64,000 nucleotides of DNA from Pyropia yezoensis (lineage: Eukaryota; Rhodophyta; Bangiophyceae; Bangiales; Bangiaceae): contig CM020619.1 in NCBI GenBank assembly GCA_009829735.1, forward strand, positions 30,282,063 through 30,346,062, in the 5' to 3' direction. A program made the translations under genes and the position numbers. Every line of letters starts with the position of its first letter. The first letter of the stretch is position 1. The notes beneath the pieces are model-generated. The model was given only the letters and a program-made list of their open reading frames with translations, ran no database searches and was not told where the DNA came from. Of the stretch, positions 1 through 64,000 are shown piece by piece.

Positions 1-364
1 TGTGAGAGGTTGGGAGCCAGCGAGTTTTCGGCCAGCGCCTTCTGGCGAACCAACGTGGTGCTGGCAAGCTGGTGTGTGCAGTTTGCGGTGGGCCAGTGCG
101 CTGTCCACCGCTCGAGCCGCGGTTGTGTGTGCCACTACTCATGCTTGTCGCCGCCGTGGATTGAGCGGTGTTCGGGTGGGTGGCACTGCGACACGGAGCG
201 CAGGACGTCGTCGCCTTAGAACGTGAGCGACCACCACGCTCTGGCATTGCTGCTTGGGCTTCATGCCCTTGTAACTAGTTGGTGCTACAGAGGAGGCACC
301 GTCCATTGCTGCGACACGGTACCTTGCGCACTCTGACGGGGCACTTGCGGTGGGGGGGGGGGCC
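1..364. other. Upstream region of the NB-ARC/WD40 gene
   Basis: No recognisable gene. Short open frames here look like chance. The G run at 351-362 lies directly before the ATG at 365, and a GTG at 350 is in frame with it, but a eukaryotic gene should start at the ATG. No clear TATA box was seen. Confidence 0.4.
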
Positions 365-3300
365 ATGAATACTGCTGCGGCTGCACCCTCGCCGAGTCAG
401 TACTGTCTGCCTCCGGCACGGGACGACGTCGCGTGGCGGGATCTGATGCGGCCTTGTGGGGGGATCTTGCAGCTGGTCCAGAGCCCAGTCAAGGTCCCGA
501 TCGGGCGTGTCCGCACGATCAGGCTCGAACTGGTGCGGGTATGGGTGTATTGCGGCTTGCACTACGTGCGGGCGCCGGTGGACACCACAGCCTGCACGCC
601 GCCAGTCCCTGAGGACCTGCCGCCGTTGGACCAGCCCAACACGAACTTTTCCTTCGTCCCCCTCAAGCGGGACAAGCCGTTTTCGCGTCCGTCATTTTCT
701 GTTCACATTTTTTGCGCCCCCGCGGGCAGAGATATCCGTGGAATTGATGGGCGGTGGGTGCTGGAACTCACCGCGCCAGTACACAGCGCTTCCCCGCTGC
801 GGTTTTGTGCTGGGTCAAGGGAGCAAGCGGAGCAGTGGGAGCGGCAGCTGCGTATGCGCGCGGCCCCGCTGACGGTCGTCTGGTCCTGCCATGTGGGGAT
901 GCCTGTTGAAGGGAACACCAGTGGCGATGGCGTGGTGAGAGCCGAAGTGGTTGGACCGAGCAGCCTGGCCGCATTGAGTGCTATGCACCGCGCCGCACGT
1001 CATGTGCTCAGCGATGATGTTCTGGTGGGCGTGGCGGGCATGGCGACGGCATTTTCGTCGGAGGCGGTACACAGGCTTGCCGTTGGCGCTGGGCCTGTGG
1101 TGGGGATGGCATTTGCTGGGCTGGGATTTTTTCTGCGCGTTCTCGTGGCTGTGCAGTCGACGTCAGGAGCTGCACTCAGCGTGGCGGAAGAACTGAACAA
1201 CCTGCGCGGCATGCTATGGAACGACCTTCTTCCGGCCCTTCGAGATTTGCCGGACGATGGGAGCGTGGACGTGAACGGCCTGATGAACCGGCTGGGTGAT
1301 CTGATGGCGGACGCGGAGGTGATCTCTGGGCAGCTGCATCATCTGGTGCGGTCACGTTCGGCGCGGCTGCGGACGGCCGTTTCATCTGCCCTTCACGTCC
1401 AGGAGGTGGAGCCCGTTTTAAGGGACCAACTCTTGGACTGTCGGCGCCGTGCCGACGAAGTTTGGCGGCTCTGTCAGCTAGCCCTTGGTCGTCATGGCAT
1501 CAGCGTCGCTCACAAGACGCAGCAGACCGTCATTGCTGCCGCTGAGCAGACGCAGCAGGTGATCATTGAATCTCGGGAGCAGATCCATAATGTGGTGAAC
1601 TCATCTACGGAGGTGATGCGACAGGACTTCACACGGATTGCTGAGCGGGTGCGGCGCAATGACAGGGCGGCTGCGCCTCACTCGATCGCGCACGATGCTG
1701 CACAGGAACTCCCTCTCCTTCCTCCCAACGTCTACATTAACTGGGAGGACCAGACACAAGCTGCATCGCGGCTGTACTCAGCCGTAATTAAGGCGGACTC
1801 GACTGCATGCGCGGCGCTTGGGGTGCGCGGGATGGGAGGGGTGGGGAAGACGCTTTCTTGCCTGCTCGTCGCGCACCGAATCGCTCATCAGGCGGATGGT
1901 CAGAGTCGGTTCCCTGACAGCGTCCACTGGGTGCAGCTATCTTCGGAGGTTGGCCCTGCTGATGTGACGCAACGGGTGTGCGATCTGGCGACGGGCCTGT
2001 CAGGTGACGCCGTAGTGGCCAAGAACTTAGCCGGTGCGGTAAGGCGTCTGTACGAGGTGATGCGGGACAAATCTTGCCTCGTCATTGTCGATGACGTGTG
2101 GGAGGATCGGTGGGCCGCCACATTTCTTAGAGCTATGGGAGCGGCGTCCAGCTCGTGTTTGCTGATTTCGACGCGTCAGCACGACATTGCCACTCGGGTC
2201 GGCATGGCTGAGCCCGTTTCAGTGGACGTTCTGGAAGGAGCGCAAGCGGCAGGCGTGCTCTCGGCGCACGCCGAGGCTCGTGGCATGACGAAGGCGGATA
2301 AAACCGTCGAGCTTGTGGAAGAGGCCGTGTGCTTGTGCGGTGGACTGGCGCTGGCGTTGGCCGTCCTGGGCTCACTAGTGCACAGTACCGGGTGGGCCTC
2401 CGCTGTGAAGCTGGTTCGTGATCAGCGCGAACTTCTCTTGAAGACATGCCTGGCCCCGGAGAACAGCTACGACCTATCCTTGCGAGCCTGCCTTTCCGCC
2501 AGCTACATGGCCCTGGGGACGGAGGTAGATGAGAAACTGCTCTGGCGCGGTCGCTTCAAGGCTCTCTGTGTGGTACAGCCCAAGGAACGGCTGCCGTTGT
2601 CAACTCTGGGGGCGTTATGGGAAGAGGACGAGGGGCAGGTCGTGTCAATTGCTAAGATCCTGCGTAATCGGTCTTTAGTGACTCTGGAATGCGACAAGGG
2701 CGACAACCCTATCTGCCTTGAGTTGCACGATCTTGTTATTGCGTTTCTTGCGGGACCGGAATTGATCGACCGCGCCGGGCGGGAGCGAGTTCACGTCACT
2801 CTGGTTGCCAACACCTGTGCGCGCAGTGGCGTCCATGCTGCTGGTTCTATGACGCGCGTGGGAAGCAAGCAAGTGGCTGTGCGGGCAGTGTGGGAGCTGA
2901 CCTCCGACGGCTTTACGGAGCGCGCGCTTCCGCGGCTTCTTAATGCAAGTGGTGCTGATGCACGTGAGGAGCTAGGCATCCTGTTGTTTAACTGGAGATT
3001 CATTGCGTGGCGGGTGAAGGTGGGGGGTGGCGCTTGTGGGGTCTATCGCGAAGACGGCCGTCTCTTCCACAAGTGCTGCGGAGGGGTTGGGGAGAGCGTG
3101 CTGGACCGCGTGGCTACTTTGGTGGAGGGGGGGCTGATGGGGCTTCATTTACTACTGCCGGCGCGCTTGCAGCAGGCCGCGTGGGAGGTGATGGAGCAGA
3201 CCTCATCGCGGCAGTCTTTCGCCGGTGACAGTGTAGCGGCACCATTCTTGGACTACCTGGGCAGAACTGCACGGTCCTACATTGAAAAACCTGCTGTTGA

Positions 3301-5557
3301 GCTGATCGGAGAAGCACGTCTGGGACAGGTTCAAGAGCGTCGCGTGCTTGGCTGCGAGGGCGAGTCAACGTGCGTGTGCAGCTTCATCAGCGCCCTTGGT
3401 GAGCACGCACTGTGCGTTGGCACAAATGACGGCCGTATCGAAGTTTGGCAAGAGCAAAACGGATCTCGTATGACGGTGCTGGATGGCCACAAAGACGAAG
3501 TAACGTGTTTGGTGGTGGTTGGTAGTGGCGCAGATGGACGCGGTGGGCGGTTGGTGTCGGGATCAAAAGACCATACTGTGCGTGTGTGGGACGTAGTGCG
3601 CGGTACATGCAAGATGGTGCTGAACGACCACAGCAGCTGGGTGACCTGCTTGGCGGTGGTGGATGGCGGCGCAGGCGGTAGCCGCGGGCGGCTGGTTTCG
3701 GGGTCTTTGGACATGACTTTGCGGGTATGGGACATAGAACGCCGTGAGTGCGAGGAGGAGCTTCTGGGCCACACGGGCATGGTGACCTGTTTGGCGGTGG
3801 TGGACGACGGCGCAGGTGGCCGCGGACTGTTGATTTCGGGGTCTTCGGACAAGACTCTGCGGGTGAGGGACTTAGAACGCGGCACTTGCAAGGTGCTTCC
3901 GGGCCATACGGGTCGGGTGACGTGCTTGGCGGTACTGGACGGCCATGCTGGAGGTGGCGGCGGGCGGTTGGCGTCAGGGTCTATGGATAAGACTGTACGG
4001 GTGTGGGATGTGGTTTCAGGCAAGTGTCTGAAGGTGCTACGGGGCCATTCCCGCGGGGTGGAATGCTTGGCGGCGGTGGGCGGCGGCGCTCCCGGAGTCG
4101 CCGGGCGGGTGCTATCTGGGTCTTGGGACGAGACTGTGCGGGTGTGGGAGGTGGAAGGCGGAACGTGTCTGTGGGTGCTGCGGGGCCACACCGGCATGGT
4201 TTCGTGCTTGGCAGTGGTGGGCGGTGCCGCAGGCGGAGGCGGCGAGCGGTTGGTGTCGGGTTCCTCCGATATGACTTTGCGGGTGTGGGACGTTGAGGGT
4301 GGAACGTCGCTGAGGGAGCTGCGGGGCCACACCCACGTGGTTACATGCTTGGCGGTGGTGGCCGGTGGTACCGGCGCAGGCGACCAGCGGTTCGTGTCGG
4401 GGTCAAGAGATAGGACTCTGCGCGTCTGGGACGTAGACGGCGGCGAAGGCAACTCCGCGCTGCGAGGCCACGCCAGTTCAGTGACTTGCTTGGCGGTGCT
4501 GGACGGCGGTGCAAGCGGAGCCCGCGGGCAGCTGGTGTCGGGGTCCGTGGACAAGACTGTTCGGGTGTGGGACGTGGAACGCGGCACGTGTGAGAGCGTC
4601 CTGGTAGGCCACAAGAAGGGGGTGACCTGCTTGGGGGTCGTGGGCGGTGGCTCTGGCGGTGGCTCACAGCGGGTGGCGTCGGGGTCCTTTGACAATACGG
4701 TGCGGGTGTGGGACGTGGTGGGAGGCACGTGCGTGAAGGTCGTAGACATCAGCAGCAGCTGCATGGCCTGCTTGCCGGTCGTGGTCGGTGGCCCTGGCGG
4801 CGGTGCCCAGCGGTTGGTGTGCGGGTCTCTCGACGGCACTGTGACGGTCATTGATGTGGAGCGCGGACAGTCGACGACGCTCGTCAGCAGACACAACACC
4901 GAGGTGACCTGCTTCGAGGTGATAGACGGCGGTGCAAGCGGAAGCGGGGCACAGCCGGTGTCCGGGTCAGCAGACGGGACTCTGCGGGTGTGGGACGTGG
5001 AACGCGGCACGTGCAGGAAGGTCCTGGGAGGCCACAAAAACATGGTGACCTGCTTGGCGGTCGTGGGCGGCGGCTCTGACTGCGGCGGCCAGCGGTTGGT
5101 GTCGGGCTCTCGGGACAAGACTGTGCGCGTGTGGGACGTGTTGGGAGGCACGTGCGTGAGGGTGCTGGGAGGCCACAGCAACTGGGTCACCTGCTTGGCC
5201 GTCGTGGGCGGTGGCTCTGGCGGCGGCTACCAGCGGGTAGTGTCGGGGTCCCGGGACAAGACAGTGAGAGTGTGGGAGATGAACGGCAGCTATTCTTCAA
5301 CGAAGCTGCCAGGTCTGGGCTCTGGCATCAAGGAGATTGCCGTCATTCGCGCCGCTGGGTCCGCTGCCTCGGCTATTGACGCATCCTGTGTCATCTTGGA
5401 CGATAGTCGGAGATCTATTCTCTTGGACGGCGGTGGGAACGCGCTGCGACACCTTCCAGCTCCGTCAAGCGTGAGCAAGGTTTGCGTTCTTTCTCGCGGT
5501 CGTGTTGCGTGGGGGACTGGAACCGGTCAGGTTTTTGTGGGACAGCTCTTCTCTTGA
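365..5557 (+). CDS. STAND/NB-ARC NTPase with C-terminal WD40 repeats (NLR-like)
   Basis: Predicted 1730-residue single-exon protein starting at the ATG at 365 (context GGCCATGA). The N-terminal ~165 residues end in a PH-like terminal helix (EQAEQWERQLRM). They are followed by a helical region with a hydrophobic stretch around residues 235-265 and a probable coiled segment rich in Gln and Glu to about residue 450. The NB-ARC core is plain: Walker A GMGGVGKT (residues 489-496), Walker B CLVIVDDVW (571-579), a sensor-type LLISTRQ, and a GLPL-like CGGLALALAVLG. From about residue 1015 to the end there are 13 clear WD40 repeats of about 46 residues plus degenerate ones at each end. The family acts as signalling ATPases that oligomerise when the repeat domain senses a ligand, as in Apaf-1, fungal HET-E/HNWD and plant NLRs. 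A role in immunity or allorecognition here is inference. The frame is intact throughout. Confidence 0.93.
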   Translation: MNTAAAAPSPSQYCLPPARDDVAWRDLMRPCGGILQLVQSPVKVPIGRVRTIRLELVRVWVYCGLHYVRAPVDTTACTPPVPEDLPPLDQPNTNFSFVPLKRDKPFSRPSFSVHIFCAPAGRDIRGIDGRWVLELTAPVHSASPLRFCAGSREQAEQWERQLRMRAAPLTVVWSCHVGMPVEGNTSGDGVVRAEVVGPSSLAALSAMHRAARHVLSDDVLVGVAGMATAFSSEAVHRLAVGAGPVVGMAFAGLGFFLRVLVAVQSTSGAALSVAEELNNLRGMLWNDLLPALRDLPDDGSVDVNGLMNRLGDLMADAEVISGQLHHLVRSRSARLRTAVSSALHVQEVEPVLRDQLLDCRRRADEVWRLCQLALGRHGISVAHKTQQTVIAAAEQTQQVIIESREQIHNVVNSSTEVMRQDFTRIAERVRRNDRAAAPHSIAHDAAQELPLLPPNVYINWEDQTQAASRLYSAVIKADSTACAALGVRGMGGVGKTLSCLLVAHRIAHQADGQSRFPDSVHWVQLSSEVGPADVTQRVCDLATGLSGDAVVAKNLAGAVRRLYEVMRDKSCLVIVDDVWEDRWAATFLRAMGAASSSCLLISTRQHDIATRVGMAEPVSVDVLEGAQAAGVLSAHAEARGMTKADKTVELVEEAVCLCGGLALALAVLGSLVHSTGWASAVKLVRDQRELLLKTCLAPENSYDLSLRACLSASYMALGTEVDEKLLWRGRFKALCVVQPKERLPLSTLGALWEEDEGQVVSIAKILRNRSLVTLECDKGDNPICLELHDLVIAFLAGPELIDRAGRERVHVTLVANTCARSGVHAAGSMTRVGSKQVAVRAVWELTSDGFTERALPRLLNASGADAREELGILLFNWRFIAWRVKVGGGACGVYREDGRLFHKCCGGVGESVLDRVATLVEGGLMGLHLLLPARLQQAAWEVMEQTSSRQSFAGDSVAAPFLDYLGRTARSYIEKPAVELIGEARLGQVQERRVLGCEGESTCVCSFISALGEHALCVGTNDGRIEVWQEQNGSRMTVLDGHKDEVTCLVVVGSGADGRGGRLVSGSKDHTVRVWDVVRGTCKMVLNDHSSWVTCLAVVDGGAGGSRGRLVSGSLDMTLRVWDIERRECEEELLGHTGMVTCLAVVDDGAGGRGLLISGSSDKTLRVRDLERGTCKVLPGHTGRVTCLAVLDGHAGGGGGRLASGSMDKTVRVWDVVSGKCLKVLRGHSRGVECLAAVGGGAPGVAGRVLSGSWDETVRVWEVEGGTCLWVLRGHTGMVSCLAVVGGAAGGGGERLVSGSSDMTLRVWDVEGGTSLRELRGHTHVVTCLAVVAGGTGAGDQRFVSGSRDRTLRVWDVDGGEGNSALRGHASSVTCLAVLDGGASGARGQLVSGSVDKTVRVWDVERGTCESVLVGHKKGVTCLGVVGGGSGGGSQRVASGSFDNTVRVWDVVGGTCVKVVDISSSCMACLPVVVGGPGGGAQRLVCGSLDGTVTVIDVERGQSTTLVSRHNTEVTCFEVIDGGASGSGAQPVSGSADGTLRVWDVERGTCRKVLGGHKNMVTCLAVVGGGSDCGGQRLVSGSRDKTVRVWDVLGGTCVRVLGGHSNWVTCLAVVGGGSGGGYQRVVSGSRDKTVRVWEMNGSYSSTKLPGLGSGIKEIAVIRAAGSAASAIDASCVILDDSRRSILLDGGGNALRHLPAPSSVSKVCVLSRGRVAWGTGTGQVFVGQLFS
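3470..5278 (+). repeat. Tandem WD40-coding repeats, about 140 nt per unit
   Basis: Thirteen consecutive units encode a GH-x4-VTCLAVV strand followed by SGS-x-D-x-TVRVWDV. At the DNA level the phrases encoding VTCLAVV and VRVWDV recur almost unchanged, while the residues just after GH and around SGS-x-D vary. The units resemble each other far more than typical WD40 blades within one protein do. This suggests recent amplification or gene conversion within the array. Confidence 0.85.
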
Positions 5558-5770
5558 GATTTTATCATTCTTTCGCGGCGACCCCCGTTTGTCTTGTGCG
5601 GCCGTCGAGGGCACAGCGCCATGACATGGATACATTGTATGAGTAGTGCGCCTTTTTTCTTCGAGGGGCGTTGTGCCTTTCCATATTGCTGATGCCTCGT
5701 CAAGGTCTGTAGACCCACCTCCGTATGGCGCTTCGTGATGGCACCCAATTTGTTACTGAAGAGATGGGTA

Positions 5771-5880
5771 CCGCGCCACCGTCACGGAGCCTGTGGTGGC
5801 CCCAGATGGCGGCACAACTGTGTGATTTTCTTCTGTAGTGCTACAACGGTTACCGGCCACGGGATGCTCGGTGGCGTGGA
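5771..5880. repeat. Direct repeat A, copy 1
   Basis: This 110-bp block begins CCGCGCCACCGTCACGGAGC and matches 6516-6625 with few differences. Weaker similarity continues about 25 bp downstream, up to the MITE at 5920, so the MITE probably inserted into this repeat copy. Confidence 0.75.
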
Positions 5881-5919
5881 CTGTACGAAATGTCGCTCAG
5901 ATGAAGAGAAAGTTCAGTA

Positions 5920-6117
5920 CAGTACCCTACCAAATGTACTTCCCCACCCCTTCCCAAATTCGACCCGGCCGTGTGTCATATTAGAAGATCTCAAGAGCAC
6001 AACGAGCCTCAGAATCCCCAGAGTCGTTGCCTTGCAGCCGAGTGTGAAGAGTAGGAGGATACACGGTCGGGTCGAATTTGGGGGGGCGTGAGGAAGTACG
6101 TTTTTGGTAGGGTACTG
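5920..6117. mobile_element. MITE with ~57-bp terminal inverted repeats
   Basis: The left end begins CAGTACCCTACCAAA and the right end is its reverse complement, TTTGGTAGGGTACTG. The inverted match continues inward for about 57 bp on each side (roughly 5920-5976 and 6057-6117), including an AAATTCGACCCG block in both arms. The interior is about 80 bp with no coding capacity. CAGT ends and size fit a non-autonomous Tc1/mariner-like or related element. A TA lies immediately left of the element, but no matching TA follows on the right, so the target duplication is not proven. Confidence 0.7.
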
Positions 6118-6360
6118 CGCAGGGTTCATCCAATGCAAGATATCTTGTACGTCTAATGCACGCCGAGAGGCTCGAGATCCTGATACGTCCGCTGATTGGA
6201 CAAGAAACTCGGTCAAATGACGACACCTGCGAAAATCGGAGAATGCAGGCCGGCCGTCCTAGTTTCGCTCTCGAACACCGTGGACCGGAAAGGATCTAAC
6301 GAAAATCGAAAAACGACCGCACACCGGCGCAGTCGCGCAGGTCAACGCGGTTAGCAATCC

Positions 6361-6486
6361 ACGGCACCCGTGCCCCCCCTCCGAGCTTCCCCGGTCATCC
6401 CCGGAAGGCGAACGGGTTTACATCGGGTGCACTTGCCCTCGCCAGTGCGCGCCCTATTGGGGTACCTCGCACGAGCGTGGTCAGAC
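6361..6486. repeat. Direct repeat B, copy 1
   Basis: A block of about 126 bp matches 6835-6960, offset by 474 bp. Shared landmarks are the CCCCCCCTCCGA core, TCGGGTGCA, TGCCCTCGCCAGTGCG and GGGGTACxTCGxACGAGC. Copy A at 6516 follows 30 bp downstream. Confidence 0.75.
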
Positions 6487-6515
6487 TGGCCCGGCCTCAA
6501 TGTGCCGCACAACGA

Positions 6516-6625
6516 CCGCGCCACCGTCACGGAGCCTGTGGTGGTCCCAGCTGGCGGCATTGCACAGTGATTTTCTTCCGTCGTGCTGCAGCGCACACCG
6601 GCCACGGGATGCTTGAGAGAGTGGA
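6516..6625. repeat. Direct repeat A, copy 2
   Basis: Matches 5771-5880 over 110 bp, ending in the shared CACGGGATGCT...GTGGA. It lacks the MITE found after copy 1. Confidence 0.75.
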
Positions 6626-6834
6626 CAAACGAAGCATCGCGCACATTGACAGATAATACAATACATACGCAGTGGTACGTGGCCCCAACCGTTCCTGTAC
6701 AATCCCCGGGCGAAAAGGGTGAGACCGGGTGCCGTCGCGCCTGTGAACGGCGTTGGCCAATTAGAACTGAAAAACGAACAAGTTGAATATTTGCTACATG
6801 AGAGAATATACCAAGGGGCCGCCACAGCCCATCT

Positions 6835-6960
6835 ATGGCACCCCAGCCCCCCCTCCGACCTTCCCCGGCCTTCCTCGGATGGCGCACGGGTCTAGATCGG
6901 GTGCAAGTGCCCTCGCCAGTGCGGGCTCTACTGGGGTACTTCGTACGAGCTTGTCAAACG
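6835..6960. repeat. Direct repeat B, copy 2
   Basis: Matches 6361-6486 with scattered substitutions. Both copies end near a CGAGC...GTCA(G/A)AC phrase. No second A copy follows it. Confidence 0.75.
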
Positions 6961-8198
6961 GTGCTTTGCTGCAGTTTGTCCAGCGCGTTTAACTGACTAT
7001 TTCGGATGGGCCTCTGTTAAATCAGAGGCGTCGCTGGGAAAATGTTCGAGAAGACGCGCCCTTGCACGCAGGAGTTGTCTTCGTTTTTTTTCAGCTGTTC
7101 ATGATGGACAAGCGGGTTGTGCAAGGGTCTTTGCTGTCCTGAGTATGAACGTCTTAACTTCTCAGAAAGACTGTTTGAAGCACTCTCTTCCCGTCTGTCT
7201 GTCCGATAATGAGCTTGGTCATTGGAGCAGCCGGTGGCAGTTTCGAGACAATGGCGCGTTAGCATTTGTTAAAACTGACTTAATATCTCGGTCTCGGTCC
7301 CGCAGGATAGAAGTCAGCAATAAGAACAACAACAGTTGAGCACTACTAGCAAACATGGGCGACAGACCCTCCTCACTGAGGCGGTAGTGAGCAGCGACTA
7401 TGACGCGCGCGCGAGGGTGCTGTTGCAGCGGGTGGCGTCGGTTCTACGCGTCGAGTGGCCGCTGGTGGCGGCGATTGAACTGGCTTTGGCGGTTCACCTG
7501 GCCGCCTTGCACTCGGCGGCTGCGGACGCGGGGGCGGCCATCGACGCTCCGACAGAGGGCGGGGAGGGGGAGGCACCCGCAAGGGCGCGCTCGTCGCTGA
7601 CGCGCCCGCGCCACGCACCACCGTCGACCGACGCGCTGCCCGCCCCGTCGTCAACAGTGGCGTCCCCTTCAGATAAAGGAATCGCCACAAAGAAGTTGTC
7701 ACCCCACAGGCGGCCAAGCATCTTCTCAACGTCCACCTTGTTCTTCGCGTACATCTGAGCAAAGCGGGTCAGCGTGAAGGCCCAGCCGTGGAGACCGGCC
7801 GAGAAGGCAATGGTACCCTTCTCGGGATACACCTGAACGTCCCCAACCTTCTCGTCCTGGTACGTGGCCATTATGACGTTGGCGTTCTCAATGATGCGCT
7901 GGATGCTCTGGTACATCTCATCCGGCTCCAGCTGAAGCTCCATGAAAGAGCGGTCCCGCTTGTTGATGGTCATCACCGGGATGATACGCTCCGTCAGCGC
8001 CTGTCGCAGCACCATTGCGGTCTGCACGCACACACCTTCCACCGAATCCACCACCACAAGGGCGCCATCCGTAACACGGAGGGCGGCCGTCACCTAAAAG
8101 CTGGAGTCGATGTGTCCCGGCGAGTCGATCAGGTTGATCAAGAACTCACGGCCGTCGGCGTCCTGCAGCAACTTCAGATCCGGGTCGAAGTTAAAGTA

Positions 8199-8227
8199 CA
8201 GTCGGTAAGCAAAAATCATTGCCCGAT
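8199..8227 (+). repeat. Tc1/mariner left terminal inverted repeat
   Basis: The 29-bp repeat begins CAGTCGGTAAGC directly after the target TA at 8197-8198. It matches the reverse complement of 9502-9530 with about three differences. Confidence 0.9.
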
Positions 8228-8420
8228 CCGGAAACGAGCCTGTCGGCTGCCCAACTTCGCCGCGGCACACGCTCAGAGCGGCGAATCCTGTATCAGGAGG
8301 GGGGTGATTTTTGACCAGTGCAGCTCCATTTATGCCCTTCCGGCCGCTAGAAAGTCCTATTCCAGGGGCCCTGCTCCACTGGTATACCTCCCGACAGGCA
8401 CGATAGTCGCCCAACGCACA

Positions 8421-9436
8421 ACGGCCACCCTCAGCCAGAAGGCCACCATTTTCGAGCTCGCCACTAGGCGTTATTCCAACGGAGCCGTCGCCGTCGCCCT
8501 CTGCATCTCTGTCACCCGTGTCTCCTGGTTTGCTGCCAAGGAGCGCAAGGACGGTATGGCCGAGCAGCCAGAGACGCGGGGGCGCCCGGCTCTTCTGGGC
8601 CCCCGTGACGTGCGCGCTCTTGTGCGGCTGGCCAACGCCATCTGTTATTTGTCGGCCGCCGCGCTGACTCGGGTGTTCAACCGTGGGCGCCCCGTGCCCG
8701 TCTCTTGCTGGACGGTGCGGCGCGCCCAGTGCGCGCAGGGCTTCAAGTCCGCCATCCCCGCGCGCAAGCCCTTCGTGTCAAACAAGAACCAAGCCAAGCG
8801 TCGGGCGTGGGCCCGCACCCACATGCACTGGGGGGCCGAGTATGACGCGGTTCTCTACACCGACGAGAGCAGTCTTAAAGTGCGCACCGTCAACAAGCGC
8901 GCTCGTGTCTGGCGGCGCTCCGGGGTGCGCTTTATCCTCGCCTGTTTCCAACCTACCTTCACAAGCGGCCGGCAGTCCATCATGGTGTGGGGGGGCTTCT
9001 CGGCGCGTGGTGGCACCCCCCCGGTGCTCTTCAAGCGCTCCATGAATGCGACCCAGTATGAGGGGGTCTTGGGCGACTCCATCTTCCACCACATTGTGGC
9101 GTAATTTGGGGCGCCTGACGCCGCCTGGCTGCAGAAGGACCTTGCCCCATGCCACGCATCCAAGAACAGCCGCGACGTCAAGGCCCAGCTCGGGTGCAAG
9201 TGCCTTCCCTGGGTAGGCCAGAGCCCAGACCTCGACCCGATTGAGAATGCATGGGACGAGCTCAAGCGCCGTCTGGCGGCCCGGGAGGAGCAGCCCGGGA
9301 ACAAAGAGGACCTCTATAAGGCCCTGAGTGAGGAGTGGGAGGCCATCCCTGACGCCTTCTTTGCCCGCCTGGTGATTCGATGAAGCGCCGTGTGCGGTGT
9401 GTGATTGCCGCCAAGGGCATGGGGACTAAATACTGA
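8421..9436 (+). pseudogene. Tc1/mariner DD34E transposase, one stop and one frameshift
   Basis: The N-terminal HTH-like part begins around FELATRRYSNG (8451) and has no upstream ATG; the first in-frame ATG is at 8556. The catalytic core shows LYTDES (first Asp), MVWGGFSARGG, LQKDLAPCHAS (second Asp) and QSPDLDPIENAWDELKRR (Glu), with exactly 34 residues between the second Asp and the Glu. An in-frame TAA at 9102-9104 separates the first and second Asp. After LVI near 9378 the frame shifts, and the typical C-terminus RCVIAAKGMGTKY ends at a TGA at 9434-9436. The two breaks make this copy inactive unless it is suppressed. Confidence 0.9.
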
Positions 9437-9501
9437 GCGGGGGATCCAATGGGGCAACGTTTTTCTTGGTGCACATTAAATCGACTGGAGGTTCGAATCA
9501 A

Positions 9502-9530
9502 ATCGGCCAATGATTTCTGCTTACCGACTG
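9502..9530 (-). repeat. Tc1/mariner right terminal inverted repeat
   Basis: Reverse complement of the left repeat, ending GCTTACCGACTG immediately before the TA at 9531-9532. Confidence 0.9.
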
Positions 9531-9553
9531 TACAGGTTGATACCAGTGGACTT

Positions 9554-9786
9554 CTACGGGAGGCTCAGGACAAGCACGTCACAGAGCACACAAACAACAC
9601 AACAAAACGAGGCCGAGAGAAAAAGGAACCACACCACAAGATACAGTCAGACGTCTGTCTGCCGTAGTGGAGCAAGCAAAGTGCCCCCCCACGGCGGACA
9701 GTCTCTGACTGATCGACGGCCAAACGTCGGTGACGACAGACGACCAATGCGTTCTATGGTCATCCAGGCGTGCAGACAAAACATAA
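9554..9786 (-). other. Retained intron of the EF-2 pseudogene with altered 5' splice site
   Basis: EF-2 reads ...CITI up to 9787 and resumes with KSTGINLY at 9553. The 233 bp between ends CCGTAG before the AAG codon, a good 3' splice site. It starts TTATGT where a red algal or fungal-like consensus would be GTATGT. A single G-to-T change at the donor is the simplest explanation. The inference rests on the exact phase-0 fit of the flanking codons. Confidence 0.65.
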
Positions 9787-9994
9787 AATCGTAATGCAGC
9801 GATCCTGCTCGTCCTGGCGCGTGTCCGTCAGACGGGCGTCACCAGCATTGGCCATGGCAATGATACCGGCGGCCACGACCAGGGAGTCCGTCAGCGTCGA
9901 CTTGCCATGATCGACATGAGCAAACAGGCATGTTCCGGATGTTGTTCTTCTTATCCATGATCTCGCGCATCTGGTCCACCGTGAAGTTCTCCAT

Positions 9995-10589
9995 GATGGG
10001 CAACGGGTGGGGAGAAACGCAGCCGCAGCTGCAAAGACGACGCCCTCTGTGGGCGGAAGGAGGACGAGCAGGAAAAGGGGGATGGGGGATGAACTAGTCT
10101 CACAAAGCAAGGACCACCGCCCTCCAGCCACCACTGACCGCGGCGACGGAAGCAACGCGCGTTGTGACAAACGGCGCTTAGCGAAACGGCCTTGAATGGC
10201 GCAGTACGCGAGGGTCTGCAGCCTTGTAGAGCCACATGCGGGGGGCCCCGCCCCCCGCGGCCGTGTGCCGCACGACGACGCGGGCATCGGCCACGTTGCA
10301 ATCGCCTTTGGTTGGCACCCCGACTCCCCGGCGCGTCCCGCGGGGGAATGTTGTTGCCCTCCGGCGGGCGGTGGTGGTGGTGGTGGCCGCGGCGGCAGTG
10401 GCGGCGTTGTCGGCGGGGGTGTGGCCCGCCGGTGGGGGGCCCGGTGGCTCACCGCTGGTTCCCCTTCATCTCTCCGACCCCCCGGTGACCGCCAGGCAGT
10501 TGGCCCACGTCCGCCTTGCCAGCCAGACCCCGTCTGGCGCCAACTTTCCCGTGCCAACCCCCGCGGCCGTCTCCCTCCCCCCGCCGCTT
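9995..10589. other. 5' flank of the EF-2 pseudogene
   Basis: GC-rich sequence upstream of the EF-2 start. It probably represents the ancestral leader or promoter region, but no promoter motif was recognised. Confidence 0.35.
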
Positions 10590-10932
10590 CTCCCCTCCGC
10601 ACTTCTCCTGCCCCCTCCCCACTTCTTCCCCCCCCCCCCACTTCTCCCTTCCTCCACTTCTCCCCCCCCCACTTCTCCCCCCCCCCACTTCTCCCCCCCC
10701 CCACTTCTCCCCCCCCCACTTCTCCCCCCCCCCCCCCCCCCACTTCTCCCCCCCCCACTTCTCCCCCCCCCACTTCTCCCCCCCCCACTTCTCCCCCCCC
10801 CTTCTCCCCCCCACTTCTCCCCCCCCCCACTTCTCCCCCCCCCCACTTCTCCCCCCCCCCACTTCTCCCCCCCTCCACTTCTCCCCCCCTCCACTTCTCC
10901 CCCCCTCCACTTCTCCCCCCCCCCACTTCACC
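10590..10932 (+). repeat. C-rich minisatellite, unit about ACTTCTCCCCCCCCC
   Basis: About twenty copies of a 14-18-bp unit, ACTTCT followed by a variable C run. Some carry TC interruptions (CCCTCCACTTCT), which form a homogeneous subset at the 3' end. Frames on either strand read as Pro/Ser or Gly/Glu repeats and are not genes. The C-run regularity suits i-motif formation on this strand and G-quadruplex formation on the other. Confidence 0.9.
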
Positions 10933-10999
10933 CCCGAGGGTAAGCCGCCAGAGTTCCTCATCTGCCTTAATAACACCGTGCGCCACGATCGATGGGTTT

Positions 11000-13900
11000 T
11001 TAACTCTGCTGGATGATATCCCACGCGTTCAAGGATGTTCCGTGATTCCTACGGCTAGCACGGACACTATTAATGACGAATGTAATCGAAGACTCACCGT
11101 CCCATTCATGACAATACAGTTCACGAAAATAATAGCAAGCCCTTTTATTCCATAAGAGCTGTGTGTGGATGCGACAGAATGCAAGGCCTAAACATGCAAA
11201 ATGAAGTAAAACTCCGCCTTACACGCAGTTCCTTTCGAGCAAGTCCGCACTGTTGTTCAGCCCTAGATTGCCTTCCACGTCGTCCGGAACAGTCTGCCCG
11301 AAAAATTCTCAGGCGTCTGCTCGATGTTCACACAATGCAACCTGACGAGCCTCATCAAAACAGTGCCCTCGCGCTTGCCATTGGTTGATAACGAATATGC
11401 CGCATCTGTGTTAACGACATATTGGTCTGCCCTAATCCGCGCGAGTTCTCCGTCCGGCAGCCTTTTCTCCAGCTTCTCGCGCACCTCCCTCCCCTCCACG
11501 CCACTGTCATCCTTGCGGAGAGTCTTCGGAATCCATCATTGCCCTCCGCGGTGCTCAAGCAAAAAATCAGAATAGAGCGACCATGCGCAGCGAATAGCAA
11601 AAACAAAACGACGAAGTCGGGCTCCCTCTCTGCCCAGGGGATATGCTGTCCAGCTCGGCCGACTACAGTTGCGAACTCAAAAGCACTGTTTTGTACAATG
11701 TGACCCCATATTTTCCGCCAATCAATAGCGCCGATCGGCACACCTACCGAAGGCGAGGGTGACCACGCAAAGAGCGGGCGCTGATTGGCTTAATTGGACT
11801 AGATTGATAAAAGAAAGTATTGTCGTGCCAAATACAACAAACTTAGCAAACTCCTGGGTGGCCGTCAAAAGTCTCATAAAACTAAATACAGACCACAACG
11901 GCTTTCTACTGACCTGCGTACCGTTCAGTAAAATATAGATAAGCTCATTAAGAAAGCACCCAACTGTAAGGCGTAGTAGCCGATGCAAAGTGAAATTGAT
12001 TTTAGAAAAGATTGACTGACATGTTTTGGAGATCAATACTGACGTGTTCTCGGAAGCAGTCAGCCAATCAGTTCGGCCTCTGGGACCTGTTACGCGAACG
12101 GATGTGCCCACGGAGGTCGGAATCGCGCTTAATTTACAAAGTTTTAATGGAACAAGTGATCCTGCGAGATGGTTTTGGATGGAGCGCCTGATCGAGAGAA
12201 GTACTAAAAGCCGCTGCCAGCAGGCGGTACTCCATTCGGGCGTTTCGCGAATGGGGTGCCTGCGATCATGAGAAACTATCAGTATGCTTTGGTGTCGGTC
12301 TCCCAGGACACATTATACCCAGCAGCCATCACGCATGCATCTGATTGACGGCCCATGCAGCTCTTGCGCAGTCACATACGTCCGCACGGCAACATGCTGA
12401 AGATCGCCCAATGCCGACCGGACAAATCGAATCAGCTTTCTGCAAAGGCCTCTCAGTGGCCGGCGCAGTCGGTGGTATGCACAAAGATATCTTACTAGAA
12501 CGGCACTTCATTTGCTGTCATCTCCGTAGGTACGAAGTCCCATCTGCAGAGATACCTCGTTGCCGTCAAGTCCGGTGATGCAAAACGGAAGAGTCTCCGA
12601 CGGAGACACACACAAAGAACATGGAACTGGTGGCATCAATGAAAGGGCTTGGTCACGAAGGCGCTTCACTACTTGGCCAAGTCGCCAAGAAAAGTACAGT
12701 CAGGTCATTGCTGAGGCATCACAAAATTTGGCTCAAAGTATGATGCCATGTCACCTGAGGCTGTCCGTGCTATTCGCAGCGAATGCAATCATTGAACGAT
12801 GCTACAGATGATGAAAGTAGAATTTGCTGTTTGTGAACAGCAAGCGATGTGAAAGAGCATCTCCGCCAGGATGATTGTCGAGCTGGCTGTTATTTCTTTG
12901 CTGTCCACCATTGACAAGCGCGAGGGCAGCCCCTTTTGGAGAATCTGGTCAAAATTCATTCAAGCGACGATGAGCAGAGCGAGGGCGATACTTTTAGGCA
13001 GGCCTTTCGCGGCAGCGTGAAAAGCAATCCGGCGCTCGATCAAAGCGCGAACATGCTCGACGAAGAGTACACTTTCTCTTCACGTAATCCCGAGACGTTC
13101 GGATCGACGGTTGTTTGCATCGCTGTACGTGAGTGCGTTTTTTCTAATGCGACTGGTGCTTCCCGCCGTATCCACGTCACTCGCGATCCCGATTGTAACA
13201 TTATTTATGGGAGAAAAGAAGAGACTGGGGTCCAAGCTGCGCCTACGATGCGTTGGTGGGGGGTGCGCAAGTGCTTGCGCGGCCCATATCAAGCCTAAAA
13301 ACTGGTTTTTAAAAACGTTGCTGCGCGGGCGCCTCCACATTCAGCCGTGCTGTCACGCGTTGCGGTATCGCACTGCTTCTCAAAGCCTCTCGACGAACGG
13401 ATCCAAATGCGATACTTCCCCAACGTGGCACTTCTTTGGCTATTGGCTCATTGGTGGAGATGCAGACGGGCCGCACTGGAGCCGTGTCTGCCTGTGACGG
13501 GGGGTATTTTGATACTTCTCACCATTCTCAGTCTATTAGTAAGTGTCAATGACCACCGTGAGGTCATGGCCAGGTTGGATCAAGCGTACAGTTTTTTTGC
13601 CATCTGTATGTTAGTTTGGAATTAGTTCCGACGAGAGGTATGAGCACCTGCCTCGGTTGCGTCTCATCTGCATGTATATTGAGATATACAGACTTCATGG
13701 GTTCCGCTGGAGCGTTGTACACTTGTCTGGCCACGACCCCAAAGATAGGCCGCCTGAATGACTCTCAAGAGTATGGAAGCACACGTTTCTCATTAAAATG
13801 TCAAGAGGATGCGAGTTATACTTAAGAAGAGGACGTTCACGGCCGCTTGGGTGTGTGATCGACCTGCGGACAAACGATCAGTCTGAAGTTTTATGATACC

Positions 13901-16900
13901 AAAGCGTCTTAAGCATGCATAGCGCTTCGGAAGGAGGCGACACTCACATTGCGCTCATCTGCCGTGCTGAGTACTCATATTCTTGAAAAAAAAAACTCAT
14001 TCTCTTGCGAATCGGCGCAAAGGGTAGGGCGGACCACGCAAAAGGTCGCCAAGAAAGCTTTGTGCGTCTGGCACCCATTGCATTTTTTCCAAATGTATGG
14101 CAAATGAACTCGTTCGATGCACGCGTGGTACCCGTCGCGATGCACCCTTGACCAGGACTGGTCATGCATGTCAAGGGCAGCTGTTGGCCTGAACAAAGCC
14201 GAGAGCCAATAACGCCTTCTTGGCTCGTAGTATTCGGTCCGAACAAGACGAAGAGCCACATCGAACCGATAAGAAGAAGCTAGAGCCAGTTGGACCGTGA
14301 CAAGTGGCGCACTGACAGCCCATGAACGGTCTGGGCGCTCTTTCGTGTAAAACTGTATCCGGAGGGCATGGTTCCGTGTGCAAGGTTGTACAACTCCGGC
14401 GCAGTGGGGCAAACTCCCTGCCCCTTACGTGACCCAAAAAAACGTGTATTAACGTGCACACTCTTGTTTTGTGCGACCCTGAAAGGAAACGGGTTGGGCG
14501 CAAGAAATCGCGCTGACGGCTGAATTATCGTGTTCGATGTGCACCGGTTTCAGGGTTTGAACAACAGCAATTGCGACAAATGCGCAACATGGGCGCATGA
14601 TGAGTGCATTGGGACCACAGAGAAGTACTGGTTTCAATCATAGGCTGCATAAGAAGCGCCTATAGGATTAGTGGACGGGAGCTGCTCTGCGGGGCTTCTG
14701 TTCGGCCCCGCAGAGCACCCACAAGCGGTAAGGCTCACCAGCTGCTCTCAGAAGAGACCCACCCGGACTAGACGACCTAATCTCTCACGATCCGTGAGAC
14801 AAGCTTATTGGTTTTGCCCCATTAAGAAAACTTTACATTCGCGATCTTACCGGGCTGGCCGTTCCAAAGCCTGTTTTGACCGAGCTCAACCTTGACGCTT
14901 CTCTGTGAATACGCTAGCAGGAGGGGGGAACACCTACTGAGCCGCATCCTCTTGCCACGCGACGGGGCGAGACGGGAACCGTGACAAGCGATCGAGGATT
15001 GGACGTTGGACCTGACCCTACCAACAGTGTGGAGGACACGACGTTTGGGATTGGTCAAGCTTCGGCGGGGTGAGACCAAACATCGAAGATGTTTGGTGAA
15101 ACTGTGGCTGTGGTCGACAGGTTTCATTGCTCATGTCGGGCCGAATTGGAGCGATTGTATGCTCCGCCAGGCCATGATTGGCCGGGTTTGTGAATTGTTG
15201 TTGCTTGTATGGAAGTGGGCAGTTGGCGGGTTATCTTCCACTTCCGTGGGCCCGCGGTTGTGTTGGGGAGGCGGGCTTGACTTTCGTCTGTGGCCGTGCG
15301 GGGTGCGCCCGCCGCGGCGCGCTGCGTGCACGCGTGCGGCGGGGGAGGGTGTAAGACCACCCGGCCGTGCACCTGAGTGCCGGGCGCCCTTGGCCCGGCA
15401 GACTTGACACTGGAGGTCACCATCCCGCGTCGGGGTGTCAAGTCGCCCGTGTGTGGTCTTGTGGGGTATACTGCGTCTTCTCCACATCCTCGTCGATACT
15501 CACAATCTCCACTGTCTTTTCGCGCACAGTCTTTCAAAATTTTCTGCAAGTCACATCAAACGACGCCATACGATAGATTGGTTCTTCCAAAATATCTGCA
15601 GAACTCCAGAGCCATACTCCTTCGGATATTGGTTTGATCATTATATTGGCAATAGTGCACGCAGAAAGTAAAGTGTTGCGTGTTTCTTTGTGTCTTGCAT
15701 TCGTAATAAGCCACCTGTCTTTGTATTTGTGCGCATGCACGACTACCAAAATTGAAACGACTACAATATGCGGAACAGGACTCTCAGTTTGATAACATCA
15801 GTTTCTTCTGTACTACACGACTATCAGTGTGAATATTGAGTTCGCTCTTGCACGCTTAAACAAGTCCATGCGCGTCTTGACAGCAGTGCGTTCGCGTGCT
15901 GACTTAACTGGTGCGGATTTCGCTCCTTACTCTATTTTTATTGGAAGAATACTATGGAAAGCACGAACTGAGAGAGCATTGTGCACGTGTCAATTTCTAG
16001 ATATCCTGACACCAATTCACGCGGATCTGGGTGCGTGGCGTGGTCACGTTGCCAGCACGCCCTAGCACAAGTGGAACGTTTTTCCGGAGAGCCAACATGC
16101 CGAGTTGCCGAAGCTCTCTGTCCATCCAGGCCAGTTTTATGTCTGGATGAATTAAGCTTTTAACTTGCTGAGCAGTATCGTGTCTTTTTTGCTCACTGTG
16201 ACTTCATTTTTTTTATATAAGACGATGCAGTCGAGGAGCCAGGGGCACAAAACCCTAACCAGCACCTTTGACAGTGCTGCGCAGTCTGTCGAAAATCAAG
16301 GATCTACTCTTCGGCACAAGGCGGGTGTCACTGACTTTGCGGTGAGGTCAGCTTCTTTGAGCATGCCCTCACAACTCCCTGAGGGCCATCTTGCTGATGC
16401 ACCTCTGACCAATGACTGCTACGCGTTCCCATGGAAACAGTGTGACATATTGTGTTCTCAATATTTCTGACAAGATTGAAGAGGCAGGCCCTAACAAGCA
16501 CCAGTTGCGTCCTCTCCGACAGTTCCTGAGTGCGTCGGGCCAAGATAGGGGGAACGCTGGCGTACGAGAGAGCGACAGCGTCCTGACCAACAAGCGTTCG
16601 ATTCGAAGTCCGCTGCGTCTGGAGCAAATCATCGCCTGATCACCGAAAAAGCGTCCCAGCACGCTATTGGTCCGCTGTCAGCTACCAGCACTAGATTGGC
16701 TCATGGCCTTGTTGTTGCTCTCTTCCTACATGTTTTCTACCGGGACAATTTTTGGTGCAATTTTGATGGTCGAGTTCCCGTCAGGGGGAGGGAAGCAATT
16801 AGGAACCGACGCGCATTAACGACCGGCTCCTCTCATACCAGCGTCGCGCCACGTCAGGGTCTGACTTCATTGGGCCCTTTTAAGTTTCAGAAGGGATCCT

Positions 16901-17200
16901 GTGGCATCGAACGTGACAACTGGCTGGCCTAGATTTTCGTCCGCAGATTCGGTCCCCATCCAGTTCACGCTTCCCCTCAGTTTCGACTGCTTTCAATCGC
17001 TTGTTCAATATTCGATGCCCGTGCCTCTTTTGGTCATACCATTGGATTTTCTCGCGTGTGAGTACTACACTTGGTAACTCAATGCTGATTGGCTCTGCAG
17101 ATGTGGCTTTGGTCCGTTTCGCAAGGAGCTGGATCGAGTGTGTTCCTGAACTGAAAATGAGTCGTGCGCGTGCTGTCACACCCCGTCATTGGTCTCTGTA
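11000..17200. other. Gene-poor, AT-richer region
   Basis: Across about 6 kb the base composition is visibly less GC-rich than elsewhere, stops are frequent in all frames, and no frame resembles a known protein. A perfect hairpin at 14683-14717 is the only clear structure. A GC-rich patch near 15230-15440 also shows no gene. The stretch may be decayed repeat sequence. Confidence 0.5.
14683..14717. repeat. Perfect 13-bp-stem hairpin
   Basis: TGCTCTGCGGGGC is followed by a 9-base loop and then its exact reverse complement GCCCCGCAGAGCA. It stands alone in non-coding sequence and has no T-run after it. Confidence 0.6.
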
Positions 17201-17215
17201 AAGGATAAGACAGAC

Positions 17216-17974
17216 GTTACATGCCTTAGTAACTGCAGTTACAACCGCCTTCCCGCCCCTTTCTCGCTAAGCGCGACACATGGTCGTGGTGCCTGCATGA
17301 TGGCGAGTATGGCACTGCTTCTCACTGCTCTGTTGGCGCTTCTTCTCGTGGTTTACTCTCGCGCCCTTGTATATCTTCGCTTTGTGGTTGTACCCCCCTC
17401 AAGGGGTCTCAGGAAGGCAGAAAATATACTGCGAAAGGAGGAATTCGATACCCAACGGGATCTCAACCGAGGTAAGAGATAGGCAAGACCCCAGGCGGTG
17501 CCTAGGACGATCGAGTCAATCGATCTCGGTCGCATCATGTCTACCATAGTGATGGTAACTGCTGGCAGTTACTAAATGCATCTCCCACTACGGACCCACT
17601 ACGGGAGATGCACTTAGTAACTGCCGGCAGTTACCATCACTATTGTAGACATGATGCGACCGAGATCGATTGACTCGATCGTCCTAGCCACCGCTTGGGG
17701 TCGTGCCTATCTCTTACCTCGGTTGAGATCCCGTTGGGTATCGAATTCCTCCTTTCGCAATATATTTTCTGCCTTCCTGAGACCCCTTGAGGGGGGTACA
17801 ACCACGAAGCGAAGATATGCAGGGCGCGAGAGTAAACCACGAGAAGAAGCGCCAACAGAGCAGTGAGAAGCAGTGCCATACTCGCCATCGTGCGGGCATC
17901 ACGACCATGTGTTCGCGCTTAGCGAGAAAGGGGCGGGAAGGTGGTGGTAACTGCAGTTACTAAAGGCATGTAAC
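17216..17974. repeat. Fold-back element: two ~370-bp inverted arms around a short loop
   Basis: The left arm (17216 to about 17588) and right arm (about 17605 to 17974) are near-perfect reverse complements, with a loop of about 16 bases around 17590-17604. The outer ends read GTTACATGCC and GGCATGTAAC. Both arms therefore contain mirror-image copies of the same open frame with a hydrophobic start, which is not evidence of a gene. Palindromes of the form GTAACTG(N0-4)CAGTTAC lie near each outer end and on both sides of the loop. Fold-back or MITE origin is likely, but no target duplication was found. Confidence 0.9.
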
Positions 17975-17999
17975 AGCCAGGAACAGATGTTCTATGCCT

Positions 18000-19820
18000 A
18001 TGGTAACTGTCAGTTACCAAACACTTTCTACCATAGCTACGGCTTGAAACTGCAGCCCTATGACGCCCGCACTATGGAAAGAGCACCTGTGCAAGAAAAG
18101 CGAGGACAGAAGATGGTTGCCAAACGTTCGTGTGCCCAGTAGTGTCAAATTGTCTATAGGCGCCCAAAGGGGGACCTTGGGGGGGGTTCTCCGAAAGTGG
18201 CAACGACGCCCCCAGGGCGACCGTTTTTGAGGGTGCTGATTACAACTCCCTGGGAGCACTGTGATAGTCCCCTTCCGTTCGAGTCCTAGCAGCTCTTTTT
18301 TCCTTTCTCTTTGACGCAGGGAAAGACCAGAAGCCCTCTTGCACTCATCCGCCACGGTGACCGCGCCACTTGTGCCTATCAAGGCCCACTTTGCGATCTT
18401 CGTGGAGCCTGTAATACTCTGTCCTCAACCGCTACCTCTCCCGCCTCTGCTCCCACTCCCATCGCCGGCGCAGCAGCAGCGGACGGCGGCTGTAGAAGCC
18501 AAAAAAGCGGGAAGAGGTGTAGCCGGGGGGAGAGCAGCTGCCTCGGAAGCGTTCAGATGGGGTGTGGCCGGTGCAGTAGACGGCAACATTTCCGCCAAAG
18601 CCATCGTGGCGAACCCCACCGCTGCCGTCACCTCCGCCGGCAGCGCCGCGGCGGCCACGGCGGCCTCAGCTGCGGTAACGCAGAGCCATTCCCCGGCGGC
18701 GGCCGGCCGCCCCGTCGACGTGGCCAGCGTCGGTACGATACCCCCCTCGCCTCGTTCCCCCCACCCTGGCGTCACGGCCGACTCCGCCAGCGCAGGCAGC
18801 GCTGCCGCCGCCGGCTACCCCCACCGCCTCTCTCGACAAGGCGCCCGGCGCACGGTCGCGGAAGGCGGCAATGTCGACGGGGGCGCCACCGCCGCTGCCG
18901 CGCACTGACGCAAGTGGAATAAAGCATTGGAAGCCTCTCCCCCTCCCCTCCCTCCCACCGCCACACCTCTGCGCCCGTGTCGGGCTCACCCCGCCACGCG
19001 CGGTCAAATCGCGTCGCGCCACCGCCGTCTAGTTAGCGCCTGGCGCCACTACAGCCCATGCGGCCGGCGTCAACAGAACGTATGCCGCCAACCGGTGCAT
19101 TTCCCAGGACGGTGGGGATGGGGGGGAGCGGGGGTGTGTGGTGGCGTCGCGGCGGCCACCCTGCCACGGCCATCATGGACGAATGGGGCAGGGAGTGGGC
19201 GGTGGCGGCCGACCCGGCGGCCGTCCTGATGTGCATTCGCGCCCGCGGCTGTGGCTTGCGCGACGTCCCCTGCTCCCACGAGATCCCCCCCCACTCCCCG
19301 ACATCCTCCCCCCCCCCCCCGCCCCCCCCCCCCCCCCCCCCCCCCCCCACTCCTGGCTCCTGCCGGCACAGCCGCCGCGGCGGTGTCGACGGAGGAGCCG
19401 CCGCCACCCCTCTCGCAACCGGTGAGTGGCATGGACTTGTTTTCTTCCCACACGATGGTCCCCGCCGATGACTGACCGTCCTGAATGGGGCGCCCCTCTC
19501 CGCGCCAGCAAGCGGCGTCAGCTACGGCGTCCGCGACGGTAGTGCCCTCCCCACGCAGACCAGCACAGTGTCGGAAGGCCTGATCTTTGAAGAACTTGTC
19601 ACCGGGGTCAGGGGGGGCGGGGGGCCCTCCATTGGGAGAAAATGGGGAGCGGGCGGGGCTCCGCCTCGAAAGCGTGTTTGTGTTCGCTACCGCGGCCACG
19701 CCCGACAGCGTCGGTGACGCCACCGTTGCTCTTCAGCCTCAAGATCACTCATGCAGCTTTCATGGTCTGTTCACTCCGCGCCAGCGGGCGCCCCGAGTCG
19801 AAGGGGACACGGTGGGGGTA
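18000..19820. other. Low-complexity GC-rich region, first copy of a duplicated unit
   Basis: Ala/Pro/Gly-rich frames occur on both strands, and no protein family is recognisable. Parts around 18755-18905 and 19776-19820 resemble 22900-23045 and 23850-23890, so this is one arm of a tandem duplication interrupted by the pogo element that starts at 19821. Confidence 0.45.
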
Positions 19821-19847
19821 GCCAGTCTGGTTCTAATGTTGACCATT
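19821..19847 (+). repeat. Pogo-type element left TIR
   Basis: 27-bp terminal repeat beginning GCCAGTCTGG, preceded by TA. Confidence 0.8.
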
Positions 19848-20317
19848 CTCGGGCGTTTTAGCGGTACCCGTTGCCGCCGAGAGACACAACAGACATGAAA
19901 AAAAAGCATGCATCGAGTGTGGTTTTACTTGGGAGTGATGAGTCTCTCGCTCTGTATCTCTTCTGTAGACAATATAAAGAGTCATAGGTCGGTGACTATA
20001 ATGTCGACCAATCGGATTTCCTGTTTATTGCACCTGGAACAGGTCTTGACGTGCCACTGGGGCGTACCTGTGTCGTCTCCCAATGTGTTTCCCAATTAGT
20101 GTATTATCGGCCATGCCTCTGCTCTCTCCCCTTTGCCTGCTCCCACCCCGCAACCGCGACTCGACCTTGCCGTCCCCCACCCCCGCCTGACCCCCCCAAA
20201 GCCCCCCCCCCCCACCCCCACCCCCCCCCCCACCCCCCCCCCAACCTCCCTCGCCCACGCCCCCCCACTACCCCGCCCCCCCACCCCCCCCCCTCCAACC
20301 TCATCGCACCGCGAGCT

Positions 20318-22063
20318 CTAACGCGCCCTCTTGCGGCATGGCTCCTCCTCCACAACCCTTCCGGGCGCGCTCTTGTAGGGCCCAATGGGGCCAGCCGCCG
20401 CCCGCGCTTGAGCTGCACGGCGGCGCAAACTCTCCTTGCGGGCGCGGAACTCGGGGATCTTGCGGCGCGCCTCTGCCTGGGCCTCCTTCCGCGCCTCCAT
20501 CTCGATGGCCGCCAAACGCTTGGCCTCCCCGCCCGCCTCGAGGTTGTCCTTCGCCGAATGCTTGGCCGCTGCGGCCTTGTCCAGCTCCCCGAGGGCCCCC
20601 AGCACCGCCTCGCTAGTGGCCTCCACGGCCCGACCTCGGGTGGGCACTGACCCAAACGACACTAGAGGCTCACGCATCTCTCGCCGAGCCTCGGGCCCCA
20701 GCCGCACGCAAAGCCGTTCAATGTCCACCACCCGTCGAGAGTACTTGGTGCCTTTGCCTTTCAGAAGGCGCGTTACGTCAATTGCGCCGGAGTTGATGGG
20801 CCACGTGCCCGTCTCGCGGAAGCCAGTGATGATGTTGACAGATGACAGCCCATAGAACGCGCTCTGGTTGATCAGCTTCATGAGGTGGATTAAGTTAAAC
20901 TTGGCCCCGCTGGGGAGAGTGGGCAGCATCGCACCCGTCACAGTGACGCTCCTGGCCTTGGTCTTGAGGAAGGACTGGCCGTCCAGCGCCTGAAGGATGT
21001 GCGACAGGTGGGAGGGGAACATCAGCTCGACCACTTTGGCATTCTTGAGCACACGCAGGCCCACCGCCGACGCGTGGACCTTGCACCCGTCCATCAGCAG
21101 CACCTTCCACTTCGCCCCGCCCCGCCCCTCGAGGTGGCGCGCCGCAAACCACGCAAACGTCTCTCACAAGTCCCGGTCAAACCCCGGCTTCTCGCGACGG
21201 TGCACCTCGGCCCCGTCCTCCAGAAAAGACGCCAGGGGGACGCGGCGCGAGGGGCCAGCGACTTGCTCCACAACAGCAAAAGGGAACCGCCCCCCGCTGC
21301 CCGCCACGACCACAAACACGGGGAGGCGCGACCCGTCCGCGCACATAGTCGCCACCAGGCTGGTGGCCTCCGCCCCGCTCTGGACTGACGGGATGACAAA
21401 CTCCGGGCGGCCGTCGTCCTTGTGGGCAATCACCTTGGCCTTGGACTTGCTCATCAGCTCCTTCGCGTTCATCATGGACTCGTCTGTGTTCCAGACCTGC
21501 GATGCCTTGGTGATGCCAAACTCAGCACAGAGAAACCGAAACGCAGCAAAAAACTTTGCCACAGCCTCTGGCGTCGACGCCACAGCCCGTACACCCTCAA
21601 GGGCAACAGGCCGCACGCGCCGTAGCTCCGGGCGACCCTCCAAAAAGCATTGGAAGAAAGTACGACCCGGAATCCCACCCACCCCAAAGCACCTCTGCGC
21701 CTCTGCCTCCCTCCCCACGTCCGCAATACACTGCCGCAACAACACACCGGCAAGCCCACACGTCAGGGCGTCACCACCCTTAGTCCATGAGGCAAAGTAA
21801 ACCGCCATGGTGTCCTCCTCCTCCGTGGAGAAGAACCGAGGGCGCCCGAGCGCCACGTCTTTGCCACGGTTCTGCAGCCAGGTCCGCACGTTGGACCGGG
21901 TCGCTACCGTCGCCCGCATGAGGACAGCCACGCTCGACGTCTTGTGCTCAACCCGGGCCGTCTCCAGTTTCTCCTGCATCTCACACGTCAGCCGTGTGCC
22001 CCGATCACGGGGGCTCGCATCGGATTCGTCAGCGGATGATTGGTCGGCAGGGGGTGAAGGCAT
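20318..22063 (-). pseudogene. Pogo/CENP-B-like DDE transposase with one in-frame TGA
   Basis: The 582-codon frame starts at the ATG at 22063; an upstream ATG at 22222 is in frame but is separated by an A run that would encode poly-Phe. The N-terminal part is HTH-like (CENP-B/psq type). The catalytic motifs are QVWNTDESMM, LLMDGCKVHAS and LSHILQALDG, with 35 residues between the second and third Asp. The C-terminus is Ala, Lys and Arg rich and ends ...CRKRAR, a basic tail suited to nuclear localisation. A single TGA at 21164-21166, between DRDL and ETFAWF, is the only interruption and lies between the first and second catalytic Asp. The copy is therefore young and nearly intact, or the TGA is read through. 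Confidence 0.88.
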
Positions 22064-22289
22064 GGTGCACGTCAAAAAAAAAAAAAAAAAAGACGGCGAC
22101 GCTCGATGGGGTGGGGAAGGGGATGGGTCAATCGCTGTGAGGGGGCGGTGGAGCCGGCGACGGTGAAAATACTTGGAAACGAGCTCCGGTAGCTCTGAGG
22201 CCGACGAACCAGCCGCCGCCAAGTCAATCGGGCTTTCTTGCAGTCACTCGTGCCTCCCTTGATTTAGAGTAATGGTCGACATTTTGGGC

Positions 22290-22316
22290 AGTGGTCAACA
22301 TTAGACCCAGACTAGC
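22290..22316 (-). repeat. Pogo-type element right TIR
   Basis: Reverse complement begins GCTAGTCTGG; followed by TA at 22317-22318. Confidence 0.8.
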
Positions 22317-22330
22317 TAGGGGTAGGGAAG

Positions 22331-22443
22331 GGTCAACGGGTCACGAAGACGGGGGGGCTGACCAGGATGAGGAGGAAGGCACGAGAGGCCCAGAAAGTAC
22401 ATACTTTAGATGACTACATATTGGATCTCCGTACTTAATATTG
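22331..22443. repeat. Direct repeat, end of duplicated unit, copy 1
   Basis: Aligns with 23905-24018 over about 113 bp, including GGTC(A/G)ACGGG, GGGGGGG(C/T)TGACCAG(G/A)ATGAG, GGCACGAG(A/T)GGCC and CGTACT(T/C)AATAT. It is the part of the unit lying to the right of the pogo insertion. Confidence 0.75.
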
Positions 22444-23904
22444 CATCCTGTCTGGTCCCCGTCCACCACCTCGGCCATCTCCCGCCCCCCCTGACCACTG
22501 CGGGGGGGCAGGGGACGAACTCGAACCGCACCGGCCCAGCCTCGCGGCCGCCACCGCAGTCGGTGGTACAGCCGGTGCTTGTGGTGCTCTTCCCCCCACG
22601 TCGAACGAGTTGAAAAAGCCTGCGGGTCGCTGTCGCCGCTGGCCGCGGCCTCCGCTGCTGCCGCCACCGTCAACGAGCATACATCCTTTTCTTACACGAC
22701 AGACGGCGGGGGGCGGTGGCATAGAGGGGGAGATGCTCTTCGTGGGAGCCAGCCACAACGGCAGCCATCGTGGTGCCATTGGGGTGGGCAGAGGAGTGGT
22801 TCGGAGGCGACGGCTGCCTCGGCGGTGGTGACGCAGTGCCTCACCTCCGAAGCGGCCGTCGAAGAGGCCGACGGTGGTGGCGACGGCGGCGCTCCCCCCA
22901 CCTCATCTCCCCCAACCTGGCGCCACGGCCACCTCCGCCGCTGCCGGCTCGGCTTTTCCAGCCGGCTGCCCCAGCTGGCGATGGCAACGAGTCCCCCGAC
23001 GCGCATTCGCCGAGGGAGGCAACGCCGACGGAGCCACCGCTGCGGCAGCAGCCCCTTTCCCCCTCACCTACATCACTAACGCTGCGTTGGCTAACTCCGG
23101 TGTGCGGGGGGGGGGGGGGGGGGGATACTATCGGAGGGGGGGGAGGGGCAGGGTCGTTTCCCAGGGGGGGGCGTCGATGTCGCCGCAGCCGCCACTTCAT
23201 TGCGGGCGGAATCTTCGGCCGACAAAGACTGCGTAAGAGGCGAGCTGGGGGGGAGGGCTGGCCAGAGGCTGGGCACTTGCGCGCCGACGGCTGCATTTTC
23301 ATTGTGCAGGTCATGGTGAAGGCTGCAGGCGCTGGTGAGCATCTGCTTGGGGAGCCGCCCGCGCCGCCGGCAGGCACGGCTGCGGTGGTGGGGGCGGTGG
23401 TTGCGGTGGTGGTGGCAGCGGCGGTGCCGCCGCCGCCGCGTCCACCACTGGTGCGGGGCCTGAAAGTTTGGGCTTCACATGCTCGTCCTCGACGTTGACC
23501 CGCCGTTCTGGATGAGTCACTCTCCACTGTGCTCACTTGTGGCGACAGCAGCCGCCTCGGCCACGGCATAGCCCCCGCCACGGTGGTGCCCCCCCCACAC
23601 CAACCGACGAACCGGCCTGCGCGCCGTAGCGGTCGTGGGTGGGGTTGGGGCTGGACGCCGCCGCCAGGTAGCTGGTTTTCGAGGAGCGCTCCCGCCGCAC
23701 CGGGTTTGTGGCGGCAGTTGTAGCGGCTGCGGATGCCGTCACGGGGGCCGGCGGTTGTGGGGCCGGAGGGGCGTGGTGCACCGCGCCGGGTGAGGCGTGG
23801 CGGGAAAGCTGGACTCGGCACTACTGCCGCTCTCCGAGGCTGCTCTCCGCCCCAGCTGGCGCCCCAGTTCAGGGGGCACAAGGTGGGGGTGACGAACACG
23901 GTGG
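22444..23904. other. Low-complexity GC-rich region, second copy of duplicated unit
   Basis: Gly/Ala/Pro-rich frames on both strands without recognisable family. It shares phrases with 18.7-19.8 kb. Confidence 0.4.
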
Positions 23905-24018
23905 GGTCGACGGGCAACGATGACCGGGGGGGTTGACCAGAATGAGGGGGATGGCACGAGTGGCCAATCAAGTGAAGTATTTATAGTGACTTCAGCCCAG
24001 ACCAGCGTACTCAATATG
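23905..24018. repeat. Direct repeat, end of duplicated unit, copy 2
   Basis: Aligns with 22331-22443. Upstream, 23850-23904 continues to align with the sequence left of the pogo element (19776-19820), so this copy serves as a near-empty site. Confidence 0.75.
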
Positions 24019-25790
24019 AATAGTCCGTCGGTTTCAAGGGACTGCCCGGTCTGTGAACCCCGGGAACAAGGGTGTGTCTTGGCGGACAAGTCGGGCGACT
24101 GACGCTCCCGGTCGCGGCGGCTGCGCAGTGCGGCTTAGAGCGGTGTCACGGAAACGGCCCGATTTCTTGCTCAGATCTGTTGACCATTTCTTGCAACCCC
24201 TCCGTATGGTATGCTGGAGGCCTACAAATCAGTTTTTTTTTGTGTGACTTGTTCGGACAAGTTCCGCGCGGAGGCCACGTGCTCACGATACACGACGTGA
24301 AGCGTCATCATCAGACCTCTCTGGTGATGTGCTTTGAGCACATGGCCGTCGTGCAACTATACCGCTCGGCAAACTTAAGCAAGTAGACAAAAAAAAAGAG
24401 CTAGCACAAACGCGCAAAAAAAAAGTGCAAAACCATGCAGCTTCGCGTAACAGTTTTGACAATATCTCATCATTAAGGTAGTGCTTGTTGAAGGCTTAGC
24501 AGTGATTGCTGACTCGCTGGCGATGAAGAATGCCGCGTTCTCATGTCTGCAGCGGCCGCGGCCGGTCAAGCGGAATCTGATTGCGTTGACTCATTGTCTC
24601 CAACTGTGACCTAGCATATACAAATCTTTTTCCATTTCCAGAGTCTTACTTTGAATGAGATGCGTACTTGCACGTCAGCACCTGCCACCTGAAGCTAGCT
24701 GCAGCCGCCTTGTTGAGCTGCTTAAGGGCTCTTGCTTCCGCTTGGTTTGTGAGTGACCAAGGTTCAGCTGCACGTCTGTGTGGGCCTCAGCGATGGCTGC
24801 TCAACCATTCTGCTTCTCCCTACAGGTAGTGCCGCCGTCCTCGCCAGGCGCGGGGCGGCCTCTTGGGAACTGGAAGGCAAGGCAATGACGCCAAGCCCGC
24901 CCGGCGTGGACCATGGCGACAGTACCACGACTGCCGCGACACCAGGAAGCACATGTGCCACGGGGCGTCATGAAAATCGGCAGGAGAGCTGGGCCGTCGG
25001 GACTAGTGCACAGATCACGAACGGATAGGCGCACAAGAATGTCCAGACGGGCAGCATGATTATTTTTGTAGACGAGGGAGAGGGACGACCGGGATGAGGT
25101 CCGGTAGCAACAAGACCACCCTTTCTCACACCTCGTACAACTCAAGCTATGGATAGTGGGCGCAAGTGAATCGAACTCGGGGGGGGGTGCAGCCGACTAC
25201 TTTTGTGGGCGGGTCGCTAGTTCGGGAGACGGGTGGAGTGCGGTGGGAAAGGGGAGGGGCTGTGCAAAGGGACCTGTGGATGGTGGGTGCTTAGGACAGG
25301 GGGGTGTCTTTTTGCCCTTGAGGCGACGCGTCGGCATGGTTGTTCTTCGTGGAGAGTGCACAGTGTGAAGCACAAGTTGGTCACATGGGTCGTGTTCCTC
25401 CAGCAAACTATTTTCTCGGGACTCACTAAAGCCGAGAGAGACCCAGGAAGCAGCCTAACTATGTCGATCATTTCATAACTCGTCCAAAGACGATTGGCAC
25501 TTTCTCATTCAATCTGTTGTCTTTGGATTTGTGTGACATCTATGGCGGTACGTAGTCGTTTTGTGCAAGGACCTCTCATGATTTCATTTGGTGACAAGCC
25601 GTCGGAGATTTGCGCTCTCGTGCGGGGACAACAGCTTTTCTTGCGCGTTTGAGCAAGACTTCTGTTGGTTTGTACAGATTGACTTTCTCGTTCTTACAAC
25701 TGTGCCGAGGCGACTGAGCAAGTCTGAGCAAAGAAAAACAGGCGCGAACAACGATTCCGTGACACCGCTTTAAGCCGCACTGCGCTGGTA
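24019..25790. other. Gene-free spacer
   Basis: No gene, RNA or repeat was recognised. Composition is mixed, with A runs near 24388-24430. Confidence 0.4.
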
Positions 25791-28430
25791 CCGGCGGGGG
25801 GGCGGCCGGTGCCAGCGGGCGGGCGGGCTGCTAGTGCGCGACTGCTACTTTATCGACAGCTGCTGCTACAGGGGCGGTATGATGGTCTGGTACTGTGGGG
25901 GGGGGCTGCTACCACAGGGGGTGCGGCTGCTACCACAGGGGGGGGGCGGCGGCTGCTACTGGCGCGGTGGGCCGGCTGCTGCTGTGGGAGCGGCTGCTGT
26001 CGGCGGGGGGGAGATGGCTACTGCTGGGAGGGGAGCTGTAGCCGGAGGGGGGGCGGCTGCTGTTGCGGGGGTGGGCGAAACCAAGGTGCTGGCTGCTGAT
26101 ACGGGGGGGAGCGGCTGCTACCGGGGCTCGGGGGGGGGGCTGCTAAAGGGGTGGAGGGTGGGGCTTCCGGGGCGGGGGGGCGGGCTGCTGCTGCGAGGGG
26201 GCGACGGCAATCGGATCGGGAGGACATGCCGCTGCAGTGGGGGGGGTAGACTGCTGCTGCGAGTAGGGTGCCTGGTACTGTGGCGGGGGGGGGGGCGCTG
26301 CTTCGTGGAGGCGGCCCTACGTTTGGGTGGGCGGCGGCTGTCGTGGCGGGTTGGTGGGCTGGCGATAGACGGGCTACTGCTACGAGAGGACAGCCCTACC
26401 GTGCGGGTGAGCGGCGGCTACAGTGGGGGGGGCCAGTTGCTACCGTGGCTGGGGTGGCTGCAACCGGTCTGGCGGAGGCTGCTACCTGGGTGTGGTTGGC
26501 CGATGGATGGCGTGCGCAGCAGCTGCCCGTCCCCCCACACCGGTGACAGTCGCCCCCCTACAGGTAGCAGCCGCCTCCCCCACGGTACCAGCCGCGCCCC
26601 CGCCGGTACCAGCAGCCATCCCACCGGTCTCAGCCGCCCCCCCACCAATAGCAGCCGCTCCCCCGCCCTCCCAGCACCCGCGGCTGCTGCTAGCATAAAG
26701 GGGGCAGCAGCCTCCCCCCCGCCCTTGTAGCAGCAGCCGCGCCCCCGCCCCTGAAGCAGCAGCCGCCCCCCCACCGATAGCAGCCCCCCCACCGGCAGCA
26801 GCCGCCCCGCCGCCGACATCAGCCGTCCCCTCGTCGGCAGCAGCACCCAACACACCGAAAGCACCCACCCCTCCACCGGCAGCAGCCGCTTTTCCGCCCC
26901 CCCGCCCGTACCAGCCGCCCCCCTGCTCAGGTAGCAGGCCCCCCCACAGCAGCAGCAGCCGCCCCCCCACCGGTAGCAGCCGCCCCCCTGCACAGGTAGC
27001 AGACCCCCCCCCGCCGGTCGTAGCCGCACGCCGAGCAGCTGCAGCCGCCCGAGCGCCGGCATCAGCAGCCCCCCCGCCGCCAGCAGCCGCTCTCCGCCCC
27101 CCCACAGGTAGCTGCCGCCCCCCCACCGGACGCATCCCCCGCCTCGACAGCAGCCGTCCCCCTGCCGGCAGCAGCAGTTACCCCACCTAGCAGACGCCTC
27201 CACGCCGATAGCAGCCCCCCCCCCCCGCCCCCCCTCGAAAACAGCCGCACACCCACCGTTAGCAACCGCCTCCACAGCTGATACCAGCCCCCCCCCCGCA
27301 GCAGCAGGCAGCCCCCCGACCCGGTTGCAGCAGCCCCGCCACCGGTAGCAGCCGCCCCCCCACTGGCAGCAGTCGCACCTCCGCCCCCCCACCGGTACCA
27401 GCTGCCCCCTCAACCCCCGACCGATAGCGGCCGACACCTCGCCGGTACCAAGCCCCACCCCGCAGCCGCAGCTCGCCCGCCCCCCGCCGGTAACGGCCGC
27501 CACCCAGCCCCCCCACGGCAGCAGCAGCCCCCCCACCTGTAGCAGCCGCATTCCGAGCCGGTAGCAGCCCACCTCCCGCAGCAGCAGCACTGTCCCCGCC
27601 CCGGTAGCAGCCGCCCCCCCACCGCTGGCAGCACCTGCCCGCGCGCCCCGGTAGAAGGAGAATCCCCGCCGGTAGCAGCGGCACCCCCAGCAGGTAGCAG
27701 CCCCCCCCCCGCCGGCAGAAGCCGCCCGCCCGCCCCTGTAGCAGCCGCCCCGCCAACTGCAGCAGCCGCCCCGCCGCCCCCCAACCGGTAGCAGTCGCCC
27801 CCCCACCGCCAACAGCAGCCCCCGCACAGGCAGCTGCCGCCTCCCCGCCGCCCCTACGGTCGCACCCCCGCCGGCAGCCGCCGCCCCCACGCGACAACAG
27901 CCGCCTCATGCCCGTTAGCAGCCGCGCTCCCTTGGTAGCAGCCGCACCCCCAGCAGCAGCAGCCCGCCCCATCACCCGTAGCAGCCCCCCCCCCCCCCGC
28001 CGACAGCAGCCGCCCACCCGCCCCGTATGCAGGCCCCGCCCCCGCCAGGCAGCCGCACCCCCAGCCGGTAGCAGCCCGCCCCCACGCAGCAGCAGCCGGC
28101 CGACCGCGCCGGTAGCAGGCGCTGCCCCACCCAGGTAGCAGCAGCCACCCCGCCCCCCCACCAGCGAACGCCTCCCCCCCGGCCGGCCGCACACCAGCAG
28201 CCCCCCCCCCGCCGGCAGCAGCCGACCCCCTGCCGGTAGCAGCCGCCCCCCCGCCTGTAGCAGCCGGCCCCCCGCCCCGCAGCCGCCCCCCCGCCCCGCC
28301 ACAGGCGGCAGCCGCCCACACGCCGATAGCAGCGCCCCCCCAGGCAGCAGCTGCACCCCCTCCTGCATCAGCCGCCTCCCCACCGGTAGCAGCCGCACCA
28401 GCAGCTCCTCCAGGGTGCGTTGGAGACATA
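25791..28430. repeat. Minisatellite of GGCTGCTACCGG-type units that reverses orientation
   Basis: From 25791 to about 26480 the plus strand is G-rich with repeated GGGGGGGCTGCTACCxG units of about 20-24 bp. After a short spacer (about 26490-26535) the same unit runs in inverse orientation to about 28430, as CCGGTAGCAGCCGCCCCCC. The long Gly/Ala frames on either strand come from the repeat. The unit holds G runs of six or more, so quadruplexes are likely on one strand, and the two orientations could pair as a long imperfect hairpin. Confidence 0.9.
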
Positions 28431-31400
28431 CCCGCCGCCGCCACCTTGCTCCCCCCCCGCCTCCCCTGCACCCCCCCTCCTCCAGGGCTCGTCGGACATG
28501 CACCGGCGGTGCTCACCGTCGCCAAAGAGACAGCCACTGGGAGAGACCCCAGGAGAGCGCCGGTCGCGCGGCAGCTCAGAGGGTGCGCGAAGGTGGGTGC
28601 GCAGGGGAACCGGAGAGATGCCGCCGCGGAGAGCGCGGCTTCCTGCTGGGGAGGGAGGGGGGGTGGGACGAGGTCTCGGGCAGCTGAGGTAAGCAGGAGG
28701 GGATCCTCCCGATCATTCACACGATCGCTTCGATGTACTGTGGTAACTGCCCACCAACAATCGTCACAACTCGAGTTACCAACGGCAGGGAACGCACATC
28801 CGGCGGTGTTCCACCATTTGAGCGGTGTTCCAATATTCGAACAGCGTAGATGTATGTGCCTCCCGTGAGTCGGGCGTACTGAGGTCGGTGGCAGAATGGA
28901 CTTGAAGCGGCCAGCGCAGTCGTTTGGTCCTTTACTTCGATGCGAAGCATGGGTCCTCGCCGCGAGCAGGGACTCAACAGTGGCCGCTCGGGACCTGGTC
29001 GGGCGCCTTGCCGCTGTCGGTGGTGCCGGCAACTGGGCCGGGGCAAAGGGCCGCCGGCAGCAAGACTCGGCTTCTGTGCTGAACGACCTGCGGTGCCGGC
29101 TCCTTGGCGGGGATGGAGGGCTGCCCCCTGCCAAGAGGGCCATCTGTTCTGGTCGGGCAGCTGGATGCCGGCGGCGCCGACGGGCGCCTTTGGACGGAGA
29201 GGAAGAAGGGGTGGCGCACACTTGGGTCGGAGAACATGGCGGCAGCAGACGGGCCATCGCTTCAGGGTCGGTCGTGGGCGGACCTCTGGCATGGGCGGAG
29301 GCCGAGGGGTGCGGGGGGCCCACCCGTGGCGTGGGGACGGCCGCGTGCGCGCGCCGCGTGCCGTGGGTGTCTGCGCCTGGGCGGTGAGTGGTGGCGGCGG
29401 CGGCGGCGGCGGCAGCAGCAGGAGCAACCGCAGCAGGGGCGGCTGCGGCGGCGAGCAGGGGCGCAGCCCGCCCTTGTTTGCCCTCGATGGCCCTGGCAGG
29501 CGCCTCCTGCCCCACCGCGGCGGCCTCGCCTGCTGCTACCGCCACTAGCGTCACCCGCGCAGACGCGACCGCGACCGCGACCGCCACTGCTACATTCATG
29601 ACATTAAATTGACAGTCTACTACATAACACTGTCATCATGTTCTGTTGACGTCTCGTCTTTGTCTTCACTTCGTGAGCTGCGCTCCAATTCAATTCAATT
29701 CACTAATCTGGCGGCTTTGATTTGTCTTTTGCGCGAAAGTCTACTGCGTAAATCGTGGGACTACGAGCAGCGCTGCCCGGCGTGCGTTCATCACGGACGA
29801 CGGCCCAGAGCAATGAGGAAGCGCCGTCGACAAAACGTTTAGTAATTTAAACACTTGAATGTGCGCCCCCTGCTTTCCCCGAGTGACTCCCACGAGAGTG
29901 GCTGACGACCGCGGAGAAGCCCAGGAGGGCAGCAGGCAGAAAGAACAGCCAGTGGCCGTTGTGCTCCTCCCGACCGTTGCTCGTTATGGGTGCCTGAGCG
30001 TTCCCCTCGACCTGTGCCCCCCCTACGAGGGTGGCGCCTCTCCCTGACGCGCGCGCCAGCGCATCGCCTCGCACCGTTGGAATGGCGCTCGGCGGCCGGC
30101 GGCGGCCGCCGCGTCCGCAGCCAGCCGGTGGGAAAAGGGCTGGTGCGGCCACGGTGCGGGGCGGTGTCGCCCCCCCCCCCCCGCCCAGCCGCCGCTGGTC
30201 GGCTGCTTTCCACCGCCCCCCTTCCCCCACCCCCTCCTCCATTGGGGGCTCCTCCTCCACCACCTAGAGTATCCGGCCACCCCACCCACCTTGGTCTGGC
30301 ACGCTGCTGGCGTCCACGCACACCCCACACGGTCCACTCACGCACCTGTCCGTCCCCCCCAGTCCCCTATGGATCCACGTATGTGCTCTACATCCGGCTG
30401 GGGCGGGGCTCTCTCACCCCCGGGGGCCACCCCAGCCAGCCACGACAGGCCAGTCGAGGTGGTTGGCATGATCAGCTGATCCGAACGGTGGGGTGCTGTG
30501 TGTGTGTGTGTGTGCGTGTGCCCGCGCGCGCGTGTGTGTGGCCAAGCACGACGGCGTGTGTATGCTCACTACAGGGCCCTGCTTGGCCCCCTAGGGGGCC
30601 AAGCGTGGCCAGGCCTGACCTACTTTTGGGTGCACGCATGATATGTGCCGGGCGGGGGTGGGGGGGGGAGGGGAGGGTGTCATTCCTGGGCTGACGCGCG
30701 CCTCTTGGTCGCTGCGGCCGGGAGGGGGGTGGCCACATCCGCGGCACGGCTTGCTGACGGTTCGTTTGGTCCGTGGGCTGGGGATGGAGGTGGGGGTGGG
30801 TGTGCCGGTAGGGAGTGGCGTCTTCTGCTGGCAGCCGTCCAGTCTGCAAAGCAGCGCCTCCCACCGCCAGCGTCGCCCCACGACCACGACCACCACCCCA
30901 CGGGCGCCACCCGAGCGGCGTGCACATGCCACTGCTCACCTCTTCCCCCCCCGCGCAGACCACCCATCCCCCCGCCCACCACCAAGACTGTGGGGACGAG
31001 GGAGCCACTCTGGTCGGATCAGGTGGTTTTGGGGGGGGGGGGGGGGAGTGGCGTGGCGGGGATGGCATGCTGGCTCGTCTTGGCCGTCGAGCCGTGGCAG
31101 CGTTGCCGGCGTGACCAGCCGTGGACGTTGAGGGAGACGCAGCGCAGCCACCCCCCCCCCCCCTGCCCCGGCCTCCCCCCCGCCCCGACCCGGCCTCCCC
31201 CCCCTGCCGCCTGCGCACCCGTCGGCCGCAGATCGGGGGCTGGGGGGGGGGGCAGTTGCTGTCTGCTGTACGCCCCCCCCCCCCCCTCCGCCCATGCGCC
31301 TCCCCTGCCGCCCCTCGTCGTCCCCTTCTTGCGCCGGCCAAGCCCCCCGGCTGGCTCCCTGTAGGGGAGGGTGGATCTGTGGGTGGCTGCCCCGTGCTCG

Positions 31401-32140
31401 CAAACAGTAGAGGCTGCGGTAAAAAGGCGCGCAGTCATGGCAGCGCCCAAGGGGGGCCGCCGCTGGGCGCGACGGCCAGCCAGCCCGCCAACCACCACCG
31501 CCGCCGCCCACAGGCACGCTCCCCTCCCTCTCTCCCTCGGAAACCGTGATGCTAGGGCGTTTGCGGGGAGGGAGAGGGGTGGCGCGGCGTGGTGTGGCGT
31601 GGCGGGAGTATGTCTGAGGCGCGCGGGATGGCCGACGGAATTGGCAAAGGGGCGTGTGCGGCCGCTGACGCCCTTCCCACTCGCGCCCCCCCCCCCCCAC
31701 CCACCCATCTGCAGGTGGGGTAGCTGCCGCTGTGCCAGCGGGCGGCAAGTGTAATGAGCTTAACGGCTGTCGGTGGCGGCGGCAGCAGGGTGGGCGGGGT
31801 GGGAGGCGGGGGGGGGGGTTGGGGGGGACAGGGAAGCGTCAGAGCAGAGGGGGAGCGGATGGCCGTGGCCACTCTGCTCCGTTGTCTGCCCAAGCAGAGC
31901 GTAGCGGGACAGGGAGGTGGTGCGGAGGGGGGGTGCACAGGAGGGGGGGGAGTCGGACGTGGACGGAGGGCGTCCTCGCGAGGCGGTTACGCGGGGCTGT
32001 CGCCGCGGGGGTGGGTGTCGTCCCCCGCCGTCGGGGGTGGTGTGGGGGTGTGGCGCGCCAGCCAGGACGGCGGTTTGGTAAGGGGACGCTGCCAGTCTAG
32101 GCCAGCGGGACCGGTCCTTCCCGCCACGATGTGCCGCGCC
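28431..32140. other. GC-rich low-complexity region
   Basis: Many long frames occur on both strands but all are Pro/Ala/Gly/Arg-rich and mutually overlapping; none matches a family. A (TG)n/(CG)n microsatellite is at 30493-30539. An Ala-rich minus-strand frame starts at 29599 but has no supportive feature. Confidence 0.4.
30493..30539. repeat. TG/CG alternating microsatellite
   Basis: A (TG)n tract changes to CG alternation (CGCGCGCG) and back to TG. It is alternating purine-pyrimidine sequence of the Z-DNA type. Confidence 0.8.
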
Positions 32141-32149
32141 CACGTTGGC

Positions 32150-32156
32150 TATAAAG
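32150..32156 (+). promoter_or_regulatory. TATA box of the secreted cysteine-rich protein gene
   Basis: TATAAAG, in the context GGCTATAAAGTTCC, sits 162 bp before the ATG at 32318. It would place transcription start near 32180 and give a leader of about 140 nt. Confidence 0.6.
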
Positions 32157-32317
32157 TTCCGGCAACCGCAGGTCACTGACGTTCCTCCCAACACTTGCCA
32201 TCCCACCATCGGCAACCGCGCAGCACACTGGTCCGCACTGCACCGACCCGGTCGCCTCTTTGCCTTTTACGGTCCGCAAGGCACCGCGACCCCCCCTCCC
32301 CTCCCGCCCCCACGGTC

Positions 32318-33469
32318 ATGGCCCCCATGAGGCGCTTTGGCGCTGCCGCCGCGGCCGCCGCGGTCGTGCTCCTGGGCGCGGTTGCTGCTGCGTCGGCGAC
32401 CACCTACACCGCCCCCACCACCGTGGTGGTGACGCAGACGACGGCGAAGGCCACGCGGACGCCCAAGCCGACGCCCACCCCCTGTGTGGTCAAGTTTGAC
32501 TGCTCCATCAAGAAGGTGGTGGACGCCACGTGCATTACCAAGAGCACCCAGGAGGTGAGCTGTGGCACCCACGCGACAGTGCTGCAGGCGGGCACCCGCT
32601 GCTTCCTGGAAACGTCCACGACCAAGGCGTGCAAGACCGAGGTGACGGAGAAGCGGACGTGCGCCAAGCTGTGCCCCACCCCCACCCCCACCCCCACCCC
32701 CTGCCTCATCCGAAAGGACTGCTCGTTTGTCCAGACCGAGTCGTTTGACTGCTCCACCACCGCCCTGGTCGTGGTGCAGTGCCCCAACACGGCCGAGTTC
32801 TTTGACGCCGCGGGCAAGGCCATCAAGCAGTGCAAGCGCAGGGTGACGACCAAGAAGACGTGCACCCGCGACGTCCTGGTCAAGAAAACCTGCCTGGTCA
32901 AGTGCCCGCCGCCGACGCCGACGCCCAAGCCCAAGCGGGTAGAGAAGAAGGACCCGGCTGGTAAGGTCACGGTCGTCTTCGTGGCGTTTACGCCCAAGCC
33001 GACCAAGCCGGCGCCGACGCCCAAAATCATATTTGTCGTCCCGGGAGTTAACTACGGGGTTCTGGTGCCCAAGCCAGGCAAGACCGCCGCTCCGGCCCCC
33101 GCGCCGACCGCCGCGCCGGCCCCTGCGCCGACCGCCGCGCCGACCGCCGCGCCGACCGCCGCGCCAGCCCCCGCGCCCTCTGCCGCGCCGGCCCCTGCAC
33201 CTGGCCCAACGATCGTTGGCGGGAATGGTGGGAATGGCGGGAATGGCGGCGCCGGCCCCGACGGTGGCGACGGCGGTTCTGGTGGCGCTGGCGGCAGTGT
33301 CTCGGTGCCTGCCGTGGAGGATGGTGTTTTGGCTGGTGGTGCCGACTTGACCGCCGGCGACGGTGGCGATGGTGGGAACGGTGGCGCCAATGGCGGCGGC
33401 GACGGCGGTGTCGGTGGCGCTGGTGGGGGCATTACCATTGCGTCCCCGGCTGCCCGCTATCACTTCTAA
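32318..33469 (+). CDS. Secreted protein with two eight-cysteine modules and Pro/Gly-rich tail
   Basis: The 383-residue protein starts at the ATG at 32318; a further ATG lies three codons on. A signal peptide is clear (basic MRR, Ala/Val/Leu core, AASA cleavage region near residue 27). Two modules follow, each with eight Cys in the same spacing, C-x5-C-x9-C-x9-C-x(12 or 16)-C-x9-C-x9-C-x3-C, separated by a PTPTPTPTP linker. After the second module come PTPKPK spacers, a run of PTAAPAPA repeats, and a Gly/Asn/Asp-rich tail. The plan resembles extracellular-matrix or cell-wall proteins, but no named domain was recognised. Stop TAA at 33467-33469. A TATA box lies upstream and there are no introns. 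Confidence 0.85.
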   Translation: MAPMRRFGAAAAAAAVVLLGAVAAASATTYTAPTTVVVTQTTAKATRTPKPTPTPCVVKFDCSIKKVVDATCITKSTQEVSCGTHATVLQAGTRCFLETSTTKACKTEVTEKRTCAKLCPTPTPTPTPCLIRKDCSFVQTESFDCSTTALVVVQCPNTAEFFDAAGKAIKQCKRRVTTKKTCTRDVLVKKTCLVKCPPPTPTPKPKRVEKKDPAGKVTVVFVAFTPKPTKPAPTPKIIFVVPGVNYGVLVPKPGKTAAPAPAPTAAPAPAPTAAPTAAPTAAPAPAPSAAPAPAPGPTIVGGNGGNGGNGGAGPDGGDGGSGGAGGSVSVPAVEDGVLAGGADLTAGDGGDGGNGGANGGGDGGVGGAGGGITIASPAARYHF

Positions 33470-35132
33470 GCGGCACCGCGATACCCCCCCTGACTGAGGC
33501 CACTGCAAGGCCGGCATCCCTATCGAGAGGGACCGGGTACCGACGGGCCGGCGATGGCCGCCGTGCCCCGTCTTCGTGCGCCGTATTCCGCCCGGCATCT
33601 CATCCCCCCTGACAACCCATAACAACAGTGTTGACAAAAGGTAGAGTAAAGAAGAGGAAGCCCCTCGACCTTGTATTTAATCTCTCTTTCCTCGCTACGA
33701 CCGGTTTCCGCCTTGCCTAACCCCACTGGACAGCTGAAAAGCACTCCAGGCGGCCTTCCTCGCTGCCTGGGTGTGAGCCTCCATTTCTCTTCGCACCCCG
33801 CGGCAGCAACGATGAACGATGGCAGTCACGACAAATGCCTGGTCAGGTGACGTGACCTTTTTCCTCCTGTTCCCTTTGTATACCGTACGGCCGCCACGAT
33901 TGTTGTCTTTCCCCGCGTCTGAGCTCCTCTTTCCGCGCATAGGGCGAGTGCGAGCTCCCCCAGGGCACGCCCTCTCACTTCTCGACCACCTCTCAGCCCC
34001 CTCCACCCACTTCGTGCAGAGACCCGGACGCGGCGGTCACCGCGGCGCCGCCACTGGTGGCGCCCCCCCGGGACAGCCACCGACTGCTGCCGCTGCCGTT
34101 TTGCATGGACCATCCCCACAGGCACGCACAGCTCCGCTCCCAGCCCCCCCCCTCCCCCCACCCTCTCACCTCGCAGACGCCGCGGGTGTGCAGCAGAGCG
34201 CCATGGTGCCCGCCGCCGCTGCCGCAGCGGCTGCCGTGGGTGCCGCCGCTGCTGCTTCTTCCACTAAAGCCGGCCGCCGCGACCACCGCCGCTCCCTACC
34301 ACTGCCCGCCGCTGCGGCGGCCGCCGCTGCCACCACCGCCACCGCCACCGCCAAAGCGGCGTCGGGCACGGCATGGCGGGAGTGGCCGCAGCTGGCAAGG
34401 CCGCGGCGCCGCGTTGGGGGAACGGGGGCGGCGTGGGGTTCGCCGCATCACGCCCTGCATGCATGCAGGGACTGGAGCGAGAAGACCAGTCGATGTCGTC
34501 GAAGTGCTCCGCGAGCACACCCCCACGAGCGGTAGATCCCCTGAGTCTGGAAGAAATTCCACACGGGCAGTCCGAGAGGAAGACGATACATCCAGGGTGT
34601 CTGCCCCTCATTTCCCCCTGAGGTCATCGTGCGATGGCTCTCTCGGGGCACCTGAAGGAACTACGAGTGGAATTGTGTGCGAGAGGGAGGGATCTACTGC
34701 TGTGTGACCTCCGAGGCAGGGAGCTCAATCACGGGGCGCTGGCCAGATGGGAGGCGGAGGCCCAGGGCCTCGCGTGTCGCTACGGCTGGCGGCGCGGCCA
34801 CCCGCCGCCCACCCCCCGCCGCCCGCGGGCTCCCATTGGCCGCACACGGCCGCAGCTCCCGGCCCACCTACCTCGCGCCCGTGGAGCACCCACTGGCCAA
34901 CGCCTACCATCACCATCCCGCCCGCCCCGTCCGCCGCCTCGCCCGCCGTCCCCACCGCCCGTCGTGTCGTCTCCGCCTCCTTCCCGTCGCCGCCGCCGCC
35001 GTTCGTGTGCCGGGTGTCAAATTTGTCCCCGTCCTTGCCGATCCGTACGCACTGCTGTGACGCAAGCGCTGCGCCTCCCCTTCTCGCCCCTTCCCCTCCC
35101 CCCTTGCTAGCCGCCCTCCTTTTGCGTGCGTC
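33470..35132. other. Spacer and leader of the phycobilisome linker gene
   Basis: No gene was recognised. Low-complexity Pro/Ala frames occur on both strands. The minus-strand frame from 37058 through 34725 overlaps the linker gene and is its shadow. Confidence 0.4.
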
Positions 35133-36554
35133 ATGGCGTTTATCACGTCGGTGGGCGTCTTTGGGCGCGTTGCCCCCCCGCGGCGTGCCACGTCGACGCT
35201 GTCGACGGCCGCCCCCGTGCGGCCGACGGCGGCGCTGCAGGCGCCCGGCTCTGCGGTCACAGCGATCCGCGTGCCGGCAGACGCGGTCGCGGTGCCGGCG
35301 CCCTTCCCGTGCGCTCGCCCTGCCACCTACTCGTCTGTGGATGCCACCATTGACGCGCCCCGGCTGTCGGCCTGGGATGGCGACGTGGCGGTCGCCGCCG
35401 CGATCCGCCAGGTGTTTGGCAACGCGTACCTGTTTGAGGAGGAGGCTGCCGATGTGGCCGTGCTGACCTCCCAGTTCCGTGGCCGCAACTTGACGATGAA
35501 GGAGCTGGTGCGCGGGCTGGCCAAGACGGCTGCCTACCGCTCCCGCTTCATGACCCCCAACTCGACCTACCGTCTGGTAGAGCTCAACTACAAGCACCTC
35601 CTTGGCCGCGGGCCGACCCAGGCGGAGGTGTCGGCGCACACCCAAACGCTCATGTCGGCCGGCTACGATGCAGACATTGACACCTACTTTGGCGCCGAGT
35701 ATGACTCTCTCTTTGGGGACAATGTGGTGCCTTCCACTGTCTTCCGCGGCACCTACCGCTCTTCTGAGGAGTTTAACCGCCTCTGCAAGTCTAACGCAGG
35801 GCCGGCGGCATCGGACAAGGCCAAGCGTGGCCTCAACATGCTTGTGACAGTCGCCACTGGTGGTCCCACCGACTATGAGGACGTGGCTGTCGGCCTGCCG
35901 TCGGCCGTGTCGGCGTCGACGCTGGCCTTTGGCTCTGCGGGCTACTGGTCGGCGGCCCAGAAGGCAGAGGACGAGGGTGCGAGTGTGTCGCCCAAGGCGA
36001 AGCTCATCCCCCCGCCGCCGGCCAAGGCCACCGCCTATACCTCGCGCTTCCCGCCGTCGCGGCTTAACCGGGCGCCGCGTATTGTCATCAACAACATTGG
36101 GGACAGCGATGAGACGCGCTCCGTTGAGGTGAGCAACGTCGAGGTGGCCACGGACCTTGCCGCCGGCGCCTCGCTCAAGGCGGGCGTGACCGCGACGCCC
36201 ACCGATGCTCCCGCGGCGGCTGCCGCTGTGGCCCGTTTCTACCCCTCGGGGATGAACATGGCGCCGCTGGTTTCGGTGCAGGACACGAAGAACCCATTTA
36301 CGTCGTCGGTTTCGGTTGTGATGACCGAGGTGGCGGTGAACCTTGGGGCGGGCGCCGCGATCCTGGGTGGTGATGCCCCCCCGGCTGCGTCGGCCATCAC
36401 GGCCTTTTCGTCCCGGGGTCTCAACCAGGCACCCAACGTGACGGCCACCTACCGGACCAGCAATGACGACAGCCTTGTCTATATGGACAAGACGGAAGTG
36501 CCGCTGCCCATGGCCGAGGCTGCGGCCATCCTGGCCAAGTACCGGAAGGCCTGA
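35133..36554 (+). CDS. Phycobilisome linker polypeptide (plastid-targeted)
   Basis: A 473-residue protein, ATG at 35133, stop TGA at 36552-36554. The first ~45 residues form a typical red algal transit peptide: an early Phe (MAFITSVGVFGR), few acids, and many Ala, Ser, Thr and Arg. Residues about 75-215 match the PBS_linker_poly domain, with RQVFGNAYLFEEE, SQFRGRNLTMKELVR, YRLVELNYKHLLGRGP and DSLFGDNVVP as landmarks. Linkers join phycobiliprotein discs into rods and tune energy transfer on the stromal side of thylakoids. The C-terminal ~170 residues consist of three related segments starting FPPSRLNRAPR, FYPSGMNMAP and FSSRGLNQAPN. Whether it acts in rods or at the rod-core junction cannot be decided here. 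Confidence 0.92.
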   Translation: MAFITSVGVFGRVAPPRRATSTLSTAAPVRPTAALQAPGSAVTAIRVPADAVAVPAPFPCARPATYSSVDATIDAPRLSAWDGDVAVAAAIRQVFGNAYLFEEEAADVAVLTSQFRGRNLTMKELVRGLAKTAAYRSRFMTPNSTYRLVELNYKHLLGRGPTQAEVSAHTQTLMSAGYDADIDTYFGAEYDSLFGDNVVPSTVFRGTYRSSEEFNRLCKSNAGPAASDKAKRGLNMLVTVATGGPTDYEDVAVGLPSAVSASTLAFGSAGYWSAAQKAEDEGASVSPKAKLIPPPPAKATAYTSRFPPSRLNRAPRIVINNIGDSDETRSVEVSNVEVATDLAAGASLKAGVTATPTDAPAAAAAVARFYPSGMNMAPLVSVQDTKNPFTSSVSVVMTEVAVNLGAGAAILGGDAPPAASAITAFSSRGLNQAPNVTATYRTSNDDSLVYMDKTEVPLPMAEAAAILAKYRKA

Positions 36555-37710
36555 AAGAGGACGCAGCGGGTGTGATTGGCTGTGAGGGTGAGCGGGGTTG
36601 CGGGGGATAGGAGGGGACGGGGTTTGGGGGCGTGTGATATTGGCGGCGTGTACGGCCCCTCTCCTCCGTTGTGGGATGGCCTTCCGCGAATGGCGTGGGC
36701 TGTACAGATACGCACTGGGGGGTGCGCGGGGGGCTGAACACCTGCGGGGGGTGCTGGCTAGGGCAAGAGAGAACGGTACGCATATAAGAGTTTGTCTTCC
36801 CGAGAAGAGCAGATGTCCAGCGGAGGGCGATGTGGCGCCACCGCAGGAGCGACGCCACGGACCCGCGTGGCGACAGACTGGGCCACCTCCAGCCACTTTG
36901 GAACCGCGCCAGTCGCAAGCCTGCCACGCCGCGAACCTGCGTGCGGGCCCGCACCGCCGCGCAGTGCCAGAAGCGGTCCGGTACCTCTTACCGGCGGTTC
37001 CTCCGGGGCGGGGCGAAGATGATTCCCTGATGGGGCATTTAGACGCTCTTGCGCCCAAAACGCGTTGACGAGCTGTGGAGGAAACAGTTGGCGGTGCATG
37101 TCACGGGCGATGCGCCGTGGGTGCGCCGTGGATGTGCCGTGGGTGCCAGTGGTTTGGGGCAAGGGCCATGCCCCGGTCGCGGCCCTTGAACAGTGCGGAT
37201 GAGCGTGTGTCCCCCACGTCAATGTCGCAACATTGTGATGTCGTGTGCTTATAGGTAGACAATCTCGCCCAGACCCCCTTTCAGCCCCCCTGCTACAGCT
37301 TTAGTACATACAGTATACTGTGCTGGTGGACAGTAGAATCAGGTTCTACCGAGCTGCCAGACATGTTTGTAGACTGCCCCGACCGGAGCTGGAGCTCAAG
37401 GGGGCATGCTCCGGTCGTGACTTGTGGTTGCTGACGGGTGCACGCCTGCCCACCGCGTGTCGCACGCAATCAAAAGCCACAGCCAAGGACATCCTTTGCG
37501 CATCTGCCTCAAGCATCATACATGGGGCAGGTATGTATAGCGGCTGTTCTTTCATCTGCATCCGCGGACGGTGCTGTACTGTACAGTGCACTACCACGAT
37601 CCCTACTCGACCACCTCGATGCCTGGCGCTCGACCAGTCGCATCTCCTCCTTCCCCCGTCCCTGCCCGTCGTCGCTCCTGCTACTCGCCTCTTGGCAGTC
37701 GGCGGGCACC
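36555..37710. other. Spacer
   Basis: No gene was recognised. A CATATAAGAG sequence at 36781-36790 looks like a TATA box but no plausible plus-strand frame follows it. The region before 37711 may contain the leader of the next gene. Confidence 0.35.
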
Positions 37711-38712
37711 ATGACCACGACTCAGCACGACGACTTAGTAGACTACTTGACCGCCCGGCTCCACAACTTTACCGTCGCGGACGGCCCCCCACCTCCGCGG
37801 GTGACAGACCTGACCGCTCTACTGGCGTCTGGGGTGCCCCTCGGCTTCTCCCTCGGCCCGTGGAAGGCGTCGTCGGTGACTGGACGGCGGACGGGCTACC
37901 GCGCCCTTGTCCTCCGCGACCTGTCCTCCGACGTCATGCACAGCGTGTACCACGTACGCAATGGGACGTTCACGAAGCCGCCGGTACCCGGCGTCCGTGG
38001 CTAGAATGGCCGGAAGCAGGGCGTCGAGTATGCAGAGATGACGCTACCGCTCGCGCAGGTGGGGCCCCTGTGGCGCGCCGTCCGCCGCAGCTCCCCGAAG
38101 GCGTGGTTCCCCAAGACAAAGGACCGCCACACTCCCCGCCTACGCCTGTGGGCCAACTGGGGGGTGGACGGCCAGCCGGGGCTTATCGTGACTGGCTGGC
38201 CACAGGGTCCCCCAGAGTCTGAGACTGGCTCTGAGAATGACTTTGGCTATGAATGTGGGGAGGAGAACCCTCCAGCGGAGGGTGGCCCAGCGGTGGTGCC
38301 GCCGGACGCCGCGGCGGCGGCGCACGCACCGGCCCTCGACAACGACCGGGCTGCCGACGCAGCAGCAGGAGCCGAAGCGCTGGCAGCTGCGGCCGTCGCT
38401 GACGACATCGCAACCACTCCGCCCGCTGCCGCCCCTGCTCTTCCGCTGGCGGGAGGCGTCGGTGGCGCCCCCCCCGCCTACTCCGGCAGCAGCGAGTGGT
38501 ACGACCCGTGGCCGGCGGGAACTGTGCAAAGCATCAGAGACCTGCGGTCGTGGCTGTCAGAGGTGGAAGGCCGCACCGTGATGGCCGAGGCGGTTATCCA
38601 CCTCTCCCGCCGCTGTGTCGCCGAAGGCTATGGGGTGGCGGGGCACGAGGAGAGCACCTGTACCATGTGTGAGCTGCCGCTGCAGGTGCACAAGGTGCGG
38701 CCGCACGCGTAA
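37711..38712 (+). pseudogene. Hypothetical protein, frame interrupted by one TAG
   Basis: Starting at an ATG in good context (CACCATGA), the frame runs 97 codons to a TAG at 38002-38004 and then stays open in the same frame to a TAA at 38710-38712. Together this is about 333 codons. Both halves look coding: the first has GFSLGPWKASSV and HSVYHVRNGTF, the second has a Trp-rich segment (VGPLWRAV, LRLWANWGVDG), a disordered Ala-rich acidic middle, and an ending with STCTMCELPL. No family was recognised. No intron fits around the stop; the nearest GT..AG pair would be about 25 nt. It is either a recently inactivated gene, a readthrough case, or two reading units. Confidence 0.5.
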
Positions 38713-40095
38713 AGTGCAGGAACAGGGGAGGAGCGCCGCCACGCGCAGGGTGGGGACGCGTCGTGAGAAAGTGCTGCTCAAGGAGAGGCTGGCCGTGGCA
38801 CAGACAGACTGGCCTCAGGCAGGCATGACCGTCCCGCAGCTATGTAAATAGGAGGATCTCGGCCACGGCCGATGCGTCCATCCCTCAACTAGCGTGGGGA
38901 TGCAAGCGGCGCCGGGAGGGGACTGGGGTAGTAGTGGAGGGTAGATTCATCAAGGCAAGAGGAACCAGCCCTCTCTTTTACGCCCACCTCCCGCGACGAA
39001 AGGTCAAAGAGCGGGGCGCCCCCACTGTCACTCCAACAAGAGGTGCAGAGTGAGCGTGGGGCGGCAGGCCCTTGCCGGCGAGGGCTTTACTAAACTTTAG
39101 CACACTCGACCTTCCTTTCGACCCAGTCCTCCCGTCACCGCTGCCCGCCGCGTCGCGGCGGCCGACCGTCACGGCTGTGTCAAGCGACCGGCGCGGCCGT
39201 GGCGGCCGCTTGCACCCCGTCAACACATCGCCTTTCAGCCCGGCGTGCGCTTTGTCGTCCAGTGTGGCCACCGGCTCGGTCCCCCCCTGCCGTGGAGGCC
39301 GCGCGCCTCGCGCCGTTGGCGACGCCCGCGTCCAACCATGCCGCGGGCGGCCGCCACGGGCCGCCAGTGCAAATGGACGAAAGGACGCCCCTAAGAGAAC
39401 TCCGCTTCCTCAACCCGACGGTACCAGGCGGGCTCAGGTGCCATGCACATATATACGAGATTCCCAATTCATCCGGCCAATAGAATATGACCTCTCTGTT
39501 AACGTGGAGACCTGGTGCCAAGCTCTCGACTTATCCTGGCCGCACCTATTAACGGATGGCCCGCAGCGCAGCAAGGTCGTCGGGCATCAACCTATAGAAT
39601 CCTTGGGATAACACTTTCACCTCATGACCTGCACCGCCGTGAAAATGACATGAAATATAAGTATAGTATATATTTTTGGAGCACATGTTGGGCTCGGGTA
39701 GGTTTCGAACAGTCGCCTCCCGTCACCGTCTTGCCAACTGGGCTACGCCCATCTGTCCGCCCCCGCACCCGCCCCCTCTCTCACTGTCCATTTTGGTCCA
39801 TTCTCGCGCTCTTCATCCACAGGCACCCCAGTCGCCCCCCCGCATCACGCATGCGGGGAGGCCCCCGTTCTCCCGCCACCCCTGAGAGACGCGCTGGCAC
39901 GCCCGCAGCTATGTGTATATATGTACATATGAGTTTAGACAGCCACCAACCAAGGCATACCCCGGCAGCGGCTGGTAGTTCCCTGACAACCAGCCCTCCG
40001 GGAACTCCCTCCGTCTCTTCCCCACCTTCGTCCCCTCTCACCCATCCCCCTCCCCCCCTCCTCCAAGGTGTTTCCAAAAGCCAATCCTGCCCGCC
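38713..40095. other. Spacer with a tRNA-like segment
   Basis: Apart from the tRNA-like element at 39689-39750, nothing is recognised. AT-rich sequence occurs at 39630-39680. Confidence 0.4.
39689..39750 (-). other. tRNA-like sequence with Pol III A and B boxes (tRNA relic or SINE head)
   Basis: On the minus strand the segment starts GGGCGTAGCCCAGTTGG, a good A box, has GTTCGAAACC as a B box, and ends GAGCCCA, which can pair with the 5' end as an acceptor stem. The total is 62 nt rather than about 73, the anticodon arm is too short, and the T stem pairs poorly, so a functional tRNA is unlikely. A truncated tRNA gene or a tRNA-derived SINE fits better. Confidence 0.45.
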
Positions 40096-40290
40096 CTACG
40101 CGCCGTAGGACAGCACCTTGCGGGCGTTGAGCGGCTGCGTCGGCCACTCTGTCAGCACCACCATCCGCGATTCGAGGAGCGCGCGGCCGAGGCGAGCCAG
40201 CTGTGCCTGGCTCGCCGTGATGACCTTCCGCGGCGTAACCCTGGTGACGCCCCCGGAGCACGGCGGCGTCGCCAGCGTGTGCCAGGCGGC
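40096..40290 (-). CDS. Possible C-terminal exon of an unrecognised gene
   Basis: The minus-strand frame ends in a TAG at 40096-40098 and reads RVTPRKVITASQAQL, then RMVVLTEWPTQPLNARKVL, with balanced amino-acid use unlike the surrounding low-complexity frames. A GTCACCAG just before GGTTACGCCG could be a 3' splice site. No upstream exon or family was identified, so this is weak. Confidence 0.3.
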   Translation of the reverse strand, partial: AAWHTLATPPCSGGVTRVTPRKVITASQAQLARLGRALLESRMVVLTEWPTQPLNARKVLSYGA

Positions 40291-40338
40291 GGGGCGGCCG
40301 CGACCCACGCAAACACACCCTACGGCCCTGCTCCCCAC

Positions 40339-41447
40339 AAAGCCTCACCTAATTCTACATTAAAAAGCACCCCCCCCCCTCCCCTCGCCTTCACTCTTCT
40401 TGCCTCGTTCTCCTCGAGTTATTGCGAGAGCTGCACGAAGAAGCCGCACGCCAACGCCGCCATCAAACACCGTTCAGAAGATGGCGCCCCCTCCTCACCC
40501 CCTCGGCGTTCCCTCTCCACCATTGTATGTCTCACTGAGGTGCTCCTGCTGGAGGTCCAAAAACGTCAGTCCTACACGCCGCTCTCTTCACCGCATGCCA
40601 GATAGATACAAGGCGAGCAGGAAATGTTCAATTATTTTTGAACTTTTCATATGTCACAGGAAGCTCTACTAAAAAAAATCAAAAGCGTCCCTAATAAAAA
40701 CACAAATCTCGTATGTGCTTAGCACCCGAGCATCGTCCCCTGTCGCCGTACCTCCCAGCCGCAGAGGGAGCCAGCTGCAGGTCAGGGAAAGCCAAAACAG
40801 CCATGAGGACCGTACAGGGTCGGGTGGGGCGACGCGGTCCCACGCGCCCGCCCGGCCGTCCCCCGCACACCCCTGGGTGGGCGGGCGGCGCCAGTCACCA
40901 CCCTACCCCGCAGGGGTAGGGTGCAGCCCAGTCAGCCACCCGAGCATGCTGGGCAGGGTGCGCCCACGGCCGATGAGGGGTGAGTGGTGCGGCGTGCGCT
41001 GGTTGGGCGTCAGCGCCCACGCCCGCCACAGTCGCCCGCCGGTCGACAGGGGGGCGGGGGGGAAGGGACTTTCGGGGGCAGCACCGGTGGGGCGCCGAGC
41101 GAGAAGGCGGCGACGCTGGCTGCCGGCGCCGTGTCGGTGGGTGGGGCAGCCTTCCGCCCGGCGGGGGAGGGCGTGGCCGGTGCTGCAACGGCTTGGATGC
41201 CCACCGCGGTTGACCAGTGGGACCTGCGCGGTAGACCCCCCCGCTGTCTTGTCTGGCACAGGCAGTGGCACACAAACAAGAGGTGGGTACGTTCAGAGCG
41301 TTCAAAAAAAACAAAAGAGAGACAACCAAAAATCCAAGAGGGCAGCGACACCACGCACATGTATCTACAGACCCACGGAACTGCGGGGGGCGAGAAGCGT
41401 CTCCATACCAAACACGGCGCGCACCACAGCCCAAACGGCGGCCACCG
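40339..41447. other. Spacer downstream of the proteasome gene
   Basis: No gene recognised. Frames are Arg/Pro rich and overlapping. Confidence 0.35.
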
Positions 41448-42655
41448 CTAGTCCTTCTCGCTCAGCACGGTCAGGTGCATTTCCACGTCTTCATCCGACA
41501 GGACGGTAAACTTAGGGCGCTTAGCCGACACCACCGCCACCTCAATGTCCCGCGCCTTGAAGTCTGTCGCGATCACCGCCTGCAACGACGCAATAGCCAT
41601 CTGAATGGTGTCTGCCTCGGACAGCTCTGACGTGGGCGAGTCCTTCAGCTTCTTCTCCAGGTAGTTGACCGCCTCCTGGTCCTTTTGTCCAGCCGCACAG
41701 GCGTGATAACCAATGTAGTAGCCTGCAGGATCACACTTGAACAGCTGCGGCCCCCGCTCCTCGTCCATCCCAATCAGCATCATGGCCACACCCAGCGGTC
41801 GCATGTACGCATGCTGGGTGTATACCTGGTTGCGGTCAGCGATCCGCTTCGCCAGGTAGTCCACCGGCACCTCGTAGGCGTAGTCAAACTTGAATTCGGC
41901 AGCTTCCTTTCGTGTACGCTGCACCTGGGCTTTGGCGTCGGCTGCGCACGAACGGAAAGTCAAGAGCAAACCATGCCAAAAGACGTTCACGACAGCGGGG
42001 GAGTGCACAAGGAACAACTGTTAGCACATGCACCCTCGAGCACAACGCCACCACTCAGGCCAACCCACACAGAGACTGGCAGACCAACCCGCAGAAAACA
42101 AGCGCAAAGTGGAAAACCCAAAAGCATCACCACGCCAGAATGAGCCGCCAGGCAGCACGTACTAATCACGCCTGTGCTGACGCAGCCGTGGTTCTCTGAC
42201 AGACGAAACATGTGCGACACGGACGTCGGGTCAATCAGCTTGTCCGGCACCTGCAAGATAGCAACTCAATCACGACGACCATCACGACCACAACGACCAC
42301 AACGACCAGCACCATGACCATAGTTAGACTCCTGTGGAGCTAAACCCTGCGACCCGCGCGGCCTCTTCCTCCAGCCCCGCGCTCGCCACTGCGTATCCGT
42401 GCCATACTCTCCACGTCGCCGCCCCCCCGCCCGCTCCCCCAATTCGACCCAAACTCCCACACCCCCCCTCCGACCCGCGCCGCCACGCACCTTCTTCTGC
42501 GTCACCGCACACACGCTATCCTTTCCACGAACGGCAATGGCAGTGATTCCAGGCGCCTTGACCGCCTTGAACGCATACTCCACCTGGTACAGGCGCCCCT
42601 CGGGTGAGAAGATGGTGATGTGCCGATCGTAGCCGGCACTGCTTCCGCGACTCAT
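41448..42655 (-). CDS. PSMA6: 20S proteasome subunit alpha type-6 (alpha1), three exons
   Basis: Exons on the minus strand are 42655-42491, 42250-42163 and 41941-41448, giving 248 residues. The N-terminus [20 protein letters not shown] and [12 protein letters not shown] carry the proteasome alpha signature. Exon 2 encodes [15 protein letters not shown] and exon 3 [16 protein letters not shown] and [13 protein letters not shown], all typical of the alpha-6 (human PSMA6) type. Introns are 240 and 221 bp, with GTGCGT..GCAG (phase 0) and GTACGT..GCAG (phase 1). The subunit forms part of the outer ring that gates the 20S core and contacts the 19S cap. The stop is TAG at 41450-41448. Confidence 0.95.
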
Positions 42656-43384
42656 GGTGGTGGATGGCTGCTGGCAGAGCAGGGGCGCGATGTCAGCAGC
42701 AGAGGGCTAGCCAGCTGCGCAAGAGACAACCGCTGGGCGCTCCACACCCAAGGGCCGGCGCGGATGCCAGAATGGTGGGGGCGGCGAGGCGGATCAGGCA
42801 GGGCTTCGCCGGAGGAGAGGGGGAAGTGGCAGCACAAGGCTGCGTATTGCCCGCATCCGCGACAGCAAGCCACCTTCCTCGAGCCCGAAGGACTGAGTAG
42901 AAAAATTCCACCGATGATCACTGGTATTTACACGCGACAATGTTGAATGTCTGTAGATCCCTATCGAGTGACAACGGGGATCGCCCACCACAATCGTCGG
43001 TGATGATGACGACAGCCTCGGTGGCTGCATCGGCGACGGTGACTGTGGAGCCTCATCCACGCTCCAAAGCCCTTCCTTCTTGCCGCGGGCTATGGGGACG
43101 GCTGTGCGCCGCCGCCAGTCGCCTCTTCCACTTTCCAGGCCCCTTCCTCCCTGCCCGTTTCCCCACCTTCCCACCAGTGTGCAGCCGTTCCTCTCCCCGT
43201 TTCTCTCTGGCCGTTACCAGTGCGCCGCGCAGCGCCTCGGCCTGGCCGCCGGCAGTGGCCTGACACCCCGCCGCGGCCCACCGCCTCTCTCCACGTGCCC
43301 TGCCACCTCCCCCTGGTGGAACCCCACCCCCTCTCCTCATCCACGCACCGCTCCCCTCCCCCCTGCCCGACCTCTTTCCCCACT
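42656..43384. other. Divergent intergenic region between proteasome and RTC genes
   Basis: About 730 bp separate the two start codons, so promoters for both directions must lie here. No specific element was recognised. Confidence 0.4.
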
Positions 43385-44977
43385 ATGATCACCATTGACG
43401 GTTCCGCGGGGGAGGGCGGCGGCCAGGTGGTCCGCGCGGCGCTGGCGTACGGCTCCACCCTCGGCCTCCCCATCACGGTCCACCACATCCGCGGCGGGCG
43501 GCCGTCACCCGGGCTGGCCGCTCAGCACGTTGCCGGGGCGGTGCTGGTGGGGGAGCTGACGCGTGGCCGCCTGGCGGGGGCTACCTACCGGTCCATGACG
43601 CTGTCGTACGCGCCGCCGTCGCCGCCCGCGGGGTTGACACTGGGCGGCGGGGGGGGGGAGGGGGGGGAGGTCGCCGCTGCTGCCCCTGCCGCCCCTGCGG
43701 TGGCGGCCGTGGCCTCCACGCCCGCCGCCGCACCCGCGGTAGCCACCTCGCCTGCCGCGCCCGCCGAGGCGGCGGCGGCGGCGGCGGTGGTGCCGCCGCC
43801 CCCCCCCGCGCCCCCCCCCCGCCGCACCACGGGCGCGGCGACGACAATGACAACGACGATGCCGCGTACGTACGAGGCCGACGCGGGCACCGCCGGGGCA
43901 GTCACCCTAATCCTGCAGGCGGCGTTGCCCGCCGCGCTCGTCGCGGCGCCGACCCGTCTCTCCCTCCGCGGCGGCACCGCGGTGGCGTTCGCGCCGCCGG
44001 TGGACTATGTGACGCTCGTCCTGTCGCCGTTGTTGCGCCTCCTGGGCGCGGGGGTGTCCCTGGCCGCACCCGTCACGCCGGGCTACTACCCACGGGGGGG
44101 GGGGCACGCCACCTGGGACGTGGCCGCCATCAACCCGTCAGAGGGCGGGGGCGGCGACGGCGGCGGCGGCAGGGGGGAGGGGGTGGGGGGGTCAAAAGCC
44201 CGGGCGGCAAACGACGGCGACGCCGCTGCCGCCGTTGCCACCGTCACCACCACCGCCCCCACCCTGACAGCTGTGGACTGGGGAGGCGTGGCCACGCCAC
44301 TGCCCCCCCCGACGGCCATCCGCGGGCGGGCGTGGGTGGCGGGCCTCCCCGCGAGCGTCGGGGAGCGGCTGGTTGCGGGCGCCCGTGCCGAGCTCCGCCG
44401 CCTGCTGCCGCACCCCACGTGGGAGCGGCTGGCCGACTGGGGGGGGGTGGCGGTGGCCGTCGAGGGCGAGCCCGTCGCGGAACGCGCCGGGGGGGGGGGG
44501 CGCGCCGCGCGCCGCCGCGAGCGGGGGTGCGGGAAGGGGGGCCGGGGGGGGGGACGTGGCGGTGGTGGCGGTGGTGGCGGCGGTGGCGGCGGCGGCGGCG
44601 GCGGCGGCAACCGCGGCTGCGCGTGTGGGCTGACGCTGGCTCTCACCCACCCCGACGGCCGGGTGGTGGGTGCGTCGGTGCTGGGCGAGCGGGGCGTGCC
44701 CGCCGAGGCGGTGGGCGCCCGCGCGGCGGCCGGCCTCGCCGCCGACCTGGCGGCGGGCGGTGCGGTGGACGCGGCGGCGGCGGACCAGCTGGTGCCGTTC
44801 CTGGCGCTCGCGGCGGGCACCAGCACCGTCCGCGTCGGGCCGCCGTCGGCCCACACCCGCACCGCCGTGGCGGTCGCGGTGGCCGCCGGCGTGGACGCGT
44901 CCCTGACCGACCTGCCGGGGGGGGGGGGGCGGCGCTGCTGCGGGTGGTCGGAAAGGGGGGGCCGCTGGGGCGGGTAA
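43385..44977 (+). CDS. RTCA: RNA 3'-terminal phosphate cyclase
   Basis: From the ATG at 43385 the protein starts MITIDGSAGEGGGQVVRAAL, the diagnostic N-terminus. IRGGRPSPGLAAQH, DAGTAGAVTLILQAALP, GYYPRGGG and VVGASVLGERGV follow in family order. The catalytic-type His lies in SAHTRTAV at about residue 490. The enzyme converts a 3'-phosphate at RNA ends to a 2',3'-cyclic phosphate using ATP, in the nucleus in animals. Compared with the usual ~360 residues it has Gly/Ala/Pro-rich insertions at about residues 85-155, 255-290 and 375-405. The printed stop at 44975-44977 follows a G run at about 44920-44930. A one-base change there gives ALLRVVGKGGPLGR, a more natural C-terminus, so the true end is uncertain. 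Confidence 0.88.
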   Translation: MITIDGSAGEGGGQVVRAALAYGSTLGLPITVHHIRGGRPSPGLAAQHVAGAVLVGELTRGRLAGATYRSMTLSYAPPSPPAGLTLGGGGGEGGEVAAAAPAAPAVAAVASTPAAAPAVATSPAAPAEAAAAAAVVPPPPPAPPPRRTTGAATTMTTTMPRTYEADAGTAGAVTLILQAALPAALVAAPTRLSLRGGTAVAFAPPVDYVTLVLSPLLRLLGAGVSLAAPVTPGYYPRGGGHATWDVAAINPSEGGGGDGGGGRGEGVGGSKARAANDGDAAAAVATVTTTAPTLTAVDWGGVATPLPPPTAIRGRAWVAGLPASVGERLVAGARAELRRLLPHPTWERLADWGGVAVAVEGEPVAERAGGGGRAARRRERGCGKGGRGGGRGGGGGGGGGGGGGGGGGNRGCACGLTLALTHPDGRVVGASVLGERGVPAEAVGARAAAGLAADLAAGGAVDAAAADQLVPFLALAAGTSTVRVGPPSAHTRTAVAVAVAAGVDASLTDLPGGGGRRCCGWSERGGRWGG

Positions 44978-45113
44978 ATGGGGGGGGGGGGCAGGGGGGG
45001 CCGGGAGCGGGGGGGGGCGCAAGCGTGCGCGGGAGGACGAGGGGGGGGGGGGTGACAGCAGGGAGGAGGCTGCTCTTCCTGGGGATGTCGACGGCCGCCT
45101 GCGCAGCCTGGCC

Positions 45114-46227
45114 ATGCGGACGCCGCCGCCACCCCCGTCGCCGACACCCCCGCCCTCTGGGCCTCCCACCGCCGCTGCCGCCACCGCCGACGCCACCGGC
45201 GCCAGCACACCCACCCCGACCGTCCCCACCGCCACCGCCACCGACAACACCGCCACCGCCAACACCGCCGCTGCCACGGCCGCCCCCCACGCCGCCCCCC
45301 CCCCCATCCCCGTCTACCCTGGCGTCGAGGCGCTGCTCACGCCCCTCCGGGCGGCCATTGCGGGCACCCCCCCCGGCGGCCCCCCCGGCCGGCCGTACGT
45401 GACGGCCACGTGGGCCCAGTCGCTCGACGGCGCCCTCTCCGCCGCCGCCGGCGGGCGGCTGGCCCTCTCCTCTGCCCCCGCGTGGGCGCTGACGCACGGC
45501 CTCCGGGCCGCCCACGACGCGATTGTGGTGGGTGGCGGCACCGCCGCCGCGGATGACCCGTCCCTGACGGTGCGGCGCTACGCGGCGGGGGGGGGGGGGG
45601 GCACCCGCGGCCGGTCGTGCTCGGCGGGCGCCTGGCGGCGACGGCCGCCCTGCTCCGCGCCCGCGGCGCGGGCGCGCCGCCGGTGCTGCACTATGTCGCC
45701 GCTGGGGGGGCAGGCGACGGCGACGGCGACGGCGGCAGCGGCGCCAGTGCCAATGCGGACGCCCCCGACCCGGCGCTCGTCACGACGGTGGTGGTGCCCG
45801 TGGCGCCCGACGACGCCGACGAGCCAGGCAGGGACGGCCCAACGATGGCGGCAGGCGGCGGCGGCAGCCGCTGTCGCCGGCGGCGGCTGCACCTCCCCGC
45901 GGTGCTGGCGGACCTTGCCGCCCGCGACGTGCGGTCGGTGATGGTCGAGGGCGGCGGGGCGGTGCTGGGCTCCTTCCTCGCCCCCCCCGCCGCGGACGCG
46001 GCGGGCAGCGGGCGGCGGCCGCCGCTCGTGGACGCGGTGGTGGTGACCGTCGCGCCCCTGCTGGTGGGCGCCCCCGACGCGGTGCGCGTCGGGGGGTGGC
46101 CGCCGGCGGGGGGGGGGGGGGGGCGTACCCGCGGCTGGAGGGCGCCACCGCTACCGTCCTGGGGGGGGACGTCATCCTGGTGGGACGCCCGGCAAGGGGG
46201 GAGGAAGAGGGGGGGGGGAGCGGCTAG
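45114..46227 (+). CDS. RIB7: Rib7-type diaminohydroxyphosphoribosyl-pyrimidine reductase, two G-run frameshifts
   Basis: The protein reads TATWAQSLDGALSAA, HGLRAAHDAIVVGGGT, DDPSLTVRR in one frame, switches frame in the 15-G run at 45587-45601 to PVVLGGRLAA and RSVMVEGGGAVLGSF, and switches again in the G run near 46107-46122 to YPRLEGATATVLGGDVILVG, ending in a TAG at 46225-46227. These are the RibD C-terminal reductase motifs; RSVMVEGG and the overall size fit the stand-alone fungal/archaeal Rib7 type. It would reduce the ribosylaminopyrimidine 5'-phosphate with NADPH in riboflavin synthesis. The first in-frame ATG is 45114, but the frame is open further upstream toward the RTC gene, so the start is uncertain. 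The frameshifts look like homopolymer-length errors or decay. Confidence 0.75.
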
Positions 46228-46332
46228 TGTGGTTTGATGGGGGGGTTTTGGGGGGGGTGGGGCGGGTGGGGGTGCCCACGGTGAGGGGGTGGAGAGAGGG
46301 TGGGACGGGCGCGGGTCAGGTGGGGGTGGAGG

Positions 46333-47859
46333 CTATGGCGGGGGGGTGGGCGCCCCCGACGGTGGGGTGGGGTGCCCAGGGCGGGGGGGCGGCCCGCCGC
46401 GGCGTCCCCTCCCCGCCCGCATTGCCCCTGCGCAGGTCGCTCCCGCCTGCCGAGGGGAGAACCGCTCGACACACGCACTCGCCCGGCGGGGGTCCCCTCC
46501 CCCCCCCCCTCTCTTTCCCTCCCCCACTGCCGCCATGAGCACCGCGGCCTTTGTCCACGTGCTCCCCCCCTCCCCCACCCCCCTGCGCCCACGCTCACAT
46601 CCACCGCCCGGCTGGCGGCGCGAGGCGGGCGGGTGCCCCGCCGGCGGCGCGGGGACGGCGGCCGGGGTGTGGCAGCGGGTGGCCACTTGGCCGGCGGCAG
46701 GGCGGCCGCCCTGGCCCCCCGCTGCCGTTGGCTCTCTCCACAGCGGCGGGTGGCAGTGACGACGGCGGCGGCGGCCGCTGCGGCGGCGGTGGCGGCAACG
46801 ACGGCGGCGGCGGCGGCGGGGCGGGCGGCAGCGGAGGAGGCAGTTCCCCGCTCCCCTTCCGCCCTCCCTCTCTACCCCTTCCCCCCCTTCCCCGCCCCGT
46901 CCTTGTCCCGTCTGCATCCCCTGTCCGCCCTGAACACGTGAGAGCAACGTCGCGGCCCGTCTCGCGGGGGTGATGCGGCGCGGCCCGTCTCGCGGGGATG
47001 CGGCCGCGGCGGCAACCTCGCTGTTTCCGCTGCAACGTCGCCGTTTCCTAGTTGTTGTCTTTTTCCCCGTCGGCAGCCACACCCCCGCCCCGCCGCCTCC
47101 ACCGCACCGCCCTCGCGCGGCAGCCGAGACCCCGTTTGGTCCGTCACGCGGGCATTCCCCCCCTCCCCCCCCTCGCCACTGTCGCTCAAGCACACCCCCG
47201 CACGTGGAGGTGTCAGCCCCCCCCCCCCCCTCCTTGCCCCCCCCCCTCCGCGTCGCCCCCCCACCGCCCCCCGCCGCGGCGGCCTCCTCCTCGCGCGCCA
47301 GCCGGTCCAGGTACTCGTCCCGCCCCAGCAGCCCGTCCACCGCCGTCTTGACGTTGGGCAGCGTCGGCATGACGACGGCGAGGTAGCCCTCGGCGGACGG
47401 GCGGTCGACGGCCAGCTGGGGCGTCGACGCCAGCGCCGGGTTGACCTCCACGAGCGTCCCCCGCACGGCGGCGCGGACCGAGTAGGCGCCCCCCCCCGCG
47501 AGGGTGATGCGGGCGAGCTTGGTGCCCGCCTCGACGAGCGTGCCGCCCCGCTTCTTCTTGCCCCGCACCGCCTTGACGTCCCGAAAGTCCACCGCCGTCA
47601 CCGTGGCGGCAGCCCGCACGGCGGGATGGAGCTCGGACAGGGACACCACGCAGATGCCGTTGGAGTGGCGGCAGACGCACACGTCCGCGCCGCCAGAGGG
47701 GGCGTCGGGGGGGGGGAGCGCCTCCGCGTCGACGGGGCGGTCGGCGGCGGTGACGGCCGACGCGTGGTGCCGCGCATAGTGCTTGGTGAAGAGCCGTTCG
47801 GTGGTGGTCGGCGGGCGGCCCGTCACCACCCGCCGGGCGGCCACAATGGCAGCCTCCAT
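46333..47859 (-). CDS. ABITRAM: Abitram/FAM206A homologue (H-protein-like fold)
   Basis: The conserved part is 47859 to about 47280: TTTERLFTKHYARHH, VCVCRHSNGICVVSLSELHP, YSVRAAVRGTLVEVNPAL, RPSAEGYLAVVMPTLPNVKT and LLGRDEYLDRL. This matches the animal Abitram (Simiate) family in order, a lipoyl/H-protein-like beta fold reported to act in nuclear speckles and on actin. The start is placed at the ATG at 47859; the frame is open 74 codons further upstream but that part is proline-rich and unlike the family. The family ends soon after LDRL, whereas this frame runs on through Gly/Arg-rich sequence to 46333, and a one-base shift in the C/G runs near 47220-47260 would end it at 47213. The C-terminus is therefore doubtful. 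Confidence 0.8.
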   Translation of the reverse strand: MEAAIVAARRVVTGRPPTTTERLFTKHYARHHASAVTAADRPVDAEALPPPDAPSGGADVCVCRHSNGICVVSLSELHPAVRAAATVTAVDFRDVKAVRGKKKRGGTLVEAGTKLARITLAGGGAYSVRAAVRGTLVEVNPALASTPQLAVDRPSAEGYLAVVMPTLPNVKTAVDGLLGRDEYLDRLAREEEAAAAGGGGGATRRGGGKEGGGGADTSTCGGVLERQWRGGGGGECPRDGPNGVSAAARGRCGGGGGAGVWLPTGKKTTTRKRRRCSGNSEVAAAAASPRDGPRRITPARRAATLLSRVQGGQGMQTGQGRGGEGGEGVEREGGRGAGNCLLRCRPPRRRRRRRCRHRRRSGRRRRRHCHPPLWREPTAAGGQGGRPAAGQVATRCHTPAAVPAPPAGHPPASRRQPGGGCERGRRGVGEGGSTWTKAAVLMAAVGEGKRGGGGGDPRRASACVERFSPRQAGATCAGAMRAGRGRRGGPPPRPGHPTPPSGAPTPPP

Positions 47860-49630
47860 GGGGGGGAGGGCCACGCCTGGACGTGACCGGGTCAGCTCCA
47901 GGAGGGGGGGGGGGACAACACCAAGAGGAGGGCAAACGACAATGAGAGGGGGCAGGCAAGGGTGTAACACTGGAACGGGCACGTCACGGGGCAGCGCCGG
48001 GAGAGGAGGGCCAACGGGAGTAACGTCCAGAGCGGAGAGCAGCGCGGGTGGGGGCGGGCGCGAAGAGGACACCGTGACCACGGCTGGTCACGCGCTGGAC
48101 GACGAAGAAGGGCAAGCGGATCAAGCGGGCACGTCAGAAACAGTTGTCCATGTACTTGTGTACTGTAAGACAAGCCGCTGCATCATAGAAGTACCTTTGG
48201 AACAACACTAAGTACATTTGGTAGAACTCAAGGCTCAGTCCGGTCGCCTTTCCAAGCTGGTGGGCAGTCGTGCCACTTCGTTTACATGTAGCCCCCCACC
48301 GTGTCACCCGACTTGCCCCACCCATCCCAGCGGCGGCCCGCCATTGGCCCAGCACTGGTGGCGGGAAGGCATCCCATCTCCCGCGCGGGGCCTCTTGGCG
48401 CGCGGCGCTGCTCGCGGGGAAGAGCAAAGAAGAAACCAAAGAAAATAAAACGGCCGTCATGCCTCCTGCCCGCCCCACGGTGGTGGTGGTGGTGGTGGGA
48501 ATGGGCCGTCACCGGCACAGCAGCGGCATGTGGTTGCCAAACGGCCGCCGCTCGTCAGCCGGCTCCCCCCCCCCACCCCCCCGCAGCAGCAGCTGCAGTA
48601 CAGCGGCCTCTCTCCCGCGGGCGGGGTGGCCGCGCGGCGGGACGGGACACGGGGGGGTGGCCGTTTGGGGTCTGACCCGCGCCCATCCATCCCCTCCGAG
48701 GGGGGGTGGTGTCCGAGGGGGGGGGGGGTGTGGCTGCCCCCGTCACCGCTGCGGCGGCGCGCGGCTCTTCGTCGTGCTTTGGCGCCACCACCACCACCAC
48801 CACCACCACCCCCCCTCCCCAGCGCTCCCCTCCTCTCCGTCGGCCGGGGGCCCCCGTCGCCGCTTCCCACTCTTTTCCCCTCCCTCCCTCCCTCCCCCCC
48901 CCCTCCCCCGTCCGGCACCCCCCCCCTCCACCACGGGAGATGGGGGGGGGGGGGGTCGGCGGTGGTGACGGCCGTTTTTCTGCCCCCGCCGCCAGTTTTT
49001 TTCGTCCCCCCCTCCCATCACCGCCCCGCCGCTGCACACCGCGGCGGCAGCCGCCCGCTGTGACGGCGGTGTGCAGCGGCCGCCCCCCTACCCTCCCCCC
49101 CCCCCCCCCCACCCCCCCCCCACCACCTGCCAGCAGTGGCGCGTAACGCGCGGAGGAGGGGTGCCGCCGCCACCCGCCGCCGCCACGCGCGCCGCGCGCC
49201 GCGGGTGGGGAGGAGACGGCGCGTCGCGCGCGCTGGCTGTTGCCGCGCCGCCGCGCCGCTCCCGCGCATACGTGACGCCACCCACCGCAGCAGGCCGGCG
49301 GGCACCGGCGGCCATCGCGGCATCTTGGTACCGCTCTCCTTCCCCGCCGGCACTCTCCCTCCCCTCCCCCCTCCCCCATCGTCCCTCCCCCTCCCCGCTC
49401 GCTGCCGACTCGTCCCCATTCCCCTCGCTCCAATCCCCTTCCTGCTGGTCCCTCTCGCAGGACCTTCCCCCCTGCACTGCCTCCTCGTCGGGCGCTTGCC
49501 CCTTCCTTCCCCCAACCCCCGCCCCCCCTCCCCCGCCTCGCCCAGCCTTACCCCCCAGTTGAGCTCTGCTCTCCCTCTTCCCCCTTCCCCTTTTGCTGCC
49601 GGTGGCCGGCCCCCACCGCCGGCTCGCGTC
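47860..49630. other. Divergent intergenic region between Abitram and PH-protein genes
   Basis: GC-rich and low complexity, with a (CCA)n microsatellite near 48785-48808 and long C and G runs. No gene was recognised. Confidence 0.4.
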
Positions 49631-52600
49631 ATGGCGGCGGCGGCGGCCGCGCCCGGCGCCCCCACCGCCTCCGCCGCCTCTCCCTCCCCCCCCGTCGGCG
49701 GCGTCGGCGGCGGCGGCGGCCGTGGTGGTGGCGCCAGGGGCATCACCCCCACGGGCACCACCCCCACCCCCGCCCCCGCCCCCACCACTGGCGGGCCGCC
49801 GACCCGGTCCGCAGCGGCGGCGGGCGTGCCGCTGCCGGCCGCCTGGGCCGCCGCGATGCGCGCGTCACCCGGGGGGGCGGCGGCGACGGCCGCCACCACC
49901 ACCACCACCACCACCACCACTACCACCGTCCTTGGCGGCGGGGGCAGGTCCCGTGGCAGCGTGCAGGGCGCGCCCCACGCATCGACGGCGGGGACGGCGA
50001 CGCCGGCGTCAACGTCGGCTGCGACAGCAGCGGCAGCAGCAGCAGCAGCAGCATCAGGAACGCCATCGCCGCCGTCCTCTTCATTGGCGGCGGCGGCGGC
50101 GGGGGCGGCACTCCCCGTCGGGGCGTCCCCCCCCTCCTCGTCCGTGACCCCCCCCGACACGGGGGACTTTTTATCCACCTTTCGTGCCGAGATGGCGGCG
50201 GCCAAGGCCGCCCGCGCCGCCCTGTCGGCCGCCCGCGCGGCGGCGGCGCCCCGCGCGGACAGGGACGCGCGGGCAGCCTCCCTGCGCGGGCACGTGGCCC
50301 GCATCCGGGGGCTTGTTGCGCTGGGGGGGGAGGCGCTCGACCGGGCCGAGGCGGTCGTTGCGGCGGTGGGGGGGCCAGGGGGGGGGGGCGACGCCGGGAG
50401 TACCGGTGGTGCTGGCCGTGGTGACGGCAACGGACGCGGGCGCGATGGCGGCGGCGGTGGTGGCGGCGGTGGCGGCGGTGGCGGGGCCGCCGTGGAGGGG
50501 GGCGGCGCGGCGGGCGCCGAGGGCGCCGCCCTCGTCGCGCAGGTGCGCGAGATGGAGCGCCGCGTCGCGGCGGCCGCCGCCCCCGGCGGCCGCCGTCGCC
50601 CCCCCGCCGGCGCCGCGGGGGGTGCTGCCCCCGGGGGTACCCCCCGCGCGGCCGCCGCGGCGGCGGCTCCCCCCTCACCGGCAGCAGCGGCGGCGTCGTC
50701 GTCGGCGGCGGCGGCGCCCGCGGCGGCGGTGGCGTCGGGCGCCGCCGACGCGTTCCTGGACCGCCTCGGCACGGGCGACGACACCCTCTGCCTGATGCAC
50801 GGGGACCTGCAGGCCCTAAAGCTGCAGCTCCTCCACCTGCAGGCGTCCAAGGGCGCGGCGGGTGGCGGCGGGGGGGGGGGGGGGGGGGGGGGTGGGGACG
50901 GTACCCCGCCACCGCCGCCCCTGCGCAAGGTGCAACTGCCGCCGCCCCTGCCGGTGGCGCCACCGGTGGCGCCACCGGCGGCGGCGCCCGCACGGGCGCG
51001 TCCCGCGGCGGTGGCGGCGGCGGCGACGGCGGCGGCGCGGGCACCCTCCCCGTCGGCCGGAGCGCCGGCGGCGGCGGCGACGCTGCCGTCGGCGGCGGTG
51101 ACGCCGCCGCCGCCACGGTCGGCGCCGCCGCCGCCCACCCGCCCGCGGCTGCCCGGCACGGGCGGGCGGGCGGCGGCAGGGACGGCGGGCGGCGCGCTCC
51201 CCCCCCCCCCCCCCACCACCCCCCAGGCGGTGGCGGCGGTGGCGGTGGCGGTGGCGGCAGTCCCGCCGGTGGCGGGCGGCCGCCGTCGCCCCCGCGGTCC
51301 CTGTCGTCGGCCGCCGCGTACATTGTGCAGCTGGAGCAGCTCAAGCGGCAGGTGACGCGGATGGCCAAGCCCCGGCCGGCTGGCGGCGCGGGGGGGGCCG
51401 CCAGTGGCGTCTCTGGCGGCGCCGGCGGCCGGCCGTCGCCGGCGACGCTCCCCGCCCATGGGGGGTTGGCCGCCGCCGCCGCCGCCTCCCCCGTTGCCAC
51501 CGTTGGTGGGGGTCCCGGCGGCCGGCCGCTGCGGCGGTCCCTGTCGGCGCCGGGGGCGCCGCTGGTGGAGGATGACTCGGCCGCGCCGACGGCGGCGGCG
51601 GCGTCGGCTCGGCGGCCGCCCCGGCCCGCCGCCGGCGCAACCACAGTGGCGCCGCGGCGGCGCGTCGTGGGCGGGATGGCAGCGGCGGCCAAGGCGGCAC
51701 GGCCCGCCACCCCCGCCGCGGGTGGGGTGGGGTCCACCGCGCCCGTGGCCACCGCCGCCCCTCGACCGACGCCGCCGCCGCAGCCGTCCACGGCAGCGAC
51801 CGTGACGTCAACAGCGACGGCATCGACGACCAAGACGACGACAACAGTGACGGCAACGACGACGACGGCGGCGGCGGGGACACCGCGGCCCCGCCGCCGC
51901 CGTGGTACGGTGGCCACCCCCGCGGGCGCGGCGGCGGGTGCGGCGGCGGCGGGTGCGGCGGCGGCGCCCGCCGGGAATGAGGAGAATGCCGACCCCGAGG
52001 CGCAGCGGGTGCCGCCCCTCCGCCGCACGCGGGCGGCGTCGCCGGCGGGCGGCGGCGGCAAGGGCGGCGTCGGCGGGCGGGTGATTTTCCACCCCCCCGC
52101 CGCCGCCCCGGCCGCCGGCGCCGGCACGTCTGCGTCGTCGTCAGGGCCGGGGGCGGCCGGCACCCCAGCCGGTGGTGGCGGCGGCGGCGGCGGCGGCCGG
52201 CCGTCGGCCGCCGCCGGCGACCGGCGGCACGGCGGCGGCGGCGGAGGGGGCGGTGGGGGCGGTGGGGGCGGCGGCGGCGGCTCGTCTGCCCTGTCCCCGT
52301 CGGGGCTCCCCGCTGGGCCGGCCGGCGGCGGGGAGGCGGCCACCTCCTTGGCCGCCGCCGCGGCGACGGTGGAGGTGGACGCCCCCGCCCGCCTGTCGGC
52401 GCACCCCCACTCGCGGGCTGCCAAGGCGGACCTGTGCCGCTACTCGGTGCGCCGGGCGGCGGCGCTGGCGGCGGCCGCGGCGGCGGCCGCCGCCGCCGCC
52501 GACGGCGGCGCCGGGGGCGTCGGCGGCGGGGGTGGCGACAATGGCATGGACGCGGGGCCCGTCGGGCTGCCGCCACGGGGCGGCGGCCACGGCGGCGGCG

Positions 52601-53778
52601 TTGCCGCGGCGGCGGCGGCGGCGGCGGGCGTGCCGGGCGCCACCCACCCTGTGGATGGGGAGGGGGTGGCGGCGCTGGCCGCGGCGCTCCGCGAGTACGA
52701 TGCCGCCCAAGAGGTGGGCGCCGCCGCGTCGGGGGGGGGGGCGCGGGGGGCGGCACGGCCGCCGGCCGGCCGGGGGGGGTTGCGGGGGGGGGCCGCCGCC
52801 TGCGGCTGGGCGCGCCGCCCCACGGGGTTGGGGGGGGGGGGGGCGACGCCGGGGGGGCGGTGGTGGGCATCATCCCCGATACGATGGGCCGCTGGGGCAC
52901 CGCCGCCGCCGCCGCCGCCGCCGCCGGCCGGGCCGGCGGGCCAATGACAACGACGACGGCGGTGGCCGCGGCGGCCGCCGACCGGCGGCGCCCCCCCCCC
53001 CCGCCCCCCCCCCCTCGTCGTCGGCGCGCCCCCCCGAGGACGACACGCTCGCGCGGCTAACGTCGGCGCTCCCCTCGGAGCTGCTCCTCCGGTCGGGCGG
53101 CGGCGGCGGCCTGCGGTCCCGCCTCTTCCACCGGCGGCGGTGGAAGCGGCACTCGGCGTCGGTGGTGTGGCACCCCTACTTTGGCCGCGTCCTCTGCCTC
53201 TTTGGCTACGACGCCGGCGGGCGGCTGCGGGAGCCAAAGAGCACCATGGTCGTCCTGTCGGGCGCGACCGTCCTCGACGACGGGCGGCACCTGGTGGGCG
53301 GCAGCGGCAGCGGCAGCGGCGGCGGCGGCGGCGGGGGGGGGGGGGGGGGTGGTGGTGGGGGTGCCGACGCGGACGATGACGCCGCCGGCGCGCACGCGTT
53401 TGCCATCCGCACCGAGGCGCGGGAGTACGTCCTCGCCGCCGCCGACCGCCGCGGACGCCGCCTGTGGCTGCAGGTCCTCCGGCGGAGTGTGGCCGAGGCG
53501 GCGCCGGACGGGGATGGTGGGGGTGGTGTGGGGGTGGGGGGTGGGGTGGTGGGAGGTGGGGGGGGATGGGGGGTGGTGGCATGGGGGGCGGCCTGGGAGG
53601 GGGGGGGGGGGGGGGGGGGGGGTATGGGCATGGGCATGGGCATGGGCGTAGGCGTCGGCGTAGGCGTCGGCGCGGGCATGGGGGGGGGGTGCCCGGCGTG
53701 GGCGTGGCGCCGGGGGGGGGGTCCAGCCGCACGCTGCTCGGGCACGGGCGGAGCCTGGCCCTGCGGGGGATGGTCTGA
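49631..53778 (+). CDS. Large low-complexity protein with coiled-coil segments and a C-terminal PH domain
   Basis: The likely start is the ATG at 49631 and the likely stop the TGA at 53776-53778, giving about 1380 codons. Ordered islands sit in Ala/Gly/Pro/Ser-rich sequence: FLSTFRAEMAAAKAARAALS (50170), ALVAQVREMERRV (50532), LCLMHGDLQALKLQLLHLQ (50785) and AAYIVQLEQLKRQVTRM (51312), all helix- or coil-like. The PH domain at about 53050-53500 has LRSRLFHRRRWKRHSASVVW, GRVLCLF and a terminal helix RRLWLQVLRRSV. PH domains bind phosphoinositides or proteins and recruit to membranes; the overall role is unknown. The islands lie in different frames: 49631-51200 in one, 51310-52730 in another, the PH part in a third, with changes at C or G runs near 51200, 52735-52850, 52990-53020 and 53600. 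(GMGMGM)n-type hexanucleotide repeats occur at 53622-53680. Confidence 0.6.
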
Positions 53779-54937
53779 ACCCCGGGGGGGGTGGTGTGGA
53801 TGCGACGGGAAGGGGGCAGAGGTAGGGGGGGGACGGTGTCGCGGCGGCCTCGCCTCCGTCTTGCCCGGCACCGGGGAGGGCGGGGGGCTGCCCGCCCACC
53901 CGCCCGCCCGCCCGCCCGTCCGCCGGTTGGACTGCGTGGCTGCTGGCTTGTGTGCGTCTTGGTCTGCTCTGCTGCTGGAGCCGACGCCTCTCGGTGGGCC
54001 TTTTTTTTTTTTCGTCGTTTGTCTCCCTGTCCTTCGTCCCCTGCGTCCCTGCGTGCGTGCGTCACCGCCGCCGCGGGCAGCGGGCGGCTCGTCCCACCGT
54101 CGACGCGCGCGGTGCTCCCTCCCACCCCAATGCGAGCGTTTGGGGTACACATACAACATAGGGGTTGCAGCACCTATGCAGGGCGCGGGGAGGGGGGACG
54201 GGGTAGACGGGGGGTAGGGGGGGCTGCGCGGCGCGCCGCCGTGGCCAGAACAATGGCGGTCGCCGCGCCCGGCCGGCGGCCATGCCACAGCGCCAGACGC
54301 GGGGAGGGGGAGGGGGGGTGGGGAGGGGCGGGGGGGAGCTGCGCCGCGACGCCCCGCGGCTGCGGCGGCGCGTGTCGGGAGGGGCAGGGGGGGGGAGCCG
54401 AGCCAGGCGGCGCCCTCCCGCCCGCCCGCCCGCCCGCCCGCCCGCCCGTCCAACCGCTCGCCAACTGCCCCCCCCGCCCCCCTCCGTCCCCGTCCCCACG
54501 GCGGCGGCGACGGTCGCGCCGCCGCCGCCGCTGCCGGTACTGGCCGCCCGCAGCCACCCCAGCCCGCCTCTCTACACCCCGCCGCGGCCCGGCGGGGGGT
54601 GCAACCCGGCGGCGGGAGCGGCGCGCGGCGCGCCCACCGACGCGGGCGCAACGAGGCGCCCCGCACGCAGGTCGCGGTGAGGCGGGGGGCGCCTTTCCCT
54701 ATCCTCCCACCCACCCCCCCGCCTCCCTTCCTTGGCCTCACCCGCCCTCCTTTGCCCCCGTCTTTCCCACGTACCCCCGTCCCTCCCGCCCCCCCTACAC
54801 CCAACGCCACAAACTCTGCCCTTTCGCCATCCCCCCCCCCCCACAAAAAAATACACCACTACCTCCCCCCTCCTCCCCCCCCCCCCCCCCCGCCCCCCAC
54901 GCCCCACCACCACCATCACCACCATCACCACCACCCT
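53779..54937. other. Convergent spacer between PH-protein and EF-Ts genes
   Basis: Low-complexity GC-rich sequence with CCCGCC repeats at 53900-53930 and 54415-54450. No gene recognised. Confidence 0.4.
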
Positions 54938-55648
54938 CTACGCAGCCGTGTCCCCTGCCTTTGCCTCCCCCCCCGCCTCCCCCACCGCGTACCGCACAAA
55001 CGCGGTCACCCGCAGGCCCGGCACCCCCGCCGCCCGCCCGGCGGCAGCGACCGCGTCGGCAACGGTCACCCCCCCCCCCCCCGTTGGGGCGAGCAGCTCC
55101 TGCTCCTCGAGGACCACCTCGGCGCGCCACTTGGCAAGCCGCCCCGCCACCACCCGACCGGCAATCGCCGCCGATGGGGCGGCGGCGGCGGCGGGGCTGG
55201 CCGCCGCCGCCGCCGTCGCGGCGGCCACGTCGGCGGGCGGGATGGTGGGGGTGGAGAGGTAGGCGGGCGCCGCCGCCGCAATGTGCATGGCAACGGTGCG
55301 GGCGAGAGGGGTGAGCTCTGCCGGGGGGGAGGGGGCGCAAGGCGGTGAGGAGGAGGAGGAGGAGGAGGAGGAGGAGGAGGAGGAGGAGGAGAAGGAGGAG
55401 GGTGTGTTGGGGGGGGGGGAGGCGGGGGGGTCCCCGCCGAGGGCCACCACCACCCCAATCCGCCCGCCGCCGCCGCCGCCGCCGCCGGGGGTGGTGCCCG
55501 CCCGGCCGTGGATGTAGGCGGCGACAACGCCGCCGGGCGGCGCCACCACCCCCGCCGCCCGCCGCGGGTGGATGGCCTCCCCCAGTGCCACGGACGCGTC
55601 GGCAAGCGCCGCCGCCACCCCCTGGGGCCCGCCCCCGCCGTCGCCATT

Positions 55649-55680
<32 letters not shown>

Positions 55681-56161
55681 CGGCGGCGAGCAACGTGGCT
55701 GGCGGGATGCTCACAACGCCCGACCCCGCCGCCCCCCCGCCGCCGCCGCCCACCCCCCCCCCAGCCCCTCCGCCGCCGCCGCCGCCGCCCGCACGGAGGA
55801 GCCGGCCCGCCGCCGCGGCCACCGCATCCAACACCGCCCCAAACGCGGGGGTGCGGGCCACAAAGTCCGTTTCGGCCGCCACCTCCACCACCACCCCCGC
55901 CGCCGGCAGGCCACCACCACCCCCGCCCCCGGCGGCGCCGTCACGGGCAGGCCCCAGCACCTCTGCCCGCACCCCCCCGTCAGCGGCGGTCCGCACCCCC
56001 GCGCGGGCCGCGGCGGCGGCGGCGCCCGACGCGCGGAGCGTCGCGGCGGCAGCGTCCACGTCCAGGCCCGCCGCGACGAGCGCCGCCTTGACCGCCCCGA
56101 CGGGCGCGCCCGTCCGCGCGCGGAGGGTGCGGATGGCCGCGAGGAGGGCGGGTTTGGACAT
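54938..56161 (-). CDS. TSFM: Elongation factor Ts, probably mitochondrial
   Basis: The 407-residue frame starts at the first ATG at 56161 (MSKPALLAAIRTLRARTGAP) and ends in a TAG at 54940-54938. The N-terminal UBA-like helix pair, VVVEVAAETDFVAR (ETDFVAR at residues 97-103), and AMHIAAAAPAYLS are EF-Ts hallmarks. The protein recycles EF-Tu-GDP in organelles. Red algal plastid genomes commonly encode their own tsf, so a mitochondrial role is the better guess. No targeting peptide is visible, because only a TTG extends the frame upstream; a missed 5' exon is possible. Long Gly and Ser runs, including poly-Ser from a (GGA)n microsatellite, lengthen it beyond the usual ~300 residues. Confidence 0.87.
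55347..55401. repeat. (GAG)n trinucleotide microsatellite in the EF-Ts gene
   Basis: About 17 GAG units with one AAG interruption; on the coding strand it reads as poly-Ser. Confidence 0.9.
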
Positions 56162-56706
56162 GGTTGGGGGGGGAGGCGTGTCCAATGGAGGGAGAGGGCG
56201 GGGTAAAGGGGGGGTGGGAATGGAGGGAGGGGGCAGGAGGCTGGGGAGGCAGTGTGGAGGGGGATGGGGGGGGGGCGGTGGCAGCGCAGACGGGCACGAC
56301 GGAGAAGGGCGGTCGTGTCGTCGAGCGGGATCAGGGGCACTCGACGGCGGCGCGGATCTATTTAGCCTAAAGGGTGCTACTTTATTGAATTACATTGTCG
56401 AGCTGCCTCTTTCTATGTGACGTCGTCGCAGTCCACTGGTCAGTACAGGGGAGGCAGCGCTGTCGCCCGCCCTCTTCACCGCCTCTTCCGTCGTGCAGCG
56501 GGGTCGTCACGGTCGGTAGCGACTGCCGGTCACGGCGTGCTGGGCGGCCCCTGCTCGTCGGTTGGTGACCTGCCCCGGCCCCTTCTTCCCCTGCTGCGGA
56601 TTTTGTCGGCGGAGTATTTTCTTTTTCCCGTCTTGTTTGCTGCTGACGGGCGTTGGGCTCGTCTCTACATCCGACCCCCCCCCGTCCCCTCCCCCCCCCT
56701 CTCCCC
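56162..56706. promoter_or_regulatory. Bidirectional promoter region between EF-Ts and SPT4
   Basis: 545 bp separate the divergent start codons. An AT-richer patch at 56340-56400 and a TGACGTCG CRE-like site at 56418-56425 are the only notable features; no TATA box is clear. Confidence 0.4.
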
Positions 56707-57204
56707 ATGTCGCGCTCCCGCCCCCCCCTGCGGCCCGGCAGTGGTGGTGGCGCCGGCGGTGCCGGCGGTGGCGCCGGCGGTGGCGCCGGCGGTGGCGCCG
56801 GCGGCGGCGGTGCCGGCGGGGGCACGGCCCCCCCCCAGGGCAACCCGCGGGTCATCCCCACCGAGTTCCTCCCCTCCAAGCTCCGCGCGTGCCTCTCCTG
56901 CTCGCTCATAAAGACCACCGAGCAGTTCCTCCTCGACGGCTGCGACAATTGTGACTTCCTCGACATGGCCGGCAGCCGCGACCGCGTCGGCCAGTGCACG
57001 TCGGGCGCGTTTGTGGGCATTGCGGGCGTCGCCGCGCCCGCCGACAGCTGGGTGGGGCGCTGGCAGCGGCTGGGCCGCGGGGCCGTTGCGGGGTGCTATG
57101 CGATTGGCGTTGACGCCAAGCTCCCGGAGGATATCCGGGAGAGCCTCGAGGACAATGGCTACCGGGTGGCGCGCACGCGCGCTACGGCGTTGGATGAGGA
57201 GTGA
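56707..57204 (+). CDS. SPT4: Transcription elongation factor SPT4
   Basis: A 165-residue protein, ATG at 56707, stop TGA at 57202-57204, no intron. After a Gly/Ala-rich N-terminal stretch of about 45 residues absent from animal and yeast Spt4, it follows the family closely. There is a zinc finger with C62-x2-C65 and C79-x2-C82 (LRACLSCSLIKTTEQF, DGCDNCDFL), then DSWVGRWQRLGRG and LPEDIRESLEDNGY. Spt4 pairs with Spt5 as DSIF to support processive transcription by RNA polymerase II. It is arranged head-to-head with EF-Ts. Confidence 0.95.
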   Translation: MSRSRPPLRPGSGGGAGGAGGGAGGGAGGGAGGGGAGGGTAPPQGNPRVIPTEFLPSKLRACLSCSLIKTTEQFLLDGCDNCDFLDMAGSRDRVGQCTSGAFVGIAGVAAPADSWVGRWQRLGRGAVAGCYAIGVDAKLPEDIRESLEDNGYRVARTRATALDEE

Positions 57205-58331
57205 GGAGGGTGGGGGGACGTTGGGGGGAGGGGGAGAGAGGGAGGGTGGCGGGGGAGGGGAGGCGATGAATGGCGGAGCGGTGCGTGGGGGATTGGGGGG
57301 GGGTAGGGGAGTGGGGAAAGGATCGTTGGGATGCGCTGCTAGCCTTGCCTGGGCCGTCTCTGCGGGAGGGGGGTGCGCGACGGGCCGGGTGCGCGGCATG
57401 ACGCGCCTGTCGCCGGCCGCCGCGGCAGCGCGCCTTGCATGGCGGCGCACCATCCGCGGGCCACCCACGTGCTCCCCCGTGCATCCCGGGGGGGGGGGGG
57501 GTCTGGCGACGGCGGCGGCGGGCGGTTGCGGCCATGGCGGCTGCGGGTGGTTGCGGCTGTGGCGACGGCGGCGGCGGTGGTGGCTTTGGCGGCAGTGGGC
57601 GGGTGCTTGGACGGCCCACCGCCCTCACCCTCCGTGGCACCGTGTGCGTGTACGAGGCGGTTGCCGTGTGGTCGCGGCGTGTCTGGCACGGGGGGTGGTG
57701 GGCTGGTGGGGGATTGAAGGGGAAGTTGCTTGTGGGGGGGAAGGATGAGGCAGTGGGGGGGGGGCGGGGGGGAGGACGCGCCGACGGGGATGGCGGGGAT
57801 GTGGGGTGTGGCTGCTGACTCCGCCACGGCCTCTGCCGCGGTCGACGCGGCTGCGGCCTCGGCCGCCGCTCTGTCCGCACGTCGTGGGACAGAGGGCCTC
57901 GGCGCGTGTCGTTGGCGCTCTCTGGGGGGTTTGCAGTGCGCGGCCGTGCGGGCCGTGCTTGCTCTGCGGATGCTCGGGGATGGTGAAAGGGGGGGGGCGG
58001 TGTCTTCGTTTCCTGTCGCATTTTCGTCCTGTCCATGTCCACCGAGGTGGTCGCCTCTCCCAACGGACCCCCACCCGCCACCAAAGTGCAACGCCACCGG
58101 AGTTTCCCATCCACCGCCCCCCCCTCCATGCCGGGCGTCCACGCCCCGGCCCACCCACACGTGGGGCGGCGGCGGCGATGCCCGTCAGTGCTATGGGACG
58201 GCATCGCCCCCTCGGCCGGGCACTGGCCGCATGGCTTGATGGCGAGGCCCCCGCCTGGCCACCGTCCCCGCCCACCGTCACCCCTTTCCTCGCTCACCGC
58301 CCTCATCCGCCGTGGAAACTACATTCCCCAC
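57205..58331. other. Spacer between SPT4 and the Tipin-like gene
   Basis: Convergent intergenic GC-rich sequence. Several overlapping frames on both strands, none recognisable. Confidence 0.4.
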
Positions 58332-60316
58332 TCACGCCGCCTCTGTCGACAAGGAGGGGCTCACGGCGTCGTCAGCCGCCGCCTTGTCCTCGGCCACTGC
58401 CGCCGCGGCGGGCTGCCCACCGCCGCCACCACCACCATCACCGCCGTCACCGCCGTCCTGGCGCAGCCCCCCCCCCCCGACATCACCCTCCTTGACCGCC
58501 CCTCCCGTCAACAGGGGCGCGGGCGCGTCAGCCGGCGACCCCCCCCCCGCCTCGTCGCCGCCGTCGTCGTCGCCCAGGCACAGCTCCCCCCCATCCTCCT
58601 CATCCACATCCACGGCCAGGCCCACCAGCCGGTGAGCGGCGGTGGGCACCCGACGGGTGGCCAGCGGCGCTACCGCCGCCATGGCCGCGCCCGCGCGCGT
58701 GCCCAGCGCCGAGCCCGGCGCCGCCGTCGCCGCCGCGGCCGCTGCGCCCCCTGCCACCGCCGTGCTCACCGCCGCGACCGCCGCCGCAGACAGTGGCAGC
58801 GGCGCTGATGACGGGGCGACCGCCGGTGCCAGTGCCGCTACCGCCGCCGCCTCGGATGCGGCCTCTGCGTCGGCATCCATCGCCGCCACTGCCGACGGGG
58901 GCGGCGGGGGCGTCGTCGACGCGGCCGTGCCCGCCGTCACAGCCGCCGCCGCCGCCGCCGCCGCCGGTGGCGCGGAGGCTGCATCGGCGGCCAAGCCACC
59001 ATCGTCCGACACCAGCGCGTCGTCGGTTGCGGCCGCTGCCCCCACCTCGGCCGACCCAGGCGGGGGGGGGGGGGACGTCCGTACGCTCGGGGGGGGGGGG
59101 GGGGGTGGGGGGGGAGGGCGGCGGAGGTCGTCGCGCTCTCCTCCCCTTCAACCCCACCCCGACCGCCGTCGTCACCGCTGTTGCGGTCGGCACCACCCCC
59201 CCCCCCGGTAGACACGGCGGGCGCCCCCCTCCCCGGCGCCCACCCCGCCCACCCCCCGTCCGAGTCCTCCATAGCCGCCCACGCCTCGTCCATCCCGTCC
59301 TCCCCCTCGTCCTCCTCCATCGCGCCATCCGCGGCGACGGCGGCCGCCGCCCAGTCGCGGTGGGCGGCAGCCACTTCATCCTCCTCCGCCGCCACCGCCG
59401 CCGTCGTCCCTGCAGCAGCCGGCACGGCGGCCGCGCTGTCGGCGGCGGCCAGAGTGGGCGACGCCCCGCTGCCACCGCCGCCACCGCCGCCGCCGCCACC
59501 GGCGGGGCGCGCTAGAAACGCCTCATCCAGCTCGTCCGAGTCCGAGCCGCTGCCCAGGCGGCGCCGGTGGCGTCGGCCCGCCGCCCGGGAAGGCGCGTCA
59601 TCCCCGCCGTCGTCGTCGTCGGCGGCGGCGGCGGAGCCCGTACCCCCTTCCCCTCCATCGGCACCCTCGTCCATCGGGTCGTCGTCCCGCCCCCCCCCTC
59701 CACCAGACGCGTCACCCCCCTCCTCTGCGTCGCCTCCCGCCGCCACCGCCGCCGCCGACCTCTCCGCCGCCACCCTCTCCGCGGCGGTGCGGCGGGCCTT
59801 GCCCTTCTTCTTCCCTCCCCCCCGCACCCCCCCCCCCAACGCCGCCAGCCCGTCCACGCGCGCCACGTCCATCGCTGCCGAGACGGCGCGGGTCTTGGCG
59901 AGGGGCCCCAGCTCGGCGAGGAGCGCCACAAGCGGCGGCGGCGCACTCCACCCCCCCCCTGCCCCCCGCGGCGGGGGCGGCTCCCCCCCCGGCCGCAGCC
60001 CCGCCGCCCACCCCGCGTACGCGTCGAGGACGAGGCCCAGGCGGGCCACCTCGGTGCCCGGGCCCGTGCCGTGGCGCGCGGCGCCAGCGCGCGCCGCCGC
60101 CGCCACGGCTGTGGACAGCGCCGCCGTACCCCGGACGGGGTCGAGGAGGGCGGTGGCCGGGATCTTGACGTGCGCGCGGCGGCGCTTCTTGAAGCGCGCC
60201 GCGACGGCGGCCGAGCCGCCGCCACCGCCGCCACCACTACCACCGTCGTCAAGGCCGGAAAGAGGGGGGAGGGAGGAGCCGCCGCCCACCGCGCCGCTTC
60301 CTAGAAGAAGGTCCAT
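58332..60316 (-). CDS. Tipin/Csm3/Swi3-like replication fork protection protein
   Basis: From the ATG at 60316 the protein begins MDLLLGSGAVGG, then a basic FKKRRRAHVK. A segment at about 60170-59846 (KIPATALLDPVRGTAALS, LGLVLDAYAGWAAGLRP, LVALLAELGPLAKTRAVSAAM) follows the Swi3 domain in order and length. Family members bind Timeless/Tof1 to stabilise stalled forks. The rest is acidic and Ser/Gly/Ala rich (SDSDELDEAF, MEEDEGEDGMDEAW), as in the C-terminal half of Tipin. C runs around 59050-59110 shift the frame, and the sequence continues to TEAA and a stop at 58332. The domain match is by pattern only, so confidence is moderate. Confidence 0.55.
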
Positions 60317-60783
60317 GGCAGCCAAAAAGAAAAAAAAGGCCAGGAGCACAGCGGGTAGAGGGAGAGCAACAAGAGGCAACAATGAAGGGGGGCGCGACAG
60401 CGGGGGCAAGAGGCGGAGCACGTCACGGGCACGAGCGGGGGGTCTGCACAAAGACAGGGCGGCCAAGGAGGGGCTCCCACATACGCTATAAGCGCTGCGC
60501 GTCAGCAGGTAAGGTGGCGGGCGGGGATGCACGCTGCGCGTCAGGCGGTGGTGGTGGCTGCACCCACAGCAGGCATGCAGAGCGGGCACGCGCCACGAAA
60601 AAAGCGCGTCCTGGCATGCGATTCCCCACGTGCAGCTTCTTTGGCCGCACGGTACTATGGGAGACGGTGAACGTGGCGGGAAGAGTACAGTATAGGGAAC
60701 CTGGGCCATCTAAATATACTATAGGAGACATTTAAAGTAACTTGCCCTCGTTGTCCACCCAGGCAAACCACAGGTTCGCGAAT

Positions 60784-60849
60784 CGCGACGAGGGCCTGAA
60801 CGCCAGCTCGCGAGGGCCCGAACGCCAACTCGCGAGGGCCCGAGCCCTT
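60784..60849. repeat. Three copies of a 22-bp tandem repeat
   Basis: The unit CGCGAGGGCCCGAACGCCA is repeated three times, the first with a 3-bp insertion and the last partial. Confidence 0.75.
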
Positions 60850-60924
60850 CCACAGTGAGGGTAGGGTGCTGCCGCACAAACAGGTTAAACGAGCGCCTCC
60901 CACAGCAAGCATCAGGTCCAAATT

Positions 60925-61134
60925 AAGCCTTGGCGAGCTCGTAGCGCTCAGCGTCCATGCTCTTAATGTAGTCCTTGAGCAGTGTCGTAGGGTTTCCGCT
61001 GTCAGTAGCAGTCCCTGGGCAGCCCAGATACCCATTGCGTCCACGACAGCCTCCTCCTCCGTCAGGGTAAAGAATGGCTTTCGCCCACGAGGGCGAAGGG
61101 TGCCGCCATTCGTGACGACTGTCCGTGCAGTCAT
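60925..61134 (-). pseudogene. Transposase N-terminal relic (pogo/CENP-B-like)
   Basis: The minus strand reads RPRGRKPFFTLTEEEAVVDA, then WAAQG, and after a one-base shift TLLKDYIKSMDAERYELAKA before a stop. This parallels GRPRFFSTEEEDTM and LLRQCIADVG in the pogo-type transposase at 20318-22063. No catalytic part follows. Confidence 0.45.
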
Positions 61135-61566
61135 GCATGCGAAGCAGACCGGGGATGGCCAACATCAACTGGGAAACCAGGTTCGTACCAGATAGAGAAG
61201 GAAAAAGCTCACAGGCCCGCGTAGACGGGTCCACAGGGGGAGGCTCCCTCCCCGGCGACGACGCATGCCCCCCCCCCCTCGCTGGGAGAAACCGTCTGCT
61301 GCCGCGCCGCAACAGGTCATGAGAAGTTCCAGCTACAGTACGTGGCCGGCTCTGCCACGGGTAGAATACAATAATTGGTGGGGGGGGCGGTGCCGGGCGC
61401 GGGGTATGTGTGGTACAGTGGGGGGAGAACAACACAAACGGGTGTCCAGTACAGAGCGAACCGCGACCAAGTGTGACAGATCGTTGCTTGAGGGGTCAAT
61501 TTTGGGGTACACGTGGCCAAGTGGCCTGGTTGGTTTAGGGGGTTATTGGGGCAGACAAGCTATGAA

Positions 61567-61687
61567 TAGTGCGTCCCGTAAAAAGTGGACGTGCTCGTGT
61601 CGTGATCATGTCAATTATCGGCCACTGGACCAATCAGACCCACACTACACGACCCGCGCACGTCCACTTTTTCCGGGACGCACATTA
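61567..61687. mobile_element. Short MITE-like inverted-repeat element
   Basis: GTGCGTCCCGTAAAAAGTGG at the left and the reverse complement of GTGCGTCCCGGAAAAAGTGG at the right, extending inward to about 36 bp per arm, surround about 45 bp. The AAAAAGTGGACG motif next to CGTCCC is like ends of mariner-type elements. A target duplication is not clear. Confidence 0.7.
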
Positions 61688-61930
61688 CATGTGGCGCTGT
61701 CGAATGTCAGCGGGTTGGTGACCGCGTGGACGAGAGCAATATTCGAATACATAACATATTACGTACATACATACGTAAATACATATCCTCAGAGCGTTCG
61801 CGCCAGGCCCCAAGGTTTGTTGTGTACGTACGTAGGAACGTACGTATCAGATAAATTCCACGCTTCTGAGTGGTGCAGTGTGGCGCGTCACCCTGGTCTT
61901 TTGTTGGCGCACCCGCCTCGTCCCCGTGCA

Positions 61931-64000
61931 ATGGCCACTTCTACCAGACTATTGCACCTTCCCAGTATATCCCCGCGCCAACTAGCCCGCTATTTTGCGC
62001 GCACCACCTTACATCACCCCACGTCCATGCGTGCCACCCCCCCCACGTCCGTGATGCGACTTCCCCCTCCTCCATCCCCTGCGGCCGTTGCCGCGGGTGA
62101 GCCCGGCGTCGGCACTTTCTTGTACCCCGCAGCGGCCGAGGTGAAGACCGCCGCGTTTGCCACGGGCACTCTACTCGAGACGGTCACCCCCTTGCATGGT
62201 GTGCGGGTGCAGACGGCGCGCGCACTCGCTAGTGGCCGACCAGCGGGGCACATTCGGTCGCTCTCGTCCTGGCGGACGTCTCTTTTTGGCGTTCCACCAG
62301 CGGCGGTGACGTTGGCGGGTCGGCGACGGGTGTCTGCACCGCTGGTCCAGGGGGCAGGACGGGGGGCTAGGACGGGTGTTTCGGGCGGCGGGCTGTCGTC
62401 TCACGGCACGTTCCGAGCGCGGCCATTGGCGTCGGTGGCGGCGGACGGGACGAGCCCGGTCGGGGAGATGGAGGACTCGGACGATGAGATGCCTCAGGCG
62501 CGCTCCGCCGGCGGGGCGGGCATCTACCTCAACGCGGGACCCCTTCGGTCGGGGGTGGGAGGGCGGGTTCGCCGTGGCATGAGCACAGCAATGTCGACGG
62601 CAACCACGGCTGCGGCGCCTCCCGTGGAGGAGGGTGGCGCCTATGCGGGGCAGATCTTTTGCAACCGCAACCTCAACATGGCCAAGATTACTGCCGTCGG
62701 GTTTGGTACGTGACGCGTCGGCGGTCGTGGTCTACGTTTGGAAACATGCAAGCGGCAGGTGTTCAGTGGGTTCTGTCGGTTTGTGAGTGGCATGGGCTGG
62801 TGGGCGGACTCGTCGGTGTGTGGGGGATGACTGGGTGCGTGGACGTGCTAGTGACTTGCCATGTTCAGCAGTCACTGACATACTCTCGAGCTTTTTCCTG
62901 CTGCTCCACACTTTCTGTTATGCTTGGTCGTGGCCTTGTTTTGTGTCTGGTTGGTACCACAGACATGGACTACACGCTGTCGCAGTACAACTCGGAAGTC
63001 TTTGAGATGCTTTCTTTCCAGGGTGCGCTGAACAATCTCGTGACCCGCCTTGGATACCCCGAGGCCCTGCTGGAGCGGAAGGACAGCTATGACCACCATT
63101 ACTTCATCCGTGGCCTGGTGGTAGACAAGGTGCGAGGCAATATCATCAAGATGGACCGTCACAAATACGTCAAAGTGGCGCTACACGGCTTTCGGGCGCT
63201 CAGCAAGGCTGAGCGGGAGACAGTGTACGACCCTACCGAGTCAGCCTGGAACTCTTTCGCTGAGCCAAACTACGCGGTGCTTGACACCATCTTCTCCATC
63301 CCCGACGCCTACCTTTTTGCGCTGCTTATTGACTACAAGGACGCGCACCCCGGAGAGATTACTCAGTCGAACATCCAAATCTACACGGACGTCCGACGGT
63401 CGGTCGACCTTTGCCATCGGGACGGGTGGATCAAGGAGCAAGTAGCAGCCGACCCGTCACGTTTTATTCACGTTGATCCCAACCTCGTACCGATGCTTCA
63501 GCGGCTGCGCCGCTCTGGCCGTAAGATGTTTCTGTTAACCAACTCACTGTGGGACTACACGGAAGTGGTCATGACGTTCCTGTACAACGCGTCAGAGGCG
63601 GGTCGCGATGGCGGTGACTGGAAGGACCTCTTTGACGTCATCATTTGCGGCTCATGCAAACCTGGCTTTCTCATTGACAAGCGTCTTTCCCTGTACCGGG
63701 TGGACGTGGCGTCAGGGCAGCTCGTCAATACGGAAGGTATCATTTACGAGACGGCGGACGAGTACTTGGCAGGTGGCAAGGTATTTCAGGGGGGCAACTG
63801 GACGCACTTGCACCAGCTGCTCAACATCAAGACTGGTTCCCAACTCCTGTACGTCGGCGACCACATGTATTCGGACATTCTGCGGTCCAAGCGGCAGCTC
63901 GGTTGGCGCACCATGCTAGTCATCCCTGAGCTAGCCCACGAGATCAATGTGCTGGCCTCCAACACCACCCAACTGGCGCGCATTGACAGCTTGCGGCACC
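61931..64000 (+). CDS. Cytosolic-type IMP/GMP 5'-nucleotidase (HAD family), 3' end beyond window
   Basis: Exon 1 runs from the ATG at 61931 to 62705 and exon 2 from 62963 to beyond the window. The intron (62706-62962, GTACGT..ACAG) interrupts the codon of the first catalytic Asp. The spliced protein reads FCNRNLNMAKITAVGFD then MDYTLSQY (DxDYT motif, residues 259-263). FIRGLVVDK, AYLFALLIDY, MFLLTNSLWDYTE (motif II), LLYVGDHMYSDILRSKRQ (motif III) and TMLVIPELAHEI follow, as in NT5C2/NT5DC proteins. The family removes phosphate from purine 5'-nucleotides. About 225 residues before the conserved FCNRNLN are extra and Arg/Ser/Pro/Ala-rich; the first ~35 (STRLLHLPSISPRQLARYF) look like an organelle-targeting sequence. 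Confidence 0.92.
62706..62962 (+). other. Intron of the 5'-nucleotidase gene
   Basis: 257 bp, GTACGT donor and CCACAG acceptor, phase 1. Joining restores GFDMDYT. The intron has stops in frame and is visibly T-richer than the exons. Confidence 0.92.

Follow-up and report, generated by a model that had tools for sequence, protein, structure and literature searches.

An NLR-type NB-ARC–WD40 protein of the red alga Pyropia yezoensis with a beta-rich and hydrophobic helical N-terminus, and its family of repeat-diversified paralogues

The window, that is, the whole stretch of 64,000 nucleotides of Pyropia yezoensis DNA that was analysed, contains a gene that starts at C2:30282427 in its own genome. 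The encoded protein combines a two-part N-terminus with an NB-ARC domain, a winged helix and a WD40 array, arranged as follows.

365..5557, + strand: whole gene, an uninterrupted open frame of 1730 aa (ATG at 365, stop at 5555-5557)
395..892, + strand: beta-rich 'PH-like' module, residues 11-176 (11-member alignment, periodicity, weak PDB match)
980..1486, + strand: helical module, residues 206-374 (12-member alignment; alpha-type periodicity on average; helices in a low-confidence AF2 model)
1097..1153, + strand: hydrophobic glycine-bearing segment, residues 245-263 (19-mer mean hydropathy 2.23)
1505..1690, + strand: Gln-rich, coil-like stretch before NB-ARC, residues about 381-442 (alignment gaps; long helix in a low-confidence model)
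1796..2392, + strand: NB-ARC domain, residues 478-676 (Pfam PF00931, 84.7 bits; closest PDB chain APAF-1 1z6t, E 3.7e-10)
1829..1852, + strand: P-loop GMGGVGKT (sequence, alignment)
2552..2749, + strand: APAF-1-like winged-helix domain (PF21296, 29.8 bits against a cut-off of 27, found on a sub-segment)
2723..2731, + strand: LHD (MHD-type) motif, read from the sequence
2750..3475, + strand: middle segment from the winged helix to the WD40 array (conserved in the family, phmmer matches in paralogues)
3476..5302, + strand: WD40 array of 13 units of 45-47 residues, about 141 bp each (unit HMM, Pfam, Tandem Repeats Finder; ends approximate)
5303..5554, + strand: degenerate C-terminal end of the propeller region (sequence; no unit called by the HMM)

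The middle segment has no Pfam match of its own in this gene, and no Rfam match was detected in the window. The score of the NB-ARC domain compares with a Pfam cut-off of 23.5 bits. The motifs GMGGVGKT, CLVIVDDVW, STR and GGLALAL are present in the alignment and LHD in the sequence; we take them to be the P-loop, Walker B, STR, GLPL-like and MHD-like elements expected of a STAND ATPase that acts as a switch. Together with the winged helix and the 13 WD40 units, which are C-terminal superstructure-forming repeats, they identify the product as a STAND/NLR-type protein, for which ligand-triggered oligomerization is putative. The sequence-only reading of the gene as NLR-like is thereby confirmed.

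The N-terminal part is harder to place. It is not a chance reading frame, since homologous copies precede NB-ARC at other loci throughout the genome. Its hydropathy periodicity is mixed overall, beta-type in a first region and alpha-type in the next. Within the beta-rich module, Trp14, Trp50 and Trp148 (segment numbering) are invariant in an alignment of 11 family members, the window gene included. A profile search of the PDB with this module returned two matches up to E 10, one of which is the PH domain 2d9v at E 0.54; the match covers the end of that domain, including its Trp helix. In contrast, no Pfam match up to E 10 was obtained for any of the 11 members, and residues 146-168 or so, where the PH end helix would be expected, display a stronger beta-type than alpha-type periodicity (0.93 versus 0.55). 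The Pfam PH profile PF00169 finds four places elsewhere in the genome, none of them in the family of the window gene. An AlphaFold prediction of residues 1-447 from the single sequence reproduces roughly the proposed order of beta strands and then helices, but at a pLDDT of 38.3, and this poor model places two more strands after the expected end helix. A PDB search with the first 545 residues gave, at best, a designed protein at E 0.06. The beta-rich character of the proposed PH-like N-terminus thus stands, while a PH fold of residues 11-176 is, on these sequence comparisons, a candidate that is unproven.

The helical module contains the segment with the highest 19-residue mean hydropathy of the N-terminus, at residues 245-263. 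Its value of 2.23 is the second highest in the whole protein, behind the GGLALAL region of NB-ARC (2.40), and the segment is conserved in the family. The presence of a hydrophobic helical segment, as originally suggested, is consistent with this value and with the alpha-type periodicity. Much of the Gln-rich stretch that follows is an insertion missing from the other 11 aligned sequences. The fungal HeLo/NACHT_N, plant RPW8 and MLKL four-helix effectors resemble this layout, in which a hydrophobic helix and a putative helical bundle precede the switch, but none of them gave a significant match. The profile searches for PH, HeLo and four-helix-bundle folds yielded weak signals: 2d9v as above and NACHT_N in one of 12 family members (E 0.12), with no Pfam match. 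A genome-wide search with NACHT_N was empty but is uninformative, as the control genomes gave no match either. PDB profile matches of the helical module comprise designed bundles, apolipoprotein A-IV, a syntaxin and unrelated enzymes, with no reliable fold among them, and the Pfam search of the N-terminal segments matched no effector family, neither HET nor CARD. The idea of a membrane-active effector accordingly keeps its conserved hydrophobic segment and helical part, but gains no effector family and no good model; judged from the sequence, a membrane-active role of this module is conceivable and unproven. The front end as a whole may be of an unassigned kind and is a candidate for acting at membranes.

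The genome contains 32 NB-ARC places, 18 of which belong to the family of the window gene. In a tree with 78 prokaryotic rows, the NB-ARC domains of these 18 group in a single clade (starred support 99/90), and the algal domains are separate from all 78. The survey of paralogues in P. yezoensis bears out a shared N-terminus: the helical part is found in all 18 loci and at least a portion of the PH-like part in 17. Up to five further NB-ARC genes, with TPR-type sensors, carry a candidate related N-terminus. In both groups, some 200 residues separate a hydrophobic segment from the P-loop that follows it. Comparisons of the N-terminal profiles of the two groups gave E values of 0.039, 0.014, 0.012 and 0.011 with probabilities below 4%; since these scores are marginal, shared ancestry of the two N-termini is offered as a suggestion only. 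PDB searches with the TPR-group profiles returned nothing of use.

The WD40 arrays of the family reveal a pattern of variation that is concentrated at particular sites. Mean within-gene repeat identity is 0.71-0.90 in eight of the 15 arrays tested. At four positions fixed beforehand from Podospora, in which they are subject to diversifying selection, variation is biased in 13 of the 15 (permutation p < 0.05; L016 and L024 fail), and for a seven-position set in all 15. Among 181 units, 152 distinct four-position combinations occur. A codon model was applied to seven of the eight high-identity arrays, L013 being left out. In six of the seven, the replacement rate at the four positions exceeds the array-wide silent rate (p < 0.05, L012 only just at 0.049), with ratios of 2.1 to 10.5. 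When the silent rate is taken at the four positions themselves, only two of the seven stay significant (p < 0.05); L023 passes neither test. Close paralogues also differ in unit number (14, 13 and 5) within this one genome; L010 and L013 have 14 and 5 units, yet their NB-ARC domains are 95% identical. Close paralogues share the framework more than the four contact positions: when the units of L009 and L010 (NB-ARC 86%) are paired by best match, agreement is 34% at the four positions and 88% elsewhere.

The array of the window gene is less uniform. Pfam recognizes WD40 in 12 stretches of the protein, compared with the 13 units of the unit HMM, and Tandem Repeats Finder detects a 423-bp, three-unit period at 4481-5247. 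Mean unit identity is 0.54, and an AlphaFold prediction of the last 750 residues from the single sequence has a pLDDT of 37.9. Variation is biased to the four positions (permutation p 0.016) and to the seven-position set (p 0.0027), while the codon model detects no surplus of replacement change at the four (ratio to the silent rate 1.1, p 0.65). With 54% identity, no replacement excess and a positional bias still present, the window array is older and slower-changing than those of the high-identity paralogues. The proposed resemblance to the fungal HNWD proteins is apt for the paralogue sensors, in repeat identity, four-position bias and length change, and weaker for the window array.

These data also bear on an account in which the four positions are simply unconstrained surface sites, and slippage and gene conversion alone keep the repeats alike, with no selection for diversity. 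Solvent-exposed positions on the top face may vary freely; the seven more diverged arrays, the window array among them, have ratios of 0.8-1.5 at the four positions, and local silent rates at these codons are raised in five of the eight genes run. The ratios above 2 in six high-identity arrays and the unequal agreement between L009 and L010 are not what free drift would lead one to expect, and we consider this account unlikely.

About equally improbable, in our estimation, is that the protein regulates programmed cell death or development in the manner of APAF-1, responding to an internal signal through a propeller that binds a host factor, its repeats being similar from recent duplication only. 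APAF-1 is indeed the closest solved relative, the winged helix is of the APAF-1 type, and the window gene itself lacks a replacement excess. The large number of four-position combinations, the excess in most high-identity paralogues and the preferential sharing of framework over contact positions are, however, difficult to reconcile with one internal ligand.

The bias is not confined to the alga, as it was detected in all 27 testable prokaryotic NB-ARC-WD40 arrays. For these, units were cut by HMM, all columns were permuted, and a consensus with WD40 anchors was required; this procedure replaced a first, pattern-based cutting, which fixed framework letters and so favoured the answer. A profile of the algal N-terminus found nothing better than E 0.13 in 79 prokaryotic loci, a weak test that covered plus-strand frames at loci selected on NB-ARC, and a single peptide pattern, likewise a weak test, found no prokaryotic match. 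The occurrence of the same bias in prokaryotes would point to diversified recognition and not to self-recognition in particular. It therefore counts against strict allorecognition of the HET-E type, in which allelic variants of host proteins would be detected on cell fusion and the mixed cell killed. That scenario would fit the same four positions and the change in repeat number seen in het-d and het-e, and we regard it as distinctly unlikely. A plain WD40 scaffold or a decaying copy is scarcely credible and the former was rejected: six of the 18 family members are interrupted or incomplete in this assembly, but the window gene is intact, its NB-ARC switch motifs are conserved, and the proteins related to it through NB-ARC belong to the STAND class.

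We therefore favour, at somewhat better than even confidence, the interpretation that this P. yezoensis gene specifies an NLR-type receptor, acting inside the cell, for non-self or altered-self proteins. In the resting state, the switch formed by NB-ARC and the winged helix would be held shut. A protein ligand would bind the top face of the WD40 propellers at residues flanking a conserved Val in the D-A loop and a conserved Asp in the B-C turn; the biased positions flank these residues, and ligand binding there is suggested by HNWD. Nucleotide exchange would then allow NB-ARC to assemble into an APAF-1-like ring, as the motifs and homology imply. The N-termini would cluster at a membrane, where the beta-rich module might place the ring, and the hydrophobic helical module might insert or signal, leading to cell death or defence; this last step is the least certain. 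The family could keep pace with its targets by gain and loss of whole repeats and by diversification of the contact positions. Array turnover and positional diversification are both seen by comparison of paralogues, among which the window gene is an older, slower member.

A broader proposal can be made only tentatively, and we hold it to be possible rather than probable. Red algae would have their own NLR class with a new N-terminal executor, consisting of a beta-rich membrane-targeting module and a glycine-bearing hydrophobic helical module, and a related executor would serve both WD40 (18 genes) and TPR-type (up to five) sensors. Diversification of the WD40 version would proceed through turnover of repeats, at the four positions that also vary in fungal, bacterial and archaeal STAND proteins, so that the four-position surface would constitute a recognition code across all domains of life.

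NBS-LRR fusions are assigned by PMC6928737 to the green lineage, to the exclusion of Porphyra and Pyropia, which raises the question of how a red seaweed recognizes many attackers. A candidate answer, open to testing in a cultivated species prone to red rot, is an NLR-type family with WD40 sensors that vary at the HNWD contact positions. Such a family would extend repeat diversification as known from fungi to a further lineage of eukaryotes and, if the N-terminal module kills cells, would add a new NLR output domain. The literature searches found no comparable diversification proposal for red seaweeds; in brown seaweeds, ROCO genes are proposed to undergo exon shuffling in the relevant part of PMC11378527.

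Parts of this layout are known. The sections of PMC6928737 (2019) on putative R proteins list NB-ARC and WD40 genes of P. yezoensis with the same central and C-terminal domains as the window gene, three of them up-regulated by Pythium, which speaks for the receptor reading. Those sections give domain names only, term the structures simple and say nothing of what precedes NB-ARC; the term 'n-terminal' is absent from that text. Rhodophyte proteins with NB-ARC, WH, APAF1_C and WD40 were reported in PMC8891106 (2022); they share NB-ARC, the winged helix and WD40 with the window gene, in which, unlike them, APAF1_C was not found (a trace under the cut-off occurs in L033). The relevant passages of that paper describe no module before NB-ARC. 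The layout is thus less unusual than proposed; against the literature searched, the N-terminal module and the repeat diversification appear new.

Among solved structures, APAF-1 (1z6t, 5juy) is the best match across NB-ARC and the winged helix, and it also ends in WD40 propellers. It differs in that the CARD which marks the N-terminus of its family has no Pfam match in the window protein, and in that the algal family has repeats that are alike and diversified at set positions. Cyanobacterial and other prokaryotic NB-ARC-WD40 STAND proteins share the central and C-terminal domains and, throughout the testable arrays, the variable positions, while the algal N-terminal module was not matched in their loci. 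The highly repetitive WD40 proteins in the pertinent passages of PMC5587647 are comparable with the algal and prokaryotic proteins in their WD40 part. Membership in HNWD itself was rejected: the window N-terminus has no HET match, and the ATPase is NB-ARC instead of NACHT, which is absent from the matches of that segment. The window repeats are also 54% identical, compared with more than 80% in HNWD, according to the passages on repeats in PMC1805685 and PMC12222747; the latter also states in its abstract that Illumina assemblies do not suffice for arrays of this kind. As described in those passages, HET-E and HET-D of Podospora anserina nevertheless resemble the algal paralogues in high repeat identity, in repeat-number change and in the same four positions, which in both form pairs flanking conserved residues.

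The gene at 365–5557 (+ strand) of the window encodes 1730 residues in an uninterrupted frame, comprising the following parts.

Residues 11–176: beta-rich N-terminal module
Residues 206–374: helical module bearing the hydrophobic segment
Between the helical module and the NB-ARC: coil-like stretch
Residues 478–676: NB-ARC (Pfam)
After the NB-ARC: APAF-1-like winged helix (Pfam)
Between the winged helix and the WD40 array: middle segment
C-terminus: WD40 array of 13 units, then a degenerate end (unit HMM)

The order of hydrophobic helical segment, NB-ARC and WD40 array proposed in the sequence-only reading is borne out by the open frame, the hydropathy, the Pfam matches and the unit HMM. A 619-residue open frame on the − strand (3331–5190), antisense to the WD40 array, is probably a side effect of the GC-rich repeat sequence. 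Downstream, an elongation-factor-type GTPase domain (7497–10983, − strand) is divided between two frames.

7497–8090, − strand: elongation-factor-type GTPase, profile positions 88–176
9763–10983, − strand: elongation-factor-type GTPase, profile positions 7–58

A Tc3-type transposase HTH match (frame 7791–9101, + strand) is located between the two pieces, and the split may reflect either a transposon within an intron or an interrupted copy. A strong 5'-nucleotidase family match (376.5 bits) at 62659–63999 (+ strand) continues past the window end.

The genome of Pyropia yezoensis (Neopyropia in the newer genus name) contains 32 NB-ARC places by PF00931, all above the cut-off, which were retrieved with flanks of 10 kb (20 loci) or 5 kb (12 loci) and fall by sequence into three groups, A (18 loci), B (5) and C (9). 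Group A (L009–L025 and L033; L011 is the window gene) shares the N-terminus of the window gene. WD40 repeats were detected by the unit HMM in 17 of its 18 loci; L033, outside that scan, has a WD40 Pfam score of 26.8, slightly below the cut-off of 27. Group B (L026–L030) carries a different N-terminus, and a 46-residue repeat period is common to its members except L029, whose frame stops within the first repeat. A Pfam TPR match was obtained in L026, and none in L027 in a scan covering 1170 of its 1343 residues. Group C (L031, L032 and L034–L040) exhibits 42-residue TPR-like repeats in seven of the eight loci tested by period (L037 lacks them; L038 was outside the test), and all three loci scanned with Pfam matched TPR. 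A trypsin-like peptidase domain scores above the cut-off in L034 and L037 and slightly below it in L040, the three group C loci scanned. L038 resembles these peptidase-bearing loci by eye, and the remaining five have 104–139 residues ahead of the P-loop in the fetched frame, short of a whole peptidase domain. The best three-period identity reaches 0.75–0.93 in six of the eight tested arrays (L031, L032, L034–L036 and L039), and these nearly identical 42-residue units are a candidate second diversifying array family of this genome.

The NB-ARC tree, built on 23 algal and 78 prokaryotic rows, sets group A apart by one branch (99/90) and group B by another (100/100), and a further branch (97/96) divides both together from every prokaryotic row. 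Group C fell short of the profile's 8-bit threshold and is outside this tree. The N-terminus, NB-ARC and following region occupy one frame in 12 of the 18 group A loci (L009, L010, L011, L013–L016, L020–L022, L024 and L033). The other six (L012, L017, L018, L019, L023 and L025) are interrupted by stops, frame changes, an N gap or a part missing in frame, for which pseudogenes, introns or assembly faults could each account. L018 (C2:13.26 Mb) and L019 (C3:25.47 Mb), located on different scaffolds, are 99.7% identical across 7 kb and 99.5% identical across a further 2.5 kb past the N gap, as would result from a recent duplication or from an assembly artefact. Some group A members on scaffold C2 form loose clusters: L025, the window gene and L033 lie inside 0.35 Mb (30.09, 30.28 and 30.44 Mb), and L013, L010 and L009 inside 0.4 Mb (1.53–1.93 Mb). 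A copy of the PH-like part was also found at C1:16983745-16984125 (− strand), away from any listed NB-ARC place.

The unit HMM, built from eight units of the window gene, was applied to 15 of the 18 group A loci and yielded 181 WD40 units; L018, L025 and L033 were left out owing to gaps or to short or degenerate arrays, and single open frames were used to cut the arrays of interrupted genes. The mean within-gene unit identity ranges from 0.38 (L024) to 0.90 (L009), with 0.54 in the window gene and at least 0.71 in 8 of the 15 genes, and the nearest unit belongs to the same gene for 115 of the 181 units. In the Podospora HET-D/E units, four codons, located on the propeller's top face, are reportedly under diversifying selection, in two pairs, each flanking a conserved residue (PMC1805685); a later numbering gives seven positions (PMC12222747). 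The four positions were mapped to algal unit columns 8, 10, 31 and 33, and the seven to columns 6, 7, 8, 10, 31, 33 and 40, based on Val/Asp anchors and equal spacing with five extra loop residues allowed. The mapped pairs lie to either side of the conserved Val in H-x-x-x-V and of the conserved Asp in S-G-S-x-D-x. In a ten-gene average, the highest variability among the 47 columns is at 31, 8, 10, 7 and 33; column 6 is moderately variable and column 40 is not variable. Column permutation, with positions taken as given and 154 of the 181 units kept (those less than 60% like the consensus of their own gene were dropped), gave p < 0.05 for the four positions in 13 of 15 genes, L016 and L024 being the exceptions, and for the seven positions in all 15. 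The corresponding values for the window gene are 0.016 and 0.0027. Among the 181 units, 152 distinct four-residue combinations occur at the four positions.

A codon model on unit trees was fitted to the window gene and to seven of the eight high-identity genes, L013, which has four usable units, being left out. At the four positions, the rate of replacement exceeds the array-wide silent rate in six of the seven (p < 0.05; ratios 2.1 to 10.5), with L012 at p 0.049 and L023 not significant. With a silent rate drawn from those same four positions instead, p < 0.05 is retained in L014 and L015 only. Since repeat conversion violates the tree assumption, these results constitute support rather than proof. 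Comparisons between paralogues add to the support for selection at the four positions. L010 and L013 share 95% of NB-ARC residues, yet possess 14 and 5 WD40 units, respectively, and their best-matched units agree by 86% at other positions and 65% at the four. L009 and L010 share 86% of the NB-ARC, with 88% agreement at other positions and 34% at the four. The proposed likeness to fungal HET-E/HNWD proteins holds for the sensor end of the family, in which the Podospora positions are the most variable, but less so for the window gene, with its unit identity of 0.54 and replacement/silent ratio of 1.1 (p 0.65).

Evidence on the PH-like assignment of the N-terminal module points both ways. Invariant Trp residues in the family alignment, a beta-type hydropathy periodicity (0.74 vs 0.54) and a PH domain at E 0.54, one of two hits in a PDB profile search, are consistent with it, whereas the stretch expected to form the PH end helix scores as beta-type (0.93 vs 0.55) and none of 11 family members matched Pfam up to E 10. 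The helical part has an alpha-type periodicity (0.99 vs 0.66). A profile search of the PDB with this part brought up designed helical bundles (best E 0.0012 across two stretches, each singly above 1) along with apolipoprotein A-IV, a syntaxin and unrelated enzymes, which point to helical character but to no family. Pfam matches in 12 members are scattered and weak (seven families; best E 0.015, in one member), including NACHT_N at E 0.12 in one member. An AlphaFold model from the single window sequence, unusable as a model at pLDDT 38, places strands at 57–72, 131–149, 170–179 and 189–197, and helices at 152–165 and from 200 onward. The hydrophobic segment precedes the P-loop by 189–262 residues in those 15 group A loci that have a P-loop in frame and by 199–213 residues in all five group B loci, and a profile comparison of the two N-termini is marginal (E 0.011–0.039).

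Homology to APAF-1, and to a lesser degree to plant resistance proteins, suggests that the ATPase is a switch that assembles upon ligand binding. The WD40 end, given its variable positions and their bias, would serve as the sensor of a putative ligand, and the N-terminus, from its position in the protein, as the output part; its hydrophobicity invites the guess of a membrane role. Three NB-ARC-WD40 genes of P. yezoensis are reportedly induced by Pythium (PMC6928737), in keeping with a defensive function of the class but no proof of one for the window gene. Among the open-literature matches listed, no paper describes diversified WD40 arrays or the group A N-terminus in red algae, and term searches of PMC7159879, PMC10907252 and PMC11218826 returned no mention of red algae.

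An NB-ARC alignment scan of prokaryotic genomes identified at least 268 relatives, the best 80 of which were retained as 79 loci. The algal N-terminal profile has no match in their + strand frames (best E 0.13). NB-ARC and WD40 occur together in 40 frames, of which 27 arrays were testable (of the others, eight have under four units and five lack a clear motif). All 27, from cyanobacteria, Acidobacteriota, Actinomycetota and one archaeon (Methanothrix) among others, gave p < 0.05 at the four positions. For highly repetitive WD40 proteins, strong diversity at predicted hotspot sites has been described before (PMC5587647), in a paper that by term search mentions neither NB-ARC nor immunity, and fungal NLRs are reportedly enriched in repeats with high internal conservation (PMC4986451). 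Because of these prokaryotic, WD40-protein and fungal parallels, the sensor logic is general, with the algal arrays as one instance: most group A arrays tested and all 27 testable prokaryotic NB-ARC-WD40 arrays are significantly more variable at the same four propeller positions.
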